NCBI RefSeq assembly: GCF_009177065.1 | Contig: NZ_WEZF01000004.1 | Coordinates: 186,001-250,000, forward strand | DNA length: 64,000 bases | Origin: Tautonia marina | GTDB lineage: Bacteria; Planctomycetota; Planctomycetia; Isosphaerales; Isosphaeraceae | Direction of reading: 5' to 3' | Made by a program: the position numbers and the translations under genes | The notes under the pieces: generated by a model | The model's database searches: none | Told to the model about the DNA's origin: nothing | Seen by the model: only the letters and a program-made list of their open reading frames with translations | Part shown: one piece after another, positions 1-64,000 of the stretch | How the letters are laid out: each line of letters begins with the position of its first letter | How positions within the stretch are numbered: the first letter of the stretch is position 1

Positions 1-325
1 AGCTTCCAGCTAAAGGTTAGATACCATTGATAACCACTTCTTGTCAATCAAAAAATAATACGCAGGGTGTCCATCATCGGACAGTTGCGACGAGTTGGCA
101 CAGTCACCGACGTTCCATCGCAGCGACGAGTGGGGATTTGTGAAAAATTTCTCAAAGTGGGTGCCTGGGGAGTTGACAGCACAGGTCTGGCCAATGTATC
201 AAATGACTCCAACAGGGATCACTGGAAGCATTCGTGACCCGTCTCTTCGATTCGGCGTGATGATCCAGTGGATCCTTGCGAGCGAGTCACTTGCCCCTGC
301 AAGCTGGGGCCGAGGAGAAAGGCGA
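1..325. other. Region upstream of the ATP synthase operon
   Basis: No convincing gene is seen here. The first 62 bases are AT-rich (TTGATA at 27, TTGTCA at 41, TAATAC at 57), which suits a promoter region, but no -35/-10 pair has the usual 16-18 base spacing, so no promoter is called. An open frame continuous with atpZ runs back to about 95, but its translation before 326 has no recognisable features. The region probably carries the promoter and leader of the atp operon. Confidence 0.4.
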
Positions 326-559
326 TTGTCTTCCCCATCATCCCCGAGTCCCGTGTCGGCTGGGCTGATCTGGGCCTATCGGATCTCGACGTTGGGTCTG
401 GAGTTCTCCCTGCCCGCCCTGGCAGGTTTTGCACTCGATCGACGTTGGGGGACCGCACCGACGGCGACCCTCGTGGGAGCATGTCTCGGATTCTTTCTCG
501 GCATGCTTCACATGATTCGGCTCGCCTCCACAACCCGATCCAACGAATCGCGTGAGTGA
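326..559 (+). CDS. atpZ: AtpZ/AtpI-type accessory subunit of F1Fo ATP synthase
   Basis: This is a small two-helix membrane protein of 77 residues at the head of the atp operon. Family members (AtpI/AtpZ) help c-ring assembly or Mg2+/Ca2+ supply for the ATP synthase. Helix 1 lies around residues 12-36 (AGLIWAYRISTLGLEFSLPA), followed by a basic loop with DRRWG, then helix 2 at about 44-65. I chose the TTG at 326 because AGGAG at 313-317 sits 8 bases upstream and the resulting length fits the family. The frame is open back to a TTG at 95, with ATGs at 197 and 260, but none has a comparable ribosome site and the extra residues look non-coding. It ends at 559, and atpB may begin upstream of this stop at GTG 552. 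Confidence 0.75.
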   Translation: MSSPSSPSPVSAGLIWAYRISTLGLEFSLPALAGFALDRRWGTAPTATLVGACLGFFLGMLHMIRLASTTRSNESRE

Positions 560-614
560 CCTCGGTTTCGAACGAGACTCCCCCGGCGAAACTCTCGAAC
601 CTCAACGATCATCT

Positions 615-1436
615 ATGGCCGACGAACACGCACACGAACATAGTCCGCTTGACCATGTCATCGATCATCCGACGCTCGAAATCCCGTTCTTTGGCGAACT
701 GGATTTACCCGAGGTGTTCGGGATTCAGGTGACACGCTTCATGGTCATGGAAACGATCGCCGCCTTGGTCATGTTGGCGGTCTTCATTCCGCTTGCGCGT
801 CATGCTGCCCGACAGCAAGTGACTCGTGGCCGGTTTTTGAACATCTTCGAGTCAATTCTCGTTTTCATTCGGGACAAGATGGCCAGACCCGCGATTGGTC
901 ACCATCATGCTGACCAATTCCTGCCCTATCTCTGGACGGTTTTTTTCTTCGTGCTGATTTGCAACCTGCTGGGAATGATTCCTGGTGGGGCGTCTGCCAC
1001 GGGGAATATCAACGTCACAGCGACTCTTGCTCTGATGACACTCGGCGCCGTGATCGTGGCCGGAGTCAAGGAGATGGGGCCGGTCGGCTTTCTGAAGAAT
1101 CTTGTGCCACACATGGACGTCCCTTGGATCATGAAGCCGATCCTCTGGCCCTTGATGTTTGTCATTGAGGTTGCCGGACTCTTCATTCGGCACGTGGTCC
1201 TCTCAGTGCGGCTCTTTGCGAATATGCTCGCTGGCCATATTGTGCTGGCGGTCATCCTTGGCTTCACCCTGACGGTGTCGCAGGCGGCCCTCTACATCAA
1301 GGGGCCGGTGATTGCCGCCAGTGTTGGCGGCGTGGTGTTGTTGAGCCTGCTCGAACTGTTCGTGGCGTTTTTGCAGGCTTACATTTTCACCTTCTTGTCG
1401 GCGTTGTTTATCGGTGCGGCTGTCCACTCGCATTGA
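615..1436 (+). CDS. atpB: F1Fo ATP synthase subunit a
   Basis: Subunit a is the integral membrane stator that forms the two proton half-channels against the c-ring. The protein is 273 residues from the ATG at 615, with a His/Asp-rich cytoplasmic start (MADEHAHEHSPLDHVIDHP) and at least five hydrophobic helices. The essential arginine is in LSVRLFANMLAGH, Arg199 in this numbering. An in-frame GTG at 552 would add 21 residues and overlap the atpZ stop. Neither start has a clear Shine-Dalgarno site. I prefer 615 because the planctomycete family typically starts just before the HPLxHVxDHP-like segment (from memory). It is followed by atpE after about 100 bases. Confidence 0.93.
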   Translation: MADEHAHEHSPLDHVIDHPTLEIPFFGELDLPEVFGIQVTRFMVMETIAALVMLAVFIPLARHAARQQVTRGRFLNIFESILVFIRDKMARPAIGHHHADQFLPYLWTVFFFVLICNLLGMIPGGASATGNINVTATLALMTLGAVIVAGVKEMGPVGFLKNLVPHMDVPWIMKPILWPLMFVIEVAGLFIRHVVLSVRLFANMLAGHIVLAVILGFTLTVSQAALYIKGPVIAASVGGVVLLSLLELFVAFLQAYIFTFLSALFIGAAVHSH

Positions 1437-1537
1437 GTTCGCGGCGGACGGGCAATCCAGCGGCGGGTGTCCGCTGGGTTTGATTCCCTCGCCCCATCGA
1501 TCCCTTGCCCCACAACCCCTGAGGAGTGTTCCCCCCC

Positions 1538-1915
1538 ATGTCCTTCGCGAAGATCGCCGCCCCGATTCTGGTCTTCTCCGCCGCCCTCCTGGTTCCGGCC
1601 ATCGCCTCGTTCGCTCAGGACGAGACCGTTGCCGTCGCTTTTCAGGCGGAATCGGCAGAAGACGCGGCTCGGATTGCGAGTGCTGCCTCGTCCAAAGGAG
1701 CGTTCGCGGATTCCCGGGCATTGGGTGCCGGTCTGGTGATTATCGGTGCCGGTTTCGGAATCGGTATGCTGACTCGCTCGGCAGTCGAGAGTATGGCTCG
1801 TCAACCCGAAACTGCCGGCAATGTTCAGACTGCGATGATTATCTCGGCTGCACTTATTGAAGGTGTCTCCTTCTTCGCCTTGATCATCATCGGCTTCATT
1901 CTGTCAGCGTACTGA
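1538..1915 (+). CDS. atpE: F1Fo ATP synthase subunit c with N-terminal signal-like extension
   Basis: Subunit c forms the proton-translocating rotor ring. The last 70 or so residues are the usual hairpin: Gly-rich helix 1 (GAGLVIIGAGFGIGM), polar loop ARQPE, and helix 2 with the carboxylate Glu108 in ALIEGVSFFAL. The residues after the Glu (GVSFF) lack the Ser/Thr and Tyr of Na+-binding rings, so H+ coupling is inferred. Before the hairpin are about 55 extra residues: a hydrophobic signal-like segment (residues 8-27, ending near SFAQ) and an acidic linker. Typical subunit c is 70-85 residues against 125 here. ATG 1538 is preferred over in-frame GTG 1526, because GAGGAG at 1521-1526 then serves as the ribosome site. 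A 10-bp inverted repeat follows the stop. Confidence 0.93.
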   Translation: MSFAKIAAPILVFSAALLVPAIASFAQDETVAVAFQAESAEDAARIASAASSKGAFADSRALGAGLVIIGAGFGIGMLTRSAVESMARQPETAGNVQTAMIISAALIEGVSFFALIIIGFILSAY

Positions 1916-1925
1916 GTTGAGCCAA

Positions 1926-1972
1926 GAGTTGTCCGGGACTCCTGGATCTCACCGGGGGTTCTCGGACAACTC
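1926..1972 (+). repeat. Inverted repeat / hairpin between atpE and atpF
   Basis: GAGTTGTCCG at 1926-1935 is exactly complementary to CGGACAACTC at 1963-1972, with a 27-base loop. It begins 11 bases after the atpE stop and lies about 84 bases before atpF. No T-run follows, so it is not a normal terminator. A 3' stabiliser or partial attenuator that lets the c subunit be made in excess is an inference. Confidence 0.6.
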
Positions 1973-2055
1973 CCCAACGGAATTCCTGTTCGCTTTTTCA
2001 ATCCTTCGCACTCCCTGATCGCCGCGAACCGACTCGATCGCGAGGCCCCCCTGCG

Positions 2056-2745
2056 ATGCTCCGGCGCAAGCTCTCGGCCTTTGGGCCACTGATGACTTTC
2101 CTGCTGACCCTGACCACGATTTGGATCGTCGGCGGAACTTCGGCCTTTGCCGAACCGTTGATCGACGATGCCGTTCAGGCCGTCGCGGGTCAAGAACACG
2201 ACTCACACGCAACCAGTGAAGGTGAGATTGATATTCTCGCCGCAGAGCCTTCTCTGGCGATTTACACTGTCACTGTCTTTTTCCTGCTTCTGTTGTTGCT
2301 CTATCGATTCGCCTGGGGACCAATCTCCAAAGCGCTGGAAGCCCGGGAGCAATCGCTGGAATCTGCCTTCCGTGAGGCAGAAAATGCGAGAGCCGAAGCG
2401 GCTGCCTTGCTGGAACAACATCGGAAGCAGATGGAACAGGTCCAGGATCAGGTTAGACAGATCATGGATGAGGCCAACCGTAAGGCCGAAACGGCCTATC
2501 AAGAACGGCTTGGTCAGGCTCGCGCAGACGCCGAGGCGACTGTTGAGCGAGCGACTCGAGAAATTTCGGCCGCCAAGGAGCAGGCGGTCGCAGACCTCTA
2601 CGAACGATCGGCCGATCTTGCAGTGGCAGTCGCCGGCCAGGTCCTGCGTCGGGAAATCGCCGGTGAGGAACACCGCCGATTGATCGAAGTGGCCTCTCAG
2701 GAACTTCAAGCGGTTGGTCCGAACGGTCGAGGAGGACTGAGCTGA
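2056..2745 (+). CDS. atpF: F1Fo ATP synthase subunit b with signal-like N terminus
   Basis: Subunit b is the peripheral stalk that holds F1 against Fo. The 229-residue protein has a hydrophobic signal-like segment at residues 11-31 (ending TSAFA) and an acidic/His linker. Then come the true membrane anchor at about 66-86 (AIYTVTVFFLLLLLLYRFAW), a canonical WGPISKALEAREQSLE hinge, and a long charged coiled coil to about residue 200. Ordinary b subunits are near 160 residues and lack the first segment, so either it is cleaved or the protein spans the membrane twice. The stop overlaps the atpH start as TGATG (2743-2747), indicating translational coupling. Confidence 0.92.
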   Translation: MLRRKLSAFGPLMTFLLTLTTIWIVGGTSAFAEPLIDDAVQAVAGQEHDSHATSEGEIDILAAEPSLAIYTVTVFFLLLLLLYRFAWGPISKALEAREQSLESAFREAENARAEAAALLEQHRKQMEQVQDQVRQIMDEANRKAETAYQERLGQARADAEATVERATREISAAKEQAVADLYERSADLAVAVAGQVLRREIAGEEHRRLIEVASQELQAVGPNGRGGLS

Positions 2746-3380
2746 TGAGCAGCACAGAACCTTCCGTCGATGTCAGTGGGACCGTCTTCGATGAAGGTGC
2801 TGAAGAGATTTCCCACACCTACGCCACCGCTCTGCTGAACGTGACTGAATCGAGCAACGAGGTTGAGACGATTCTCGACGAGCTCGATGAGTTCGTGACG
2901 GACATCTTCGAGCATCAACCCGTTTTCGCCGGCTTGCTTTCCGAAGGAATTTCGGATCAGCATCGCCGTGATCAGCTGCTGGTTTCGACGTTCGAGGGAC
3001 GAGCCCATCCGACGCTTTTGAGGTTTCTCAGAGTCTTGAACCGTCGAGATCGTCTCGGCCTTGTTCCGCTGATCGCCCGAACCGCTCGGGCAATGTGGCA
3101 TCGCCAAAACAATCGTATCCCTGTGACGATTCGTTCCGCCGTTCCTCTCGATGTTGACCAGCGTGCCTTGCTTCAGGAGCGCCTGGTGTCTCTCGCCGGA
3201 GGAGCGACCCCCATGATCACCGAGGAGGTTCAACCAGAACTTCTCGGTGGCCTTGTAGTTCAGATCGGGGACCAACTCTACGATGCCTCGGTCCGGAACC
3301 AATTGCGACGAATGCACGAAGTCTTGCTCCGCAGTCGGGCCGGAGAACTTCGCAGTCGCTTGGATCTCGTGGTCGATTGA
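2745..3380 (+). CDS. atpH: F1Fo ATP synthase subunit delta
   Basis: Subunit delta links the b stalk to the top of the alpha/beta hexamer. The protein is 211 residues with the OSCP/delta layout: an N-terminal helical bundle (YATALLNV near residue 26 is the usual start of the domain) and the C-terminal signature PELLGGLVVQIGDQLYDASV, which is strongly conserved in the family. About 22 acidic residues precede the domain. Its start overlaps the atpF stop by one base (TGATG). It lies between b and alpha, as in most bacterial atp operons. Confidence 0.92.
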   Translation: MSSTEPSVDVSGTVFDEGAEEISHTYATALLNVTESSNEVETILDELDEFVTDIFEHQPVFAGLLSEGISDQHRRDQLLVSTFEGRAHPTLLRFLRVLNRRDRLGLVPLIARTARAMWHRQNNRIPVTIRSAVPLDVDQRALLQERLVSLAGGATPMITEEVQPELLGGLVVQIGDQLYDASVRNQLRRMHEVLLRSRAGELRSRLDLVVD

Positions 3381-3477
3381 CCATGCCCCGAACTCTTCTT
3401 GAATACTGCCGTCGGTAACGCTGCCAGATGCCGTGACCGGCCGCCTTGAGCGATCCCCCCCCATCGAAGGTCGACCC

Positions 3478-5196
3478 ATGAAATTCCGATCCGACGAGAT
3501 CACCTCACTTATTCAACGAGAGATTCAGGAGTTCCGGGCCGATGTCGACCGGGTCGAAGTCGGCCGGGTGCTGGAAGTCGGTGACGGCATTGCCCGGATT
3601 CACGGCCTCTCCGGCATCATGGCTGGTGAGGTCGTTGCCTTCGAGAATGGTATTCGTGGAATGGCCTTGAACCTTGAGGAATCCTCGGTGGGTGTGATCA
3701 TCCTCGGGGATTTCAAACAGATTCGAGAAGGCCAGACCGCCACGGCAACGGGTGAATTGCTGAGTGTTCCCGTTGGTGACGGAATGATCGGTCGCGTGGT
3801 CAATCCCCTCGGCGAACCCATCGACGATGGCGGACCGATTCTGAGCGACATGCGACGGATGGTATTCTCCTCTGCTCCAGGCATTGCGGATCGTCAGCCT
3901 GTCGACGAGCCCTTGCAGACTGGCATCAAGGCGATCGACTCGATGATTCCGATCGGTCGCGGCCAGCGAGAGCTGATCATCGGCGATCGAAAAACCGGCA
4001 AGACTGCCGTGGCCATCGACACCATTTTGAACCAGAAGGGCCAAGGCGTCATCTGCGTTTATGTGGCGATTGCTCAGAAAGAATCGACCACTGCTCAACT
4101 CGTCGATATCCTCCGGCGTGAAGGGGCGATGGATTACACCATCGTCGTTGCCGCAGGAGCGAGTGATCCGGCCCCCCTGGCCCACATTGCTCCTTATGCC
4201 GGTTGCGCCATGGCCGAGTACTTCATGTACGAGAAGGGGATGGCGACCCTCTGCGTCTACGATGACTTGTCGAAGCAAGCGGTTGCCTATCGCGAGCTGT
4301 CGCTCCTGTTACGACGGCCGCCGGGTCGCGAGGCCTATCCGGGCGACGTCTTTTACATCCATTCCAGCCTTCTCGAACGCTCGGCCAAGCTGGCCGAGAA
4401 GTACGTTATTGTTCCGGAGAGCGCTCCGACCGAGAATTCGGACGATCCCGTGGCCGAGTCCTGGGGCGTGAATGGAAAGGTCTACGTCGGTGTGCCTGGC
4501 AAGGAAGAAGCAGCACACGACCTGAAAGCCAACTACGCAACCGGACATAAGATCGCAAAGACTGCGAAGTCCGGGGGATCGCTCACGGCCCTGCCGTTGA
4601 TCGAAACCCTCGAAGGTGAGGTGTCGGCGTACATTCCCACCAACGTGATTTCGATCACGGATGGTCAAATTTATCTCCAACCCGACCTGTTCTTCGCTGG
4701 AGTTCGTCCCGCGGTCGATGTCGGGATCTCGGTGTCTCGGGTGGGCGGCAAGGCGCAGGTGCCGGCCATGAAGAAGGTGGCCGGTGGTCTCCGCCTTGAC
4801 CTGGCCGCGTTCCGAGAACTGGAGGCGTTTGCTCAGATCGGCACCGAGCTTGACAAGGCAACCCAACAGCAACTCGACCGTGGTTATCGCATGGTTGAGT
4901 TGCTCAAGCAGCCGCAGTATCAGCCGATGAACGTTGCTGATCAGGTGATGAGCATCTTTGCGGGGTCGGAAGGCTTCCTGGACACCCTGCCTGTCTCTCA
5001 GGTCCAGCAGTTTGAGCAGGAATTCTTGCGGTTCATGGCGACCGAGAAGAAAGACATTCGGGATCGCCTTGTTCAGGAGAAAAAGCTCACCGAAGAGATC
5101 GTCACGGGACTCCGGGCGGCCCTGGAGGAATTTCGAACTCGCTACGCGATGGCTCACCCGTCGCACGCACGAAGTGCTGCTGTCGCGTCTGCCTGA
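3478..5196 (+). CDS. atpA: F1Fo ATP synthase subunit alpha with internal insertion
   Basis: Subunit alpha is the non-catalytic nucleotide-binding subunit of F1. The P-loop GDRKTGKT is at residues 169-176, the Walker B strand is LCVYDDLSK, and the [10 protein letters not shown] and [17 protein letters not shown] blocks are present. The protein has 572 residues against about 503-515 in the family. Most of the excess lies in one place: about 64 residues separate SAKLAEKY (302-309) from GGSLTALP (from 366), where Escherichia coli has around 20. I start at ATG 3478 with GAAGG 8 bases upstream, not at the in-frame GTG 3433. The C-terminal tail is also slightly extended with Ala/Ser. Confidence 0.95.
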
Positions 5197-5393
5197 TTGG
5201 CTCCTGCCGAACGGTCCCTTCGATTGGGCAGTCGATTGATTCCGGGGGTTCTGGGTACTCGTGAACAACGGGTCCTCAGACCCTATTGGAATCAAGACGT
5301 CTTGGAACCCTCGGTCTCTGTTGAATTGGCCTTCTCCGCCGTTGATCCGATAACTTCGGGTCCGGCCCATCCTTTGAAGAGACGTTTCTGATC

Positions 5394-6305
5394 ATGGCCA
5401 AGGCCCGAGCGATCATCAAACGCCGCAAGTCGGTCCAGAACATCAAGAAGATTACGCGGACGATGGAGTTGATCGCCACGGCCCGCTTTCGAAAAGCTCT
5501 GGACCGCGCGACCGAGGCCGAATCGTATACTCGCAAGATTGCAGAAATTGTGAGCGATCTGAGCGAGACCTCAACCACTCAGGTCAGTCATCCGTTATTA
5601 GAGCAGCGCGATCCGGTTCGTCGGGTCGGCATGCTCGTGCTGACCAGCAATCGGGGACTTGCCGGCAGCTATAATGGGAACGTTCTTCGACTGGCCACTC
5701 GAAACTACGAGGAGTTTCAGGAGACCGGTACCACTCCATTACTCGAAGTATCGGGAAAGCGAGGCATCGGCTTTCTCCGGTTTCGCCGCATTGCGGTCGA
5801 TACGACCTACACACAATTTGAGGACCGCCCTCAGTTCGACGAGGTTGAGGTTCTCGCAAACCGTTATCTGGGAATGTTTCTCCGTGGCGAGATCGACCGA
5901 TTCGAGGTCGTTTATACAAGGTTTGTCTCGGCGTCTCGTCAGACACCCGTCAGCGAAACCTTGCTTCCGATGACGGTTGATCGTGCAAGAGAAGATGTCA
6001 GTCGACATCCCAGGAAAGGGGCGAATGGTGCCCTCGGTCGAGCACGGACTCCTTACGAGTTCCTGCCGGAACCGGAAAGCATTCTTGAAGAGATCGTTCC
6101 GGCGTCCTTCAAGGTTCGACTCTTCAAATGCTTCCTCGATGCCGCCGTCAGTGAACAAATCATGCGCATGATCGCCATGCGGGGCGCCACCGAAAATGCT
6201 GACGAAATGGTCAAAACACTGACCCGACAGTATAACCGTGCCCGGCAGTCACAGATTACTCGAGAGTTGTCTGAAATCATCGGTGGTGCCGCAGCGCTTG
6301 GTTGA
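5394..6305 (+). CDS. atpG: F1Fo ATP synthase subunit gamma
   Basis: Subunit gamma is the central rotating shaft of F1. The 303-residue protein has the expected ends: the N-terminal helix (IKRRKSVQNIKKITRTMELIA) and the C-terminal helix (YNRARQSQITRELSEIIGGA), which pair into the coiled-coil rotor. The Rossmann-like middle part carries RRVGMLVLTSNRGLAGSYN. Length is normal (about 285-300). A 197-base gap separates it from atpA, containing only a small GGGTC/GACCC hairpin near 5270-5283. atpD follows 83 bases later. Confidence 0.94.
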   Translation: MAKARAIIKRRKSVQNIKKITRTMELIATARFRKALDRATEAESYTRKIAEIVSDLSETSTTQVSHPLLEQRDPVRRVGMLVLTSNRGLAGSYNGNVLRLATRNYEEFQETGTTPLLEVSGKRGIGFLRFRRIAVDTTYTQFEDRPQFDEVEVLANRYLGMFLRGEIDRFEVVYTRFVSASRQTPVSETLLPMTVDRAREDVSRHPRKGANGALGRARTPYEFLPEPESILEEIVPASFKVRLFKCFLDAAVSEQIMRMIAMRGATENADEMVKTLTRQYNRARQSQITRELSEIIGGAAALG

Positions 6306-6370
6306 TCAGGTTGCGACTCTACCCATCGACCACGCCGGATACACGATCGAACATCCCCCCACGCTTTTGA

Positions 6371-7831
<1,461 letters not shown>

Positions 7832-7848
7832 GCAGTCTCCTCGTCAGA

Positions 7849-7911
7849 ATCGTCTGTCCGATCGGCAACGTGGGTAAGTTCTGGACGGCCCAACGACATT
7901 GGACAGACGAT
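7849..7911 (+). repeat. Inverted repeat between atpD and atpC
   Basis: Bases 7849-7862 (core ATCGTCTGTCC) pair with 7898-7911 (core GGACAGACGAT) over 14 positions, with one G-T wobble and a 35-base loop. The 304-base stretch 7832-8135 holds no credible gene, and no T-run follows the stem. An RNA structure that sets the level of the epsilon subunit, or that punctuates transcript processing, is an inference. Confidence 0.6.
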
Positions 7912-8135
7912 CGTGATGAGCGGCCAACCGCGACTCTCGCCCGAAAGCCTTGCCCCAATCGGATCGGGGAGTGGTACCTTGTCGACTCGGAGCGAGTCCC
8001 AGTCTCCTGGTACCCACACTGACCTGAGCCCCGATCGATTCGCCGCTCGGCACACGGACCACCGTTGATTTTGATTCGTTGACCCACGCTCCGAGCCTTA
8101 TTGCAGCGAGCCTGACCCGGGAGACTTGAGCGGCC

Positions 8136-8618
8136 ATGTCCACGACTGCGGCCCTAATCGAACCCCAGGAACCGTTTGATGTCCCTCCGGGCAATCCAGT
8201 GAAAAAGGAACATCACGGTGTTCGCTGTCTGGTGGTGACTCCAGAGGCAACCGTTCTTGAAGATGTTGCCGAATTTGTGGCACTTCCTCTTTTCGACGGA
8301 GAACTCGGTGTATTGCCGGGTCGCACTCCGCTGATTGGACGACTCGGTTACGGAGCGCTGCGGCTCCGGACTGGAACCTCAGAACGGCGATACTTCGTGG
8401 ATGGTGGTTTCGCTCAGGTCCGTGATGATGTCGTAACCATCCTCACCTCTCGGGCCATGCCGGTTGAGAAAATCGACCGGAATCTCGCCCAGCAAGAGCT
8501 TGAATCAGCAAAGGCTCGGAAAGTGACCTCCCCTCTGGATCTTACAGACAAGGCCCGTGCCGAAGATCGCGCCAGGGCCCTGCTCCGGCTTGCCGGCAAG
8601 TCAGGGGCAGGGAATTAA
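8136..8618 (+). CDS. atpC: F1Fo ATP synthase subunit epsilon
   Basis: Subunit epsilon sits at the foot of gamma and can inhibit ATP hydrolysis. The protein has 160 residues against roughly 130-140 in the family. The first 27 or so are an extra polar, Pro-rich leader. The beta-sandwich domain follows (RCLVVTPEATVLEDVAEFVALPLFDGELGVLPGRTPLIG, split here by position 30-68), then FVDGGFAQVRDDVVTIL, then the C-terminal helical hairpin beginning near residue 115. It is the last gene of the operon and is followed at once by an intrinsic terminator. Confidence 0.92.
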   Translation: MSTTAALIEPQEPFDVPPGNPVKKEHHGVRCLVVTPEATVLEDVAEFVALPLFDGELGVLPGRTPLIGRLGYGALRLRTGTSERRYFVDGGFAQVRDDVVTILTSRAMPVEKIDRNLAQQELESAKARKVTSPLDLTDKARAEDRARALLRLAGKSGAGN

Positions 8619-8659
8619 CTTCATCGACCGATGGAATGATCGGTTGTGCATTATCAGAG

Positions 8660-8691
8660 GTCGTCCTCAACTCTTGAGGACGACTTTTTTT
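8660..8691 (+). terminator. Intrinsic terminator of the atp operon
   Basis: GTCGTCCTCAA (8660-8670) pairs perfectly with TTGAGGACGAC (8674-8684) around a 3-base loop, followed by seven T residues (8685-8691). This is a textbook Rho-independent terminator 42 bases after atpC. In the other direction no T-run follows, so it should act only on the + strand although the next gene is convergent. Confidence 0.95.
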
Positions 8692-8711
8692 GCGAAGGAT
8701 GATCTGACAAC

Positions 8712-11700
8712 TCAATCAGCTGCCGGGTCAATCGTTGAAGTTCGCAGCAGTCGGAGGGTTCCCGGAGAGGCTGGGAGGACCATTGTTCCTTCAACCGGGT
8801 TGGGCCCGCCTGCGGGTAAGGGGCTCAGCTCGAACCGATCCGACGGAGAGCCGTCGGAGAGAACTCGTCGGTGCAATGTGCCGCCAAGTGTGCAAAGCCA
8901 GACATCGTCACCTTCGATCATGGGTGGTCCCGACAGGCTGTCTCCTTCCAGATCGATCGTCCACAGACGCTCTCCACCAAGACCGAACGCTATTACCTTG
9001 CCTGAGGCATCCGCGACGAGGACCGTACCGGAATCCAGGTCGGTATATGGCCCCAGCGCAACCGGTGCGTCGAGTTCCCAGGCTCCTGCCGGACTGAGGT
9101 CTCGGGAAGCGAGGGCCCGAATCCAACCGTCGGCCGTGGCCAGAATGATCGTATCTCCTGTGGAGCCCGGGGGAGCGATCAGTGGTTGCCCAAGTGCGAC
9201 CTCCGTATCGATTACCAGGCGGGGGCGGTCTCCCTCATCCTTGTAGACGCGACGCACCCCCCCGTTCCGATCAGCAAGCACGATTGCGTTGCCATTGATC
9301 GGCACTGGATCAAGCCAAGCACTTGGTCCATCGCCCGTGAAGGTCGGTAAGAGTGGATCGGCCTTGGGGCCACCGGTCGTGGGATCGATCAGATAAACCC
9401 GACCATCCACACCGGGTACAAGCAAGTCATCCTCCCAGGTCAATGGTCGAGCGCTTAACGGAGATGGGAGTGTAATTCGGGTGAGATTCGCTCCATCCTC
9501 CTCTCGCACAAACAGGTGGTCCGTGTCGGGCGATGGGATGACCAGAGTGGCCAACCCGGCATCCATGCGTCGAAGCTGACCCACGGGAAGGCGGCGGTCA
9601 CCGGGCCTGGGAATCGGCTCGACAACGAAGCCCCCAGCCTGAAGGTCGTCAACGGGAAGCACCAATCGACTCCCATCACCGGAAAGCGAGGCAAGTCCTC
9701 GACGATCAGGCATCGGCTCGGGAGGAGCCGGCCAGGGAGAACCCAGAATCGTTCTCCAGGAAACCGCGCCATTTCGAGGATCGACGGACCAGAGCGTGGC
9801 TCCTCGGCCTCGATCCGGTGCCTGGGTCAGAACCATCCGGTTGTCGAGAATCTGAGGAGGAGCGAGCGCAGCCCCGGCCTGTGAGAGGGTCCAGGCCGTC
9901 GACAGGGTTGCAGTCTTCGTGTCGAGCTCGTACCGGGCGGTTCGGGCCGAAGCGACCCAAAGTTCTCGGTCGGTGCGAGCATAGGTGAACGTTGGTCCGA
10001 GCCTCGATCCTTCAGGCTCGACCCGAGTAATCAGTCGAAGGGGGTCTTCCTGTTCATAGGGACCGATGGCATAAGCATCGATACTACCTCGATCACTCAC
10101 GGCCCAGAGAACCTGGCCGGAGGATGCCGGAGTATCCCAGGTCCACCCGATGTGATCGACGCGCTGGCGGAGTCGAAGACGCGTTCCTTCAGACTCGATC
10201 TGGAAGAGGGACCAACGGCCGGACTCGGGACGACGATTTTCCGAAACGAGCAGATAGTTTCCGAATCGAGCCGGGGGACACGCGGCCGAACCGGGCTCGT
10301 GACCTACATACTCGACGGCAACACACTCGACGGGATCTCGTCGGATCACGAAGGCCACGGCCGCATGTCCAAGAACATAATAATGTCGTCCCAGATCATC
10401 CGCGACGGGGGTCTTGGCGAGCTTTCGGCCCAGGTCGATGGATGCTTGCCGGTCACCGCTGACCAGGTTGATCAGGATCAGTCGCCCACCAGCCGTCGGC
10501 TGAGCAAGCTGATTTCCAAGGATCAAGGGGGGGGCGATCACCGCTTCACCGATCTCTTGCCTCCAGACGAGCTGACCATTCTTGCCCGACAGACGCATCA
10601 GATCGCCAAATCGGGGATCAAACACCAGAACATCACCGTCGGCTCCTGGAATCGAAAGCGGCGGAAACGGACAATCAAGCCCAACAGGGACATGCCAGAT
10701 GGGAGCACCATTGGCGGCATCGAGCGCGTAGGCGAATCCATCGGCCAGTGCAAAGACAAGCGAGGGGCTTTCCCCTGCCGGCTCCATAGAGGAGCGAAGG
10801 ACAAGGGAGGTCGGAGGGCCGAGAGGGTCTGGCCGGGGCTCCGTCGAGGCTCGAACCCGGGTGAGATCGACCGAGGTGTTGGAGCGAATCAGCTCGTTGG
10901 CGGATCGGAGTCGGGTAATCACTTCGGGATCGTCGGCTTGATCGGCGTACTGCGTCACCAGCGTGTCGCGGGCCGAGTAAGTCGCGTCCGGGTCACCAGC
11001 CTCAAGAGCGGCGTCCATCGCGGTCAATGCGGTTTTCCGAGCCTGAGCTTTCTGGACGGAAGCGCGTGCCTCCTCCAGTCTGGTGGGAACTTTGGCACGT
11101 TCCCGAGCCAGCATGGCCGCGGAACCTCCAATGCGATCGTGCAATGTGACGGAGTGTTCGGCGAGGTCAAGAGCCTGAGCGTCGGCCAGCCTCTGGGCTC
11201 GATCAACCAGCCCGTTGGTCACTTCCAGCACCGCCTCGGCGAGGTCCGCCTTGGAGTCGGGATAGGCGGGTTCCTGGCGGAGATTCTCGTACATCGATTC
11301 CGCAGCATCGAGGGCATTGGCCCAGGCGGGATTACTTCCCGTGGTGAACTGACGGACCTCGGACAGAGCGCTCAAGACCCGTGCCTCGGAGACGAGCGAG
11401 TGGCGCGGATAATTATCGACGTAGAGGTCGAAACGTTCGATCGCATTGCGATATTCGGCGTTTTCAAGGCTCTCTTTGGCCTTGGCGAAGGCGCGATCCG
11501 CAGCCATCTCTCGAATGATTCCGAACAATCCGAATCCGAGCGACACCAAGATTGCCAAGGTCAGGACCAGGATGATGACCACCGGCGAAGAAAGGACGCG
11601 CTCCTCTCCCGGTGCTTGATCCTTGCCAAACACAACTGACTGAACCCAGCGAACCGGTATCATCAGTGGGTTGGCCAACCCGCCCTTCGCTCCGTTCTGA

Positions 11701-12236
11701 GGACCAGCCGATGAAACCTCCTGCTTTGAGGTCTTTGTCGGAGTAGATCGATCAGGTCGAGACGATCTCCGGTTTCGAATCGAGGGGGAAGGTTCGAGGA
11801 TCTCCTCGACGTCGTCGAGCGCGGAGTCGAGCGAAGGAGGTTCAACCTCTCCCGCCATCGGCCCCATCTGCCCGGCCCAGCCGCCAGCCAAGGGGGCTCC
11901 AGGCCGGGCTTGAACTCGGGTCTTTTCGAACTGAGCCGGACCATCGTCCGGAGTGATTAAAAAGATTCGAGCCTTGCCGATTCGGAGTTCACTTCCCTGA
12001 CGAAAGCTGGAAGAGACGACCTTCTTTCCGTCCACTTCGAGCGTTCTGGCTTCCGGAGTTGCCTCGACCTTGTATCGGTCGGTCTTCCAACGAAGCCGAC
12101 CGTGAAACGGCATGGCCTCAACGTCTTCGATCACGATATCGCACTTCGGGTCGGAACCGATAAGAACCTGATGATTTGGGGAAATCGTCAGATATTCAAC
12201 ACGACCCTTGCCGTCGTGAATCTCCAGCGTTGCCAT
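8712..12236 (-). CDS. Large FHA-like / transmembrane / PQQ-type beta-propeller protein
   Basis: This 1174-residue protein has three parts. Residues 1-80 are an FHA-like fold (LIGSDPKCDIVIED, then FHGRLRW). A Pro/Ser-rich linker leads to a single membrane helix at about 217-239 (VVIILVLTLAILVSLGFGLFGII). A helical TPR-like region follows (ERFDLYVDNYPRHSLVSEAR). From about residue 480 to the end are repeated YALDAANGAPIW-type blades of a PQQ-like beta-propeller. The topology suggests a cytoplasmic sensor joined to an extracytoplasmic propeller. The FHA Arg and Ser that normally contact phosphothreonine are replaced (GS for GR, MPFH for VSxxH), so phosphopeptide binding is doubtful. ATG 12236 is chosen over GTG 12284 because it opens the domain directly. 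It is the last gene of the six-gene minus-strand cluster. Function unknown. Confidence 0.85.
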   Translation of the reverse strand: MATLEIHDGKGRVEYLTISPNHQVLIGSDPKCDIVIEDVEAMPFHGRLRWKTDRYKVEATPEARTLEVDGKKVVSSSFRQGSELRIGKARIFLITPDDGPAQFEKTRVQARPGAPLAGGWAGQMGPMAGEVEPPSLDSALDDVEEILEPSPSIRNRRSSRPDRSTPTKTSKQEVSSAGPQNGAKGGLANPLMIPVRWVQSVVFGKDQAPGEERVLSSPVVIILVLTLAILVSLGFGLFGIIREMAADRAFAKAKESLENAEYRNAIERFDLYVDNYPRHSLVSEARVLSALSEVRQFTTGSNPAWANALDAAESMYENLRQEPAYPDSKADLAEAVLEVTNGLVDRAQRLADAQALDLAEHSVTLHDRIGGSAAMLARERAKVPTRLEEARASVQKAQARKTALTAMDAALEAGDPDATYSARDTLVTQYADQADDPEVITRLRSANELIRSNTSVDLTRVRASTEPRPDPLGPPTSLVLRSSMEPAGESPSLVFALADGFAYALDAANGAPIWHVPVGLDCPFPPLSIPGADGDVLVFDPRFGDLMRLSGKNGQLVWRQEIGEAVIAPPLILGNQLAQPTAGGRLILINLVSGDRQASIDLGRKLAKTPVADDLGRHYYVLGHAAVAFVIRRDPVECVAVEYVGHEPGSAACPPARFGNYLLVSENRRPESGRWSLFQIESEGTRLRLRQRVDHIGWTWDTPASSGQVLWAVSDRGSIDAYAIGPYEQEDPLRLITRVEPEGSRLGPTFTYARTDRELWVASARTARYELDTKTATLSTAWTLSQAGAALAPPQILDNRMVLTQAPDRGRGATLWSVDPRNGAVSWRTILGSPWPAPPEPMPDRRGLASLSGDGSRLVLPVDDLQAGGFVVEPIPRPGDRRLPVGQLRRMDAGLATLVIPSPDTDHLFVREEDGANLTRITLPSPLSARPLTWEDDLLVPGVDGRVYLIDPTTGGPKADPLLPTFTGDGPSAWLDPVPINGNAIVLADRNGGVRRVYKDEGDRPRLVIDTEVALGQPLIAPPGSTGDTIILATADGWIRALASRDLSPAGAWELDAPVALGPYTDLDSGTVLVADASGKVIAFGLGGERLWTIDLEGDSLSGPPMIEGDDVWLCTLGGTLHRRVLSDGSPSDRFELSPLPAGGPNPVEGTMVLPASPGTLRLLRTSTIDPAAD

Positions 12237-12315
12237 GCGAGGCGTCCGAGGGGTTGAAGTCAGGAGAAGGATGAGCGCCCACACTGAATGATCGACCGGA
12301 ATGATGTGACCGCAT

Positions 12316-13266
12316 TTAGTTCAGAGGTTGCTGATCAATCACTTCGAAGGCGAATCGGTTGCCGGTCGGGATCACCGTGAACTTGGTCGTCCGAATTTCC
12401 AGCGGTTGCAGACCTTTATATTGTTGTTCGAGGCGAGAGAGGATCTGCTCGACCTGCGCAGGGAAGAACTGGAAGATCACTCCACGCTGTCCCACATCAA
12501 TTCCCGCTTTCCCCAACAGTTCAATGTCCGACTGGCGCCGTCCCCCGCCTTGCCAGAGGAAGTACAGGCGATCGTCGTTGCCTCGGTTCGCGATTCGCAC
12601 ATCCGGCCGAGCCTTGGTAAAGTTCGATACGTAATGCATCTGGTTGTCGAGTACGGTTGCCATCTCGACACCGAAAAAGTCAAGCAAGCGGGCGTATTCA
12701 TCCAGGGTCTGGCCGGGATTATAAATGATACTCCAACGCTGCTCGCGCGGGACGCCACCATCTCCCGCCCCAAGGCCATATGCAGCAGCACCGGAGCCGA
12801 GTTTCGAGGCTCGGATTCCAGTCGCGAGTGCGCCTCCCTCTGGCATCTCCTCGGCCAGGTCGGCGAATTCCTGATTGGCCAGTTCATCGACCATTGCGGA
12901 CGGAACCTGTTCGAGTGAAGGTTCCTCGAAGTCCGCGGGAGAGAGTTCGGCGTTCGAGGCAAAGGCCGCGACATCGGCATCAGGCACATCGATTTGTTCG
13001 GTGGAATTTTCTTCGCCGTCGCGCCGTCCACCTCCCCCACCGTAGACCTCAATGATCTCAATCTGGGCCGGAACGCTGCGGGCATAGGAACGATTTGTGA
13101 GATAAATCAGTGCAAGCCAGCCGACGATGATCACGGCGCTGATGATGACAGCCATCAGCAGGGAGGTCACGCGGTCATAATCCGTTTCCCCCTGGATCTG
13201 AGGCGGGAGGAGTCGGGATGTATCAACCGACTCGGTGGCAGTGGTGGGCGATTGATGCACCGTCAT
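12316..13266 (-). CDS. Single-pass membrane protein of unknown function
   Basis: The 316-residue protein has a short cytoplasmic N terminus and one membrane helix at residues 36-58 (SLLMAVIISAVIIVGWLALI). A Gly-rich and acidic linker follows (GGGGGRRDGEE, then PSLEQVPSAMVDELANQE). A compact C-terminal domain of about 150 residues starts near WSIIYNPGQTLDEYARLLDFF. The layout resembles TonB/TolA-like or ExbD-like anchors with a periplasmic end, but I do not recognise the domain. It starts 21 bases after the toroid gene stop and ends 79 bases before the FHA-propeller start, so it is probably co-transcribed with both. Confidence 0.8.
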   Translation of the reverse strand: MTVHQSPTTATESVDTSRLLPPQIQGETDYDRVTSLLMAVIISAVIIVGWLALIYLTNRSYARSVPAQIEIIEVYGGGGGRRDGEENSTEQIDVPDADVAAFASNAELSPADFEEPSLEQVPSAMVDELANQEFADLAEEMPEGGALATGIRASKLGSGAAAYGLGAGDGGVPREQRWSIIYNPGQTLDEYARLLDFFGVEMATVLDNQMHYVSNFTKARPDVRIANRGNDDRLYFLWQGGGRRQSDIELLGKAGIDVGQRGVIFQFFPAQVEQILSRLEQQYKGLQPLEIRTTKFTVIPTGNRFAFEVIDQQPLN

Positions 13267-13287
13267 GGTGGCGAGCCCCTCGCGGAG

Positions 13288-14880
13288 TCAGTTACGACCG
13301 GAAGAGATGGCGGGATCGACCTGAATGGCGGGTCGGACCGAATCATACCAACGCTGCCATTCGGCCGCTGCGGCTCGTTTTTGCTCGGCATCGGCCTCGG
13401 GAGGAAGTCCGTTACGATCGAGACTTCGACTCAGTAACCGAAGGCCATAGTCGGCGGTCGCGGCAACCTCGTCGTTGCGATCTTCGAGCGCCCCAATGAG
13501 ATCGGGAACGACGTCGAGGTCACCAGTGCGGGCCAGTGCCCAGGCGGCTGTCAATCGCTGAGAGGGAATCCCCTCGACCAGCAAGACACGAAATCGGTCC
13601 TTGTACGGCTTGAGGGCAAGCGGACCACTGGTGAAGTAGCGGTTGATTAACCCGGCAAGGGCTGATTCTCCCTCGTCGGCCCGAGGATCTTCAAGGACCG
13701 AGAGCATTTCCTCAATCGCTCCGTTCATCGGTCGAACAACGACCCGACCTTGCGCCACGGTCAAATTCTCAAGGTTTTCGGGAAGGCCCCGGCCCCCGAG
13801 CAAGGTCCCGGAACCAAGACGCTCGACCTGGATCCGTTCGAGCGTCTTCTCAGTCGCCCGCGTCAGAAACAGAATCGCCCAGGACGTGTTGGGAACGGTT
13901 TCGAACATTGCGTTCCAGCTTCCGTCCCCCGCCTGGTTCGCCGTAATGTACTGAGACCCCACCCGGAACCACTCGACGGACCCGAATTGAGTGAGATTTC
14001 CCAATCCTCCAACACGTTCACAGCCATAAAGACCGTAATAGGTTGAGAGTCCAAAAAGATTGGATTGACCGGGACGATAGTTGCGAGCGAGCCAGGCAAT
14101 TCCCTGACCGATCGCTTGATCGAGCTGTGCTTCAGAAAGACCAACTCGATAATCGGCCTGATCGGTTTCAGGTACGAGCGGGATCAGCAAGGGACTGGTT
14201 GTCCGTTCCCTGCGCTTCCGATACGGGGCAAGCTGCATCTTGCAGATCAGTAGGCTGCCCGTTCCTGCGGCTGTCATCGAGACGGTCGGCTGGCTCGGAG
14301 CGTCGGGATGGTAATTCCAACCGCCACCACGCTGAACCGACATGTACCATCGGGCCGCGCGTTCCCAAACGCTCGGAGGAATTCGGACCCCGGCGTTCTC
14401 TGCTTCCCAGAGCCCAAGGATGGCGTATTGAGAGATCGAGCAATCGCCAGTATCACCCGCCCTTCCATCGTAGTCCCAGGCACCGTTGCTCTTTTGCTTG
14501 GAGATCAGATAGGAGGCCGCAGACTGAATCAAGGGGCGGTAGACGGCAGGATCGAGGTTGACCAGCATCATGCAGGCGATGCCGGTTTCGTAGATGTCAG
14601 CGCCTCCAGAGCGGGCCGGTCGGTAGCCCTCGGTCGTTGAGGCGCTTAGGGCATTCTGGATGGTCTCGACGAGCGCGGGATCACTCGCTGGAACACCGGC
14701 TTTCAACATTGCCAAGGCTGCTAGAGCTGATTCCCCGGGCGTGACCGATGGCCCGCGAGATTTCAGATAGGCAATTCCACGGGAGACGGGAGCGTCTTGA
14801 GCCGTCACGGCATGCGAGGGCATCCAGGCCGCAAAAACGACCGTGAGTGACCCCAAAACGCTTCGAACTAAACCAAGCAT
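13288..14880 (-). CDS. Secreted prenyltransferase/squalene-cyclase-like toroid protein with HEAT-like C terminus
   Basis: The 530-residue protein has a signal peptide (residues 1-27, ending AVTA) and alpha/alpha-toroid repeats of the squalene-hopene cyclase/prenyltransferase type: YLISKQKSNGAWDYDG, DCSISQYAILGLWEAE, YMSVQRGGGWNY, and ITANQAGDGSWNAMFETVPNTSWAILFL. From about residue 420 the sequence changes to HEAT-like helices (RLTAAWALARTGDLDVVPDL). A canonical DxDD cyclase motif is not visible, so a binding or scaffold role is more likely than terpene cyclisation. Such secreted toroid proteins are frequent in planctomycetes. CGGAG lies just upstream of the start. Confidence 0.85.
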   Translation of the reverse strand: MLGLVRSVLGSLTVVFAAWMPSHAVTAQDAPVSRGIAYLKSRGPSVTPGESALAALAMLKAGVPASDPALVETIQNALSASTTEGYRPARSGGADIYETGIACMMLVNLDPAVYRPLIQSAASYLISKQKSNGAWDYDGRAGDTGDCSISQYAILGLWEAENAGVRIPPSVWERAARWYMSVQRGGGWNYHPDAPSQPTVSMTAAGTGSLLICKMQLAPYRKRRERTTSPLLIPLVPETDQADYRVGLSEAQLDQAIGQGIAWLARNYRPGQSNLFGLSTYYGLYGCERVGGLGNLTQFGSVEWFRVGSQYITANQAGDGSWNAMFETVPNTSWAILFLTRATEKTLERIQVERLGSGTLLGGRGLPENLENLTVAQGRVVVRPMNGAIEEMLSVLEDPRADEGESALAGLINRYFTSGPLALKPYKDRFRVLLVEGIPSQRLTAAWALARTGDLDVVPDLIGALEDRNDEVAATADYGLRLLSRSLDRNGLPPEADAEQKRAAAAEWQRWYDSVRPAIQVDPAISSGRN

Positions 14881-14991
14881 GATACTCCGGAGCAGAAGAT
14901 CGAGGGACCATCAAGTTGAATCGCTGACGGATGCGAGAATTCTTCGGGAGTCACCGGCCGAAGAAAAGGCCGGTGACTCGATCCGGTTGCG

Positions 14992-15825
14992 TCAATCCTT
15001 GAGAATCGGGCGAACCTCGAAGCGTCGGCAATGCAACTCAGCCCCTTCGGACTGGAGGAGAATCTTCCCTCGCGTCAAACTCGCCTTGGTGCCGACGTTG
15101 ACGACATAGCCATTCACGATGTTGGTGATGGTCTCGCCATCGCAAATCACCTCCATCGTGTTCCATTCACCCACCGGACTTTCGACGTCTCGGGGACCTC
15201 GAACGTTGATGACATCCTTCCACTCAGGGTCGCGTCCCCACCAATTGTAGCGACCTGAATTCCGGGTTACGGGACTTCCGTTGACGGGGTCGTAGTAGAG
15301 TTGGTTGCCCTCACCTTCCCGGACAACGCAGGTGAGACTCGGTCGTTCGGCACCGCCAACCATGATGAAATCGCCGCATCCCCCTTCGATGATCTGGCAC
15401 TCGATCGACTCCATCCAGCCGGAACCGGCAGCGCCATCCTTGCCAACACAGTGCAGGAGAAGCCCGGAATCACGCGACCTGTCAACCCGAGGCGGGAACG
15501 TCTTTGGCCCCCATCGCCACTCGATAACCAGGTGGTAATTTTCGTACTCGTCGTCGGTGATGATGCCCCCGAACTCCTCGCCGGAGATGCGGATCATTCC
15601 ATCATTCACCGTGAAGACCTTCTTGGGGTCGTCGTACCCGCTGTCCTTCAGATAGGTGTAGAAACCGGAAAGGTCTCGACCGTTAAACTGGAAGATGGGA
15701 TCCCCCGAGCGAATCTCGGGGCGATCGAGCGCGAACTCGGGAATATCCTCACGGTCTTGAGCCGAGGGAAGGGAGATCAGGGCCGTGGACATCACGGCCA
15801 GGCCAAGAAATGTCGAGGAGATCAT
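14992..15825 (-). CDS. Secreted DUF1080 (3-keto-disaccharide hydrolase-like) protein
   Basis: The 277-residue protein has a signal peptide at 1-22. The rest is a concanavalin-like jelly roll of the DUF1080 family, recognised from FQFNGRDLSGFYTYL at the start, the DSGLLLHC strand, WMESIECQIIEGGCGDF, and WNTMEVICDGETITNIVNG near the end. Some members hydrolyse 3-keto-glycosides, and the family is greatly expanded in planctomycetes. The substrate here cannot be told from sequence. It starts 36 bases upstream of a 111-base gap before the toroid gene and lies in the same-strand cluster. Confidence 0.85.
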   Translation of the reverse strand: MISSTFLGLAVMSTALISLPSAQDREDIPEFALDRPEIRSGDPIFQFNGRDLSGFYTYLKDSGYDDPKKVFTVNDGMIRISGEEFGGIITDDEYENYHLVIEWRWGPKTFPPRVDRSRDSGLLLHCVGKDGAAGSGWMESIECQIIEGGCGDFIMVGGAERPSLTCVVREGEGNQLYYDPVNGSPVTRNSGRYNWWGRDPEWKDVINVRGPRDVESPVGEWNTMEVICDGETITNIVNGYVVNVGTKASLTRGKILLQSEGAELHCRRFEVRPILKD

Positions 15826-15860
15826 CGGGATGCTCGATCGGGTTTGAAGGAGGGTGAAGC

Positions 15861-16142
15861 TCAGGATCGCTGGTGATGAACCTCGGCACCGAGCGATCGG
15901 CAGAGCGATTCGATGCGGTCCATGGGCACGGAATCAGGACGCGGAATGGAGAGAATCATCCCCTGACGCCCCTCGATCTGATCGGGAGGAGTCACCGCGA
16001 GCCGATCCGAAGGAATGCCTAGACCGACCAGGCGTTGAATCGCCAGGTTTCCCTGGGACGAATTTCGGAAGAAGGCGACAATGCGAGGGGATGGGTCCGC
16101 CTCAAGAACTTTGCCAGGTCGGACCTTCGGAGGCTCGATCAT
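15861..16142 (-). CDS. Small protein of unknown function
   Basis: The 93-residue protein has a core RIVAFFRNSSQGNLAIQRLV followed by GIPSDRLAVTPP, which has the beta-helix-beta look of the small stress-protein/DUF domains where a residue pair of helices recognises AxxAVxxLxxxGxxxxxI patterns. The resemblance is weak. I start at ATG 16142 because GGAAG lies about 8 bases upstream. An in-frame TTG at 16271 would give 136 residues, but the added part has no family character. The stop is 35 bases before the DUF1080 start, so co-transcription is likely. The 174 bases between this gene and the kinase stop hold nothing else I can identify. Confidence 0.6.
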   Translation of the reverse strand: MIEPPKVRPGKVLEADPSPRIVAFFRNSSQGNLAIQRLVGLGIPSDRLAVTPPDQIEGRQGMILSIPRPDSVPMDRIESLCRSLGAEVHHQRS

Positions 16143-16316
16143 CACCACGTCTTCCAACCGGACCAATTTGCCGAGAGATTCGGAGATTGAGATCCTGGCT
16201 GGAAGCTCAATCCGTGTCTCGAAAGTCTGCCAGGCTCGACCATGCGACGCAAGTGACTGGCGGTTGCCCAATACCCCGTCAACGATGGCATCGCATGTTC
16301 GAATGCTCGAGGTGCG

Positions 16317-17243
16317 TCATTCTTCGTCTTTCGGGGCAATCTCCAGTGCCCTGAGATCGTTGGCCACTTGTGCCATGCTGGGATAGCGATCCTCCTTTCG
16401 TCGAGCCAGGCACCGATCGACCACTGCGCAGAGATCGTCCGGGAGATTGGGAGCCACGTCGGCCAGGCGAAGGGGATCGGCATTCATCCGGGCTCGGATC
16501 ATGGCCATCTGGTCGCCAGCCATCTCGTAAGGCAGTCGGTTCGTAAAGAGTTCGAATGCCATGACGCCAAACGAAAAAATGTCAATTCGACGGTCGGTCG
16601 CCTCGCGTCGAATTAATTCGGGGGCCATATACTGGAGCGTGCCGGTACGATTGCCTGGGCGATGGAAGTGCGGTTCATCGGGCACAGCGAGACCGAAATC
16701 GATGATTTTGACCACATTCTCGCGGTTGACCAGGACGTTCTTTGGACCGAAGTCGTGATGGATAAATCCTGCCTGATGAACCGCCTCCAGACCTTCCGCC
16801 GTCTGGATCAACAGGCCGACCTTGTTACTCAGGTCCCGAGCGCCGATCTTCCGAATTTCCGAGAGGCTCACACCCTCGACGAATTCCATCGAGAGCCAGT
16901 GCTCTTTCTTGGTCGACAAACCATAGTCGAAGGTCAAAACGACATTTTTATGTCGGATTTTCGAACCGATCAGCCCTTCGGGTGGGCGTCCTTCTCGGGA
17001 GGCTCGGGACAAGGCTTCGGCAGTCTTTTCACTGTTCTGCACTTTTAAGCAGACGGACCGCTGTTGTTCGTTGTCCATGGCCTTGGAAACATGGGACATG
17101 CTCCCCTGACTGGTTTCGGCAAGGATCGTGAATCGGCGAGCCAGGTTCACCCGCTTCATCTTCGGTATCGGGGCGGGCTTGACCTTCCCGGCAAGTTCGG
17201 GGGCTTTTTTCGATTCCTTTGATCCGAATAGCTTTCCGAACAT
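16317..17243 (-). CDS. Hanks-type Ser/Thr protein kinase
   Basis: The 308-residue cytoplasmic kinase has a basic N-terminal tail (residues 1-35) and then one kinase domain. Lys67 is in VCLKVQ. The catalytic loop HHDFGPKNVLV at 162-172 contains Asp164 and Asn169. DFG is at 182-184, the APE motif is at 207-209, and DIFSFGVMAFELFT follows. The catalytic Lys/Asp/Asn/Asp set is complete, so activity is expected. The HRD arginine is His (HHD), a non-RD form usually not controlled by activation-loop phosphorylation. The glycine loop is poor (SQGSMSHV). There is no membrane helix or sensor domain. The frame is open to 17459, but ATG 17243 begins a typical soluble start and is preceded by GGGAG. It is the first gene of the minus-strand cluster. 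Confidence 0.88.
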   Translation of the reverse strand: MFGKLFGSKESKKAPELAGKVKPAPIPKMKRVNLARRFTILAETSQGSMSHVSKAMDNEQQRSVCLKVQNSEKTAEALSRASREGRPPEGLIGSKIRHKNVVLTFDYGLSTKKEHWLSMEFVEGVSLSEIRKIGARDLSNKVGLLIQTAEGLEAVHQAGFIHHDFGPKNVLVNRENVVKIIDFGLAVPDEPHFHRPGNRTGTLQYMAPELIRREATDRRIDIFSFGVMAFELFTNRLPYEMAGDQMAMIRARMNADPLRLADVAPNLPDDLCAVVDRCLARRKEDRYPSMAQVANDLRALEIAPKDEE

Positions 17244-17633
17244 CGTGCCGTCGTCTCCCGGAAGCGGGTCGGCCAGTCGCAGAGGCCGATCGGGTTGAGC
17301 TTCGCTCGAAGGACCCAAAGGTGATCGTATCGAGGCCCAAGGGACCGGGGAACAGGTTCCCCAGAGAAATACGATCGACGCAAGAGCCTGAATAAGACCT
17401 CTCCAAGCCAGATTTATTCTACGAGATTCGGAGGAGTCTGGTGACGCAGGAGGACTCAAAGTGCGATTGAGCAGAACGATCGAAACCCTCGAACCGAGAG
17501 GCTCCGGGTGATCTTGGGTTATCGGCGAGGGGTTCCCTCCGTTAGAATGAAGAGACGGCGAAGCTCAGTCATCGCCACACTCTTCGTTCGGTCCCACCCC
17601 AACCTCTTCCTTTCGTTTGACTAAGGAGGCCTG
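17244..17633. other. Divergent intergenic region between kinase and FKBP genes
   Basis: About 390 bases separate two divergently read genes. No credible gene is seen, apart from the unlikely upstream extension of the kinase frame to 17459. Both promoters must lie here. The only -10-like sequence I noted is TTAGAAT near 17541, without a well-spaced -35. Confidence 0.35.
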
Positions 17634-18401
17634 ATGAGCGACCTGATGGTCATCGCGCTCGGCGCACTGATCGCAGTTGGTTCGACAAACTCCGCCGCGC
17701 AAGACCAGCCGGCGCAGCAACCGGCCGCCCAACCCGCCCCTGCCAATGCAGACCTCTCGGATCTGAACTCCAAGGCGAGCTACGGCTTCGGTCTGAATAT
17801 CGGACGGACATTGAAGATGCAGTCCGAGCAATTCCAGCTCAACGCCAGGCTGGTGGCTCGAGGCATCGCCGATGGCTTGAACGATGCTCAACCCCTGCTG
17901 ACCGACGAGCAACTGGCTCAGGTCATGGAAGAATTCGAACAGCAGTTACTCGCCCGGCAGGCAGAAGCTGAAAAGGCGATGCTCGAACAGAACAAGGAAA
18001 AGGCGGCGGAAAACAAGACCGCCGGCGACGCTTATCGAGCGGAATTCGCCAAGAAGGAAGGGGTCAAGTCAACCAATTCCGGGTTGCTCGTCGAGGAACT
18101 CAAGGCGGGAGAGGGTGCTTCCCCGACGCTCTCCGACACGGTCACGATTCATTACAAGGGAAGTCTCCTCGACGGGTCTGTGTTTGACTCGACGGAGGGG
18201 AAAGGGCCGATGACGTTCCCGGTCGCGGAGTTCATCGAGGGTTGGAAGCAAGCCCTTCAATTGATGAGCGTGGGTGACAAGTGGCGCGTCGTCATCCCTC
18301 CCGAGTTGGCCTACGGTGAATTCGGGACTCCTGGAGGCCCGATTCCTCCCAACTCAACCCTAATCTTCGAGATTGAGCTGCTGGGTATTTCGGGTGAATA
18401 A
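17634..18401 (+). CDS. FKBP-type peptidyl-prolyl cis-trans isomerase, exported
   Basis: This enzyme catalyses proline isomerisation to assist folding of exported proteins. The 255-residue protein has a short signal sequence (1-22, ending SAAQ) and a Pro/Ala/Gln linker. An FKBP_N helical dimerisation domain covers about 40-130 (YGFGLNIGRTLK, then an Ala/Glu/Lys-rich helix). The FKBP_C catalytic domain follows at about 150-253, with VTIHYKGSLLDGSVFDST, WKQALQLMSVGDKWRVVIPPE and LAYGEFG; the active-site aromatic pattern is retained. This is the Mip/FkpA/FklB architecture. AAGGAGG at 17623-17629 is a near-perfect ribosome site 4 bases before the ATG. Confidence 0.94.
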   Translation: MSDLMVIALGALIAVGSTNSAAQDQPAQQPAAQPAPANADLSDLNSKASYGFGLNIGRTLKMQSEQFQLNARLVARGIADGLNDAQPLLTDEQLAQVMEEFEQQLLARQAEAEKAMLEQNKEKAAENKTAGDAYRAEFAKKEGVKSTNSGLLVEELKAGEGASPTLSDTVTIHYKGSLLDGSVFDSTEGKGPMTFPVAEFIEGWKQALQLMSVGDKWRVVIPPELAYGEFGTPGGPIPPNSTLIFEIELLGISGE

Positions 18402-18508
18402 CCGCGTTTGAACAGCCAGTGAAGATCGCCGGGTTCACCGTTTATCGACTGAGTAACGATCCAGCAGCGATCACGTTGTTCTGGATTTTCCCCCCAGGTT
18501 GATCAGGT

Positions 18509-18532
18509 AATCCCGGGTCATCGCCCGGGGTT
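18509..18532 (+). terminator. GC-rich hairpin after the FKBP gene, possible terminator
   Basis: AATCCCGGG (18509-18517) can pair with CCCGGGGTT (18524-18532) over 9 bp with one wobble and a 6-base loop. The tail (GCTCTTTCC) is only weakly T-rich. It could end the FKBP transcript or structure the leader of the RRM gene, which begins 57 bases later. Confidence 0.45.
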
Positions 18533-18589
18533 GCTCTTTCCGAAGTCCGTTTCTCTCGAAACCTTGCTGCGAAAGGAAATCCTTCGAAA

Positions 18590-18883
18590 ATGAGGATCTA
18601 CGTCGGAAATTTGAATTATTCGGTGACTTCCGAAGAACTGCGTACCATGTTCGAACCGTTCGGCACCGTCGAGTGGGCTGAGGTCCAGACGAAGATGCGT
18701 ACCGGCCGCTCCCGTGGCTTCGGTCTGGTCGATATGCCCGATGATGACCAGGCCCGATCGGCCATCGCTGCCCTGGATGGAAAGGAAATTGACGGTCGGG
18801 CCCTCTCGGTTAACGAATCTCGGCCTCGGCGCTCCGTGCGTGATCTCTATGCCGGAGGCTGGTCTGCTTCCGCCCGCCGCTGA
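18590..18883 (+). CDS. RRM-type RNA-binding protein
   Basis: A single RNA-recognition motif fills this 97-residue protein. RNP2 is IYVGNL at residues 3-8 and RNP1 is RSRGFGLVDM near residue 41, followed by AIAALDGKEIDGRALSVNESRPR and a short basic tail. Bacterial single-RRM proteins of this size, best known in cyanobacteria, are RNA chaperone-like and often cold-regulated. AAAGGA lies upstream of the ATG, and the leader of about 190 bases contains a GC-rich hairpin, which would suit post-transcriptional control. It stands alone, followed by a second hairpin. Confidence 0.93.
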   Translation: MRIYVGNLNYSVTSEELRTMFEPFGTVEWAEVQTKMRTGRSRGFGLVDMPDDDQARSAIAALDGKEIDGRALSVNESRPRRSVRDLYAGGWSASARR

Positions 18884-18905
18884 GTCGCCTGAACCGTCCC
18901 TCCAC

Positions 18906-18928
18906 GGTCCGGCTCAATCTGCCGGACC
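18906..18928 (+). terminator. GC-rich hairpin after the RRM gene
   Basis: GGTCCGGC (18906-18913) pairs exactly with GCCGGACC (18921-18928) around a 7-base loop, 23 bases after the RRM stop. No T-run follows, so it may be a weak terminator or a 3' stabiliser. Confidence 0.45.
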
Positions 18929-19055
18929 GCTGGTGGGACCGCGAACGGTGAATTGCCTTGGTACGCTCCAGGTCGTATGCTTGAAATCATCGCACCGGAT
19001 GGGTCCGGTTTGATCACTACCTATTGGCCGACTTGATACCTGCCCCTTGCGCGTC

Positions 19056-19871
19056 ATGAACGCATCGAATGAAGGCCGTACTCTGGCCGTCTTTATCGAC
19101 CTGGAAAACCTCGCGTTGGGGTTTGAGAACCAGAAGAAGCCTCGATTCGACATCCACAAGGTGCTCGAACGGCTGGTCGAAAAGGGCAAGATAATTGTCA
19201 AAAAGGCCTATTGCGACTGGAGTCGCTACCAGGCGTATACGGCACCGTTTCACGAAGCTGCCATCGAGTTAATTGAGATTCCCCGTCGGAGCCAGACCGG
19301 GAAAAACTCGGCCGATATTCGCCTCGTTGTCGACGCGATGGATTTGGCCTGGAGCAAATCTCACATTGACACGTTTGTGATTGTCTCGGGAGATTCGGAC
19401 TTCTCTCCTTTGGTTTCGAAACTCAAGGAAAATGACAAGCATGTCATCGGGCTCGGAATGAAGGGCTCGACCTCGGAATTGCTCCGGGATAACTGCGACG
19501 AGTTCATCTACTACGAAGATCTCGAACGGATCGAGAAGGACGAACGGGAGGCAGTCGAACAACTGGACTCGTCCATTCCCGAGAAGAAACGGGAAGTCTT
19601 CGCCCTCCTGATCGAAGCCTGCAATGCTCTGACCCGGGAGAACACTGAGGTTCTTTACGCCTCATTGATCAAGGAAACCATGCGTCGGAAAAAGCCTTCG
19701 TTTGACGAGGGATATTACGGCTATCGATCGTTCACGCACCTGCTGGAAGACGCCGACAACGCCGCAATTGTCGATATCGAGCGAAGTCCCAAAAGCGGTA
19801 CTTACGTGGTGACTCGATACGGCGACCGCAAAGCGATTCTGAATGGGCGTGCGCGTCCTTCGAAACGGTAA
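19056..19871 (+). CDS. NYN-domain (PIN-like) protein with OST-HTH/LOTUS domain
   Basis: The 271-residue protein combines two RNA-linked domains. The NYN/LabA (PIN-like nuclease) domain covers about 8-150 with the acidic set Asp15 (FIDLENL), Asp87 and Asp93 (SADIRLVVDAMDL), Asp113 and Asp115 (VSGDSDFSPLV). The C-terminal 180-255 region (LLIEACNALTRENTEVLYASL, YGYRSFTHLLEDA, GTYVV) fits the OST-HTH/LOTUS fold, which binds RNA or RNA-protein complexes. Ribonuclease activity on a structured or modified RNA is plausible, because all metal-binding acids are present. I start at ATG 19056 rather than the TTG 9 bases earlier. Its neighbour upstream is an RRM protein. Confidence 0.88.
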   Translation: MNASNEGRTLAVFIDLENLALGFENQKKPRFDIHKVLERLVEKGKIIVKKAYCDWSRYQAYTAPFHEAAIELIEIPRRSQTGKNSADIRLVVDAMDLAWSKSHIDTFVIVSGDSDFSPLVSKLKENDKHVIGLGMKGSTSELLRDNCDEFIYYEDLERIEKDEREAVEQLDSSIPEKKREVFALLIEACNALTRENTEVLYASLIKETMRRKKPSFDEGYYGYRSFTHLLEDADNAAIVDIERSPKSGTYVVTRYGDRKAILNGRARPSKR

Positions 19872-20165
19872 TCCGTCTGGCGTTCGACTCCTCGGAGTCA
19901 CGGAGATCGAAGGTCGAAGGCACGACGATTGCTTGGTTGACTGATGGTCTGTGAAATCGTTTCCGCGTTCCGGGTGGGCATCCTCGATCATCGACCGTCC
20001 AGTGAAGAATGAGATCGGTGAGAACGAAACCTCGATGGAATCGTTCTCGCGAACTCAACTGACAGAGTGTTCTCGCGGCTTCCGTGCCGAACCCCTTGCA
20101 ACTCACCAACTCCGGGGCCGATCTGATGTCGCCCTGGGAACCCCGGGTTCTTCCTCTGAAAATCC

Positions 20166-20894
20166 ATGATCATCTCGCCCGAACGTTCGTTGCGAATCCT
20201 GGTCATTCCACGAGCGGGCCGTCGACCGATCTTTTATTTTGAACCTTCGATCGAAGACTCGACCTCGCACAACTCGGGAATGAACGGGCGATCAAGCGAA
20301 CCGACCGGATTTGGGGCCTGGGCCGGTCGATCGGTCGAGCGTGTTCGACACCTGGAACATCATGTCCCGGCGTGGCTTCAATCACCAATCGCCTGGCTCA
20401 AATCGAAGCTCCCGGCGGATGAGCGACTCCTGATGTCACTCAGGCATGCCGACGGGATTGTCTTTGTTCACCCCACCAAGCTTTCGTTCAAGGACCTGCA
20501 AACCTCCTGGACCGGCTATCTGGAAAGCCGGTTTCAGCGGCGGATGATCTGGTTCGTCCTGTATCTTCTGATCCTCGTTCCTTCGATCATGCTGGCCATG
20601 ATTCCCGGCCCGAATGTCATCGGTTACTGGGTGAGCTACCGACTCGTGGCTCACGGTATTGTGTTATATAGCCTCATCCGGGCTTCCAAGAATCGAATCC
20701 CCCTGGCCTCAGAAGAGTCCGAGATTCTGGATGGACCGATTTTCACCGATCGCGAGGAAGCCGAACGGGTTCAGTCGAAGTTCCATCTCTTCGGACTGAA
20801 GAAGACGATTCGCCGAGCCCGAGTCTGGCAACGGCTTCGTCGACGTCGCAAGCCTCGTCAGACTGCATCAATTCCGAGTGAGGAGTTCAGGTGA
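20166..20894 (+). CDS. Membrane protein resembling mitochondrial K+/H+-exchange-related family
   Basis: The 242-residue protein has a basic, disordered N terminus and a conserved block from about residue 80 (ERLLMSLRHADGIVFVHPTKLS). A hydrophobic hairpin follows (MIWFVLYLLILVPSIMLAMI, then VIGYWVSYRLVAHGIVLYSL), then a basic tail. The HPxxLS plus helical-hairpin pattern recalls the eukaryotic mitochondrial K+-H+ exchange-related family (Mit_KHE1/YlmG-like), a match made from memory and not certain. The stop overlaps the GTG start of the next gene by four bases (GTGA), so the two are translationally coupled. The 294 bases before it hold no gene. Confidence 0.7.
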   Translation: MIISPERSLRILVIPRAGRRPIFYFEPSIEDSTSHNSGMNGRSSEPTGFGAWAGRSVERVRHLEHHVPAWLQSPIAWLKSKLPADERLLMSLRHADGIVFVHPTKLSFKDLQTSWTGYLESRFQRRMIWFVLYLLILVPSIMLAMIPGPNVIGYWVSYRLVAHGIVLYSLIRASKNRIPLASEESEILDGPIFTDREEAERVQSKFHLFGLKKTIRRARVWQRLRRRRKPRQTASIPSEEFR

Positions 20895-21469
20895 GCCGAC
20901 CCTCTGTCACTGCAAGCCTGCTCCTGCCCAACGTGCTGACCTTTTTCCGCTTTGGTCTCGCGGTTGTGTTCCCACTGGTTTCCCCGTCCTGGCGCCCTTT
21001 GATCCTGATTCTCGCCGCCTTGAGCGACGCGTTCGATGGGATGTTTAGCCGACTGTTCCACACGGCCAGCACCTTCGGACAAATTCTCGACCCGATTGCT
21101 GACAAGGTGTTCGTGGGAGTCGTCTTGATCACGCTCCTTGTGGAGCAAACAGTGTCTCTTCCTGCCTTGCTCCTTGTCGCGGCGCGTGACCTGGCCGTGG
21201 CATTCGGAGTAGTCGTGGCGGTCATCCGGATCGGCTCGGACGCGATCCGTCGAATGCCTCCTCACGTTCTGGGGAAAGCGACCACGGCGTTTCAGTTCGC
21301 GTTTCTGCTGTGGGTGGTGTACGATCAATCGGTTCCGTTTCCCCTGCTGCTGATCACGGGAGTGATCAGCATTGCCGCGGGAATCGACTATCTCAGGAAC
21401 CCCCACTGGAAAAGGCCCGAGAGCGCGGCGCACCGCGCCGCTCCTGACGATGAGACTGCTGACCTATAA
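20891..21469 (+). CDS. CDP-alcohol phosphatidyltransferase family protein
   Basis: This is an integral membrane enzyme of 192 residues that should transfer a phosphatidyl group from CDP-diacylglycerol to an alcohol, as PgsA does with glycerol-3-phosphate. The CDP-alcohol motif is present as DAFDGMFSR...GQILDPIADK, with all four aspartates (the usual Ala before Arg is Ser). Five or six hydrophobic helices are seen. The GTG start at 20891 overlaps the upstream stop. Phosphatidylglycerophosphate synthase is the likeliest role, but inositol- or serine-type use is not excluded. Its last 20 bases overlap the next gene. Confidence 0.88.
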   Translation: MSRPSVTASLLLPNVLTFFRFGLAVVFPLVSPSWRPLILILAALSDAFDGMFSRLFHTASTFGQILDPIADKVFVGVVLITLLVEQTVSLPALLLVAARDLAVAFGVVVAVIRIGSDAIRRMPPHVLGKATTAFQFAFLLWVVYDQSVPFPLLLITGVISIAAGIDYLRNPHWKRPESAAHRAAPDDETADL

Positions 21470-22235
21470 CATCCACAAGGGGATCGGGGGGCGTGACCGC
21501 CGCTACGACCTTGACCGGATCGTTGCGGTGATCGCCCAGGAACAACCCGACCTGATTTGCTTGCAAGAGGTCGCAGAAGGCATCCCCAGAGCCGGTGGGG
21601 AAGATCAGAAGGCCTTACTCGCGGCTTCGTTCCAAGGATACAGATCGATCTACCAGACGAACCACCGATTCCGGATCGGTTCGTACGGCAATCTCGTGCT
21701 CTCCCGATGGCCCATCCGTCGTGCGCACGATGTGTGTTTACGCTACTTGAATCGCAAGAAACGTGGGGCACAGTTGGCCGTGGTGGACTCGCCTCACGGT
21801 CCGCTTCATCTGGTGAACTGGCATCTTGGTCTGCACGAGAGTACAAGGCAGTGGCAGGCAAGCTATCTTCTTGAGCACCATTGCTTTCGGGAGTCAGCCC
21901 ACTTACCAACCATGATCGTGGGAGACTTTAACGACTGGCGGAACACCCTCGCCAACGGCCCTTTCGCCCGACACGGCATGCGGCAAATTACTGAACCGCT
22001 TCATCGATTCCGCTCGTTTCCGGCGTATCTGGCGATGAGCGCACTCGACAAGGTGTTTTGCTGCTCACAGGTGGACGTAACTCATGCCGAGGTCGTCCGT
22101 TCTCCGCTTGCGAGGAGAGCGTCGGACCATCTTCCATTGGTCATGGATTTCCGGGTCCGGCATCGAACCGATGCAGGAATGGGGACCTTTCGGTTGCATT
22201 CGCAGAATCTCCACTCCGATTCGAAGCCAGCCTGA
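21450..22235 (+). CDS. Endonuclease/exonuclease/phosphatase family protein
   Basis: The 261-residue protein has the EEP fold. Asn7 is in LLTYNIHKGIGG, the metal-binding Glu near residue 40 is in ICLQEV, the active-site His is in LVNWHLGL, GDFND is near residue 155, and SDHLPLV lies near the end. These proteins cleave phosphodiesters in nucleic acid or lipid head groups. Placement directly after a phosphatidyltransferase with a 20-base overlap hints at lipid phosphodiester substrates, which is inference. I start at ATG 21450, where the fold begins; the longer frame to 21372 lies inside the previous gene. Confidence 0.9.
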   Translation: MRLLTYNIHKGIGGRDRRYDLDRIVAVIAQEQPDLICLQEVAEGIPRAGGEDQKALLAASFQGYRSIYQTNHRFRIGSYGNLVLSRWPIRRAHDVCLRYLNRKKRGAQLAVVDSPHGPLHLVNWHLGLHESTRQWQASYLLEHHCFRESAHLPTMIVGDFNDWRNTLANGPFARHGMRQITEPLHRFRSFPAYLAMSALDKVFCCSQVDVTHAEVVRSPLARRASDHLPLVMDFRVRHRTDAGMGTFRLHSQNLHSDSKPA

Positions 22236-22250
22236 TCGAATTGATTTCGG

Positions 22251-23324
22251 TCAGGCGACATCGCGATATCCCTCTTTGAGCGTTCGCGCCACCAGGTGCC
22301 AGACGCGATCGGGGGAAAGTTCGGTCATGCATTCCAGTCGATCGCATCGTCTCACACAACTCGCTGCACACCAGACCCCCGAGCGAACGACCTGAGCCCC
22401 GGGCCCGTAAGGCCCCGTCTTGGCCGGATCGGTACAGGTGAAGATTGCGATCACCCGGGCCCCGGAGGCAACCGCCAGATGGAGTGGCCCGGTATCGTTC
22501 GATAGGACTAGGTCCGCACTTGCCATTACTGCGGCCAGTTCCATGAGTGAGGTGTGCCCGGTGAGATCGCGGATGGGCAGGCCGATCGGGTCAAGTTCCC
22601 TTCGAATTGCCGCGGCGAGTGGTCGGTCTTCGGCGGCACCGACGACCACCACACCCGCTCCGAACCGCGCCACGGCTCTCCGAGCGACCTCAGCGAAGTG
22701 CGCGGGGGGCCATCGCTTGGTGATCCAACGAGCACCCGGGTTGAGCACCAACAATGGACGTGGCAAACCGGCCAGCCTCGTCTCCGCCCACTGGCGATCG
22801 CCGTCTCTGATTGCCAGCTCGAAGCGCGGCGAAGAGCGGTCAGCCCCAAACGCAATCGCGAGATCGAGGAGCCGATCAACCGCATGGGTGGCGTGGGAAG
22901 ACACCTGGTGCGTGTAAAAGACCGAGGCACCTTCGCGAGCATCCGCTCGCCCAACTCGGATGGGAGCGGCGGTCGCAAATGTCATCAGACCAGACCGAAA
23001 GAGCCCTTGAAGATCAATCGCCAGATCGAAGCCTCGACGGCGGAGATCGACGAAAAACCGCGAGGTGAGCGCCAGCCCCCGAGGGCCAAGCCCGGCACGA
23101 TTCCGATCGAACGGGATCACCTCATCGAGCGCCGGATGCCCCTCAACAAGTCCTAACAGTCCTCGGTTGATGACCCATGAGAATCGGGCTGATGGCCATC
23201 GATCTCGGAGTGTTGCCAGTACCGGAAGCGCATGGATGACATCACCCAGGGCACTCGGTTTGATCAGACAAACGCGACGAGGAGACAGGGTTCTCAGTTC
23301 GTCAGTGAACGGGGTGGCTGACAT
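22251..23324 (-). CDS. Glycosyltransferase family 9 (heptosyltransferase-like)
   Basis: The 357-residue GT-B enzyme resembles ADP-heptose:LPS heptosyltransferases (WaaC/WaaF/RfaQ). The N-terminal nucleotide-domain start is VCLIKPSALGDVIHALPVL. The C-terminal domain has LLVLNPGARWITKRWPP and the family signature LVLSNDTGPLHLAVASGA. Such enzymes build the inner core of lipopolysaccharide. A planctomycete with LPS-type glycolipid is consistent with the lptB-like gene nearby. The C-terminal CAASCVRRCDRLEC cluster is common in the family. It is convergent with the upstream gene, only 15 bases apart. Confidence 0.9.
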   Translation of the reverse strand: MSATPFTDELRTLSPRRVCLIKPSALGDVIHALPVLATLRDRWPSARFSWVINRGLLGLVEGHPALDEVIPFDRNRAGLGPRGLALTSRFFVDLRRRGFDLAIDLQGLFRSGLMTFATAAPIRVGRADAREGASVFYTHQVSSHATHAVDRLLDLAIAFGADRSSPRFELAIRDGDRQWAETRLAGLPRPLLVLNPGARWITKRWPPAHFAEVARRAVARFGAGVVVVGAAEDRPLAAAIRRELDPIGLPIRDLTGHTSLMELAAVMASADLVLSNDTGPLHLAVASGARVIAIFTCTDPAKTGPYGPGAQVVRSGVWCAASCVRRCDRLECMTELSPDRVWHLVARTLKEGYRDVA

Positions 23325-23422
23325 GATCCGACTCTCCCTCCCCCTGGACCTTCGGGGCCGCTATGCTAGCGAGGTGAGCGATCCTCGCCTATGCGAATCG
23401 AAGCCGCCCGGAGACTCGTTCC

Positions 23423-24373
23423 ATGATTCCAACACTCACCCTCGCGGTTGCGCTCAGTGCCTTCCAGCATGGCGAGGTGAGGGTCATGCCAGGTCCCGAG
23501 GAAGCGTCGGTTCCTGAACGTTTCCGCTTGGTGGAATCGACCTTTGGATTCGTCCTGCAACCTCTTCGGACGACACCACGATATTCGGTGTCAAAGTTGA
23601 CCTTCCCCTCGCCAATCACAAGCCCTGACCCCCAGAACAACACCGTTCACGCCGAGTACTTCCAGCCGGCTCAACCGGGAAAACGACCTGCGGTCATCGT
23701 CTTGCACATTCTGGGAGCGGACTTTGCACTCTCGCGTTATCTCGCCGCGAGGCTCGCCGACGAAGGCGTAGCGGCCCTGTTCGTGAAGCTTCCGTACTAC
23801 GGGGAACGCCGTCCGGCGAACCTAGATGCCCGCTTTCTTTCATCGGACATCGAGCGGTCGGTAATTGCGATGCGTCAAGGAGTTTGCGACGTGCGGAGAG
23901 CGGCCCAGTGGCTTGCCTCTCGATCCGAGGTCGATGGATCACGGATCGGGGTGACGGGCATCAGTCTGGGGGGAATCGTGTCCTCGCTTGCGGCCGGAGT
24001 CGATCCTCAGATTGGTCGAGCCGCCATTCTTCTGGGAGGAGGGGGATTGGCCGAAATCCTCTGGGACATGCCCGAGGCCGAGGCTCGAGATTCCCGGAAG
24101 GCCTGGATCGCCTCCGGTCGAACCAGGAAAGAGCTGGCTGAGTTGACGCGCCCCTTCGATCCGCTGACCTATGCGAGGGGACTTCAGGGGAAGCGAGTGC
24201 TGATGATCGCCGGCCGATCGGATGAGATCATTCCCCCCTCGGCAACAACCAAGCTTTGGGAAGCGGCGGGCCGGCCTCCCATCCAGTGGCTCGATTGCGG
24301 GCATTATTCGGCCGCGGGTTATCTGCTTCCCGTGTTCCGGACGGTGATTGCGTTCTTCAACGATGAATTCTGA
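23423..24373 (+). CDS. Secreted alpha/beta hydrolase
   Basis: The 316-residue protein has a weak signal sequence at 1-14 and an alpha/beta-hydrolase domain of the dienelactone-hydrolase/acyl-peptidase type. The oxyanion strand is AVIVLHILGADFALSRYLA, the nucleophile Ser is in GVTGISLGGIVSS, the acid Asp is in IAGRSDEIIPP, and the His is in WLDCGHYSAAG. The full triad is present, so it is probably an active esterase. GGAG lies 8 bases before the ATG. A 98-base divergent gap separates it from the GT9 gene. The substrate is unknown. Confidence 0.85.
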   Translation: MIPTLTLAVALSAFQHGEVRVMPGPEEASVPERFRLVESTFGFVLQPLRTTPRYSVSKLTFPSPITSPDPQNNTVHAEYFQPAQPGKRPAVIVLHILGADFALSRYLAARLADEGVAALFVKLPYYGERRPANLDARFLSSDIERSVIAMRQGVCDVRRAAQWLASRSEVDGSRIGVTGISLGGIVSSLAAGVDPQIGRAAILLGGGGLAEILWDMPEAEARDSRKAWIASGRTRKELAELTRPFDPLTYARGLQGKRVLMIAGRSDEIIPPSATTKLWEAAGRPPIQWLDCGHYSAAGYLLPVFRTVIAFFNDEF

Positions 24374-24471
24374 ATCGGATCACCGCCGAGCCGAGATTCC
24401 ATTGATTCGATTGCAATTGGCGTGTATCGTTCGGCCGATCATCCGATCGATACCGGCTGCGGGGGACGGGC

Positions 24472-24888
24472 ATGGCTGCCAGGGTGACGAGTGTTTTTCT
24501 TTATGTGAATGACATGATCCGGTCCCGGGACTTTTACCACGAGGTGGTGGGAGCGACGGTCGTCCAGGAGTTGGCCGAATACGACGGGGGACCTATCGCC
24601 CTGGTCGTACTTCGTCTGCACGACTTCACGATCATGCTCCATCCCCAGGACGCCCACGATCAGGAGTTTCGTGATCAGCGCGTCGGGCTGGGCATTCATC
24701 TCCAGCTCAGGGTCGATGAGGTTGACGCCTTCTACCAGCATTGCATCGAGCAGGGTGCCATGCTGAGTCTCTCTGGAGAACCAGTGGATCAGGCCTGGGG
24801 TTGGCGAGAATTCGCCCTTCGAGATCCGGACGGATATGTTTGGTCCATCTATCAGGATCTGTCGGGAGGCCAGTGGACCACTGCCTGA
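24472..24888 (+). CDS. VOC (glyoxalase/bleomycin-resistance) family protein
   Basis: The 138-residue protein has two babababb modules of the vicinal-oxygen-chelate fold. The first starts TSVFLYVNDMIRSRDFY and the second starts GLGIHLQLRVDEVDAFY, with the usual ending FALRDPDGYVWSIYQD. A metal-binding His and Glu pair is not clearly conserved, so enzyme activity cannot be assigned; binding or ring-cleavage roles exist in the family. A run of G (GGGGGA) precedes the ATG. Confidence 0.85.
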   Translation: MAARVTSVFLYVNDMIRSRDFYHEVVGATVVQELAEYDGGPIALVVLRLHDFTIMLHPQDAHDQEFRDQRVGLGIHLQLRVDEVDAFYQHCIEQGAMLSLSGEPVDQAWGWREFALRDPDGYVWSIYQDLSGGQWTTA

Positions 24889-24938
24889 GCTGGCCCCATC
24901 ACCGGCATCGTTGCCACGGTCGGACGAGATACCGATCG

Positions 24939-25637
24939 TTACGAGAGGTTCAGCGCAAGGAGCGCGGCACTCGCTGCCAGACCGGCGGTTTCGATTCTCA
25001 AGATGTTCGGTCCCAGGTTAATGGTCTTCCAGCCGAGCTCTTGCCCTTGCTCAACCTCTTCATCAGAGAACCCACCTTCGGGCCCAATGGCAAGGATGAC
25101 CGTGGCGATCGTTCCACAACGGCCAATGGCTTCGCCTCCGGGATGAGCAATCAATCGAACGCCCTCGGTGTACGTCGCGAGGAGGTCTGGCCAGGAGAGC
25201 ATTGGCTCGATGTGTAACAGACGGTCCCGACCGCTCTGCTTACAGGCTTCGATCACAAGGCGACGGAGTCGATCGAGCTTTGTCGTCCGAGGATCGACGA
25301 CGGATCGCTGGGTTCGCAGCGGGATCACTCGGTGAACCCCGAGCTCGGTTGCCTTTTCGATGAGCCAGTCAAACCGATCCCCTTTGGGAACCGCCGTGGC
25401 GAGCGCGATTTGGGCAGATGGTTCGGGTCGAGGAGCGATCCGGCACTGGATCAGGATCTCAACCCGATGCCGATCCGACCGATCCACGCGACCACGAACC
25501 ACGTCACCGAGGCCATTAAACAGTTCGACCCCTTCTCCTGGAGCAACCCGCCGAACGCGAGTCAGGTGGTGAGCCTCCGGGCCAGTCACCTCGACGCGAT
25601 CGTCGTCGAAGGGCTCGGGATGATAAACGCGTTCCAT
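24939..25637 (-). CDS. rsmE: 16S rRNA (uracil-1498-N3)-methyltransferase
   Basis: This SAM-dependent SPOUT enzyme methylates U1498 of 16S rRNA in the assembled 30S subunit. The N-terminal PUA-like domain begins MERVYHPEPF and contains TGPEAHHLTRVRR. The knot domain has ATAVPKGDRFDWLIEKATELGV (read as two blocks), IEACKQSGR, ILAIGPEGGFSDEE and the closing NLGPNILRIETAGLAA, all family hallmarks. Length is 232 residues against about 240. I start at ATG 25637; ATG 25682 would add MIDCLARILPADRSP and is possible. It is divergent from the ATPase gene. Confidence 0.93.
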   Translation of the reverse strand: MERVYHPEPFDDDRVEVTGPEAHHLTRVRRVAPGEGVELFNGLGDVVRGRVDRSDRHRVEILIQCRIAPRPEPSAQIALATAVPKGDRFDWLIEKATELGVHRVIPLRTQRSVVDPRTTKLDRLRRLVIEACKQSGRDRLLHIEPMLSWPDLLATYTEGVRLIAHPGGEAIGRCGTIATVILAIGPEGGFSDEEVEQGQELGWKTINLGPNILRIETAGLAASAALLALNLS

Positions 25638-25771
25638 CGGAGATCGATCCGCCGGAAGAATTCGTGCAAGACAATCGATCATCCTAACCGATTCCAAAGG
25701 ACTGATCGAGGTGCTTGACACCGTCGCTTGAGGTGTCTGTCCCGGTTCGCAGAGAGAAGGAACGTGTTCCC

Positions 25772-26572
25772 ATGATCTGGTTACGACACTGGGACCTGCG
25801 ATTTGATCCATTTCGGCCCGGAGCCGTTCCCTTCATCGCACTCCCCGGGCATGAGGAAGCGGTTGCCAGGCTCGTCCATCTGGTTGAGAGCGGCGATCGG
25901 CGAGGAGAGGTGCGTGGTGTCCCCGAGCTGGGGAAATCAGTTGTCCTTCACGAAGCCCTTCGGCGACTCCGAGGACCGGGCCGACGTCTCTGTTCGGTCC
26001 GGCGTCCGATCGATGAAGGTGCAATGATCCGAGGCCTTGTGATGGGGTTTGGCCGGCGGTTGGCACCTGGAATCCAAGAGGCCGAAGGACTTGGCCATTT
26101 GCTGGAGAGTCTTCGTCTCGACCGCGCACAGGGAGTGCGAGTCATCCTGGCGATTGACGGAGACGACCTGATGACCTGGGAGTCCGATGGAAAAGCTCTC
26201 GATCGGATTGAGGCAGTGGGGCAGCAGGGCGGCGGGGCGGTGACCGTTTTGATCTCTGGGAGAGCCGATCCGGAGGGTCATTCAGGATGGCCGCTTCGCC
26301 TTCGCCTTGACCGGCTGACTCGACGCATGACGGACACCTATTTGATCGAGAAACTGAAAGCCGCCGGTCGTTTCTCCCCTGTGTTCTCGGATCGGGCCAT
26401 CTTACGACTGCATGCCGTGTCCGAGGGCTTGCCTGGGGTCATCGATCGCCTGGCCGGCTTGGCGCTCAGGGCTGGTGCGCTGGACCATCGTTCCTTGATT
26501 CCAGCTGAACTTGTCTCGGGAATCGCCCAGGAATCCGTTGGGATCGTGGAACCGATCACCGCCCCGAACTAG
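25772..26572 (+). CDS. ExeA/GspA-like AAA ATPase, orphan
   Basis: The 266-residue protein begins HWDLRFDPFRPG, the xxxLxxxPF opening of ExeA/GspA-type AAA ATPases. The P-loop is GVPELGKS (about residues 49-56), the Walker B strand is VILAIDGDDL, the sensor-1 strand is VLISGRADP, and the C-terminal lid contains LHAVSEGLPGVIDRLAGLAL, which fits the family. Relatives drive secretin assembly or act as transposition helpers (TniB), but no secretion or transposon gene lies nearby. ATG 25772 is preceded by GAAGGAA. The P-loop contains Glu-Leu in place of the usual Gly/Ser-rich segment, so ATP turnover may be altered. Confidence 0.78.
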   Translation: MIWLRHWDLRFDPFRPGAVPFIALPGHEEAVARLVHLVESGDRRGEVRGVPELGKSVVLHEALRRLRGPGRRLCSVRRPIDEGAMIRGLVMGFGRRLAPGIQEAEGLGHLLESLRLDRAQGVRVILAIDGDDLMTWESDGKALDRIEAVGQQGGGAVTVLISGRADPEGHSGWPLRLRLDRLTRRMTDTYLIEKLKAAGRFSPVFSDRAILRLHAVSEGLPGVIDRLAGLALRAGALDHRSLIPAELVSGIAQESVGIVEPITAPN

Positions 26573-26589
26573 CAAAAGAGCTCCGGTCC

Positions 26590-27234
26590 ATGCTAGATTG
26601 GACCTTCTGCGTCGATGGCCCTTTGCCCATTCCAAGCGACCCAACGCTGCTGATGGAACACCCGACGACCGCCCCCGATGTTCCGTTGAAGAATCGCTCC
26701 CTTGCAGCGCTACTTGCGTTGACCTGGCCGGGAATGGGCCATGTCTATCAAGGGCGTAAGGCGAAGGGCCTGCTCTATTTTCTCTGTATATTCGGGCTTT
26801 ATGCGGTCGGTTTTGCCCTGGGCGAAGGGGCAAACGTGTACTGGACGTGGGTCAACCCGCTTCGCAACCCGGAGCATTTCCGACTCTACTATCTTGGCCA
26901 GTTTTGGGTCGGATTACCTGCGTGGCCAGCCCTGATCCAGGCAACCTTGATTCACCAGGGATTCCAACCACTGTTCAACGGCTTCATGGCCGCTCCGATG
27001 CTGGACCCGACCATGGACAACGGGGTCCGAGAAGTCATGCAGGAAGTCGTGCGTCGTGTCTTCTCCCTTCATCAGAAGTATGGTGGTCTGAAAGAGATCG
27101 GCGACATCTACACCACGATTGCCGGCCTGCTCAATGTCCTGGCGATCTACGATGCGTTCGAGGGGCCCGCAGTCCGACAAGAAGCGACCTCGACCGCCGA
27201 TGTTTCCTCAACTTCCGAGGCGGAGTCGGCCTGA
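26590..27234 (+). CDS. DUF6677-like membrane protein
   Basis: The 214-residue protein has a first hydrophobic block LAALLALTWPGMGHVYQG, which is a TM2-like/DUF6677 opening (Pro-Gly-x-Gly-His-xYQGR). A helix GLLYFLCIFGLYAVGFALG follows, then a region with two or three more hydrophobic stretches including IGDIYTTIAGLLNVLAIYDA. DUF6677 is, from memory, typical of planctomycetes and of unknown function. ATG 26653 is an alternative start that removes 21 poorly conserved residues. The stop overlaps the start of the next small gene (TGATG), so the two are a coupled pair. Confidence 0.72.
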   Translation: MLDWTFCVDGPLPIPSDPTLLMEHPTTAPDVPLKNRSLAALLALTWPGMGHVYQGRKAKGLLYFLCIFGLYAVGFALGEGANVYWTWVNPLRNPEHFRLYYLGQFWVGLPAWPALIQATLIHQGFQPLFNGFMAAPMLDPTMDNGVREVMQEVVRRVFSLHQKYGGLKEIGDIYTTIAGLLNVLAIYDAFEGPAVRQEATSTADVSSTSEAESA

Positions 27235-27452
27235 TGTGGGTTCCATTGCCTGAGTTTACGTTCCTGCTGGGACTGATAAACGCCTACTGGTTTGCTCCTC
27301 CCTTGATCCTGGTCATCAGCCTGGTTTACGCAGCGTCCCGGCATGAAGCATGGCCTTTGATCTTCCGCCATGCCACTCGGCTCTTTCTGATGATCGCCGG
27401 AATCCTGGCGCTCGTGACTGTGATTCTGCTGGTGATCAACACTCAGGTCTGA
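27234..27452 (+). CDS. Small two-helix membrane protein
   Basis: A 72-residue protein starts at ATG 27234 inside the TGATG overlap with the upstream gene. It has two hydrophobic helices (about 9-29 and 51-70) joined by a short basic loop SRHEAWPLIFRHATR. I do not recognise a family. The coupling suggests that it forms a unit with the DUF6677-like protein. Its TGA directly abuts the stop of the convergent ABC gene, giving TGATCA at 27450-27455 with no spacer. Confidence 0.72.
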   Translation: MWVPLPEFTFLLGLINAYWFAPPLILVISLVYAASRHEAWPLIFRHATRLFLMIAGILALVTVILLVINTQV

Positions 27453-28484
27453 TCAGCGGGACGACGATCCGGGATTGTAGAAATCGTCATCCTCCTCGTC
27501 CGGCTCGTGACCGAACGAGGGGTCGAGAATGACAGGTCCAAAGGCGTCGAGCAGTGGGTCGAGGTGAACGTGAGGGATGGACGGAGCTTCCACTCGAGGT
27601 TTCGGAGCCTCGGGTGGCTGAGGGGCGACTTCCGCGACTCCTCCCGAGGGAGGAAGCACGGGCTTCGGCTTCGGTGGAGTTGAGGGGGACGTGACCGGGG
27701 TCTGTGCCACCGGCTTTGTCGAGGCGTGATGCGGCGATCGATCCTCAAGGAGGTGACCGACATCGGCGCGTTCGCCAAGGTAATAGCGACGAACGTCTGG
27801 GTTTTCGAGGAACTCGACACGGTTCCCCTCAGCCACCACCCGACCTTGATAAATCAGGTAGTTCCGATCGGTCACTTCGAGCGTCTCCCGGAACTCGTGA
27901 TCGGTCAGCAAGATGCCGATGTTGAACTGCTCGGCCAGCTCGCGGATGGAGCCTTGAATTTCCTTCACGGTCTTCGGGTCGATTCCCGCGAAGGGTTCGT
28001 CGAGCATGATCAAGCTGGGTTCAGTGATCAAGCACCGCGCGATTTCCAGTCGGCGTTTCTCGCCGCCGGAGATGAACTGAGCCTTGGTGGATCGAATGTG
28101 ATCGAGTCCGAACTGGTCAAGCAGCTGATCACGTCGGCGCTTGCGTTCCTTGCGCCCCAGGTCGGAACGGGTTTCCAGAATCGCCATCAAGTTGTTTTCG
28201 ACCGATAACTGGCGAAACACACTGGTTTCTTGAGGAAGATAGCCAAGCCCGGCGCGAGCGCGGCGATACATGGGGAGATGGGTGATCTCGTGGCCACCGA
28301 AGGTAATCGAACCTCCATCCGTCGAGATCAGGCCAATCGTCATCCGGAAGCTGGTCGTTTTCCCTGCGCCATTGGGGCCGAGAAGGCCCACCACTTGGCC
28401 CTGTTCGACTTCGAAGTCAACACCGCAAACGACCTGACGCTTGCCGTACCACTTTTGCAGGTCGCGGACTTCCAGCAAGGCCAT
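27453..28484 (-). CDS. lptB: LptB-like ABC transporter ATPase with Pro-rich tail
   Basis: This cytoplasmic ATPase should power LPS extraction by an LptBFG-type complex. The nucleotide-binding domain is in the first 240 residues: P-loop GPNGAGKT at 36-43, Q-loop YLPQETSVF, signature ISGGEKRRLEIAR, Walker B LIMLDEPFAGID, and H-loop ILLTDHEFRETLEV, all close to LptB. From about residue 247 a tail of some 95 residues rich in Pro, then acidic (PEEDDDFYNP-like), has no counterpart in ordinary LptB (about 240 residues). AAGGAGG stands 9 bases before the ATG. It follows the distal signal peptidase gene by 52 bases. The cognate permease genes are not in the window. Confidence 0.85.
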   Translation of the reverse strand: MALLEVRDLQKWYGKRQVVCGVDFEVEQGQVVGLLGPNGAGKTTSFRMTIGLISTDGGSITFGGHEITHLPMYRRARAGLGYLPQETSVFRQLSVENNLMAILETRSDLGRKERKRRRDQLLDQFGLDHIRSTKAQFISGGEKRRLEIARCLITEPSLIMLDEPFAGIDPKTVKEIQGSIRELAEQFNIGILLTDHEFRETLEVTDRNYLIYQGRVVAEGNRVEFLENPDVRRYYLGERADVGHLLEDRSPHHASTKPVAQTPVTSPSTPPKPKPVLPPSGGVAEVAPQPPEAPKPRVEAPSIPHVHLDPLLDAFGPVILDPSFGHEPDEEDDDFYNPGSSSR

Positions 28485-28536
28485 GGGGCCGATCCTCCTT
28501 GATCGGTGCCGGGAACTGCTGAGAGCGAGCTTCCAG

Positions 28537-30285
28537 CTACCGAATCCAATGCATTCGTTCAAAATAAGGACGGAACGGAATGCGGAAGTCTCTTGAGACG
28601 CGAATGTCGGGGCCGAACGGTCGTCCGTGAGGCCAGTAGACGAAAAACGCCTTCCCCACGATCAATTCTTCGGGCACCTCATGCGAGGCACGGTCGAGTG
28701 TGGACCAGGGGCCGATGTCCCAGCGTTGGGCGTTGTCGTCGTAATAGACACCTTCTGCCTCAAGCCGAGACCAGGCGCGACTGTCCTTACTCCGAGGACT
28801 GTTATCCCCCATCATCATGTACCGGCCAGGACGGATCGCAAAGGTTCGCGGAGCGTCAAGCCGAGCAAGTTCGGGGAATTGAGCCGGATCGGACATCGCG
28901 AGTTGGAGCCATCGAAACTCATTCTGCCCCCGGAGCATGCCAAAGCCTTCAAGGTCCGAGGAATTCGGCTCCAACGTATAGTAGATGTCTCGGTGAAGGA
29001 CAAGCCCGCTTACCCGAACGTCGGCCGATTCGGCACCGATCCCTGCCGGTGCCAGATCGGCTGGGGTCGGTACGAGAGGTTCGGATCGGTCAACCGCATA
29101 GACGACCCCCTCTCCAAACGGCGTTCGGCCGTTGACCCAAAGGGTTAATCGGTCGTCAATGTTGGCAAAAGTCAGTCGGTAGCGACCAGTGGTATCAATC
29201 CCGCAAGATTCTGGCGTCCCGAGGACCGTGTCATCACGGGTCAAGGTCGCCAGTCCCTCGGCCAAATCAATGGTGCAGCGATTCGAAACCCCTGCCTCGA
29301 TCAGTTCGATGATCAATTGCCCACGAAGCGATTCAACCTCCAGCTCAAACTCAAGGGAAAGGTCGCTGACCCAGTGAGTTTCGATCACTGGCGCCCCAAC
29401 TTCTCTGCGGACCTGATTCGAATTGTAGGAGGAAAAATCTTCGATCAGTGACGGAGTCGGAGGTCGTTCAGGAGTTTGCCCCCGGAGGATCGCTCTCCAC
29501 TGATCCTGATCGGGGATCAGATGACGATAGCGGAGCCAGGAAACCCGAGAACCACTCGAATTATCCGACACGAAGGTACCAGGCTCCTCGGTCGGTTCGG
29601 ACCAGGTTCCAGATTCCAGGGGAGCCCAACGCTGCCACTCTGGAAGTGACTCCAGGGCAATCGGCCGGTATCGGTCATCATAGACGGGCAGTTGCATCGC
29701 CCGAAGATGCCGCAACGGTTTGCGAAGGATTTGAAACGGCTCATCGCTCTCAAGCGGTCGGGCAAACAGGTTCCCGCCGTGAATCATCAACTCTTCGCCA
29801 GGCAGCCCGACGAGCCGTTTAATGTAGTTTTGCTCAGGTGCTTCGGGGTAATGGAAAACGACCACATCCCAGCGGGAAGGTCGTTCCGCCATGGGAAGAA
29901 ACGAGAGTTTGTAGGGAAACTTCATCACCAGGATCCGGTCGCCGTTAAAGCTCGGGAGATCGTCGACCTGAGTCCTAAGTCGACAGTTCGAGCATGTACC
30001 GAATGCAACCGGTCGGCCGGTTCGAGGTTCATCAGCCGCATTGACGGTGAAGGTCACGCCACACTGGGGACAATCGACCTCTTTATGCCGCCCCATCAGC
30101 GTGGGAGCCATTGATCCGGTTGGAATGACGAAGGCCTCGGCCGCGAATCCTCGGATCAAGAGAGCGAGCATGAACGCAACAACGATGGACTCGATCGTTT
30201 CTCGATGCGATTCCGCCGGACGGGCCGCCTCGGAGCGTGAGGAGGAGTCAGGATTCACCTTGCGGCGGGCGGCGGTCCGGGTCAT
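28537..30285 (-). CDS. lepB: Signal peptidase I, paralogue 1, with CxxC knuckle and large insertion
   Basis: This membrane protease cleaves signal peptides of exported proteins. The 582-residue protein has one membrane helix (about 31-47). Catalytic Ser58 is in IPTGSMAPT, Lys156 is in YIKRLVGLPGE, and the MGDNSPRSKDSR box lies near 489-502, so the active site is complete. Ordinary enzymes are 200-330 residues. Two features account for much of the excess. Cys72/Cys75 and Cys98/Cys101 (CPQC and CSNC) sit between the Ser and Lys boxes like a zinc ribbon. A long insertion (about 180-480) lies before the MGDN box and contains a beta-rich stretch ending RLTLWVNGRTPFG. AGGGGAG precedes the ATG. A paralogue lies 43 bases upstream. 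Confidence 0.9.
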   Translation of the reverse strand: MTRTAARRKVNPDSSSRSEAARPAESHRETIESIVVAFMLALLIRGFAAEAFVIPTGSMAPTLMGRHKEVDCPQCGVTFTVNAADEPRTGRPVAFGTCSNCRLRTQVDDLPSFNGDRILVMKFPYKLSFLPMAERPSRWDVVVFHYPEAPEQNYIKRLVGLPGEELMIHGGNLFARPLESDEPFQILRKPLRHLRAMQLPVYDDRYRPIALESLPEWQRWAPLESGTWSEPTEEPGTFVSDNSSGSRVSWLRYRHLIPDQDQWRAILRGQTPERPPTPSLIEDFSSYNSNQVRREVGAPVIETHWVSDLSLEFELEVESLRGQLIIELIEAGVSNRCTIDLAEGLATLTRDDTVLGTPESCGIDTTGRYRLTFANIDDRLTLWVNGRTPFGEGVVYAVDRSEPLVPTPADLAPAGIGAESADVRVSGLVLHRDIYYTLEPNSSDLEGFGMLRGQNEFRWLQLAMSDPAQFPELARLDAPRTFAIRPGRYMMMGDNSPRSKDSRAWSRLEAEGVYYDDNAQRWDIGPWSTLDRASHEVPEELIVGKAFFVYWPHGRPFGPDIRVSRDFRIPFRPYFERMHWIR

Positions 30286-30327
30286 GGGGCTCCCCTGCGA
30301 TGGTTCAAGGACTGGAAGCGGATTGGG

Positions 30328-31797
30328 CTAACGAATGTATCGGATTTCACGAGGGTCCGGAAGCCAGTACGGCTCACGACCGAAGACGCGGATCGGGACT
30401 CCCTGGCTGGGCAAATGGACAAGGAACGGCTTTCCAAGCAGCATTGAACCGGGGACCACGGGACTGTCTGACCAGAATCGCGAGTCATTGGAAACCGGGC
30501 TGTTGTCACCGAGCACAAAATATTCGTCGGTTCCGAGTCGATACGGCTCCCCAACCCCGAACGGACGGGCAGGACTCTGGGACAGGCCATCGGTGTAATA
30601 CACGTCTCGATAGATCTTCAGGTGGAGCACCGTCACACCTGTTCCGAGAACCCCAAGAGCGACGGGAGGGTCGTCAATCCGAGACGTAAACGGCCGGGAT
30701 GGCGAGGGGGCCAGATCAAGGGGTTCAAAAAGGGGCTCGCCGTTGAGTACAACCATCAAGCGATGATCAAAGAACGAGGCTTCCAGCGTATGAGGGCCTC
30801 TTTGATCCGCCCAGGCCGAGGCGACCCCGGCCGCCCGGTCCTCGGTCCGGAATTCCTTTCCCAGGAAGGAAACCTGAGGAGGTTGACTCCCATCAAGCGG
30901 AATCGTCAGAGTCAGAGGATCAGAACCGGCCTGGAATCGAATGCCCAGGGCTTCGGTTTCGGGAGTCAGATCGAGCCGAGCCTCAAGAGCAAGATCCTGT
31001 ACCCGCCGACCAGACCCCAGTCGAGCCCCATTGTACGCAATAAAATCACGAACCGGACCATAATTGGATCGATCAGGATCCACATGCCTGTACTCGAGCC
31101 AATCGAGACTCCCGGGGCTTCCTGACTGGGATGCCTGGTGTCGGAAACCGGTCCCGTCGGAGGACCAGCCGGAAGGTCCTTCCGATTCGTTCCGGTATTG
31201 CCATCGAGGAAACCATTCAGGACCTGGTGGACGGTAACGACTGTCGTGAACCAGAAGCCGAACGGCCTGTTGTTCCCGGAAATCTTTTCTGGCGATCTGA
31301 TCGTCGACGTAGATGTCTCCGTTGCGAATCTCGATCGCCTCGCCAGGCAAACCAACCACCCGTTTGACATAGGCCTGCTCCGGTTCCGAAGGGTTCAGGA
31401 ACACGACCACTTCCCAGCGTTTGGGAGGTCTCCAACGAAAAAAGTTTTTCTGGACGAGTAATCGATCGCCGGTTCGTTCGACCGCAGGGGCCTCTTCGAG
31501 ATCAGCTCCACAGTTCGGACAAAGCGGACGTCCGGCGTGGCCGTCTTCGTCAACCCCCAGCGCAAAGACAAACTCGCACGACGTACAGGACACGTCGCGA
31601 TGCACACCCAGGAGCGTCGGTGCCATCGAGCCGGTCGGAACGATGTAGGCTTCCGCGGCAAAAGTCCGAACCAGAAGCATCCCAATAAAAAGAATCGGAA
31701 TCGACTCAATCAGCGGTCGAGACGCTGAAGGAATCGATTCCGGCCCGTCGTCTTCCACTCGGTGAGAGGCTGTTTTGGATTCGGAAGTCGACGCCAT
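30328..31797 (-). CDS. lepB: Signal peptidase I, paralogue 2, with CxxC knuckle and large insertion
   Basis: The 489-residue paralogue of the adjacent peptidase keeps the same plan. The membrane helix is at about 33-49, catalytic Ser57 is in VPTGSMAPT, Lys145 is in YVKRVVGLPGE, and the GDNSPVSNDSR box comes late. Cys71/Cys74 and Cys93/Cys96 (CTSC and CPNC) again lie between the Ser and Lys boxes. The insertion is shorter and also contains a beta-rich, LamG-like strand pattern (THTLEASFFDHRLMVVLNGEP-type, ending VLNGEPLFEPLD). I start at ATG 31797, with CAGGGTG just upstream, not at 31848. It lies downstream of lepA. Confidence 0.9.
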   Translation of the reverse strand: MASTSESKTASHRVEDDGPESIPSASRPLIESIPILFIGMLLVRTFAAEAYIVPTGSMAPTLLGVHRDVSCTSCEFVFALGVDEDGHAGRPLCPNCGADLEEAPAVERTGDRLLVQKNFFRWRPPKRWEVVVFLNPSEPEQAYVKRVVGLPGEAIEIRNGDIYVDDQIARKDFREQQAVRLLVHDSRYRPPGPEWFPRWQYRNESEGPSGWSSDGTGFRHQASQSGSPGSLDWLEYRHVDPDRSNYGPVRDFIAYNGARLGSGRRVQDLALEARLDLTPETEALGIRFQAGSDPLTLTIPLDGSQPPQVSFLGKEFRTEDRAAGVASAWADQRGPHTLEASFFDHRLMVVLNGEPLFEPLDLAPSPSRPFTSRIDDPPVALGVLGTGVTVLHLKIYRDVYYTDGLSQSPARPFGVGEPYRLGTDEYFVLGDNSPVSNDSRFWSDSPVVPGSMLLGKPFLVHLPSQGVPIRVFGREPYWLPDPREIRYIR

Positions 31798-31970
31798 CAC
31801 CCTGAGTTGAGTGACTGGAAGCCGATCGGGTGTCTCGATCTGATTCATTCGACGCCCCGAATCGTGTCAAGGCCCATCCAGAAGGCGTTTGCCTGATCAG
31901 GACTCCCCGAATCTGGCTGATTGCCGTGCAGCGGGTGATCCGGGGGAGCGGTTCAGAGCAAAGCGAGTGC

Positions 31971-33776
31971 TCAGGATTCACCAGCTTCGAGAACGGACAG
32001 GAACGCTTCCTGAGAGATCTCGACGTTACCGACCTGCTTCATCCGCTTCTTGCCTTCCTTCTGCTTTTCGAGCAGTTTCCGCTTCCGGGTGATGTCGCCA
32101 CCATAGCACTTGGCGGTTACGTTTTTCCGAAGGGCGGAAATGGTTTCTCGGGCGATTACCTTCGAGCCGATCGCCGCCTGGATGGCGACCTCGAACTGAT
32201 GACGATCGATCTCGGACTTAAGCTTCTTCACAAGCTTCCGGCCGCGACGATCCGCGAAGTCCCGGTGGACCACCACCGAGAGGGCGTCCACTCGATCCCC
32301 GGCGACCAACACGTCGAGTCGAACCAGATTGTTCGGTCGGTAACCGATCAACTCGTAGTCCATTGTGCCGAAGCCTCGGGTGGCGGACTTGAGTTTATCG
32401 TAGAGATCGTAAATCATTTCTGCCAGTGGCAGCTCATAAGTCACGATGACGCGAGTCGGCGTGATGTAGTCGGTCTTGATGTAATTCCCGCGTCGTTCCT
32501 CGCAGAGTGCCATGATGGCACCAATGTTGTCGGACGGCACGAGGAAGTTGACTCGGGCGTACGGTTCGCGGAATTCTTCGATGTTGCCCGGCTCGGGAAT
32601 GCGCGTCGGATTCGAGACGTAAAGGGTCTCCCCCTTCGTGGTCAAGATCTCGTAGGTGACGTTGGGAGCAGTCTGGACGAGTGCCAGGTCACTTTCGCGT
32701 TCGAGGCGCTGCTGAACGATCTCCATGTGCAGCATGCCCAGAAATCCACATCGGAACCCAAATCCCAGAGCATCGGAGGTCTCGGGTTCAAACGTGAAAC
32801 TGGAGTCGTTGAGGGCAAGCTTTTGGAGGGCAGTACGAAGGTCCTCGAACTGATTATGAGTGGCTGGGAAAAGGCCGCAGTAGACGACCTGGCTCGGCTC
32901 CTGGTAGCCAGGAAGCGCCTGGCTGGCAGGGCGGTGAGCATCGGTAATCGTGTCACCGATTCGGACATCGGCGAGCTGCTTGATGTTGGCCACGACGAAG
33001 CCGACCTGCCCGACTCCCAGCTCCTGACAGGGAACCTCCCGAGGACGGAACTGCCCCAGGCCGATGACTTCGTACTCCCGCTCCATCGCCATGAGCCGGA
33101 TTTTCTGCCCAACCCGGATGGTTCCGTCGATGACCCGAACGTAAACAACCACTCCCTGGTAATCATCGTACTTTGAGTCAAAGATCAGCGCTCGAAGCGC
33201 CCCATCGACCTGACCCGAGGGAGGCGGAATGCGATCAATAAGTGCTCGAAAGAGTTCGGGAACACCGATCCCGGTCTTCCCACTGACGGAAAGAATCTCA
33301 TCAGGATCGAGGCCGAGGGTATTGAACACCTCTTCCTTAATCTCGTCGGGCCGCGCAGCCTGCATGTCGATCTTGTTCAACGCCGGCACCAGGGCCAGAT
33401 CGCCTGCAATCGCGAGGTATGCATTGGCGACAGTTTGGGCTTGCACTCCCTGAGTGGCATCGACGAGCAGGATGGCTCCCTCGCACGCGGCGAGGCTCCG
33501 TGAGACCTCGTAGTGGAAGTCCACGTGACCAGGAGTGTCAATGAGGTTCAGCTCGTATCGCTGACCATCCTGATCGTAGTGCAGACTGACGGCGCGAGCC
33601 TTGATGGTAATCCCTCGTTCACGTTCGAGGTCCATGTCATCAAGCAATTGCTCGCGAAATTCGCGTTGAGAGATCGCGCCCGACTGGAGCAATAGCTGAT
33701 CAGCCAGCGTGCTCTTGCCGTGGTCGATGTGAGCGACGATTGAGAAATTGCGAATAAACCTGGGATCGAAGGCCAT
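31971..33776 (-). CDS. lepA: Elongation factor 4 (LepA)
   Basis: LepA is a ribosome-binding GTPase that back-translocates or aids biogenesis of 30S subunits. The 601-residue length equals the family norm. G1 is AHIDHGKS, G3 is DTPGH, and G4 is NKID. The EF-G-like domains III and V follow, and the LepA-specific C-terminal domain ends the protein. Start ATG 33776 opens the domain directly with RNFSIVAHIDHG; the frame continues upstream to 33887 without conservation. The gene order lepA-lepB is as in Escherichia coli, here with two lepB copies. The 173 bases to the peptidase start hold no gene. Confidence 0.96.
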   Translation of the reverse strand: MAFDPRFIRNFSIVAHIDHGKSTLADQLLLQSGAISQREFREQLLDDMDLERERGITIKARAVSLHYDQDGQRYELNLIDTPGHVDFHYEVSRSLAACEGAILLVDATQGVQAQTVANAYLAIAGDLALVPALNKIDMQAARPDEIKEEVFNTLGLDPDEILSVSGKTGIGVPELFRALIDRIPPPSGQVDGALRALIFDSKYDDYQGVVVYVRVIDGTIRVGQKIRLMAMEREYEVIGLGQFRPREVPCQELGVGQVGFVVANIKQLADVRIGDTITDAHRPASQALPGYQEPSQVVYCGLFPATHNQFEDLRTALQKLALNDSSFTFEPETSDALGFGFRCGFLGMLHMEIVQQRLERESDLALVQTAPNVTYEILTTKGETLYVSNPTRIPEPGNIEEFREPYARVNFLVPSDNIGAIMALCEERRGNYIKTDYITPTRVIVTYELPLAEMIYDLYDKLKSATRGFGTMDYELIGYRPNNLVRLDVLVAGDRVDALSVVVHRDFADRRGRKLVKKLKSEIDRHQFEVAIQAAIGSKVIARETISALRKNVTAKCYGGDITRKRKLLEKQKEGKKRMKQVGNVEISQEAFLSVLEAGES

Positions 33777-34019
33777 GGGCAGTCCAGGCTGGAGGCCAAG
33801 GACCAGCCGATCGGGAGGATCGGGCCGGCGGGGCGAGCGGATCGAGGCGTGAAACGAAGGTTCGTCGGTTCCCGAGTCGGGAGTCATCCACGTCCATCGG
33901 GATCAAACGTACTGTCATCATAGCAACGAAAGGCGCTTCGGGCGAGTCGATCCCGATGCTTGCGAGGGGGCGTTCCAGTTTTCTGGGCCCCCGATACTTC
34001 GTCTGTCGTGTGAAATCGC

Positions 34020-35024
34020 TCAGTCGTCAGAGAGCTTCCCTGGACCGAAGGCCATCCGAGCACACCCGGCAGCGCCAATGTACCCTGCCTCCTCACCAAG
34101 GGTTGCGTAGTCGATCAAGGTCTTGGAGGCCGGCAAGGGGAACGCCATCCGTTTGACCCCCTCCCGGATCAACTCCATGAACTCGGGTCCTGCATTCGAC
34201 ATGCCACCAGCGAACAGGATCATATCGGGGTTGATCGTGTGCATCATGCAAACCGCACCCACTGCAAGGTAATGGGCGGTTTCCCTCATCAACAAGCCAG
34301 CGAGTGAGTCGCCCGCGAGTGAGGCCTCGTTGATTGATCGGGCCGAAAGGCGTCCTTCCGCAAGGTGTTTTCGCAGCGCTGTGGGTTCGTCCGTCAGTTC
34401 CAGGGCTTCCAGGGCTCGTTTCACCAGAGCCGTTGCCGAAGCGTACGCTTCCAGATGCCCATAGCCCCCACACCCGCACTGGCGGCCATTCTCCATTTGG
34501 ATGACAATGTGCCCGCACTCGCCACCGTGGCTGTGGCTGCCCTCGATGATGCGTCCTCGTTCAACGATGCCTCCCCCGACTCCCGTCCCAAGCGTGAACA
34601 GGACGAGGCTCGTAACTCCTTTGCCGGCTCCCGCCCAGTACTCACCGTAAGCGGCGGCATTGGCATCGTTCTGAAGGACGGTCGGCTTGCCGAGACGGGC
34701 AGCGAGGAGGTCTCGAATTGGTAAATTTTGCCATCCCGGGAGATTCGGCGGGTCGAGGAGCATGCCGGCAGGAATGTCCATGGTTCCCGGGGAACCGAGG
34801 CCAACGCCCACAATCTCATCCCAGCTTAACCCGCTCGCCTCGACTGCCTGCCGGCCAGCCTCTGCAAGGGTGGCAATTCCAGCCTCCGGTCCACGATCGG
34901 CATGAGTTTTGATACTGATGGAGGAACGAGGTTGGCCGTCGTCATCGACGACTCCGCTCTTTACGTTCGTCCCTCCCAGGTCAATCCCCAGATAGAAGGG
35001 CGGGCGGCCTACCGATGCACTCAT
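34020..35024 (-). CDS. ROK-family glucokinase/sugar kinase
   Basis: The 334-residue sugar kinase has the ROK opening YLGIDLGGTNVKSGVV. The first phosphate loop is GLGSPG, the catalytic Asp is in LQNDANAAAYGEYW, and the TLGTGVGGGIV and HGGECGHI motifs are present. The ROK zinc motif CxCGxxGCxE is Cys183-Gly-Cys185-Gly-Gly-Tyr-Gly-His190-Leu-Glu192, so the third Cys is His. The fold and catalytic residues remain intact. Phosphorylation of glucose or a related hexose is expected. The first conserved residues come from ATG 35024. It is the most upstream gene of the minus block reaching lptB, though 243 bases separate it from lepA. Confidence 0.9.
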   Translation of the reverse strand: MSASVGRPPFYLGIDLGGTNVKSGVVDDDGQPRSSISIKTHADRGPEAGIATLAEAGRQAVEASGLSWDEIVGVGLGSPGTMDIPAGMLLDPPNLPGWQNLPIRDLLAARLGKPTVLQNDANAAAYGEYWAGAGKGVTSLVLFTLGTGVGGGIVERGRIIEGSHSHGGECGHIVIQMENGRQCGCGGYGHLEAYASATALVKRALEALELTDEPTALRKHLAEGRLSARSINEASLAGDSLAGLLMRETAHYLAVGAVCMMHTINPDMILFAGGMSNAGPEFMELIREGVKRMAFPLPASKTLIDYATLGEEAGYIGAAGCARMAFGPGKLSDD

Positions 35025-35302
35025 GCCGTTCCTCGGGCGACGTTGCGAACACTTTCGAAAGGGTTCGGAGGGGAGAATGATGGTGGAACAGTCACTGTAA
35101 CGGCCCCTCCAGAAACGGTCAATCAACGGTCGTCGTCCCACCCTTGACGGTCTCGGGGACCTGGCCATCCCCAGTTCAGGTGTCTGGTCCAGTTCGAGGG
35201 CTCCCCTGAGTGATTGCGAGGCCAAGCGTGCCCCGTTAGCGTAACATCGAGGAGTTGGCGACCGATTCTGTTTGCCTCCTCGCTCCACTTCGAGTTGCAT
35301 CT
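35025..35302. other. Divergent intergenic region, ROK kinase and secreted esterase
   Basis: About 278 bases with no gene I can support. Both divergent promoters should lie here. The frame of the kinase is open through the region, but its upstream translation has no family similarity, so it is not counted as coding. Confidence 0.35.
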
Positions 35303-36259
35303 ATGAGACGCCGAAAAATCGTGAGCTGGGGCCTGTTGGCCCTGGTGTCGTTAACAGTGAGCCTGGCCGCGGCGCAACAGCGGTTTCTCGACCGCCCGTT
35401 GCCCGATCGGGTCAATGTTCGCTACGGTTCTCATCATCGGCATCGGCTTGACTTCTGGTCCGCCGGGACCGATCAACCGTCCCCCTTGCTGGTTTACATC
35501 CACGGAGGCGGCTTTCAGGGCGGAGACAAACGAGGGATTCCGGTCGATCTCCTCCAGGAGTGCCTGCAATCTGGAATCTCGGTTGCTTCGATCAACTACC
35601 GACTTTCACAACACGCATCCTTTCCCGCTCCTATGCTGGATGGCGCACGCGCCGTTCAGTTTCTCCGATTCAAGGCGAAGGATTGGAACATCGACCCGGA
35701 ACGAATCGCGGCCTCGGGCGGGTCGGCGGGTGCGGGAGTCGCGCTCTGGGTGGGATTTCAGGACGATTTGAAGAATCCTGAAAGTGAGGACCCGGTCGAT
35801 CACCAGTCGAGTCGACTCAGTTGCGTGGCGGTCTTTGGTGCCCAGACGACCTACGACCCTCGGGTCATCGCAACGATCGTGGGTGGCCGGGCTCACGAAC
35901 ACCCCGCGTTGACACCGTTTTTTGGATTGACGAAGGAACACCTCGAAACCGAAGAAGCATACCGTCGCTATCAGGAGGCTTCGCCGGATACATACGTGAC
36001 CGCCGATGACCCACCAGTTTATTTGGTTTACAATGAGCCGAAGGGCTCGCTTCCCCCCGATGCTCCTCCGGGCAAAGGGATTCACCATCCGAATTTCGGG
36101 ACGTATTTGGCGTCAAAGCTTCACGCAAATGGGATCGAGTGCTTGACGGACCATGTCGATGACCTTGCTAGTCGAGGAAAGACACCCCATCACCGGATGG
36201 TTGAGTTCTGTTGTCGACACTTCGGGATCGAGGTGACAGGAGAGGATTCGGAGAATTGA
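35303..36259 (+). CDS. Secreted alpha/beta hydrolase (HSL/BD-FAE-like esterase)
   Basis: The 318-residue protein has a signal peptide at 1-24 (ending AAAQ). The alpha/beta-hydrolase fold follows, with the oxyanion motif HGGGF near residue 66 and the nucleophile Ser in AASGGSAGAG. A His near the end (HHRMVEF) is the likely catalytic His. The HGGG type is shared by hormone-sensitive lipases and by secreted feruloyl/acetyl-xylan esterases of planctomycetes. No acid residue can be picked with certainty. It is followed 3 bases after its stop by the next gene, so the two are probably co-transcribed. Confidence 0.85.
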   Translation: MRRRKIVSWGLLALVSLTVSLAAAQQRFLDRPLPDRVNVRYGSHHRHRLDFWSAGTDQPSPLLVYIHGGGFQGGDKRGIPVDLLQECLQSGISVASINYRLSQHASFPAPMLDGARAVQFLRFKAKDWNIDPERIAASGGSAGAGVALWVGFQDDLKNPESEDPVDHQSSRLSCVAVFGAQTTYDPRVIATIVGGRAHEHPALTPFFGLTKEHLETEEAYRRYQEASPDTYVTADDPPVYLVYNEPKGSLPPDAPPGKGIHHPNFGTYLASKLHANGIECLTDHVDDLASRGKTPHHRMVEFCCRHFGIEVTGEDSEN

Positions 36260-36262
36260 ATC

Positions 36263-37228
36263 ATGCCATCACTCTGCCTGGGGCCCCAAATCACTCGCCG
36301 ATGGTGGTTTAGGTCTACTGCGACGATTGCTCTGGTTGGCTCGGTGCGCTCCTGGGCAGGTGAACTTCCCCTGGCCGAACCTGATTCAGCTCGTCTCGAA
36401 CTCCTCCGTCAACAAGGGGCCGAAGCGGGGCTCCCGGAATTCCGGCAACATGAGGGGAAACGGTATGTTGCGCTTGGTACGGCTCCGAACGATTTCATGC
36501 AGGGGGCGTTGACGCTCTGCGAAGGTTTGGCAGACGATTTCCTGGACCATTTCCGTGCCAGGGAATTTCAGGTCGAAGCGCCGCCCGCCCGCATGACCAT
36601 CGTGGCCCTGTCGCATCATGACGAATTCAGCCGTTTTCTTCGAACCGATCTCCCGGCCGACGTGACCGGGATCTATGAGATCGGATCCAATTATCTGGCA
36701 CTCTACGATGGTCGGAGCGGGAGCCCAGCCGGAGCCCAGGCAGAACGGGCGAATTCGATCACCTTATTTCATGAAGCCACCCATCAACTCACGTTCAACA
36801 CGGGTCTGCTCGACCGCAACGCCGACATCCCCCTGGCCTTCCTGGAAGGGTTGGCCATGTACGGCGAGGTTCGACGCCCCCGTGGCAGGGCCAAAATCGG
36901 GGCGGTCAATCGGGAGCGACTCGGAGTCCTGGTCAGAGCGCTCCAACAGGGAAAGGCTCTTTTGCCAATCGCCGACCTGATTCGTACTGACGCTCCGTTC
37001 ACCGAGGCATCGACGGTGCAACTTGCGTACGCACAGTCATGGTTAATGATCTATTCCTTGATGCGTAATCCGCAGGCTGCCGAGCGCTTGCGAACCTATC
37101 TGAACGCGTTCGACTCGGCTCAGCCTGTCCGACCTCGCGTGGAGCTGGCTCGAGATTGCCTCGGTGAACTGGATCAACTCGACCAATACTTCCGTGGCGT
37201 GCTCGTTCGGCTCAGCCGGGGGCTTTGA
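36263..37228 (+). CDS. Secreted gluzincin-like (DUF1570-type) putative metallopeptidase
   Basis: The 321-residue protein has an N-terminal signal-like segment (residues 11-31, with an RR pair ahead of the hydrophobic part). The zinc-binding motif HEATH is in ITLFHEATHQLTF, and about 30 residues later PLAFLEGLAMYGE supplies the third ligand Glu, as in gluzincins. The overall form matches DUF1570-like secreted proteins of planctomycetes. The HExxH plus downstream ExxA suggests an active metallopeptidase, but the substrate is unknown. The start is four bases after the esterase stop. Confidence 0.8.
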   Translation: MPSLCLGPQITRRWWFRSTATIALVGSVRSWAGELPLAEPDSARLELLRQQGAEAGLPEFRQHEGKRYVALGTAPNDFMQGALTLCEGLADDFLDHFRAREFQVEAPPARMTIVALSHHDEFSRFLRTDLPADVTGIYEIGSNYLALYDGRSGSPAGAQAERANSITLFHEATHQLTFNTGLLDRNADIPLAFLEGLAMYGEVRRPRGRAKIGAVNRERLGVLVRALQQGKALLPIADLIRTDAPFTEASTVQLAYAQSWLMIYSLMRNPQAAERLRTYLNAFDSAQPVRPRVELARDCLGELDQLDQYFRGVLVRLSRGL

Positions 37229-37265
37229 ACCCAGACCGGAATTCAATGACGTACCGCAGCGTTGA

Positions 37266-39230
37266 TCAACCGAGAACCGGATTCAAGCCCATGTTCTCCC
37301 TCATCTCAGCTCGATGCTTCTCATAGTGCATCAAGAGGCGACGATCCTTGCGATGCTGACGTTCCTTTTTAGCCTGTGCGCGGACAAACAGGCGTCGGAA
37401 ACCGTTACTGGTCAGTTCTCCCCTGTTGGCATAACGGGCTCGTAACCGCTTGGCCGGTTTTTCACCGAAGGCCTCGATCAATTCATCTTCGAGTGACAGG
37501 AAGAACTGAACATGCCCGGGATCCCCTTGTCGAGCAGATCGACCCGCAAGCTGACGGTCGATCCGGAACGATTCGTGACGCTCGGTCCCGAGAACATGGA
37601 GCCCTCCGAGTTGTGCGACTCCCTCGCCGAGTTTGATGTCGGTCCCTCGTCCGGCCATGTTCGTGGCCACCGTCACCCGACCAGGCTGACCCGCCTGAGC
37701 CACAATCTGGGCCTCAATGGCGTGGTTCTTGGCATTCAGAATTTGGTGCTCGATCCTCGCCTCATTGAGCAAAGCGCTTAACTTCTCAGACTTCTCAATG
37801 GAACGCGTTCCGACCAGGACCGGAACCTTCTTCTTGTTCAGACGGATGATTTCCTCGGCAACCGCCCGGAACTTCTCGTTTTCGGTGGAGAAGACACGGT
37901 CGTTGACCCAGGTGCGGCGACTCGGCTTGTTGGTCGGAACGGGAAAGACGTGAACCTTGTAAGTTCGTCGTAACTCCGAGGCATCACTCCGGGCGGTGCC
38001 GGTCATCCCCGAGAGCTTGGAATAACGCTTGAAAAACTCCTGAACCGTCACTCGAGCCGCGGTAATGGTTTCCAGGGTAATTTCAAGTCGTTCCTTGGCC
38101 TGTATCGCCTGATGCAAACCATCCTGCCACTGGCGACCCGGCATGAGACGGCCGGTAAACTCGTCGACGATCACAACGTCGGGCTGTCCCTTTTCATTGG
38201 GCGCAACAACATAGTCCTTGTCTCGGATGTAGGCGATCTGCGCCCGCAAGGCCCGTTCGACATATTCGTAGAGTTGATCGACCGTCAGCATTGAGAACGC
38301 GGAGTGCCCGGCTTTGGCCTGAACCTTCCGTCGTCCCGAGGCGTTTAGCTCGGCCTTGCGTTCCACGGGATCGTATTTAAAATCCTTGATTCGGACCAAC
38401 GTGGCAGCGATCTCGTCGGCACCGAAATAGGCCGAGGCTTCCTCCTGTGTCGGCTGGTTGTTCGCCCCGATGATGAGGGGCGTTCGAGCTTCATCAATGA
38501 GAATGCTGTCGGCCTCGTCAATAATGGCGTAATGATGGGCTCGCTGGACGGGGCGAGAGGCTTCGGCAGTCGTTGCTCCCGTGACAAACGCCTGCATGAA
38601 CGTCTTGCGGTGATTGTCGCCGTGCTGAAACTTTTTGAGCTGATCGCGGAGAAAATCGAAGCCAAACTCCTTGCCGGTCCCGTAGGTGATGTCACACCCG
38701 TATGCGGCTCGACGAATGGAGTCGTCCTGTCCTGTCTGAATGCAACCGACGGTCAATCCGAGCTTGTGAAAGATCGGCGCGTTCCATTCGGCGTCACGAT
38801 GGGCGAGGTAGTCGTTCACGGTGACGACATGGACCCCTTTCCCACCCAACGCATTGAGATAGGCGGGAAGGGTGCAGACGAGCGTCTTTCCTTCGCCGGT
38901 CTCCATCTCCGCGATCGATCGATGATGAATCGCAATTCCACCCATCAATTGCACGTCATAATGACGCATGCCCACCGTGCGCTTGGCTGCCTCTCGAACC
39001 AGCGCGAAGGCTTCAACCAGGAGTTTGTTGACCGGGTCTCCCTGGCGGGCCCGCTGCCGGAGCGCAAAACTGCGGGCAACGATCTGCTCGTCCGATTCGT
39101 TCTCCAGCTTCGGCTCCAGGGCATTGATCTGTTCGACCAAGACCGCGAACCGACCATACCGGGCCGGATAGGTCGGCCCAGCGATCCCCTTCGCGCGGTT
39201 CAGCCAGTTGGGTCCCAGTCGATTCGACAT
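37266..39230 (-). CDS. secA: Short SecA-like translocase ATPase
   Basis: SecA drives protein export through SecYEG. The 654-residue protein has the DEAD motor: METGEGKT at 109-116, the IIDEADSILIDEARTPLII block, SGMTGTA, and NMAGRGTDIKLGEG with QLAGRSARQGDPG. It ends soon after nucleotide-binding domain 2 in a basic tail. The helical wing, scaffold end and Cys-rich C-terminal zinc region of full-length SecA (about 900 residues) are absent or reduced. This suggests a SecA2-like accessory ATPase, with a standard secA elsewhere, which cannot be seen here. It converges with the peptidase gene (37 bases). Confidence 0.87.
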   Translation of the reverse strand: MSNRLGPNWLNRAKGIAGPTYPARYGRFAVLVEQINALEPKLENESDEQIVARSFALRQRARQGDPVNKLLVEAFALVREAAKRTVGMRHYDVQLMGGIAIHHRSIAEMETGEGKTLVCTLPAYLNALGGKGVHVVTVNDYLAHRDAEWNAPIFHKLGLTVGCIQTGQDDSIRRAAYGCDITYGTGKEFGFDFLRDQLKKFQHGDNHRKTFMQAFVTGATTAEASRPVQRAHHYAIIDEADSILIDEARTPLIIGANNQPTQEEASAYFGADEIAATLVRIKDFKYDPVERKAELNASGRRKVQAKAGHSAFSMLTVDQLYEYVERALRAQIAYIRDKDYVVAPNEKGQPDVVIVDEFTGRLMPGRQWQDGLHQAIQAKERLEITLETITAARVTVQEFFKRYSKLSGMTGTARSDASELRRTYKVHVFPVPTNKPSRRTWVNDRVFSTENEKFRAVAEEIIRLNKKKVPVLVGTRSIEKSEKLSALLNEARIEHQILNAKNHAIEAQIVAQAGQPGRVTVATNMAGRGTDIKLGEGVAQLGGLHVLGTERHESFRIDRQLAGRSARQGDPGHVQFFLSLEDELIEAFGEKPAKRLRARYANRGELTSNGFRRLFVRAQAKKERQHRKDRRLLMHYEKHRAEMRENMGLNPVLG

Positions 39231-39397
39231 CGCCCCGATCTCCCCAATGCTCCCGGTGTTCTGCGCTCACGCCGATCCGACCATTTCCCATCGATGAGGG
39301 CGATGGAACATGACGGACGCTGCCTGTAAGAACAAGACACCGAGTCCGAGGATCTTCCCGCGGCGATCACAGGAACCATTCTCGAACCGTCTCCGAA

Positions 39398-40426
39398 TTA
39401 GATCGGGGGAAGCCAGACAGGACCTCTGGTCGTGAAGCCGAGCGCCCCGGGATCGAGTGGGCGATCGATCCCTCCGCTGGTAATCCAGTTGCGCAGCATG
39501 TCCCACTTTTCGATCGCGGACGGCTCGCTTGACCCCTCGGAACCGGGAGCGGAGTCCCAGACGACCCAGAGGACCTGACCATCGGGCAATTTGTGATTGA
39601 TGTAGAGCTTCCGGGGATCCCCCTGGTAGGGGTGGATCCGCCGGAACGGAATCATCTGCCCTGATCTCGTCTCGGGCCAGCCATCCTCGGCGGATCGATC
39701 GAGAAGAAACCGGGCCAGCCGGGCGGCCGCCTCGGCGGCTGGGTCGGATCGCAAGACGCTCTCAGACGAGTCAGACCGCGGCCACGGTTGACCGATCGTA
39801 ACGTCCTGAGGCACCTTTAACCCGCTCAACATGACCAACTCGCTCGCAAAGGAGCGTCCAAGATCGGAGTTGACCGGAAGTCGATCGAGGATGAGTCCAG
39901 TGCTGTCAACAACAAGGTAATCACGGCGAGACGGATTGGTCGCTGCGGCTGACGGGTCGAGTGGAGCGATCGCCACAGGTTGTCGGTAATCCAGAGAAAC
40001 GATGACCCGATTGGGATACGAGCGTTCAATCCCTCGGACACGTTCCACCCAAAAGACATTCTTGAAGGCTCGTTCCACCGCCCCAAGGTCCAGATCCAGA
40101 ACGGACCCCGGGTCAAATCCTTGAAGCGGTTCGGCCACGGCTGAAAGAACCCCACGCTCTCCCACTCGAAGCCACGAGGGTGGAGCTGGATCGAGCGCGA
40201 TTTGAGCGACGGACCAATCGTACTCGGGACGATCATGCACCCAGGCACGAACCCGACCCGGCAACCCGCTCACAACCAACAAACTGAGTCCGAGCACCAC
40301 CACGGCGACCAACGCCGCATGCGTTCCACGGGGGCCAAGCAATCCGACCATCAGCGAGAGCCAGGGCGCTCGGTGCGCTGAGGGAGGGCTTTGTTCGTCG
40401 GCATCCGTTGCCAGGCGAAGCATCAT
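39398..40426 (-). CDS. ftsQ: FtsQ/DivIB-type cell-division protein
   Basis: The 342-residue protein has a short cytoplasmic part, one membrane helix at about 39-55 (LVAVVVLGLSLLVVSG) and a periplasmic POTRA-like domain. The FtsQ signature is FWVERVRGIERSYPNRVIVSLDYRQPVAI, here read across positions 122-150, then LVVDSTGLIL. FtsQ links the divisome to septal peptidoglycan synthesis. Adjacency to murB 63 bases upstream supports the call, as ftsQ and murB are neighbours in many dcw clusters. The C-terminal part is divergent and longer than usual. Confidence 0.8.
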   Translation of the reverse strand: MMLRLATDADEQSPPSAHRAPWLSLMVGLLGPRGTHAALVAVVVLGLSLLVVSGLPGRVRAWVHDRPEYDWSVAQIALDPAPPSWLRVGERGVLSAVAEPLQGFDPGSVLDLDLGAVERAFKNVFWVERVRGIERSYPNRVIVSLDYRQPVAIAPLDPSAAATNPSRRDYLVVDSTGLILDRLPVNSDLGRSFASELVMLSGLKVPQDVTIGQPWPRSDSSESVLRSDPAAEAAARLARFLLDRSAEDGWPETRSGQMIPFRRIHPYQGDPRKLYINHKLPDGQVLWVVWDSAPGSEGSSEPSAIEKWDMLRNWITSGGIDRPLDPGALGFTTRGPVWLPPI

Positions 40427-40489
40427 CCAATCCTCGGACCAGGAACCGGGCCCGATCCTGATTCGGGCCGCTTCCTTGGCTGGATCGGC

Positions 40490-41371
40490 TTACCAGATTT
40501 GGATCTGGAGGTCGAGTTCATAGCCGAACTGGCGCAGGACCTCCTCACGCGTGAAGTCGATCAACTCCAACACGTCGGAGACGGTTGCGCCTGGTTCCGC
40601 GATGATGTAATTGGCATGGCGATCGGAAATCTCGGCCCCGCCGACGCGATGGCCGGAGAGCCCAGCCTGATCAATCAGGGTGCCGGCCGAAATCTCGGGG
40701 GTCGGGTTCTTGAAGATGCACGCCGCGGACTGATGTCCGTACGGCTGGTTTTCTTTTTTGACGATCCAGACGCTTCGCATTCGACGGACGACGGCTTCGG
40801 GATCGTCAGGCTCAAGCTCAAGTTCGGCGGTAAGGATGACGCAATCATCAAGGTTGGAGCGGCGATAGGAGAAGATCAGGTCGTCTTGCTGCCGAGTCCG
40901 GATCTGCCCGTCGGCTTCCAGAACCGTGGCTCGTCGGACAAACTGTCCAATCGCCCCTTGCCTCCCGCCACTGTTGCCCCGAATGGCGCCACCAATCGTT
41001 CCGGGAATCCCGGTGAGCGTCTCCAGGCCGGCCAGCCCAGCCCGAGCCGTCTGTGAGATCAGAGCGGTCATGGGAACAGCCGAGCCGGCGATCAGACGAT
41101 TGCCAAGGATTTGCACATCGGAAAACGAAGGGCTCTCAAGGTGGATGACCAGTCCTCGAACCCCTTCGTCCCGAACGAGGACGTTCGATCCTCCGGCAAG
41201 CACCCGCCAGGGGAGATTCGCCCCAGCGCACGCTCGAACCAGGAATGCGACTTCCTCAGCCGAAGTGGGGCGCGCAAAGTAGTCTGCCGGGCCACCCAGG
41301 CGGAACCAGGTCAGTGGGGCCAGGGGTTCGTTGGTCCTGACCACTCCAGGAAACTCGTCGAACGGCTGCAT
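40490..41371 (-). CDS. murB: UDP-N-acetylenolpyruvoylglucosamine reductase
   Basis: This FAD enzyme reduces UDP-GlcNAc-enolpyruvate to UDP-MurNAc in peptidoglycan synthesis. The 293-residue, type II-like protein has the FAD-binding LAGGSNVLVRDEG (59-71), GIPGTIGGAIRGNSGG (121-136), Arg171 in SYRRSNL, and the proton-donor Cys218 in AACIFKNP. The C terminus reads YELDLQIQIW. The place of the second catalytic acid (the Glu of the LxxEVxxI family ending) appears to be Gln289. The enzyme is therefore complete except for this possible Glu to Gln change. It is the first gene of the murB-ftsQ pair. Confidence 0.93.
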   Translation of the reverse strand: MQPFDEFPGVVRTNEPLAPLTWFRLGGPADYFARPTSAEEVAFLVRACAGANLPWRVLAGGSNVLVRDEGVRGLVIHLESPSFSDVQILGNRLIAGSAVPMTALISQTARAGLAGLETLTGIPGTIGGAIRGNSGGRQGAIGQFVRRATVLEADGQIRTRQQDDLIFSYRRSNLDDCVILTAELELEPDDPEAVVRRMRSVWIVKKENQPYGHQSAACIFKNPTPEISAGTLIDQAGLSGHRVGGAEISDRHANYIIAEPGATVSDVLELIDFTREEVLRQFGYELDLQIQIW

Positions 41372-41590
41372 CGTCGGTCGACACCTCGGCCGAAAGCGGG
41401 CCGACGCTCTCCAAATCGCTGGAAACGACTGTTCCAGCTCGTGGCGAACGCCTTCCCTGGCGATAATTGAGGTATCCTAGCCCCGAACCAACCGAACAGT
41501 CAAGATGGAGGGGCGAGGATTTCGCCCCTTCGGAACGGAATCCTCGACTTGCTCTGCGACCTTCGCTCGATCCCAACACCCGTGGAGCGT

Positions 41591-44242
41591 TCAATTGCTC
41601 CCATTGATGGGGGAGCCGGGACCGAGCAACGCGTTGAAGAAGGGGCGAAAGGAACCGTGCGGTTGCCCCCGGTGCTGCGCCGGAAATCCGAAAAGGACGA
41701 CTCGTCCCTTCCCAACCGGCCAATCGATCAGAGCAGCCTTACCTTCGAGAGACTCGGAACCGAGGAGCCAGCCACTTTCCAGCAGATCGGTCGATGCATA
41801 TCGACACATGATCGACGAGGACGTCGTCGCTCCATCGAGCAACTCAAACCCCTTTGAATTCGAGAAATAGATGGAGCCTCGAGAAGGCATCCCGGCAGTC
41901 AGATACGAACCGACCGCATTCGGGTCGTACTCGACTGCAAGGATCGAACCCGGGCAATAAAATTCGTTCGAGGAAATGTCGGCGAGTGCGTTTTTGATCG
42001 GAAGATCAAGGACCTCGATCGCGAACGCGGTGGAATCGTCCAGGCAGACCAGTCGGCCTCCGGATTCGACAAACTGGCGAAGCGACTTGACCCCTTCAGC
42101 CTCCAGACCTCCGACATACGCCGGTTCGGTTTGTTCGGGTCGAAACCCTTCCATCAAGATGCGGCGGCCGACAGATGGAATGATCAGCACGTCGAACCGG
42201 TCCTCCAACTCGCCGATGGAGAGATCTGCATTGTGAACCGTGAGATATGGAATCCCGAATCGCTCCAGGACAAGCCGAGTCCATCCCTCGTCCATGCTCG
42301 GAACCCAGGGCTGGTAGAGTGCAATTCTCGGAAGCGTCAGCCTGAGCCGGGGGATCTCCGACCGGTCATCCGGCTCGTTTGTTCGGGGATCGGCAACGTG
42401 CCAAGGATCAGTCACGGCGACGGCAACCGAGGAGCGCTGAGGAAGGACTGTTTCAAGGACTTGCCGAGCTTCGGCGGTCGCAGGGATCCGGAGGGTATGG
42501 GCCGGAAATTCCCGATCGCCGATCTCGAACGGCTCGGCAATCCGTTCGAGAGTCTGGCCGTTCGCCAACAGGGCGAACGCGACCGCAAGGTCATCGTTGG
42601 CCCGGTTGAGGAGGTAGAACGCATTTGCGGTCTGAGAGTCTCCGTCAATCCGCCCTCCCGTCGTCTTCACCTGAGCAACTGCCTCGGTCGAGGCCTCGAA
42701 CGGCTCCGCGATCGTGGCGACCTTGACCCCCATCTGCAGTGGGAGGGTCCAGCCCGCAACGTCGTAAGGACGCTCAGGACGTCCGTCGGGACCAACGCGA
42801 TCGGGATACTCCTGCCGTTCCATCATGTCTTTCAGGTGCGCCCGGTACGGTTGAGAGGCGAAGAAAATCCAGGAGTCGGCGGGATACGGAACTCCTCCAG
42901 CCTCGAAGGCCTCGGTCGCTCGATGGACTCGAATGCCGGTGGCATGGAGAATTTCGACCATGGTCGCGGCCGTTCCCGGATCGTGCTGGTCGGCAGGAAC
43001 CACCCAGGCAAAGGGTGGTCGCTCGGCTCCGGCTCGAATCTGGTCGAGCGCGATGGCCCGGTAGTTCGATTGGAACCAGTCTCCATAGCGAGCGGCCAGG
43101 GTCAGGAGAGCGCGGGCAGCGATCAGCTCGTACTCGACGATGTCGGCGATCCGCCACCATCCACCGGGCCAGGGATCGACAAAGGTCACCCTTGGCTCAT
43201 GGTCCGGGAAGCCTCGGCTGCCCCCTCTCAGATCGGATTTGCTCTGAAAGATTGGTGACGCAAGCTTCACACTGGCCGCCTCGGTGAGGATGCCGACCAT
43301 GTTATGGCGTTGGGGAACGGTTCGATTTCCTCCGTTCCACCAGTTGTCATACATTGAGTGAGTCGCGACCCCCTTTTTTCCTTCCTTTGCGAGGTCGGCA
43401 GCCATGTGAGCGCCAATCAGAAAGATCCCCTGGCTGATTCGGGGGTCGAGATTCGGGTTCACCGGATCGAAAAATGGCGGAACGAACAGCCGAGGCCCGG
43501 TCGATCCCATCTGATGAACGTCCCAGGTGATCGTCGGGAACCATTCCTCGTAGAGGAAGCGGGTCAAGACTCGTGTCTCGTCCAGGTTGAGCATGAACCA
43601 GTCGCGGTTGGTGTCGTGCCCGGCATACGGGTGATAGAGCCAGGGCATGCCGGAACCTTCCCAGGGGGTTCCTTTGGATCGCTCGTACCAGTCGTGAACG
43701 AGATCCACTCCATCCGGGTTCACCGAGGGAATGATCAGGATAATCGTTTCATCGAGAATCGCTCGGGTTGCGGCATCCTCACCAGTGGCCAGCTCATGCA
43801 AGAGGGAGCAGGCCATGAGGGTTGACGCGGTTTCCGAGGAGTGAATCGAACAGGTGATCAGGACGGTTGTCTTGCTCTGGGCGACCAATTCGGCAGCCTC
43901 CTCGTCCGACAGGTTCGGATCGGGGAGCGCAAGCTCGCGCTGGCTCGCCTTGTACCGATCGAGATCGGCGATCGTTTCCTCCGACGAGACCACGGCAGCC
44001 AGAAACGGTCGGCCCAGGGTCGATCGGCCAATCTCGACAACCTCAACTCGATCCGAGGCCGTGTCAACCTGGTGGAAGTAATCCACCACATCCGTCCAGG
44101 GGGCGAGTCGAAAATCGGCTCCGGGCTCGAATCCGAGCACCTGAGTCGGCTCCGGGACCGTTCGTTCCTGAGCCTCGATCGACGACCAGGCACCCATCGT
44201 CGCGAGTCCGATCACCACCGTCGCCAAACCGTTCCACCTCAT
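41591..44242 (-). CDS. Secreted M14 zinc carboxypeptidase with C-terminal GATase-like domain
   Basis: The 883-residue protein has a signal peptide (1-24, ending SSIEAQ). The M14 domain lies at about 45-380: zinc ligands His and Glu in CSIHSSETAS and a third His in TWDVHQMGS, with the catalytic Glu in MVGILTEAAS. A middle part of several hundred residues has no clear family. The last 200 residues (FGIPYLTVHNADLS, FDVLIIPSVGRR, SLRQFVESGGRLVCLDDS) form a class I glutamine-amidotransferase-like (ThuA/DJ-1-like) fold without a catalytic Cys that I can see. This fusion occurs in large secreted planctomycete peptidases. GAGAGGAAG precedes the ATG. Confidence 0.85.
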   Translation of the reverse strand: MRWNGLATVVIGLATMGAWSSIEAQERTVPEPTQVLGFEPGADFRLAPWTDVVDYFHQVDTASDRVEVVEIGRSTLGRPFLAAVVSSEETIADLDRYKASQRELALPDPNLSDEEAAELVAQSKTTVLITCSIHSSETASTLMACSLLHELATGEDAATRAILDETIILIIPSVNPDGVDLVHDWYERSKGTPWEGSGMPWLYHPYAGHDTNRDWFMLNLDETRVLTRFLYEEWFPTITWDVHQMGSTGPRLFVPPFFDPVNPNLDPRISQGIFLIGAHMAADLAKEGKKGVATHSMYDNWWNGGNRTVPQRHNMVGILTEAASVKLASPIFQSKSDLRGGSRGFPDHEPRVTFVDPWPGGWWRIADIVEYELIAARALLTLAARYGDWFQSNYRAIALDQIRAGAERPPFAWVVPADQHDPGTAATMVEILHATGIRVHRATEAFEAGGVPYPADSWIFFASQPYRAHLKDMMERQEYPDRVGPDGRPERPYDVAGWTLPLQMGVKVATIAEPFEASTEAVAQVKTTGGRIDGDSQTANAFYLLNRANDDLAVAFALLANGQTLERIAEPFEIGDREFPAHTLRIPATAEARQVLETVLPQRSSVAVAVTDPWHVADPRTNEPDDRSEIPRLRLTLPRIALYQPWVPSMDEGWTRLVLERFGIPYLTVHNADLSIGELEDRFDVLIIPSVGRRILMEGFRPEQTEPAYVGGLEAEGVKSLRQFVESGGRLVCLDDSTAFAIEVLDLPIKNALADISSNEFYCPGSILAVEYDPNAVGSYLTAGMPSRGSIYFSNSKGFELLDGATTSSSIMCRYASTDLLESGWLLGSESLEGKAALIDWPVGKGRVVLFGFPAQHRGQPHGSFRPFFNALLGPGSPINGSN

Positions 44243-44695
44243 GTGGGCTTCCTCTCTCGTTCAATCATGGTCTGAGCACTCAGAAGCGCATCCACATGAT
44301 CGGGCTTCCTCGGGGGCATTGCAACGGCTCGACCCAGGGGCAGAATTCATAAGAACCAATGGCTTTCGACACGATTGTCTTGGATCGGCTCTCAGGGCGG
44401 CACTCGCTAAAATGAAGATGCTCTTTTTTAAACAATTTCTAAATAATTTTAATTTTTGGATTTTGAGTCATTTATTGTGGTTTCCCCGGGAATTTGACCT
44501 GCCATACCTCCCGGTCGTATGATTTTCATGTGTGGTGCGATCACATCGAATAGGTTTCTCCTTGAACGAGCCTAACGGCTTCTTGAGTGCCGAATCTCCC
44601 TGACTCGGCATGGTGATTGAAGGCTTGGGGTCTGAGTTCGGTCTTACCCGTTCTGACCACATCATTCACGAGATGCACCGCAGGAGCGCCTCACC
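44243..44695. other. Divergent intergenic region with an AT-rich stretch
   Basis: Some 450 bases between divergent genes with no credible reading frame. Bases 44401-44480 are strikingly AT-rich for this genome (CTCTTTTTTAAACAATTTC and following). Further on, TGCCGA (44589-44594) pairs with TCGGCA (44606-44611) around an 11-base loop. Promoters for both the M14 peptidase and the aminotransferase probably lie here, but no clearly spaced -35/-10 pair was found. Confidence 0.4.
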
Positions 44696-46063
44696 ATGTC
44701 TTCCGAGGTCTCTCTCTCACGCAGTGACCCCAGGATTGTCACCGACCAGTTACCTGGACCGCGTGCAGCTGCCTGGATCGCGAGGGATGAGCTGGTGACC
44801 TCTCCCTCGTATACCCGGATGTACCCGCTGGTCGTCCGAAGGGCTCGAGGGGTGATGATCGAGGATCTGGACGGAAATCGCTTCCTCGACTTTACCGCAG
44901 GCATTGCCGTGACGAATGCGGGCCACTGTCATCCGCGGGTGGTAAAGGCGATCCGCGATCAAGCGCGGCATTTGATCCATATGTCGGGCACCGATTTTTT
45001 TTATCGCCCCCAGATTCGACTGGCGGAGACGCTCGCTCGCCTCGTCCCCGGTCCCGGTCCAAAACGTGTCTTTTTTGCTAACAGTGGGGCCGAGGCCATC
45101 GAAGCGGCCTTGAAACTGTCCCGATACCACACCGGTCGGCCTCGCGTCATTGCGTTTCGGGGAGCCTTTCACGGGAGAACCTACGGCGCGATGAGTCTCA
45201 CCGCGTCCAAGTCAATTCAGCGAAGGGGTTTCTCCCCCCTCGTTCCCGAAATTCATCATGCCTGTTACGGCGATCTTGGCAGTCTTCGATCCTTGTTTCG
45301 CACCACCTGCCCTCCGGAGGAAACAGCCGCGATTTTTGTCGAGCCGATTCAGGGTGAGGGGGGATACATTGTTCCTCCGGACGACTTTCTCGCCGGGCTG
45401 CGGTCACTCTGCGATGAACACGGGATTTTGCTCGTGCTCGATGAGATCCAATCAGGTATGGGACGGACGGGGCGAATGCTCGCGTCCGAACACTGGGGAG
45501 TCCGAGGCGATATTGTTTGTCTGGCCAAGGGGCTTGCAAACGGCTTGCCGCTGGGGGCCATCGTGGCTTCGGAGGCAATCATGGATTGGGTCCCTGGAAG
45601 TCACGCAAGCACGTTCGGGGGAAATCCAATCGCCTGTTCAGCAGCCCTGGCCACGCTTCAGTTGATCGAACATCGCTATGCTCAGAATGCTCAGAAGCGG
45701 GGAGAGGAACTGGCGGCCGGGCTGAGAGAGTTGGCCAAGTTCCACCCCTGTGTTGTCGATGTTCGAGGCAAAGGCTTGATGATTGGCATGGAAATCGGCT
45801 CTCCCTTAGGTCCCAATCCTGAGTTCCGCGATCGCATCATTCTGGAAGCCTTCCATCGTGGCTTGTTACTCTTACCGTGCGGACCAAGCACGATTCGATT
45901 CTGTCCGCCACTGTGTTTGACCGCCAGGCATGTCGAGATCGGACTCGAATTGCTTCGTTCTGCCATGTCAGCGTTATGCGGTGACTGTCCGTGCTCTCCT
46001 CGACGACCCGATGTCGCTCACGTTTCCGTCGGCCAGCATCTGCCCTCTGATGAGGCTTCCTGA
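44696..46063 (+). CDS. Class III PLP aminotransferase (acetylornithine/GABA type)
   Basis: The 455-residue PLP enzyme belongs to the ornithine/GABA aminotransferase family. It begins with GPRAAAWIARDELVTSPSYTR, a start like that of archaeal-type acetylornithine/lysine or GABA aminotransferases. It has NSGAEAIEAALKLSRYHTGR (phosphate loop), FRGAFHGRTYGAMSLT, the Walker-like DEIQSGMGRTGRM with the PLP-pairing Asp, and the Schiff-base Lys in CLAKGLANGLPLGAI. The donor and acceptor cannot be decided from sequence. AGGAG lies 10 bases before the ATG. The last 30 residues (CPCSPRRPDV onward) are an extra tail. Confidence 0.88.
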   Translation: MSSEVSLSRSDPRIVTDQLPGPRAAAWIARDELVTSPSYTRMYPLVVRRARGVMIEDLDGNRFLDFTAGIAVTNAGHCHPRVVKAIRDQARHLIHMSGTDFFYRPQIRLAETLARLVPGPGPKRVFFANSGAEAIEAALKLSRYHTGRPRVIAFRGAFHGRTYGAMSLTASKSIQRRGFSPLVPEIHHACYGDLGSLRSLFRTTCPPEETAAIFVEPIQGEGGYIVPPDDFLAGLRSLCDEHGILLVLDEIQSGMGRTGRMLASEHWGVRGDIVCLAKGLANGLPLGAIVASEAIMDWVPGSHASTFGGNPIACSAALATLQLIEHRYAQNAQKRGEELAAGLRELAKFHPCVVDVRGKGLMIGMEIGSPLGPNPEFRDRIILEAFHRGLLLLPCGPSTIRFCPPLCLTARHVEIGLELLRSAMSALCGDCPCSPRRPDVAHVSVGQHLPSDEAS

Positions 46064-46108
46064 TCCGTCCGACCTACCCTTGATCCGTCAGATCTCCGAG
46101 TCCTTCTC

Positions 46109-47527
46109 ATGTCGACCTCGTCGCAATTGTCCACGTCCCGAACCTTCGACTGGCAACGCTGGCCAGAAACCGAGCAATTTCTTGGTAAGGCCGTGTGCTC
46201 GGCACTGGGAGGCAACTCGTTTGCTTCGGAGTTGGATCGGCGGATGGCAGCCGAGACGAGTACTCGAATCACGGACTGGATCGATCATCTGGTGCTGAAC
46301 GAACAGCCTGGGCTGGTCGAGGAACTCGGGCGATTGGGATACGAGCGTACTCCCGAACCTTACGGAGTGAATGCTCCGACCTTTCGTCACTCGGGAGGCC
46401 AGTTTCCCGCGCTTGCAGTCTGCCCATCGCCTGCGGGAGGACCTCAGGTTGCCTCACTGGTGCTGAAGGTCGAGTCAATCGCCTCGTTCAGTCAGGCGAA
46501 TCAACTGGGGCTGAAAATCATCGGTTATCCCATCGGGCCGTACCGATTCGCCAAGATCGACGTGATGGGAGCCGAGACATCCTTGATCGTGGTGGAGCGT
46601 CGGGGGTATCTGGGCTTCGAACCCTTTCCAAGCTCCTGGGCACGCGCCGGACGGATGGCACCTCATTCGACCCGCGATGCTCTGGCAGCCCGAGAACTCT
46701 GGCAGTCTCGACAACGACACTTCTCGGATGATGCTGAAGGGTTCGACGTGACCGACGAGGTGCTTGGGCAAGTTCTTGAGCGGGCGGGTTCGGTTGATCT
46801 TACGTGTCACCTCGTGTTCGAGGTCGAACGCGATTACTGGGAATCTCGGAACACAGCGGCCAGAGTCCAGAAGCGTCGGCAGGAGCGGCTCGGACTCGGC
46901 TGGGCCAATCACGACCACCACACCTTTCGGTGCTCCCGACAATTCTTTCCCAGGGCCATCAGCATTTTCGAACGACTGGGTTTTTCCCTCCGAGAATCGT
47001 TCCACGCTGGCAAGGACGCCGGATGGGGAGCACAGGTTCTGGAACATCCCACGTCCGGAATCGTCATTTTCGCGGACCTCGACCTCGCTCCCGAGGAGGC
47101 CGACGAGGACTTCGCCCACAAGGCCCTGCCCGCCCTTCCCCGGCCCAACACCGTGGGCCTTTGGGTTGGATTGCACGGTGAGTCGCTGCTGGACGCTGGA
47201 ATGCATCATCTGGAAGCTCAATTCGATTTCGATGCGCTCCGAACTGCCTTGCAAAACGAAGCCGGCATCGAAACGATGAAACCCTTCAGCGATTTTCCCT
47301 TCCTTCGCCAGGCCTTCACGCAGGGGGAGCGTTGGACAGTGCAACCCCATCGTGTCAACCGCTTGCGAGAACTCGGTTGGATCGATGACGAGCAACATGC
47401 CCGGTTCCTCTCTGAAGGAGCCATTGGCAGCCACCTTGAAAACCTGCAACGACGCGAAGGGTTCAAGGGGTTTAATCAGCAAGCCGTCAGTGCGATCATT
47501 GCGGAGACGGACCCTCGACGGCACTGA
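46109..47527 (+). CDS. Conserved hypothetical protein
   Basis: The 472-residue protein is not recognised. It has no signal peptide, no membrane helix and no familiar motif, and reads as a soluble globular protein with strands such as LIVVERRGYLGFEPFPSSW and a His-rich point (ANHDHHTFRCSR). I preferred this strand because the composition is protein-like throughout; the opposite-strand frame of 399 residues is a shadow. It starts 45 bases after the aminotransferase and may share its transcript. Confidence 0.7.
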   Translation: MSTSSQLSTSRTFDWQRWPETEQFLGKAVCSALGGNSFASELDRRMAAETSTRITDWIDHLVLNEQPGLVEELGRLGYERTPEPYGVNAPTFRHSGGQFPALAVCPSPAGGPQVASLVLKVESIASFSQANQLGLKIIGYPIGPYRFAKIDVMGAETSLIVVERRGYLGFEPFPSSWARAGRMAPHSTRDALAARELWQSRQRHFSDDAEGFDVTDEVLGQVLERAGSVDLTCHLVFEVERDYWESRNTAARVQKRRQERLGLGWANHDHHTFRCSRQFFPRAISIFERLGFSLRESFHAGKDAGWGAQVLEHPTSGIVIFADLDLAPEEADEDFAHKALPALPRPNTVGLWVGLHGESLLDAGMHHLEAQFDFDALRTALQNEAGIETMKPFSDFPFLRQAFTQGERWTVQPHRVNRLRELGWIDDEQHARFLSEGAIGSHLENLQRREGFKGFNQQAVSAIIAETDPRRH

Positions 47528-47697
47528 GTGTTCCGAGCCTCTTGCCTGACTCCACGGTCGGCTCGTGTTAGAATCCCTCTGGGAACCTCTGCAGGCTCCC
47601 GGGCGTCGAAGGCGTGAGGCCTTCCCGGCCACCGATCTCACCGGCCCGTCCTGCCAGGAACGGTCTGAATCCACGTCTCCATCAAGGTTTGTGAATC

Positions 47698-49131
47698 ATG
47701 ATCGATGCGATCGCACCGGCTTGGGCGCGGAACCTCAGCCAAGGGCTCGCGTTGCTTCTGGTCGTGGGAGGACTCGGGTTGCTCCCGCCGTTGTCGGCCA
47801 GGGCGCAGCAAGAGGACGACCAGACCAATGGCGAAGCCAATCAGGAAGCGCCGGCCGACGGCGAGTTGACTCCCGAAAAGCAAGATGAGCAAGAGGTTCT
47901 TGCGGATTCGATTTTCGTTGATCCCGTCGCCGCGTCGATCATGCGGGGCCGGTATGATCAGTTGCATTCGAGCGTCCTCGTTCCTCCGAATACCGACCGG
48001 ACCATCATCCAGATGGCTCAGGGAGCTTCCAGACTCGACGCGGGCTTGATCGATCGCTTCATCAAGTACGCAGCGCGTCAGTTGACCGATCACGACAACA
48101 TCGACGCGGTCGCGTCTGGCGGTCAACAAAGCCGCATCCAGTCCATCCAGGATGCGGGAAAGTACCTCATGCTTCCCTATAGCGAGATTCCGAAGAATCA
48201 GCAGGATCGACGGTTCTATCAGGAGTTCAACGCTCGACTTCTCGGGGTCGCTCCCGACTTGCTCAAGAATCATCTCTATGCCCGCGTTCAGGTCATGCAA
48301 GCCCTGAGCCGCATGGGTGATCCGGCGGCGGTGAACCTCTTGATCGCACAACTTCGGGATCCCGAACAGCCCCTGATTGTCAAGCAACTGGCTGCGGAGG
48401 GAATCCGTCGCGTGGCCGTGGAAGCTGGTGATTCGCTCTCCACCGCCGACCGGGAAACCGCGGCGAATGCCCTGGTCGAATTTCTTCGTGATAACCCTGA
48501 TGCCTACTGGTTGTCCCATGCTCGAGCCCTTCAGGCCCTCGGGACCCTTCGTCGGATCTCCGGCGTCGAGAACCGCGACCAGGCAGTCTTCGCGAACGAA
48601 TTGCTCGCAGTCCTAAGTTCAGAAGACCGACGTCCGGAGAGTCGAGCCTGGGCAGCCTGGGCGCTCGGTATGCTGGAAGTGCCGCCGAACTACCCCCAGC
48701 TGAATTTCTCTCTGGCGGCCTATCAGATTGGCTCTCTTGCGGTTGAGATCGGCCAAAGAATCGTTGACTTGAGCGACCCCCGGGAACTCGAGGCTTACAA
48801 TCCGGAACGCGTGAAGTACCTGACGGCTCTGATCGTCGCACCGGTCTTCTCGTCGCTCGATGGAGCCCCTGAACTTCGCGGATCGGGATTACGCAACACC
48901 CGAGGGCTTGGTCCTCATCAACAATACGTCGTTCGAGTCCACCAATTGATCCGCCAGCTTGCGGTCTCCTCCGTGGAACTTACAAACGCCCGAGGAGCGC
49001 AGATCATTGCGGCTCGCGATCGCGTAATTGGCAGACTCAACGAACTACGTACGTTCTTGAACGAGAATCGGCCCGAAGATGGGACCTTCATCGCGGGAGG
49101 TCAGGAATTCGCACTTCAGGACGCTTCTTGA
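47698..49131 (+). CDS. Secreted HEAT-repeat protein
   Basis: The 477-residue protein has a signal peptide (residues 10-36, ending SARAQ) and an acidic, Gln/Glu-rich linker to about 70. A HEAT/armadillo-type solenoid follows, with repeats such as ALSRMGDPAAVNLLIAQLRD, LAAEGIRRVAVEAG and ARALQALGTLRRISG. Helix-helix repeats continue to about residue 380. Such proteins act as extracytoplasmic binding scaffolds; the partner is unknown. The stop at 49131 is 13 bases before the GXGXG gene ATG, so the two may be co-transcribed. Confidence 0.8.
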   Translation: MIDAIAPAWARNLSQGLALLLVVGGLGLLPPLSARAQQEDDQTNGEANQEAPADGELTPEKQDEQEVLADSIFVDPVAASIMRGRYDQLHSSVLVPPNTDRTIIQMAQGASRLDAGLIDRFIKYAARQLTDHDNIDAVASGGQQSRIQSIQDAGKYLMLPYSEIPKNQQDRRFYQEFNARLLGVAPDLLKNHLYARVQVMQALSRMGDPAAVNLLIAQLRDPEQPLIVKQLAAEGIRRVAVEAGDSLSTADRETAANALVEFLRDNPDAYWLSHARALQALGTLRRISGVENRDQAVFANELLAVLSSEDRRPESRAWAAWALGMLEVPPNYPQLNFSLAAYQIGSLAVEIGQRIVDLSDPRELEAYNPERVKYLTALIVAPVFSSLDGAPELRGSGLRNTRGLGPHQQYVVRVHQLIRQLAVSSVELTNARGAQIIAARDRVIGRLNELRTFLNENRPEDGTFIAGGQEFALQDAS

Positions 49132-49144
49132 CCGTGAGCGGACG

Positions 49145-49804
49145 ATGAACCAGCCGCCCTCGGCGTTCGAAATTCCCGTGGCGCTGGTCCGAGACTACCA
49201 GCAGATTAACCGGGAATTGATCCTGGCCCTCGATTCCGGTCATCGGGTCATCCGCCTGACCGAGGTCGAGGGCCAGCGTTTGCTCGCATCCGGACTTCGA
49301 GGCTCCTGGTCCGCTGTGATCGAGGTGCTTGGAAATGCCGGTCCCGAGCTGGCTGCCGAACTTGATGCTCCCGGAGTCACCATCCTCTGCCGTGGGTCTG
49401 TCGCCGATGGTGCCGGTCGCGGCCTTCGCTCGGGTCGCCTGGCAATTGCGGAGCGATCGGGTGATGCCCTTGGTGCAGGGATGGCAGGCGGCTCGATCGT
49501 TGTCCGGGGCACAACGGGGCATCGCGCCGGTCTGCGGCAGCGTGGAGGCTCGCTTGTCCTCCTGGGCCCTGCGGGTCGCTTGCTGGCCGATCGTCAATCC
49601 GGTGGCTTACTCTTCGCCGAGAAAGAACTCATCACCGCGGCCACAGGTCGAGGTCGCTCCCAAGGGCGATTGGTCCCCCTGCCCCATCCTGACTCAGAGT
49701 TCGATCAGCTTCCCCGAAAGGATGCGAACGCACTGGCGAGCGTCCTGCAAGGACTTCCCCAGCCATTTGATTCAAGTCTTCAACCCGATCCCTCGGTGGA
49801 TTGA
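49145..49804 (+). CDS. GXGXG beta-helix protein (FwdC/GltB C-terminal type)
   Basis: The 219-residue protein has a repeating pattern of Gly in the second half: DGAGRGLRSGRLAIAERSGDALG, then GMAGGSIVVRGTTGHRAGLRQRGGSLVL. This is the GXGXG right-handed beta-helix found in the C-terminal domain of glutamate synthase and in formylmethanofuran dehydrogenase subunit C (FwdC/FhcC). Here it stands alone. Planctomycetes do carry C1-transfer genes, but none is adjacent, so an FhcC role is only a possibility. The ATG at 49145 is taken over an earlier in-frame start at 49079 inside the previous gene. Confidence 0.72.
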   Translation: MNQPPSAFEIPVALVRDYQQINRELILALDSGHRVIRLTEVEGQRLLASGLRGSWSAVIEVLGNAGPELAAELDAPGVTILCRGSVADGAGRGLRSGRLAIAERSGDALGAGMAGGSIVVRGTTGHRAGLRQRGGSLVLLGPAGRLLADRQSGGLLFAEKELITAATGRGRSQGRLVPLPHPDSEFDQLPRKDANALASVLQGLPQPFDSSLQPDPSVD

Positions 49805-49887
49805 CCGGCGTTGCACTGCGGTCGAGATCGGTTGCTCGGAATGAACTCGAGCGTTTCTGCTTCCAAGACGAGAGCCAGGAGAACTCC

Positions 49888-50313
49888 TTGAAGCCTGATC
49901 GAGCCAAGTCCCGAAGATGGGTATGTGGCTGGTTTCTGGCCATTCCCCTTGTCGCTACCGGATGTGCCGAGGAGTGGGGTCCGGATTGGATTCCTGGGGC
50001 CGAGGTCTCGGGACGGATTCATCGCTCGGGTCAACCCTTAACCCAAGGATGGCTGGAATTCCTGCCGGTTGATGGAACGATCGGTCAGTTGCGATCGGTT
50101 CCGATCAACCCGGACGGGACGTTTCTGACGAATGGGGTAGCACCCGGCTCTGTCGCGATTCGAGTCGTGGGTGCCGACCTTTCTGGTTCCGAATACTCCC
50201 TGTTTAGCCAGATCTACGTGATTCGTCGAGAAGTTCGAGACGCCCAGGCAAATAAGCTCGACATTGATCTGGAGCAGGAGCGACAGCGAGTGGCTTCAGA
50301 ACTCTCAGGCTGA
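49888..50313 (+). CDS. Small lipoprotein, carboxypeptidase-regulatory-like fold
   Basis: The 141-residue protein starts at TTG 49888. AGGAG at 49877-49881 lies 6 bases before the TTG. Next come basic residues (KPDRAKSRRW), a hydrophobic stretch and a lipobox, VATGC, near residue 24. The mature part has GAEVSGRIHRSGQPLTQGWLE and GTFLTNGVAPGSVAIRVVG, the small beta-sandwich pattern of transthyretin/carboxypeptidase-regulatory-like lipoproteins that are common in planctomycetes. An upstream in-frame start at 49801 gives residues without signal-peptide character. Function unknown. Confidence 0.75.
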   Translation: MKPDRAKSRRWVCGWFLAIPLVATGCAEEWGPDWIPGAEVSGRIHRSGQPLTQGWLEFLPVDGTIGQLRSVPINPDGTFLTNGVAPGSVAIRVVGADLSGSEYSLFSQIYVIRREVRDAQANKLDIDLEQERQRVASELSG

Positions 50314-50365
50314 CAGAACCGACCGACGCGGTGCGCACATCATCAGGGGAAGGGAGACGCGTTCG

Positions 50366-52132
50366 ATGTCACACCGTTGGCATCTTCGACCAAGTGACCC
50401 GGCTCAGGTGAACTGGTTCGCCAAGGAAACCCGCGTCCCTCCACTGGTCGCCCAAATTCTCCTGAACCGAAAAATCAACGATCCCGAGAAGGCCAGAGAC
50501 TACCTGGAAGTCCGGCGGAAGAAACTGCACGACCCCGAGTTGCTGCCCGGTGTGGTCGACGCTGCCGAGCGGATCGTCCGGGCCATCGAACAGAATCGAA
50601 AGATCGTGATCTACGGAGATTACGATGTTGACGGGGTTTGTGGTACGAGCATTCTCTGGTCCTGCCTCCGTCTGGCTGGTGCCAGAGACGTTGAGTACTA
50701 CATCCCGAGACGGGTCGAGGAGGGATACGGCCTCAACGGTGAGGCCCTGAACCGAATTGCCTCCGAACTTGCGGGGCAGGTCGTCGTAACCGTCGATTGT
50801 GGGATCACCTCGGTCAGGGAAGCGAAGCTCGCTCGCTCTCTGGGAATCGAACTGATCGTCACCGATCACCACACAATCGGTCCCGACCTTCCTGAGGCGG
50901 ATGTACTGGTTCATCCCCGCTTACCGGGCGGCGGGTATCCCTTCGGAGAACTTTGCGGCGCGGGTGTCGCGTTTAAACTGGCCTGGCAGGTTTGTAAAAG
51001 CTTCGGTGACGGCAAGAGGGCCTCTCCCCATCTCCGAGACTTCCTGCTCGGAGCGTTCGGTCTCGTTGCGCTGGCCACCGTGGCAGACATGGTTCCGCTC
51101 GAAGACGAAAATCGGATCTTCGTCCGATATGGCCTGGACACGATTCAGGCTGACCCCTCACTTGGGCTGACTGCCTTGATGCGGGTCGCCAACTGTTTTG
51201 GAAAGAAAAAATTAACCACCGGGAGTGTCGGCTTTGGCCTGGCCCCTCGAATCAACGCGGCCGGCAGACTTGAATGCGCCATGATGGCCGTGGACATGCT
51301 AACGACCTCTGACCCGACCCGAGCCGAGACGCTGGCTCAGGAACTCGACGCTTGCAACCGAAGACGCCAGGAGATCGAACACACGATCGTCTCCGAAGCT
51401 CGACAAATGGTCGATGCGCTCGGAGGCCTCGGAGATCGAGGAGCGGTTGTGCTCGGACATCCCAAGTGGCATCCCGGAGTCATCGGCATTGTCGCGGGCC
51501 GGCTTGCCGAGTTGTACCACCGCCCGAGTATCGTCATGGCGCTGCGAGACGACCTTTGCCAGGGATCGGGACGATCCATTCCAGGCTTCGATCTCTACGA
51601 CGCAATCCGATCCTGTTCCGACGGTCTCCTCGGTTTTGGAGGGCACCGCGCTGCCGCCGGTTTGCGGATGAAACCTTCCGATTTCCCATCGTTCGCCGAG
51701 CGGTTCGACTTGCATTGTCGAGGCGCCTTGACCGAGGAACAGAAACACCGCCGCCTCGACATCGACGCTGAGGTTCGCCTGGCCGACCTGAGCCTCAAGA
51801 TTGTGGAGTGGATCGAGGCTCTGGAACCCTACGGTATTGGCAACCCTCGTCCGATCCTCTCCACGACCGGAGTCCGGATCATGGGACAACCGCGAATCGT
51901 GGGAGAACGCAAGAACCACGTCCAGCTGCGTCTTTCCCAGAACGGCACGACCGTCAAGGCGATCGCTTGGAATATGGCCGAACGGCTCGGCTCACTGGCA
52001 GCCGGTACCGAATGCGCAGTGGCGTTTCTTCCATCGATCAACGAATGGAATGGGCGTCGAGAGGTTCAACTGGAAATCCGCGACGTTCAGGTCGGCACTG
52101 GCGGAGAACAGACTCATGCCCGATCAGCCTGA
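50366..52132 (+). CDS. recJ: Single-stranded-DNA exonuclease RecJ
   Basis: This is a 5'-3' single-strand DNA exonuclease in mismatch repair and recombination. The 588-residue protein has the DHH phosphoesterase motifs: YGDYDVDGVCGT (about 75-86), VTVDCGITS, VTDHHT, and VADMVPLEDENR. The DHHA1 domain carries GHPKWHPGVIGIVAGRLAE and GSGRSIPGFDLYDAI with the GGHRAAAGL motif. The C-terminal OB-fold contains LEPYGIGNPRPIL. All key residues are present. The ATG at 50366 has AGGGAG upstream. The last bases overlap the pcm gene by 17 bases. Confidence 0.95.
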   Translation: MSHRWHLRPSDPAQVNWFAKETRVPPLVAQILLNRKINDPEKARDYLEVRRKKLHDPELLPGVVDAAERIVRAIEQNRKIVIYGDYDVDGVCGTSILWSCLRLAGARDVEYYIPRRVEEGYGLNGEALNRIASELAGQVVVTVDCGITSVREAKLARSLGIELIVTDHHTIGPDLPEADVLVHPRLPGGGYPFGELCGAGVAFKLAWQVCKSFGDGKRASPHLRDFLLGAFGLVALATVADMVPLEDENRIFVRYGLDTIQADPSLGLTALMRVANCFGKKKLTTGSVGFGLAPRINAAGRLECAMMAVDMLTTSDPTRAETLAQELDACNRRRQEIEHTIVSEARQMVDALGGLGDRGAVVLGHPKWHPGVIGIVAGRLAELYHRPSIVMALRDDLCQGSGRSIPGFDLYDAIRSCSDGLLGFGGHRAAAGLRMKPSDFPSFAERFDLHCRGALTEEQKHRRLDIDAEVRLADLSLKIVEWIEALEPYGIGNPRPILSTTGVRIMGQPRIVGERKNHVQLRLSQNGTTVKAIAWNMAERLGSLAAGTECAVAFLPSINEWNGRREVQLEIRDVQVGTGGEQTHARSA

Positions 52133-52769
52133 TCCGCGAGCACTCGAGTTGGTCAACCATCTCCGGCAACGGGGCATCTCTGATGCGAACGTCCTCGATG
52201 CCCTGTTGAGCATCCCTCGTGATCGATTTGTCCCGGAATCGATCCAATCGAATGCCTGGGACGATCGCGCATTGCCGATCGGCTGCGATCAGACCATCAG
52301 TCAGCCGTTCATGGTTGCGTTGATGACTCAGGAGCTTGCTCTGACGGGTTCCGAAAAAGTTCTCGAAATTGGGACCGGTAGTGGATATCAAACCGCCGTA
52401 CTCGCGAAACTCTCACGTGAGGTGTTCACCGTCGAGCGGCACAAGGCCCTTTCCGAAGCGGCTCGCAAGCTGCTCGAAGGTCAGCTTCAGCTCTCGAATC
52501 TGCGATTTCGGGTCGGAGACGGTACGATCGGATGGCCGGAGGAAGCTCCGTTCGACCGAATTCTCGTGACAGCGGCAGCCCCCGAGCTCCCCGAGACGCT
52601 GTTGAATCAACTGGCCGAAGGGGGACGGATTGTGGTCCCGATCGGATCGGAATCCCAGCAACAGCTTCATGTTGTCGACCGCAGGAACGGTGAACCCGTT
52701 CACTTCCATTCCGTCTCCTGCCGGTTCGTCCCCCTCGTCGGTGAGCACGGTTGGAAGGTTCGAGACTGA
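52116..52769 (+). CDS. pcm: Protein-L-isoaspartate O-methyltransferase
   Basis: The enzyme methylates isoaspartyl residues to repair damaged proteins using SAM. The 217-residue length suits the family. Pcm motifs are seen: RDRFVPE near residue 40, IGCDQTISQPFMVALM, the SAM loop VLEIGTGSGYQTAVLA, and the C-terminal ILVTAAAPELPETLLNQLAEGG-type strand. The ATG at 52116 overlaps the end of recJ by 17 bases, with GGAG at about 12 bases upstream, so translation is coupled. No terminator follows at once. Confidence 0.93.
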   Translation: MPDQPDPRALELVNHLRQRGISDANVLDALLSIPRDRFVPESIQSNAWDDRALPIGCDQTISQPFMVALMTQELALTGSEKVLEIGTGSGYQTAVLAKLSREVFTVERHKALSEAARKLLEGQLQLSNLRFRVGDGTIGWPEEAPFDRILVTAAAPELPETLLNQLAEGGRIVVPIGSESQQQLHVVDRRNGEPVHFHSVSCRFVPLVGEHGWKVRD

Positions 52770-52824
52770 TCGTGGCTCGCCAGCGGCACGAATCACGCAC
52801 GAGCACGCAACTGCTCGAGCTGTC

Positions 52825-52830
52825 TATAAT
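52825..52830 (+). promoter_or_regulatory. Possible -10 element
   Basis: TATAAT at 52825-52830 is a perfect sigma-70 -10 hexamer, 88 bases before the ATG of the next gene. No good -35 is found at 16-18 bases upstream (AGCACG at 52802). It may be chance in this GC-rich sequence, so confidence is low. Confidence 0.35.
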
Positions 52831-52917
52831 ACGGTTCCTGGAACTCATCGTGTGGCCCCATCTCAGTGATCGTTGCCCAGTCGAAATGAGTTCTTGAAGT
52901 TCAAGGGCGCTTCTCCC

Positions 52918-53700
52918 ATGGTCGAGCGACGTTTTGTCTTTCCCGGTGTGATTGAGCTCAATGTACAGGCTCGCAGGCGACTGGGGGTCAACATTTATCT
53001 CATTGACGGTGGTAATGAGTACATCCTGATCGACGTAGGGTTTCTTGATGAACTGGGAGACGTTCTGGAATTGATTCGACAGATGAACTACAGCCTGTCG
53101 GCCTGCAAAATGATCGTTGCGACCCATGCGGACGCGGATCACACGCAAGGGCTTGCCCGCGCTCGAGAACTCATGAAGTGTCCGGTTGTCGCTCACCCGA
53201 AATCTGTGGCCCCGCTCGAATCGGGCGACGAGGTTACGACCTACGCCCGAATCGATGCGCAAAACATTCATATTCCGATGCCTCCCTGCAAGGTGGATCG
53301 AACGATTGACGAGGGAGACATCCTTGAGGTTGGTGACAAACGCCTGGAAGTCTGGAGTACACCGGGTCATACCGCCGGACAACTGGCGTTTCGGATGGGG
53401 GAGTTGCTGTTCTCGGGTGACAATATCTTCCGAGACGGCAGTGTCGGTGTGATTGATGCGCACCACGGATCAAACCTCCCGGATTTCGTGAAAAGCCTTC
53501 GGAGAATTCGGGAGGCCGATGTGGAGTTCCTCCTCCCATCACACGGTCCGATCTTCCGGAAGGACATCACCCTGATTGACGCGACCATTGCCCGGTTGGA
53601 AACGTATATGCACCTGGCAGACTTCGGCACCTGCGCCGTCGATTGGCCATTGCTCGACGAGTGGGAGGAGGAACTCGCCTCGGGCAAGCTCCCTGTCTGA
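52918..53700 (+). CDS. Metallo-beta-lactamase-fold hydrolase
   Basis: The 260-residue protein has the MBL fold: the motif-II sequence THADADHTQG at residues 69-78, His in TPGHTAGQLAF, Asp in LLFSGDNIF, and His in LLPSHGPIF. The usual HxHxDH reads His70-Ala-Asp72-Ala-Asp74-His75, so the second His is Asp. The metal site is otherwise complete. Glyoxalase-II-like or nucleotide-hydrolysing roles are common in the family, and the substrate cannot be set. ATG 52918 is preferred; TTG 52873 would add 15 residues. Confidence 0.85.
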   Translation: MVERRFVFPGVIELNVQARRRLGVNIYLIDGGNEYILIDVGFLDELGDVLELIRQMNYSLSACKMIVATHADADHTQGLARARELMKCPVVAHPKSVAPLESGDEVTTYARIDAQNIHIPMPPCKVDRTIDEGDILEVGDKRLEVWSTPGHTAGQLAFRMGELLFSGDNIFRDGSVGVIDAHHGSNLPDFVKSLRRIREADVEFLLPSHGPIFRKDITLIDATIARLETYMHLADFGTCAVDWPLLDEWEEELASGKLPV

Positions 53701-53890
53701 TCCGCTCCGCTCGCTCCTCGGGAAGTTGGAATCCCCGACATCCGGCACGGCCCACGATACTTTCGTTGACGCTGGGTGTTTGATAGGAAGGCTGGAACAC
53801 TGGCGATCGCTCGCCATGTTTCCTGGGATTTCCCCGGGAACGAGCGAATTCACCTCGCCAACACCAGCCCGCCCCGGGGAGAATCGCTCG

Positions 53891-54685
53891 ATGCAACGAT
53901 CTCAAAAGCTCACACTCGCACTCGGCCTTTTCGTCATCCTGTCTTCCCCGACATTGGCTCAGCGGCCAGGAGGTCCCGGTCAGGGTGGCCCGGGTCGCCC
54001 AGGTGGGATGAGAGGCATGCAGGGGGGATTGGTTCAGATTCTCTCGATGCCGCCCGTCATTGACGAACTGGGGCTTTCCGAGGAGCAGACGGAAAAGATT
54101 CGAGGTATCGCTGATCAATTGCGTAACGACATGATGAGCCGGATGCGCGAAGCCCGGGCTGAATTCGGCGACCTCGGTCCGGACGCCCGTCGTGAACGCT
54201 TCGAAGAGATGACCCGAACACTGGACGAATCCGCCCAGGAAAAGCTCAAGGATGTGCTGAAACCCGATCAGATGACCCGCCTCCATCAGGTCCAGGTCCA
54301 GTTGCAAGGCGTCCAGGCGTTTGCCAACCCAAGAGTCAAGGAATCACTGAACCTGGATGAAGAGCAGCAGTCAAAACTTTCCGAGCTGATCGAATCCTAC
54401 CGCGCGGAGAGTCAAACACTGATGGAGAACGCAAGGGAGGCCGAGCAGCGTGGCGAGATCATGCGACAAATGATGGAACTCCGACGCGAAACGCTCGACA
54501 ACGCAATGTCGCTTCTCTCTGACGATCAGAAGGCTTCCTGGAAGGAACTGGCCGGCGAGCCCTTCCAGATGGGTCCCAGAGCGGGCGGTCGAGGTGGTTT
54601 TGGGCCGGGTGGACGCCAGGGTCCTGGTGGCCGACCTGGCCCCGGGGGTCGCCCTGGTGCAGGCGGTCCTCCAAACGATCGTTGA
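53891..54685 (+). CDS. Periplasmic Spy/CpxP-like LTxxQ protein with Gly-rich tail
   Basis: The 264-residue protein has a signal peptide at 1-23 (ending TLAQ) and a Gly/Pro linker. Helical segments carrying ELGLSEEQTEKIRGIADQ and NLDEEQQSKLSELIESY repeat the LTxxQ type known from Spy/CpxP, a family of periplasmic chaperones and stress sensors. The last 40 residues (GGRGGFGPGGRQGPGGRP onward) are low-complexity Gly/Pro/Arg, probably disordered. CGGGGAG lies before the ATG. A bidirectional terminator follows. Confidence 0.8.
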   Translation: MQRSQKLTLALGLFVILSSPTLAQRPGGPGQGGPGRPGGMRGMQGGLVQILSMPPVIDELGLSEEQTEKIRGIADQLRNDMMSRMREARAEFGDLGPDARRERFEEMTRTLDESAQEKLKDVLKPDQMTRLHQVQVQLQGVQAFANPRVKESLNLDEEQQSKLSELIESYRAESQTLMENAREAEQRGEIMRQMMELRRETLDNAMSLLSDDQKASWKELAGEPFQMGPRAGGRGGFGPGGRQGPGGRPGPGGRPGAGGPPNDR

Positions 54686-54739
54686 GGTGACTACGACCTT
54701 CAGGACGTGTACGTGGTCACGTTCGGTCAAGCATCATGA

Positions 54740-54787
54740 ATCGTCGGGAGTCCTCGCCTTCACGCGAGTCTCCCGACGATTTCTTTA
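54740..54787. terminator. Bidirectional intrinsic terminator
   Basis: ATCGTCGGGAG (54740-54750) pairs exactly with CTCCCGACGAT (54770-54780), with an inner stem TCCTCGC/GCGAGT. It lies in the 99-base gap between convergent genes ending at 54685 (+) and 54785 (-). The + side is followed by TTCTTT; the other side is flanked by A-rich sequence, so both directions may be served. Confidence 0.8.
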
Positions 54788-57544
54788 CTCCTTGGACCGC
54801 ACCACGACCCGAAGCGATCCAACCCAGGTGCCATCACCCTCCTCTTGCGGTTCGACCAGGATCGAATGGGGAAGCATGGGATCGTCACCAACCCTGAGCC
54901 CAGTTCCGGAATGCTCGATGCGCACCTCAATCAACCCCTCTCGATCAGTCACGAGGCGATCTTCCTCCAACGACCAGGACTCTCCCGCAACGGCGAGGAT
55001 GAAGGGGGTCATCTCGTCGGGGACGTTCTCCACTTCAACCCTGCGCCGCCAACCGTCTTGTGTGGGATCGATCACTTCGGTCACTTGCAGACCCGGTCGC
55101 TCTGCAAAATGAAGTTCGTATCGCAAACGCACTCCGTTCCCCTCGAAGGTCATTTCCTCAAAGGAACCGAACCGATCGCGCCTCAACTCGGGAAGCAGAA
55201 CGCGCCCGTCGGCCTGCCGCAACAGGACGGGAGGCAACTCATCCTGAGCCACCCAGAGGCGTCGCCCTTCCGGGTGCCACTCCCAGAGGCGCCCTTCCTT
55301 GGTTCGAGAGAGGAATCCTTCATCCCACCACTGAATCCAGCTTAACCGATCAGTGTCGAACAGGACCGATCGATCCCCCTTGAGCCCGATTGCCAGGCCC
55401 CGTGGATAATAGGCTCGGGGGGTTTCCTCGGGAACGATCATGTCCCTGACAACCTGGGCTCGATCTCCCTGTCGAACAAGAAACTGTCGGGTTGCTGTTG
55501 ACGCGGACTCGACGAGTCGCGGGTCGCCAAGCGCTTCCCAAACCGCTCCGAGCTGCTCATGAACGGTCCCCTCCACGCCGGGCGCGGGCAGAAGGAACTG
55601 AGGCATCGCCGTCCCCGGAATGATGCGCTGGGGATCACTGAGCCAGCGATCGAAATAGGTTTTCGACATCCTACGGTGGGCCAATGCCAGATCCGGCCCA
55701 AGCGTTTCCGCCTCCCCTCCCGGCGGAACCTTTCCATCGAGAACGTGACAGGACAAACACCCGAACCCCTGGCGACCGAGCAAGGAAATTCCCACATCGG
55801 TTCCCAGGGTGATCGGGTTTGGCTCAGCAGGCTGATCCAGAACGACTCGATCAAATTCTCTGAGATAGTCACCAATCGCCTCGGCCTCTCCAGGTTCGAA
55901 GGCAAAGCGAGGCATACGAACCGAAAGCCACGGCCGAGCCGTCGGAGCATCTCCTCGAATGGCGAGCTCAAGAGATTCCGGTCGCAGCTTCGCACCCACC
56001 TGTGAGAGATCGGGCGGGGTCAAGGTCCCTTTCAAGGCGTTGAGTTCTCGGTCTTCGGCAAGGAAACGCGCGAGTTGTTCTCCGATCCCCTCGCCTCCCT
56101 TCCCATCGCGGGAATGGCAGCCAAAACACTGATGCCGCCGCAAGGCATCCTGAGCTCGGGTCCAGGAGGACACCGGAGCCGAACCGAGAGAGCTTCCTGC
56201 GAGGAAGGTTTTGATTGCGAACCGTTGATCCTCTGCAAAACCGAACCGAGGCACACCGAACGGCGGATCGTTGGAAAGACAACCTTTCTGGAGATTGGCC
56301 TGATGATCGAGCGGGACTGCCGATTTCACGGCCATCACTCCAGGAATGTCGTGACAGGACCGGCAACCGACCGTCTCGATGAGAGCCCTGCCCCGTTGCG
56401 GATCTCCAACGGGCAGCGGCCTCTCGTCTTCCGCAGGTTGATCGGTCGATCCTGTGGTGAGGTACGCCGCGAGATGCGCGGCGGCATCGGTCGAGAGTCC
56501 CAGTTCCGGCCGATGTCGTCCCGGTTGTGACCGGGCGGGACCAGCCAGAAGCATCGCCACGGAATCGAGCGTCCTCTTGGTTCCCAACCCCTCCAGATCG
56601 GGAGTGAGTTGAATTCGATCCGGGCGATCTTCCGACCCCCGAGTATGGCATCCGAGGCAACCTGCCGACCGGAACACGAGTTGCCCTCGATCCGCATCCG
56701 CCACATTCATTGCCATCCGAGCTTCTCGATCCGGAACGGTGAGGTCCTCTGCCATTGAGCGAAGTGCGGCCACAACGTCCGCAGCCTGTTGCACATCAAG
56801 GCCGAACCCAGGCATTGGTGTTCCGCGTCGTCGAGTCTGGGGATGGATCAACCAATCGTTGAGCCAGTTTGACTGGATGGATCGAACTTCCTTCAGCGCA
56901 GGCCCCAGGTTCGGATGAGGCGACACTCCTGGGATCGCATGACAGTTCGCGCACCCGATTTGATCCGCCAGTCTCCGACCGATCTCAAACGCATCCTCAT
57001 CCGGAGTTCGAACCGCCTCGTGGAATAACTGCGAGGGAGGAAGGTGTTCGAAAAACCCAAAGCTTGGCCCTTGCCAGTCGATGATGATCCGGCGATCCGA
57101 TCCCTGATGCTCGGAGCGTAACCGAATCGGAACCAGTCCAGGACGCAGGGCCAGGGGTTCGGAGAGCAACCGAGTTCCCCCATCGGATTCGATGGTTTGA
57201 TCCCCAATCTCAAGCCACACAGGGCCATCACTGTCGATGCGAAATCGATAGTCCCCTGACTCTCGAATCAAGAGCCAGCCTGACCAGGACGTGCTGAACC
57301 CTTCACTCGGGAGCCGAAGGTCGGGGACCGTCTCTCCCCATCGGTCCACCAGAGTGGATGCTCGACGGGTCAATCGAGGCTGTTCATCCCGGATGGGGAA
57401 CCATTCCACGACCAACCCGGGAATCAGATCGTCCGGTTCGGGTTCATCGTCATCGGCCTGTGCATTGAAGCCGCTCGTGGACAAACATAGGGAAAACCCG
57501 AGGAATCCGAAGAGAGCTCGAACGAAGCGATCAGGCAGGTACAT
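54785..57544 (-). CDS. Exported PA14-pentahaem c-type cytochrome
   Basis: The 919-residue protein has a signal peptide (1-30, ending NAQA). A PA14 domain lies at about 40-175 (WSGWLLIRESGDYRFRIDSD, then RIIIDWQGPSF), then five haem-binding CxxCH sites: CANCH 198-202, CLGCH 296-300, CRSCH 394-398, CFGCH 473-477, and CLSCH 596-600. Axial Met candidates include MPGFG (244), MPRFAF (544) and MPQFLL. The last 300 residues are a beta-rich domain of unknown type. It probably passes electrons in the periplasm, but no oxidase or dehydrogenase partner is next to it. The frame extends upstream to 57634; ATG 57544 opens the signal peptide. Confidence 0.88.
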   Translation of the reverse strand: MYLPDRFVRALFGFLGFSLCLSTSGFNAQADDDEPEPDDLIPGLVVEWFPIRDEQPRLTRRASTLVDRWGETVPDLRLPSEGFSTSWSGWLLIRESGDYRFRIDSDGPVWLEIGDQTIESDGGTRLLSEPLALRPGLVPIRLRSEHQGSDRRIIIDWQGPSFGFFEHLPPSQLFHEAVRTPDEDAFEIGRRLADQIGCANCHAIPGVSPHPNLGPALKEVRSIQSNWLNDWLIHPQTRRRGTPMPGFGLDVQQAADVVAALRSMAEDLTVPDREARMAMNVADADRGQLVFRSAGCLGCHTRGSEDRPDRIQLTPDLEGLGTKRTLDSVAMLLAGPARSQPGRHRPELGLSTDAAAHLAAYLTTGSTDQPAEDERPLPVGDPQRGRALIETVGCRSCHDIPGVMAVKSAVPLDHQANLQKGCLSNDPPFGVPRFGFAEDQRFAIKTFLAGSSLGSAPVSSWTRAQDALRRHQCFGCHSRDGKGGEGIGEQLARFLAEDRELNALKGTLTPPDLSQVGAKLRPESLELAIRGDAPTARPWLSVRMPRFAFEPGEAEAIGDYLREFDRVVLDQPAEPNPITLGTDVGISLLGRQGFGCLSCHVLDGKVPPGGEAETLGPDLALAHRRMSKTYFDRWLSDPQRIIPGTAMPQFLLPAPGVEGTVHEQLGAVWEALGDPRLVESASTATRQFLVRQGDRAQVVRDMIVPEETPRAYYPRGLAIGLKGDRSVLFDTDRLSWIQWWDEGFLSRTKEGRLWEWHPEGRRLWVAQDELPPVLLRQADGRVLLPELRRDRFGSFEEMTFEGNGVRLRYELHFAERPGLQVTEVIDPTQDGWRRRVEVENVPDEMTPFILAVAGESWSLEEDRLVTDREGLIEVRIEHSGTGLRVGDDPMLPHSILVEPQEEGDGTWVGSLRVVVRSKE

Positions 57545-57647
57545 TGGTTTTCCGGGAGCATTGCAAGAAGGGCAGAACGCAAAAGAATCGATTGGATCGA
57601 GTCTAGTCCCGCCCCGCTCGGCCCCGCAAGTCAACGACGCAAATGAA

Positions 57648-57686
57648 GACCGGGCCGCGAGACCTTAATTGCCTCACGACCCGGTC
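57648..57686 (-). terminator. Hairpin terminator of the Wza-like gene (minus strand)
   Basis: GACCGGGCCGCGA (57648-57660) pairs with TCACGACCCGGTC (57674-57686) over 13 positions. Read on the minus strand, two of the pairs are G-U wobbles; read on the plus strand they would be C-A mismatches. This fits use on the minus strand. A T-rich run (TTCATTTGCG) follows on the minus side. It lies between the stop of the Wza-like gene at 57718 and the cytochrome start. Confidence 0.72.
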
Positions 57687-57717
57687 CATGCTGTCCGAGA
57701 ATGATCAACCCGACAGC

Positions 57718-58623
57718 TTAGCGAACCCCAAGGGCCGGATTGGCGGGATTCGGGAGAATCCCACTCGTGGTCTGCTGTCCCTGGAGCGGAATGTTCAGGA
57801 ATCTCAAGCTCTGAGATGCGAAGGAGTAAATCTGGATACCATTGACCACCGTAAAGAACGGTTCGGCAATCCGATTCAGGAACACGCTGGTCCGAACAAT
57901 CGGGTCACGATAGACGACAATTCGATCGCCCGGCATTAATTGATAATTCGTTGTGGTGTCGCCTGCGTTCACAATCGCCGCGAGGTTCACCGGCAACACC
58001 TGGGCACAACACGCTCCCGGAGGAGCTGGTCTCACCAGGCGAATGTTTTGAGTCGCAGCGGTGGGGAGCAATCCCCCCGCGTAGTTGATGGCATCGAGCA
58101 CGGTTTCGTTGCCGGTCAACACTAAGCGGCCCGGCTGAATCACATCTCCCTGAATATAATAAACTTTGCTATTATACGAGGAGATGTCGACAAAAATACG
58201 ATTTGACTCTTTTGGAGGGATCCGTTCGTATTCGAGCGTGTCGGGATTCAGCTCAATCAACCCGAGGGCTTCGTCCGTCAGAAATTGCCTGAGGTGAATG
58301 ATGACCTTTTCTTTGACCTCAGACACGGTCAAGCCGGCCACGTAAATTTCGCCGTAGAAATCGAGCGAAACCTTTCCGTCAGGCCGAACGAGACGTTCAC
58401 CTGTGATCGGTCGGCCAGGTAATGCTTCGAGCACCTCGATTCGGATCAAATCCGGCGGCTCAACCACATATTCTGGCATCGAGGTTTTTTCAAGTTCCCT
58501 TGGAAGATTGCTCTGGGCAATCTTTTCCTCGGGCGTCCTGACCGTCTGACATCCGCAGGCGATCAGGGCGAGCAGCGGCACGACCCAGGGCAGCCGCCAT
58601 CGAGCCGTCCGTGTGCGATCCAT
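57718..58623 (-). CDS. Wza/GumB-like polysaccharide export lipoprotein
   Basis: The 301-residue protein has a signal peptide with lipobox ALIACGC near residue 25, so it is a predicted outer-membrane lipoprotein. The polysaccharide-export domain follows: YVVEPPDLIRIEVLEALPG, RLVRPDGKVSLDFYGEIYVAGLT, and SLBB-like YYIQGDVIQPGRLVLTGNETVLDAINYAGGL. The closing region has PGDRIVVYRDP. It should form or line a secretion channel for exopolysaccharide. AGGAG lies before the ATG. The rest of an export locus is not seen in the window. Confidence 0.88.
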   Translation of the reverse strand: MDRTRTARWRLPWVVPLLALIACGCQTVRTPEEKIAQSNLPRELEKTSMPEYVVEPPDLIRIEVLEALPGRPITGERLVRPDGKVSLDFYGEIYVAGLTVSEVKEKVIIHLRQFLTDEALGLIELNPDTLEYERIPPKESNRIFVDISSYNSKVYYIQGDVIQPGRLVLTGNETVLDAINYAGGLLPTAATQNIRLVRPAPPGACCAQVLPVNLAAIVNAGDTTTNYQLMPGDRIVVYRDPIVRTSVFLNRIAEPFFTVVNGIQIYSFASQSLRFLNIPLQGQQTTSGILPNPANPALGVR

Positions 58624-58820
58624 GCGAGACTCCTGCCCGTCGAACCGGGTCCGGCCGTCGGTGGGTCGACTCCGCCCCCCGCCGACTCCTTTGGGGAACG
58701 ACCACAAGCACATTGCTCGGGGGCGACCACCCTCTCTCCTGATCTCCGGAGCTTTCCCCTTGACACAGGGCCAGGGGCAAACTCCACTCACACTATCCAT
58801 CGGCAAGAATGCCCCGAGGC

Positions 58821-59252
58821 TCAACTCTGATCTTCCCGCCGACCCGATTCCCGCATCCGACGGCCGAAAAAATGCCGGTATCGATTCGAGTGCGCCGAAG
58901 CGGGCGAAGCCTTTGAGCGCTCGATCACGTTCGATCTCCCGAAATACTGAGACGCAGTCGTTCCCCCCGGCCGAGATTGATGATAGGGGGACTGAGTCTG
59001 TTGCATTTCTTGCTCAACCATGCGCTTCTCGCCGCTCTCCTGCTGAGCCATCCGAAGCCGAGCCGCAAGGGCAAACAGGGAAACGCTCCGATTTCCCGCC
59101 CTTCCAGCCCAGGTGTGACTCGCATAGTAAGGGTCCGTGAAACGACTGTGAGGAACAGGAGTCCGACTAAACTCCTGAGCGTTTCCCCAATGAACTCCCA
59201 GCCCCAACCCCAGAACGGTCAAAAAGATTCTGATTAGCATCCGGCGCACCAT
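58821..59252 (-). CDS. Small secreted protein of unknown function
   Basis: The 143-residue protein begins MVRRMLIRIFLTVLGLGL, a signal peptide ending about GNAQ at residue 26. The mature protein is polar, with PHSRFTDPYYASHTWAGRAG and a Gln/Arg-rich stretch, and ends in a very basic tail. I recognise no family. GGAGG lies 10 bases before the ATG at 59252. It lies upstream of the Wza-like gene with a 197-base gap that contains no gene. Confidence 0.6.
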   Translation of the reverse strand: MVRRMLIRIFLTVLGLGLGVHWGNAQEFSRTPVPHSRFTDPYYASHTWAGRAGNRSVSLFALAARLRMAQQESGEKRMVEQEMQQTQSPYHQSRPGGTTASQYFGRSNVIERSKASPASAHSNRYRHFFGRRMRESGRREDQS

Positions 59253-59623
59253 GACTTCATTTCCTCCCTGACCTCGAGTCCCGCTCGTTCTGCTTCCATC
59301 GATCCGGAACCGCCCCAGTCATCACAATCCTTCAGATCCGAAGGATTTTTTTAGCTTGACCAACCCAGGACCGCACTGCCTCTCGGCCATTCCAGAATGG
59401 AGGCCACTCCCCTACCCCATCCATGAAGGACAAAGACGCCGAAGAGCCCTCGAGACGAAAGACTGCCCAGCCCCCCCTGGTTGCCAATAAAACCCGTTTC
59501 CCCCCATTTACTGAAGGTTGTTCCAGGAATTGCCCGATCGATGTGGTGAGAGGCTGGGGAGCCGGACTCAGGGAGGTCACGGAGTGTCCCGAAGCCGAGT
59601 CATCATTCAGCGAGGCGAAGGCG
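59253..59623. other. Divergent intergenic region
   Basis: About 370 bases between a minus-strand small secreted protein and a plus-strand secreted protein. The open frame running from 59423 into the next gene has no family character before 59624. Promoters for both genes should lie here, and no convincing element was seen. Confidence 0.35.
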
Positions 59624-60610
59624 ATGCGATTCAGGAGGAGAACCCGAGGATGGGGCTGGGGAGCCTTGCTCGCAGTTGTCTTGGCTCCCACGGTCGCTCA
59701 AGCCCAATTGTTCCCGAACCTACCCACCCAGAAGCGGGCTCGGGTCGATTGTGCTGAGGAGCTTCCTGTTTACGGAATGTATCGAAATAAGTACTACGGA
59801 TATTACCCGACGTGCTGGCGTCAGTTCCCTCCCGGATGGGGTTGCCCGAGCACAGAGTCGCCAGATTGGCAAGCAGAATTGGCCCGTCAGCCACTTGATA
59901 TTCCAGAAGATGATTTCCCTGGCCTTGATGGCCTCGGCCCCGATCCATTTGACGCCTCTGGCACGGATGATCTATTGCCGGAACTTCCTCGCCAGCGGTC
60001 ACCCTTTGAACTCGATCAACCGGGCCAAGGGGAAGCGCCGGATGGGGCTCCTCGTCGGTCCGCGTCTCCTTTTGAGGGGGATCCGTTCGAAGCTCCCAAT
60101 CGAGATCGCCCCGATGCGGCCTCGCCGCCCAGGTCCCCTTTCGATCTCCCGGGTGCTTCCTCGACCACCCCGGACACGGCTCCAGCATTGATGAATCCTC
60201 CCGTCACCACGGAGAATTCCACGGTCTCAGATTCGATCACGTCCCTTCCTCAACTCCCCAACCTTTCCGAACTGGCCGTGTTGCCAGATTCTCGACCCAG
60301 ACCGATTCGGCTCCCGTCCGAGTCTGCCTCGGCTCCGCTGATCAACGCATCAAATGTGGCCGGGATTCCAGGGGACATGGTCGGACCGAACAGTGGTGCC
60401 ACGGCTTCCTTAATCTCCCGCCCTGTCGGAACGATCTCGGTCGAACCTCTCACTCCTGCCTATAGCGTTCCTGGTGATACCAGTCTCGACTCCCGAGGAA
60501 TGCCGATGGGCCAGGGCTTGAGTGGTTCCGATGTCCCGGTCGACATCGAATATGCCGAACCGCGACCGCGTCGGCGTCTCTTTTCCGGCCTCTTCGGGCG
60601 TGGTCGCTGA
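59624..60610 (+). CDS. Secreted Pro-rich protein with YYGYYPTCW motif
   Basis: The 328-residue protein has a signal peptide (1-27, ending VAQAQ). A conserved block GMYRNKYYGYYPTCWRQFPP then GWGCPS is, from memory, found near the N terminus of many secreted planctomycete proteins. The rest is Pro/Ser/Asp-rich and low-complexity, with repeats such as RSPFELD/RSPFDLP, and ends in a basic RRRLFSGLFGRGR tail. Function unknown. GAGG and GAAGG lie before ATG 59624, which is preferred over the earlier in-frame start at 59423. A strong terminator follows. Confidence 0.75.
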   Translation: MRFRRRTRGWGWGALLAVVLAPTVAQAQLFPNLPTQKRARVDCAEELPVYGMYRNKYYGYYPTCWRQFPPGWGCPSTESPDWQAELARQPLDIPEDDFPGLDGLGPDPFDASGTDDLLPELPRQRSPFELDQPGQGEAPDGAPRRSASPFEGDPFEAPNRDRPDAASPPRSPFDLPGASSTTPDTAPALMNPPVTTENSTVSDSITSLPQLPNLSELAVLPDSRPRPIRLPSESASAPLINASNVAGIPGDMVGPNSGATASLISRPVGTISVEPLTPAYSVPGDTSLDSRGMPMGQGLSGSDVPVDIEYAEPRPRRRLFSGLFGRGR

Positions 60611-60653
60611 TCGGCATTCCAAAACCTGAGCGTCTCTGCTTGGTCGATAATCG

Positions 60654-60696
60654 AACCACCCTCGTGACAAAGTGTTGCACGAGGGTGGTTTTCTTG
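60654..60696 (+). terminator. Intrinsic terminator
   Basis: AACCACCCTCGTG (60654-60666) pairs exactly with CACGAGGGTGGTT (60678-60690) around an 11-base loop. The tail TTCTTGG contains T residues. It lies 44 bases after the stop of the upstream secreted protein. Confidence 0.88.
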
Positions 60697-60793
60697 GATG
60701 AACTCTCTTCTCTCTCCCAGCGATCGCATCGACCACGAACAAGCGCCTCAGGGAGCAACTCCTAAATCGACGATCTAGATTATGATGAATTCA

Positions 60794-60811
60794 AGAAAAT
60801 CGTGATTTTCT
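60794..60811. repeat. Palindrome in AT-rich intergenic DNA
   Basis: AGAAAATC (60794-60801) is followed by a 2-base centre and GATTTTCT (60804-60811), an exact 8+2+8 palindrome. The 2-base spacer is too small for a normal RNA hairpin, so a protein-binding operator is more likely. The binder is unknown. Confidence 0.45.
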
Positions 60812-61283
60812 CCTCGACTCAAGTGATCGCCCAGAGATTCCTGAGTCATGATCATCAGCAGCACGTATCCGAAATTGAAGTCATCGGAGCGATCGCTTGC
60901 GTTCGAACTCATGGATATCAAGGTGTGACTGATCCTCGACTCCATCGTCGAAAAATCGAAGCCTTCAGGATGGTCGGCGAAGGAGGCTTGATCGAACTTC
61001 CCCGGATCATCAACTTTCGCTTCCAAACTCAGCAAGCAGGAAATTCGCTGTGTTTTGCCCAGTTGGCTGAAACGTCCCAATCTCTCACGTTCACCTGGAG
61101 AACGACCGAGGGCGGTTTCATGGACCTGGGAGAGTCCTTCGACCAATCGTGTTCATGCCAATGGAGAACGGAGTGGCGAGGCCTCTCTTGCAAACGCACT
61201 CCGAAAGGATTTCTTGAAATCGAGGCTACCATCCCCGTTGTCGGGCCGCTATAGTCATGGGCATCGCATAGATCGACACCTTC

Positions 61284-61441
61284 GTGAGACGGCTACCCAT
61301 CCTCAACCACGTGAGTCTCACCTTCGGCAATGCGGCCTTGCATGGCTCCCTGAGTCGCGGGGTGTGCTCCCACAGGGGCCGGAGCACGTTACCACACAGA
61401 GGGTGAGCCCACTCCCATAACAGTGCCCTTCCCTTGGAAGG
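61284..61441 (+). other. Hairpin-rich leader before the sensor kinase
   Basis: Three exact stems lie in a row. GTGAGAC (61284-61290) pairs with GTCTCAC (61315-61321). GTGCTCC (61364-61370) pairs with GGAGCAC (61381-61387). CCTTCC (61427-61432) pairs with GGAAGG (61436-61441). The last stem ends 30 bases before GGAGG and TTG 61483. The direct repeat CACCTTCG occurs at 61277 and 61320. No known riboswitch class was recognised. A structured leader or small RNA is possible. Confidence 0.4.
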
Positions 61442-61482
61442 TGACGTTCGGGCGTAGTCGTGATGAGCAGGGAGGGTTCGCG

Positions 61483-64000
61483 TTGAATGCTGCGGGAGTG
61501 ATCGCTCGAAACCCGATTCTCGACGCATTAAGCGACGCGATCATCGTGATCGATCAGAACGAGCGGATCGTTCTGGCAAACCGGATCGCTGAGGAAACCT
61601 CCGGACGCCCTCAGGGATCGCTGACGGGGATGCTTCTGAGCGATCTTCTCAGCCGCTCGGATGAGCGCCAGGATCACCGATCCCTTCAGTCTTCGGAGAG
61701 GAACCAGTCCCCGAGATTCCAGGGAACGCTCTCTCGTCCTGATGGGTCGAGGGTACAAATCGACTGTCTCTTCGGCTCGACGTTTCGAGAGGCCGATGAA
61801 GACCTCACCGTTGTAACCCTCCGCCCTTCGGTCAAAGGGTCTCAGGGACAGGGACGCTCTGCCCTTCTTGATTACCTAAGGATGACCACCCGCCTCACCG
61901 ATCGGCTCGGCTCTCGACCGAGTCTTGAACTCGTCCTCGGAACTGCCATCGAAACCTTGATTCAAGATTTTGGTGCGGCGATCGCACGTGTTTGGCTGGT
62001 GGATCCGGTCTCACAGCAATACCGCCTCGCCGCGTCGGGAGTCGCCGGTCAATCCATCACCATTGACGCTGAGTCTGCTAGCGATGAGGGTGAGCTTCCT
62101 CCTGAAGTCGTCGAGGTGGCACGCAGCGGGATGCATTTCCTCGTCGAAAACCTCCAGTCCGATCATCGCTTCGATCGCGAATGGATCACTCGCCATCGAC
62201 TCGGATCACTGATCGCCCTCCCACTGAGTGTTGCGGGAGAACGGCACGGGATTCTATCCGCCGCGATGCGATCGGAACCGAGTGACGAATGCCTCGATGC
62301 GTTGCTCGGTTTTGCATCGATTATCTCTGCTTCTCTCAATGATGTTCAACTGCTCTATGGTGAACTTTCTGCACGCGTCGATGCTGAAGCTGAGCATCGG
62401 AGGTTTCAATCCATTGTCGATTTGATCCCGATCGGGGTGGTCCTCGTGACCGGCCCCAATCCCCGAGTAACCTTGATCAACCCCGCATGTCGAGAGATGC
62501 TCGGCCGAGACCATCTCGCCCCGATGTCCCTGCAGCAGTTTTCCAGGCTCTTCCCAGTTCGGGCACTCGACGGCTCACCCATTGCAGAATTCAATCGCCC
62601 CCTCTGGCGATCCTTTTTCCGCGCCGAGGAAGTCAGAGAGACGATCCGTTACGTTCGGCCTGACGGGGTAGAGCGAATTTTTGAGGTCATTGCCCATCCA
62701 TTTCCCACCGTTGATGGAGGTGCAATCGCAACTTACCACGACATCACCGAACGAAGTGAGTTGCAATCCGATCTTTCAATGCGGGCCGCTCAGCTCAAAG
62801 CCCTGCTGGATCACTTACCCGTGGGGGTCGCCTACTTCGATCTCGATTGTCAGTGTCGTGCTTGCAATGGTCCCGCCTGGCGAATTCTTGGCCGTTCACG
62901 GTCTCAGATTATTGGCGCAACGGCCGCAGAACTATTCGCGGATTCTCCGGACTTATTGTCGGCAGTGCGACGTTGTGTGGCCGATTTGGAGCCCCATGTT
63001 CAAATCAATGCCCCCTGGACGGAAGCGACCGGCGGCGATTCGATTCGTTATCTCGAATGGCGCTTCGAGCCCCTCTTGACCTCGAACCGAGAGCCGATCG
63101 GGGCCCTTGCCCTGATCGGGGATGTCACGGCCCGAAAGCGGACTGCCGACGCAATGCAGAAGGCCAAGGACGATGCCGAACGATCTGCCCGGAATAAGTC
63201 TCGCTTCCTGTCGGCCATCAGCCACGATCTGAGAACGCCAGTCAATGCGCTCAACTTGCTCGCCGAAACCATCGGTCGGCGTCTCGGGGAACTTCCCCGG
63301 GACGATGAGTTGACCCGGCTCTCCAGCTACCTGAAACGGGCCTCTGGGAACCTTGCCGAACTGGTGAGCGACCTGCTCGATTTGACTTGTTTTGATTCCG
63401 GAGTTATCAATCAACATCAAGTCGAGTTTCCGATTGAGGACTGGCTTGATTCCACCCTCGGACCTATGCGTCTGGCCGCCCAGGAGAAGAAACTCACGTT
63501 CACCTGGGAATTCGAAGGGACACATCACTGGATTCGCGCAGACCGTGTCAAGCTGGGTAGGGTCCTCTCAAACCTTGTCGGAAACGCGATCAAATTTACG
63601 GAATCGGGTTTTATCCGGGTGAGAATTACCTTACCGACTGATGGTCGCCTCCAATTCTGCGTCGAGGACTCGGGGCCCGGTATCCCAGCGACTCAACTTG
63701 GGCAAATCTTTGACGAGTTCGCCCAGCTCCGTAATCCCGAACGAGATCGCACGAAGGGAACCGGGCTAGGACTGGCAATCTGCCGACGCCTTGTGGAAGC
63801 CGTCGGTGGCCGAATGGAGGTCTCAAGTACCTCCGGAACAGGTAGTTGCTTCATCGCGGTTTTTCCGGTCACCCCCTTGCCGTGCCCTCCTGGAACGTAC
63901 TCCTCCTCCATCCAGCATTCGTCCGAAGGGACGACTCTGGGTGACCGACCTCGCGTCCTTCTTGTTGAAGACGACGAGACAACGCGCCTACCAATGAGCC
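61483..64000 (+). CDS. Hybrid sensor histidine kinase (PAS-GAF-PAS-PAS-HisKA-HATPase-REC), partial
   Basis: The 839 visible residues run off the window. From the start: PAS at about 10-110 (ILDALSDAIIVIDQNERIVL), GAF at about 136-290, and two PAS domains at about 305-425 (SIVDLIPIGVVLV) and 436-555 (LLDHLPVGVAYFDLD), the third followed by the DVTARKR linker. HisKA has His581 in LSAISHDLRTPVNAL. HATPase_c has the N-box VGNAIKFTESG, EDSGPGIP and the G-box TKGTGLGLAICRRL. The receiver start is RVLLVEDDETTR at about 824. No membrane helix or signal peptide is seen, so it should be a cytoplasmic sensor. I start at TTG 61483 because GGAGG (61471-61475) lies 7 bases upstream; GTG 61441 is the alternative. 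Confidence 0.9.
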   Translation, partial: MNAAGVIARNPILDALSDAIIVIDQNERIVLANRIAEETSGRPQGSLTGMLLSDLLSRSDERQDHRSLQSSERNQSPRFQGTLSRPDGSRVQIDCLFGSTFREADEDLTVVTLRPSVKGSQGQGRSALLDYLRMTTRLTDRLGSRPSLELVLGTAIETLIQDFGAAIARVWLVDPVSQQYRLAASGVAGQSITIDAESASDEGELPPEVVEVARSGMHFLVENLQSDHRFDREWITRHRLGSLIALPLSVAGERHGILSAAMRSEPSDECLDALLGFASIISASLNDVQLLYGELSARVDAEAEHRRFQSIVDLIPIGVVLVTGPNPRVTLINPACREMLGRDHLAPMSLQQFSRLFPVRALDGSPIAEFNRPLWRSFFRAEEVRETIRYVRPDGVERIFEVIAHPFPTVDGGAIATYHDITERSELQSDLSMRAAQLKALLDHLPVGVAYFDLDCQCRACNGPAWRILGRSRSQIIGATAAELFADSPDLLSAVRRCVADLEPHVQINAPWTEATGGDSIRYLEWRFEPLLTSNREPIGALALIGDVTARKRTADAMQKAKDDAERSARNKSRFLSAISHDLRTPVNALNLLAETIGRRLGELPRDDELTRLSSYLKRASGNLAELVSDLLDLTCFDSGVINQHQVEFPIEDWLDSTLGPMRLAAQEKKLTFTWEFEGTHHWIRADRVKLGRVLSNLVGNAIKFTESGFIRVRITLPTDGRLQFCVEDSGPGIPATQLGQIFDEFAQLRNPERDRTKGTGLGLAICRRLVEAVGGRMEVSSTSGTGSCFIAVFPVTPLPCPPGTYSSSIQHSSEGTTLGDRPRVLLVEDDETTRLPMS

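Follow-up and report, generated by a model that had tools for sequence, protein, structure and literature searches.

We conclude that three of the six genes clustered on the minus strand at positions 8712-17243 of the window (the whole 64,000-nucleotide stretch of Tautonia marina DNA that was analysed) probably encode inner-membrane and periplasmic parts of a class-specific envelope machine driven by the proton motive force. Sequence comparison shows that the cluster as a whole is two things: a displaced conserved core, consisting of a toroid protein, a protein with a single transmembrane (TM) helix that we term TMp and a large propeller protein that we term PROP, and a set of later neighbours, which include a kinase and a DUF1080 protein. 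The main piece missing from the initial annotation of this DNA was an ExbB/ExbD motor, and the partners of the core lie outside the window.

Layout of the gene cluster

All six (6/6) of the same-strand genes described in the initial annotation were found, and Pfam and PDB profile matches back the identities given to them. The features of the cluster, and of the ATP synthase genes beside it, are as follows.

8712-12236, minus strand: PROP, a protein with FHA-like, TM, TPR and PQQ beta-propeller parts in that order (Pfam and PDB profile matches); the open frame reaches 12284
11976-12167, minus strand: FHA-like cytoplasmic domain of PROP, phosphothreonine-contacting Arg and Ser replaced (S44, M58)
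11511-11594, minus strand: TM helix of PROP (approximate, read from the sequence)
11250-11501, minus strand: TPR-like region of PROP (weak YfiO/YbgF-type matches)
8730-10787, minus strand: periplasmic PQQ/BamB-type propeller region of PROP, ~690 residues (Pfam and PDB profile)
12316-13266, minus strand: TMp, single-TM protein and candidate force transducer (Pfam and PDB searches gave no relative)
13081-13182, minus strand: TM helix of TMp, residues 29-62, lacking histidine (model and orthologue alignment)
12325-12744, minus strand: folded C-terminal domain of TMp, residues 175-314, preceded by a disordered linker of ~105 residues (AlphaFold2 model)
13288-14880, minus strand: secreted alpha/alpha-toroid (squalene-hopene-cyclase-like) protein with C-terminal HEAT repeats (Pfam, alignment and PDB profile)
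14992-15825, minus strand: secreted DUF1080 / 3-keto-disaccharide hydrolase-like protein (PF06439, 2e-27), a local addition found in part of the Isosphaeraceae
15861-16142 (conserved part), minus strand: small conserved Isosphaeraceae protein with no Pfam match
16317-17243, minus strand: cytoplasmic Ser/Thr kinase (Pfam Pkinase, 5.5e-38), found in this position in the genus alone
5394-6305, plus strand: atpG
6389-7831, plus strand: atpD
8136-8618, plus strand: likely atpC

PROP is likely to start at 12236 rather than at 12284, because its orthologues start at MATLE. As first called, the last five genes are separated by gaps of 31, 21, 111 and 35 bases. Strong terminators in the internal gaps, which the initial annotation had named as a sign against a single unit, were not seen: no minus-strand site resembling a terminator lies between any two of the last five genes, and the count of terminator-like sites is 9 against 8.9 in shuffled sequence, which is no excess. 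On the kinase side, a secreted FKBP-type peptidyl-prolyl isomerase (17634-18401, plus strand) is divergent to the kinase and keeps this place in the genus. At the other end, the F-type ATP synthase genes (5394-8618, plus strand) are convergent to PROP in this genus.

A conserved core and its later neighbours

Using tblastn, we compared the six window proteins with the loci of 30 relatives. The toroid protein, TMp and PROP occur together throughout the Isosphaeraceae and beyond. The DUF1080 and small proteins are confined to part of the Isosphaeraceae; roughly half of the family has DUF1080 at this locus. The kinase adjoins the set in the genus alone, which is represented by four genomes. The refuting condition named in the initial annotation, that the genes are neighbours in this genome alone, is false for the core of three, which is class-wide, and true at the level of the genus for the kinase.

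A search of 294 genomes of the phylum detected TMp in 52, and all the matches listed belong to the window's class. Within the class, 172 of 199 genomes carry TMp and 176 of 199 carry PROP, nearly always in single copy. Where both gave strong matches they lie within 9 kb of each other in 113 of 133 genomes, including all 31 of the 31 Isosphaeraceae.

The ExbB/ExbD motor in the wider gene order

Five other families of the class (f2, f4, f5, f6 and f7) carry one ExbB and two ExbD genes after TMp. In f2, f5 and f7 these ExbB/TolQ-like and ExbD/TolR-like genes sit between TMp and PROP, and PROP is followed by two further genes: one for a secreted TPR-SBP_5 protein, termed SBP, and last one for a secreted protein with no Pfam match, termed P530. 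The fullest order is toroid, TMp, ExbB, ExbD1, ExbD2, PROP, SBP, P530. The f6 locus is spread over two contigs, the first holding the toroid, TMp, ExbB, both ExbD genes and part of PROP, the second another part of PROP, SBP and P530. In f4 the set lies in two pieces, TMp-ExbB-ExbD-ExbD and PROP-SBP-P530. A TPR/peptidase-like gene before the toroid was considered as a further conserved member and was excluded, because Pfam identifies different proteins there in f2 and f7.

In the Isosphaeraceae the toroid, TMp, PROP, SBP and P530 genes are mostly together, and ExbB-ExbD1-ExbD2 form one operon elsewhere. In the window genome this operon lies on another contig (C14, about 7.1-9.8 kb), and MotA_ExbB and ExbD Pfam matches identify its products as TolQ/TolR-type motor subunits. 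SBP (C4:171785-174127) and P530 (about C4:170124-171779) are encoded on the strand of PROP but ~20 kb further on, and the atp operon is among the genes in the interval. The same displacement marks the genus, where the ATP synthase genes stand between PROP and these usual downstream partners (L079, contig C4:166001-186000); in other Isosphaeraceae genera SBP and P530 mostly follow PROP directly.

Since the motor operon is absent from the locus in the Isosphaeraceae, the link to the motor rests on synteny in the other families and on co-occurrence. The ExbB encoded elsewhere is orthologous: in a maximum-likelihood tree that also took in 20 paralogues from the same genomes, all nine (9/9) of the Isosphaeraceae ExbB proteins included join nine syntenic ExbB proteins with support 99/99, and the paralogues fall apart from this clade. 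ExbD1/ExbD2 retain the region around the channel Asp (TPMVD or TAMVD). At its cytoplasmic N-terminus ExbD2 has a zinc ribbon in f2, f5 and f7 and a weakly GYF_2-like domain in f1 and f4 (compare L080:4095-5672 with L049:8642-9658).

Of 34 relatives that are at least 90% complete, 28 carry all three of PROP, the ExbB orthologue and SBP and the other 6 carry none of them, so that the three are concordant in 34 of 34 (Fisher value 7e-7, a figure that ignores kinship). Phylogenetically the joint absences amount to few losses, being mainly those of f3, together with one f4 genome and the Isosphaeraceae member G009, whose assembly may be incomplete. Family f3 (G026, G031, G035 and G039) has no ExbB orthologue of the syntenic clade, and its matches to PROP and to the C-terminal domain of TMp are only distant and apparently non-syntenic.

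We also searched for the established energising systems. TolB_N (PF04052) was found in 0 of 40 relatives, with controls positive in three genomes, and the TolA C-terminal domain (PF06519) likewise in 0 of 40, with the E. coli control positive. TonB_C (PF03544) was found in 4 of 40 relatives overall and in 0 of 25 Isosphaeraceae genomes. The motor family is present, but TolB_N and TolA were not found in the 40 relatives, nor TonB_C in the family; we therefore interpret the gene set as a trans-envelope machine driven by protons.

TMp as a candidate force transducer

In the AlphaFold2 model of TMp, a TM helix (residues 29-62) is followed by disorder to about residue 170 and a confident C-terminal domain (175-314). 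This is the plan of the Ton, Tol and vWA transducers: a TM helix, a long disordered linker and a globular C-terminal domain. Two results weigh against the proposed machine. The first concerns the SHLS motif, through which TolA, TonB and the vWA transducers are reported to bind the motor (PMC12204202): the TMp helix has no histidine in any of 16 orthologues (0/16) and so does not carry it. The second is that the C-terminal domain matched no solved structure: Foldseek and other structure searches with the model gave no significant PDB match, a profile search of PDB sequences gave nothing at E 1, and no Pfam family was matched. The predicted order of its elements, b-a-b-b-b-b-a-b-a-b-b, differs from that of vWA.

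Predicted periplasmic components and a possible role in uptake

The PQQ_2 match in PROP is above the cut-off (4.5e-22), and a profile search of the PDB with PROP returned BamB and GarA-type FHA structures. For the toroid protein, Pfam gives a weak squalene-hopene-cyclase-like match with HEAT repeats, and a PDB profile search returned the C-terminal domains of squalene-hopene cyclases and HEAT repeats. As a test of the cyclase identity we looked for the class II DXDD motif, which is absent from the conserved columns of the toroid alignment. Pfam detected no TonB_C domain in PROP or TMp.

A TolB-N-like domain in P530 was expected beforehand from its sequence pattern. The P530 model (mean pLDDT 84.8) gave as top Foldseek matches FlgT (E 5e-8) and TolB (7e-5, in the TolB N-terminal domain). 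The single-domain match to TolB is moderate (Z 8.3, rmsd 3.1, 114 residues), which suggests a likeness at the level of fold only.

In most loci SBP is the gene immediately after PROP, and its matches are to binding proteins of the NikA/DppA type. This raises the question of whether the set is an import system, in which SBP would bind a peptide or similar in the periplasm, the toroid and propeller would lie on the outer-membrane side, and ExbBD with TMp would energise a Ton-like import; the lack of TonB_C in the Isosphaeraceae would suit such a scheme. However, the conserved genes include neither an ABC permease nor an outer-membrane receptor, the SBP domain may serve as a scaffold, and conservation in single copy across the class is more in keeping with a core envelope function than with a nutrient system. 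We regard uptake as an unlikely explanation of the set.

The chance that the genes form an ordinary envelope operon with no shared machine, the motor genes being adjacent for other reasons, seems to us rather poor. The set is indeed broken into two or three pieces in the Isosphaeraceae and f4, but the identical gene order in f2, f5 and f7 and the joint loss of the components argue against this.

The FHA-like domain and the kinase

The FHA-like domain of PROP scores just over the Pfam FHA threshold (22.2 bits, with the cut-off at 20.7). In all eight (8/8) FHA-bearing orthologues the two residues that contact phosphothreonine, an Arg following Gly and a Ser three positions ahead of His, are missing, these two sites holding S/T and M/L/Q/F/A/E. 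Families f5 and f7 have a different N-terminal domain in its place. In the PROP orthologues of two families (L052:7390-10731 and L057:3547-7056) the replacement is a short helical domain, ending ...GHLTKYQAKRLIAE, which we take to be of a type familiar from planctomycete kinases. The cytoplasmic module of PROP is thus exchangeable.

The initial annotation read the cluster as an outside-in signalling or envelope assembly system under phospho-control. Envelope assembly fits our results; signalling does not, since the kinase is confined to the genus, DUF1080 is patchy and the FHA residues are lost. Sensing of an extracellular ligand by the propeller or the DUF1080 protein, with a phosphorylation relay through kinase and FHA domain, is very improbable for these reasons and because the wider core has a motor and not a second sensor, even though the kinase and the FHA-like domain are encoded close together in the genus and the exchange of that domain in two families is what a regulatory input might show.

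A proposed envelope machine

The reading that we favour is of a proton-driven machine. Its motor would combine a pentamer of ExbB with a pair of non-identical ExbD subunits, encoded in the window genome on contig C14, and TMp would act as the force transducer or adaptor of this motor. Through PROP, a large propeller and a TPR region would be anchored in the periplasm, with the FHA-like domain facing the cytoplasm, and the toroid/HEAT protein, SBP and P530 would form a periplasmic scaffold or substrate-handling part. In this way the proton gradient of the inner membrane would be spent on work in the outer cell envelope. What the comparisons establish is the gene families, their conservation and order, the orthology of the split-off ExbB, the shared pattern of presence and absence, and the lack of TolB_N and TolA matches in 40 relatives; we infer that these proteins form one complex, that protons energise it and that force passes through TMp. 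The work itself may be holding the outer membrane in place, movement of a polymer or uptake of a ligand.

Comparison with known systems

The set shares its motor and general plan with Tol-Pal, Ton, the vWA-transducer clusters and Agl-Glt, and by the features tested it seems to be none of them. The Agl-Glt/Nfs machinery of Myxococcus (AglRQS, GltG, GltJ) likewise has one TolQ-like and two different TolR-like subunits, TPR proteins, and a protein joining an FHA domain through a TM helix to a large periplasmic part (GltG there, PROP here). GltJ has cytoplasmic zinc-ribbon and GYF domains, which recall the zinc ribbon or weak GYF_2-like domain of ExbD2. GltG consists of FHA plus TonB_C (PMC3169522), whereas the protein here bears a propeller and no TonB_C; propeller, toroid and SBP_5 proteins are not known among the Glt components.

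Tol-Pal (TolQRA-TolB-Pal-CpoB) shares with our set a TolQ/TolR-type motor, a single-TM periplasmic protein, a propeller, TPR parts and, in P530, a TolB-N-like fold. It differs in having the TolB_N and TolA families, neither found in the 40 relatives; the propeller here is PQQ/BamB-like and membrane-anchored, and SBP_5 and the toroid have no Tol-Pal counterpart.

The PVC vWA force-transducer clusters of planctomycetes resemble the TMp locus in having a TolQ-like gene, a heterologous TolR pair and a protein with a TM helix, disordered linker and globular C-terminal domain (PMC12204202). Those transducers carry the SHLS histidine and adopt a vWA fold, in contrast to the histidine-free helix and different predicted element order of TMp. 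FlgT, a periplasmic ring or scaffold protein (H-ring) around the stator-driven flagellar motor of Vibrio (PMC7990780), resembles P530 in a two-domain fold match, but P530 has additional transthyretin-like and helical domains and the locus has no flagellar genes.

Text searches of the open-access literature found no paper describing this gene set, in agreement with the earlier statement that no system of this composition was described. We put forward only tentatively the stronger proposal that this is a proton-powered trans-envelope machine of new composition, with TMp as a new kind of transducer, which stands in for Tol-Pal or Ton across most of the class and has been broken up over the genome in the Isosphaeraceae.

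Significance

Planctomycetes of this kind possess an outer membrane and a wide periplasm, and their division is often by budding. The gene set addresses the question of how the outer membrane is energised in a class with no detectable TolB, TolA or, in the Isosphaeraceae, TonB. The main text of the essential-gene paper on the planctomycete Planctopirus limnophila makes no mention of ExbB, ExbD, TolQ, FHA or propeller genes (PMC10632474). That same work reports genome-wide mutagenesis in P. limnophila, and because such mutagenesis exists, the question is open to experiment. A class-wide, single-copy set that includes a motor and a candidate transducer renders it testable, and would extend the list of uses to which the ExbBD/TolQR motor family is put.
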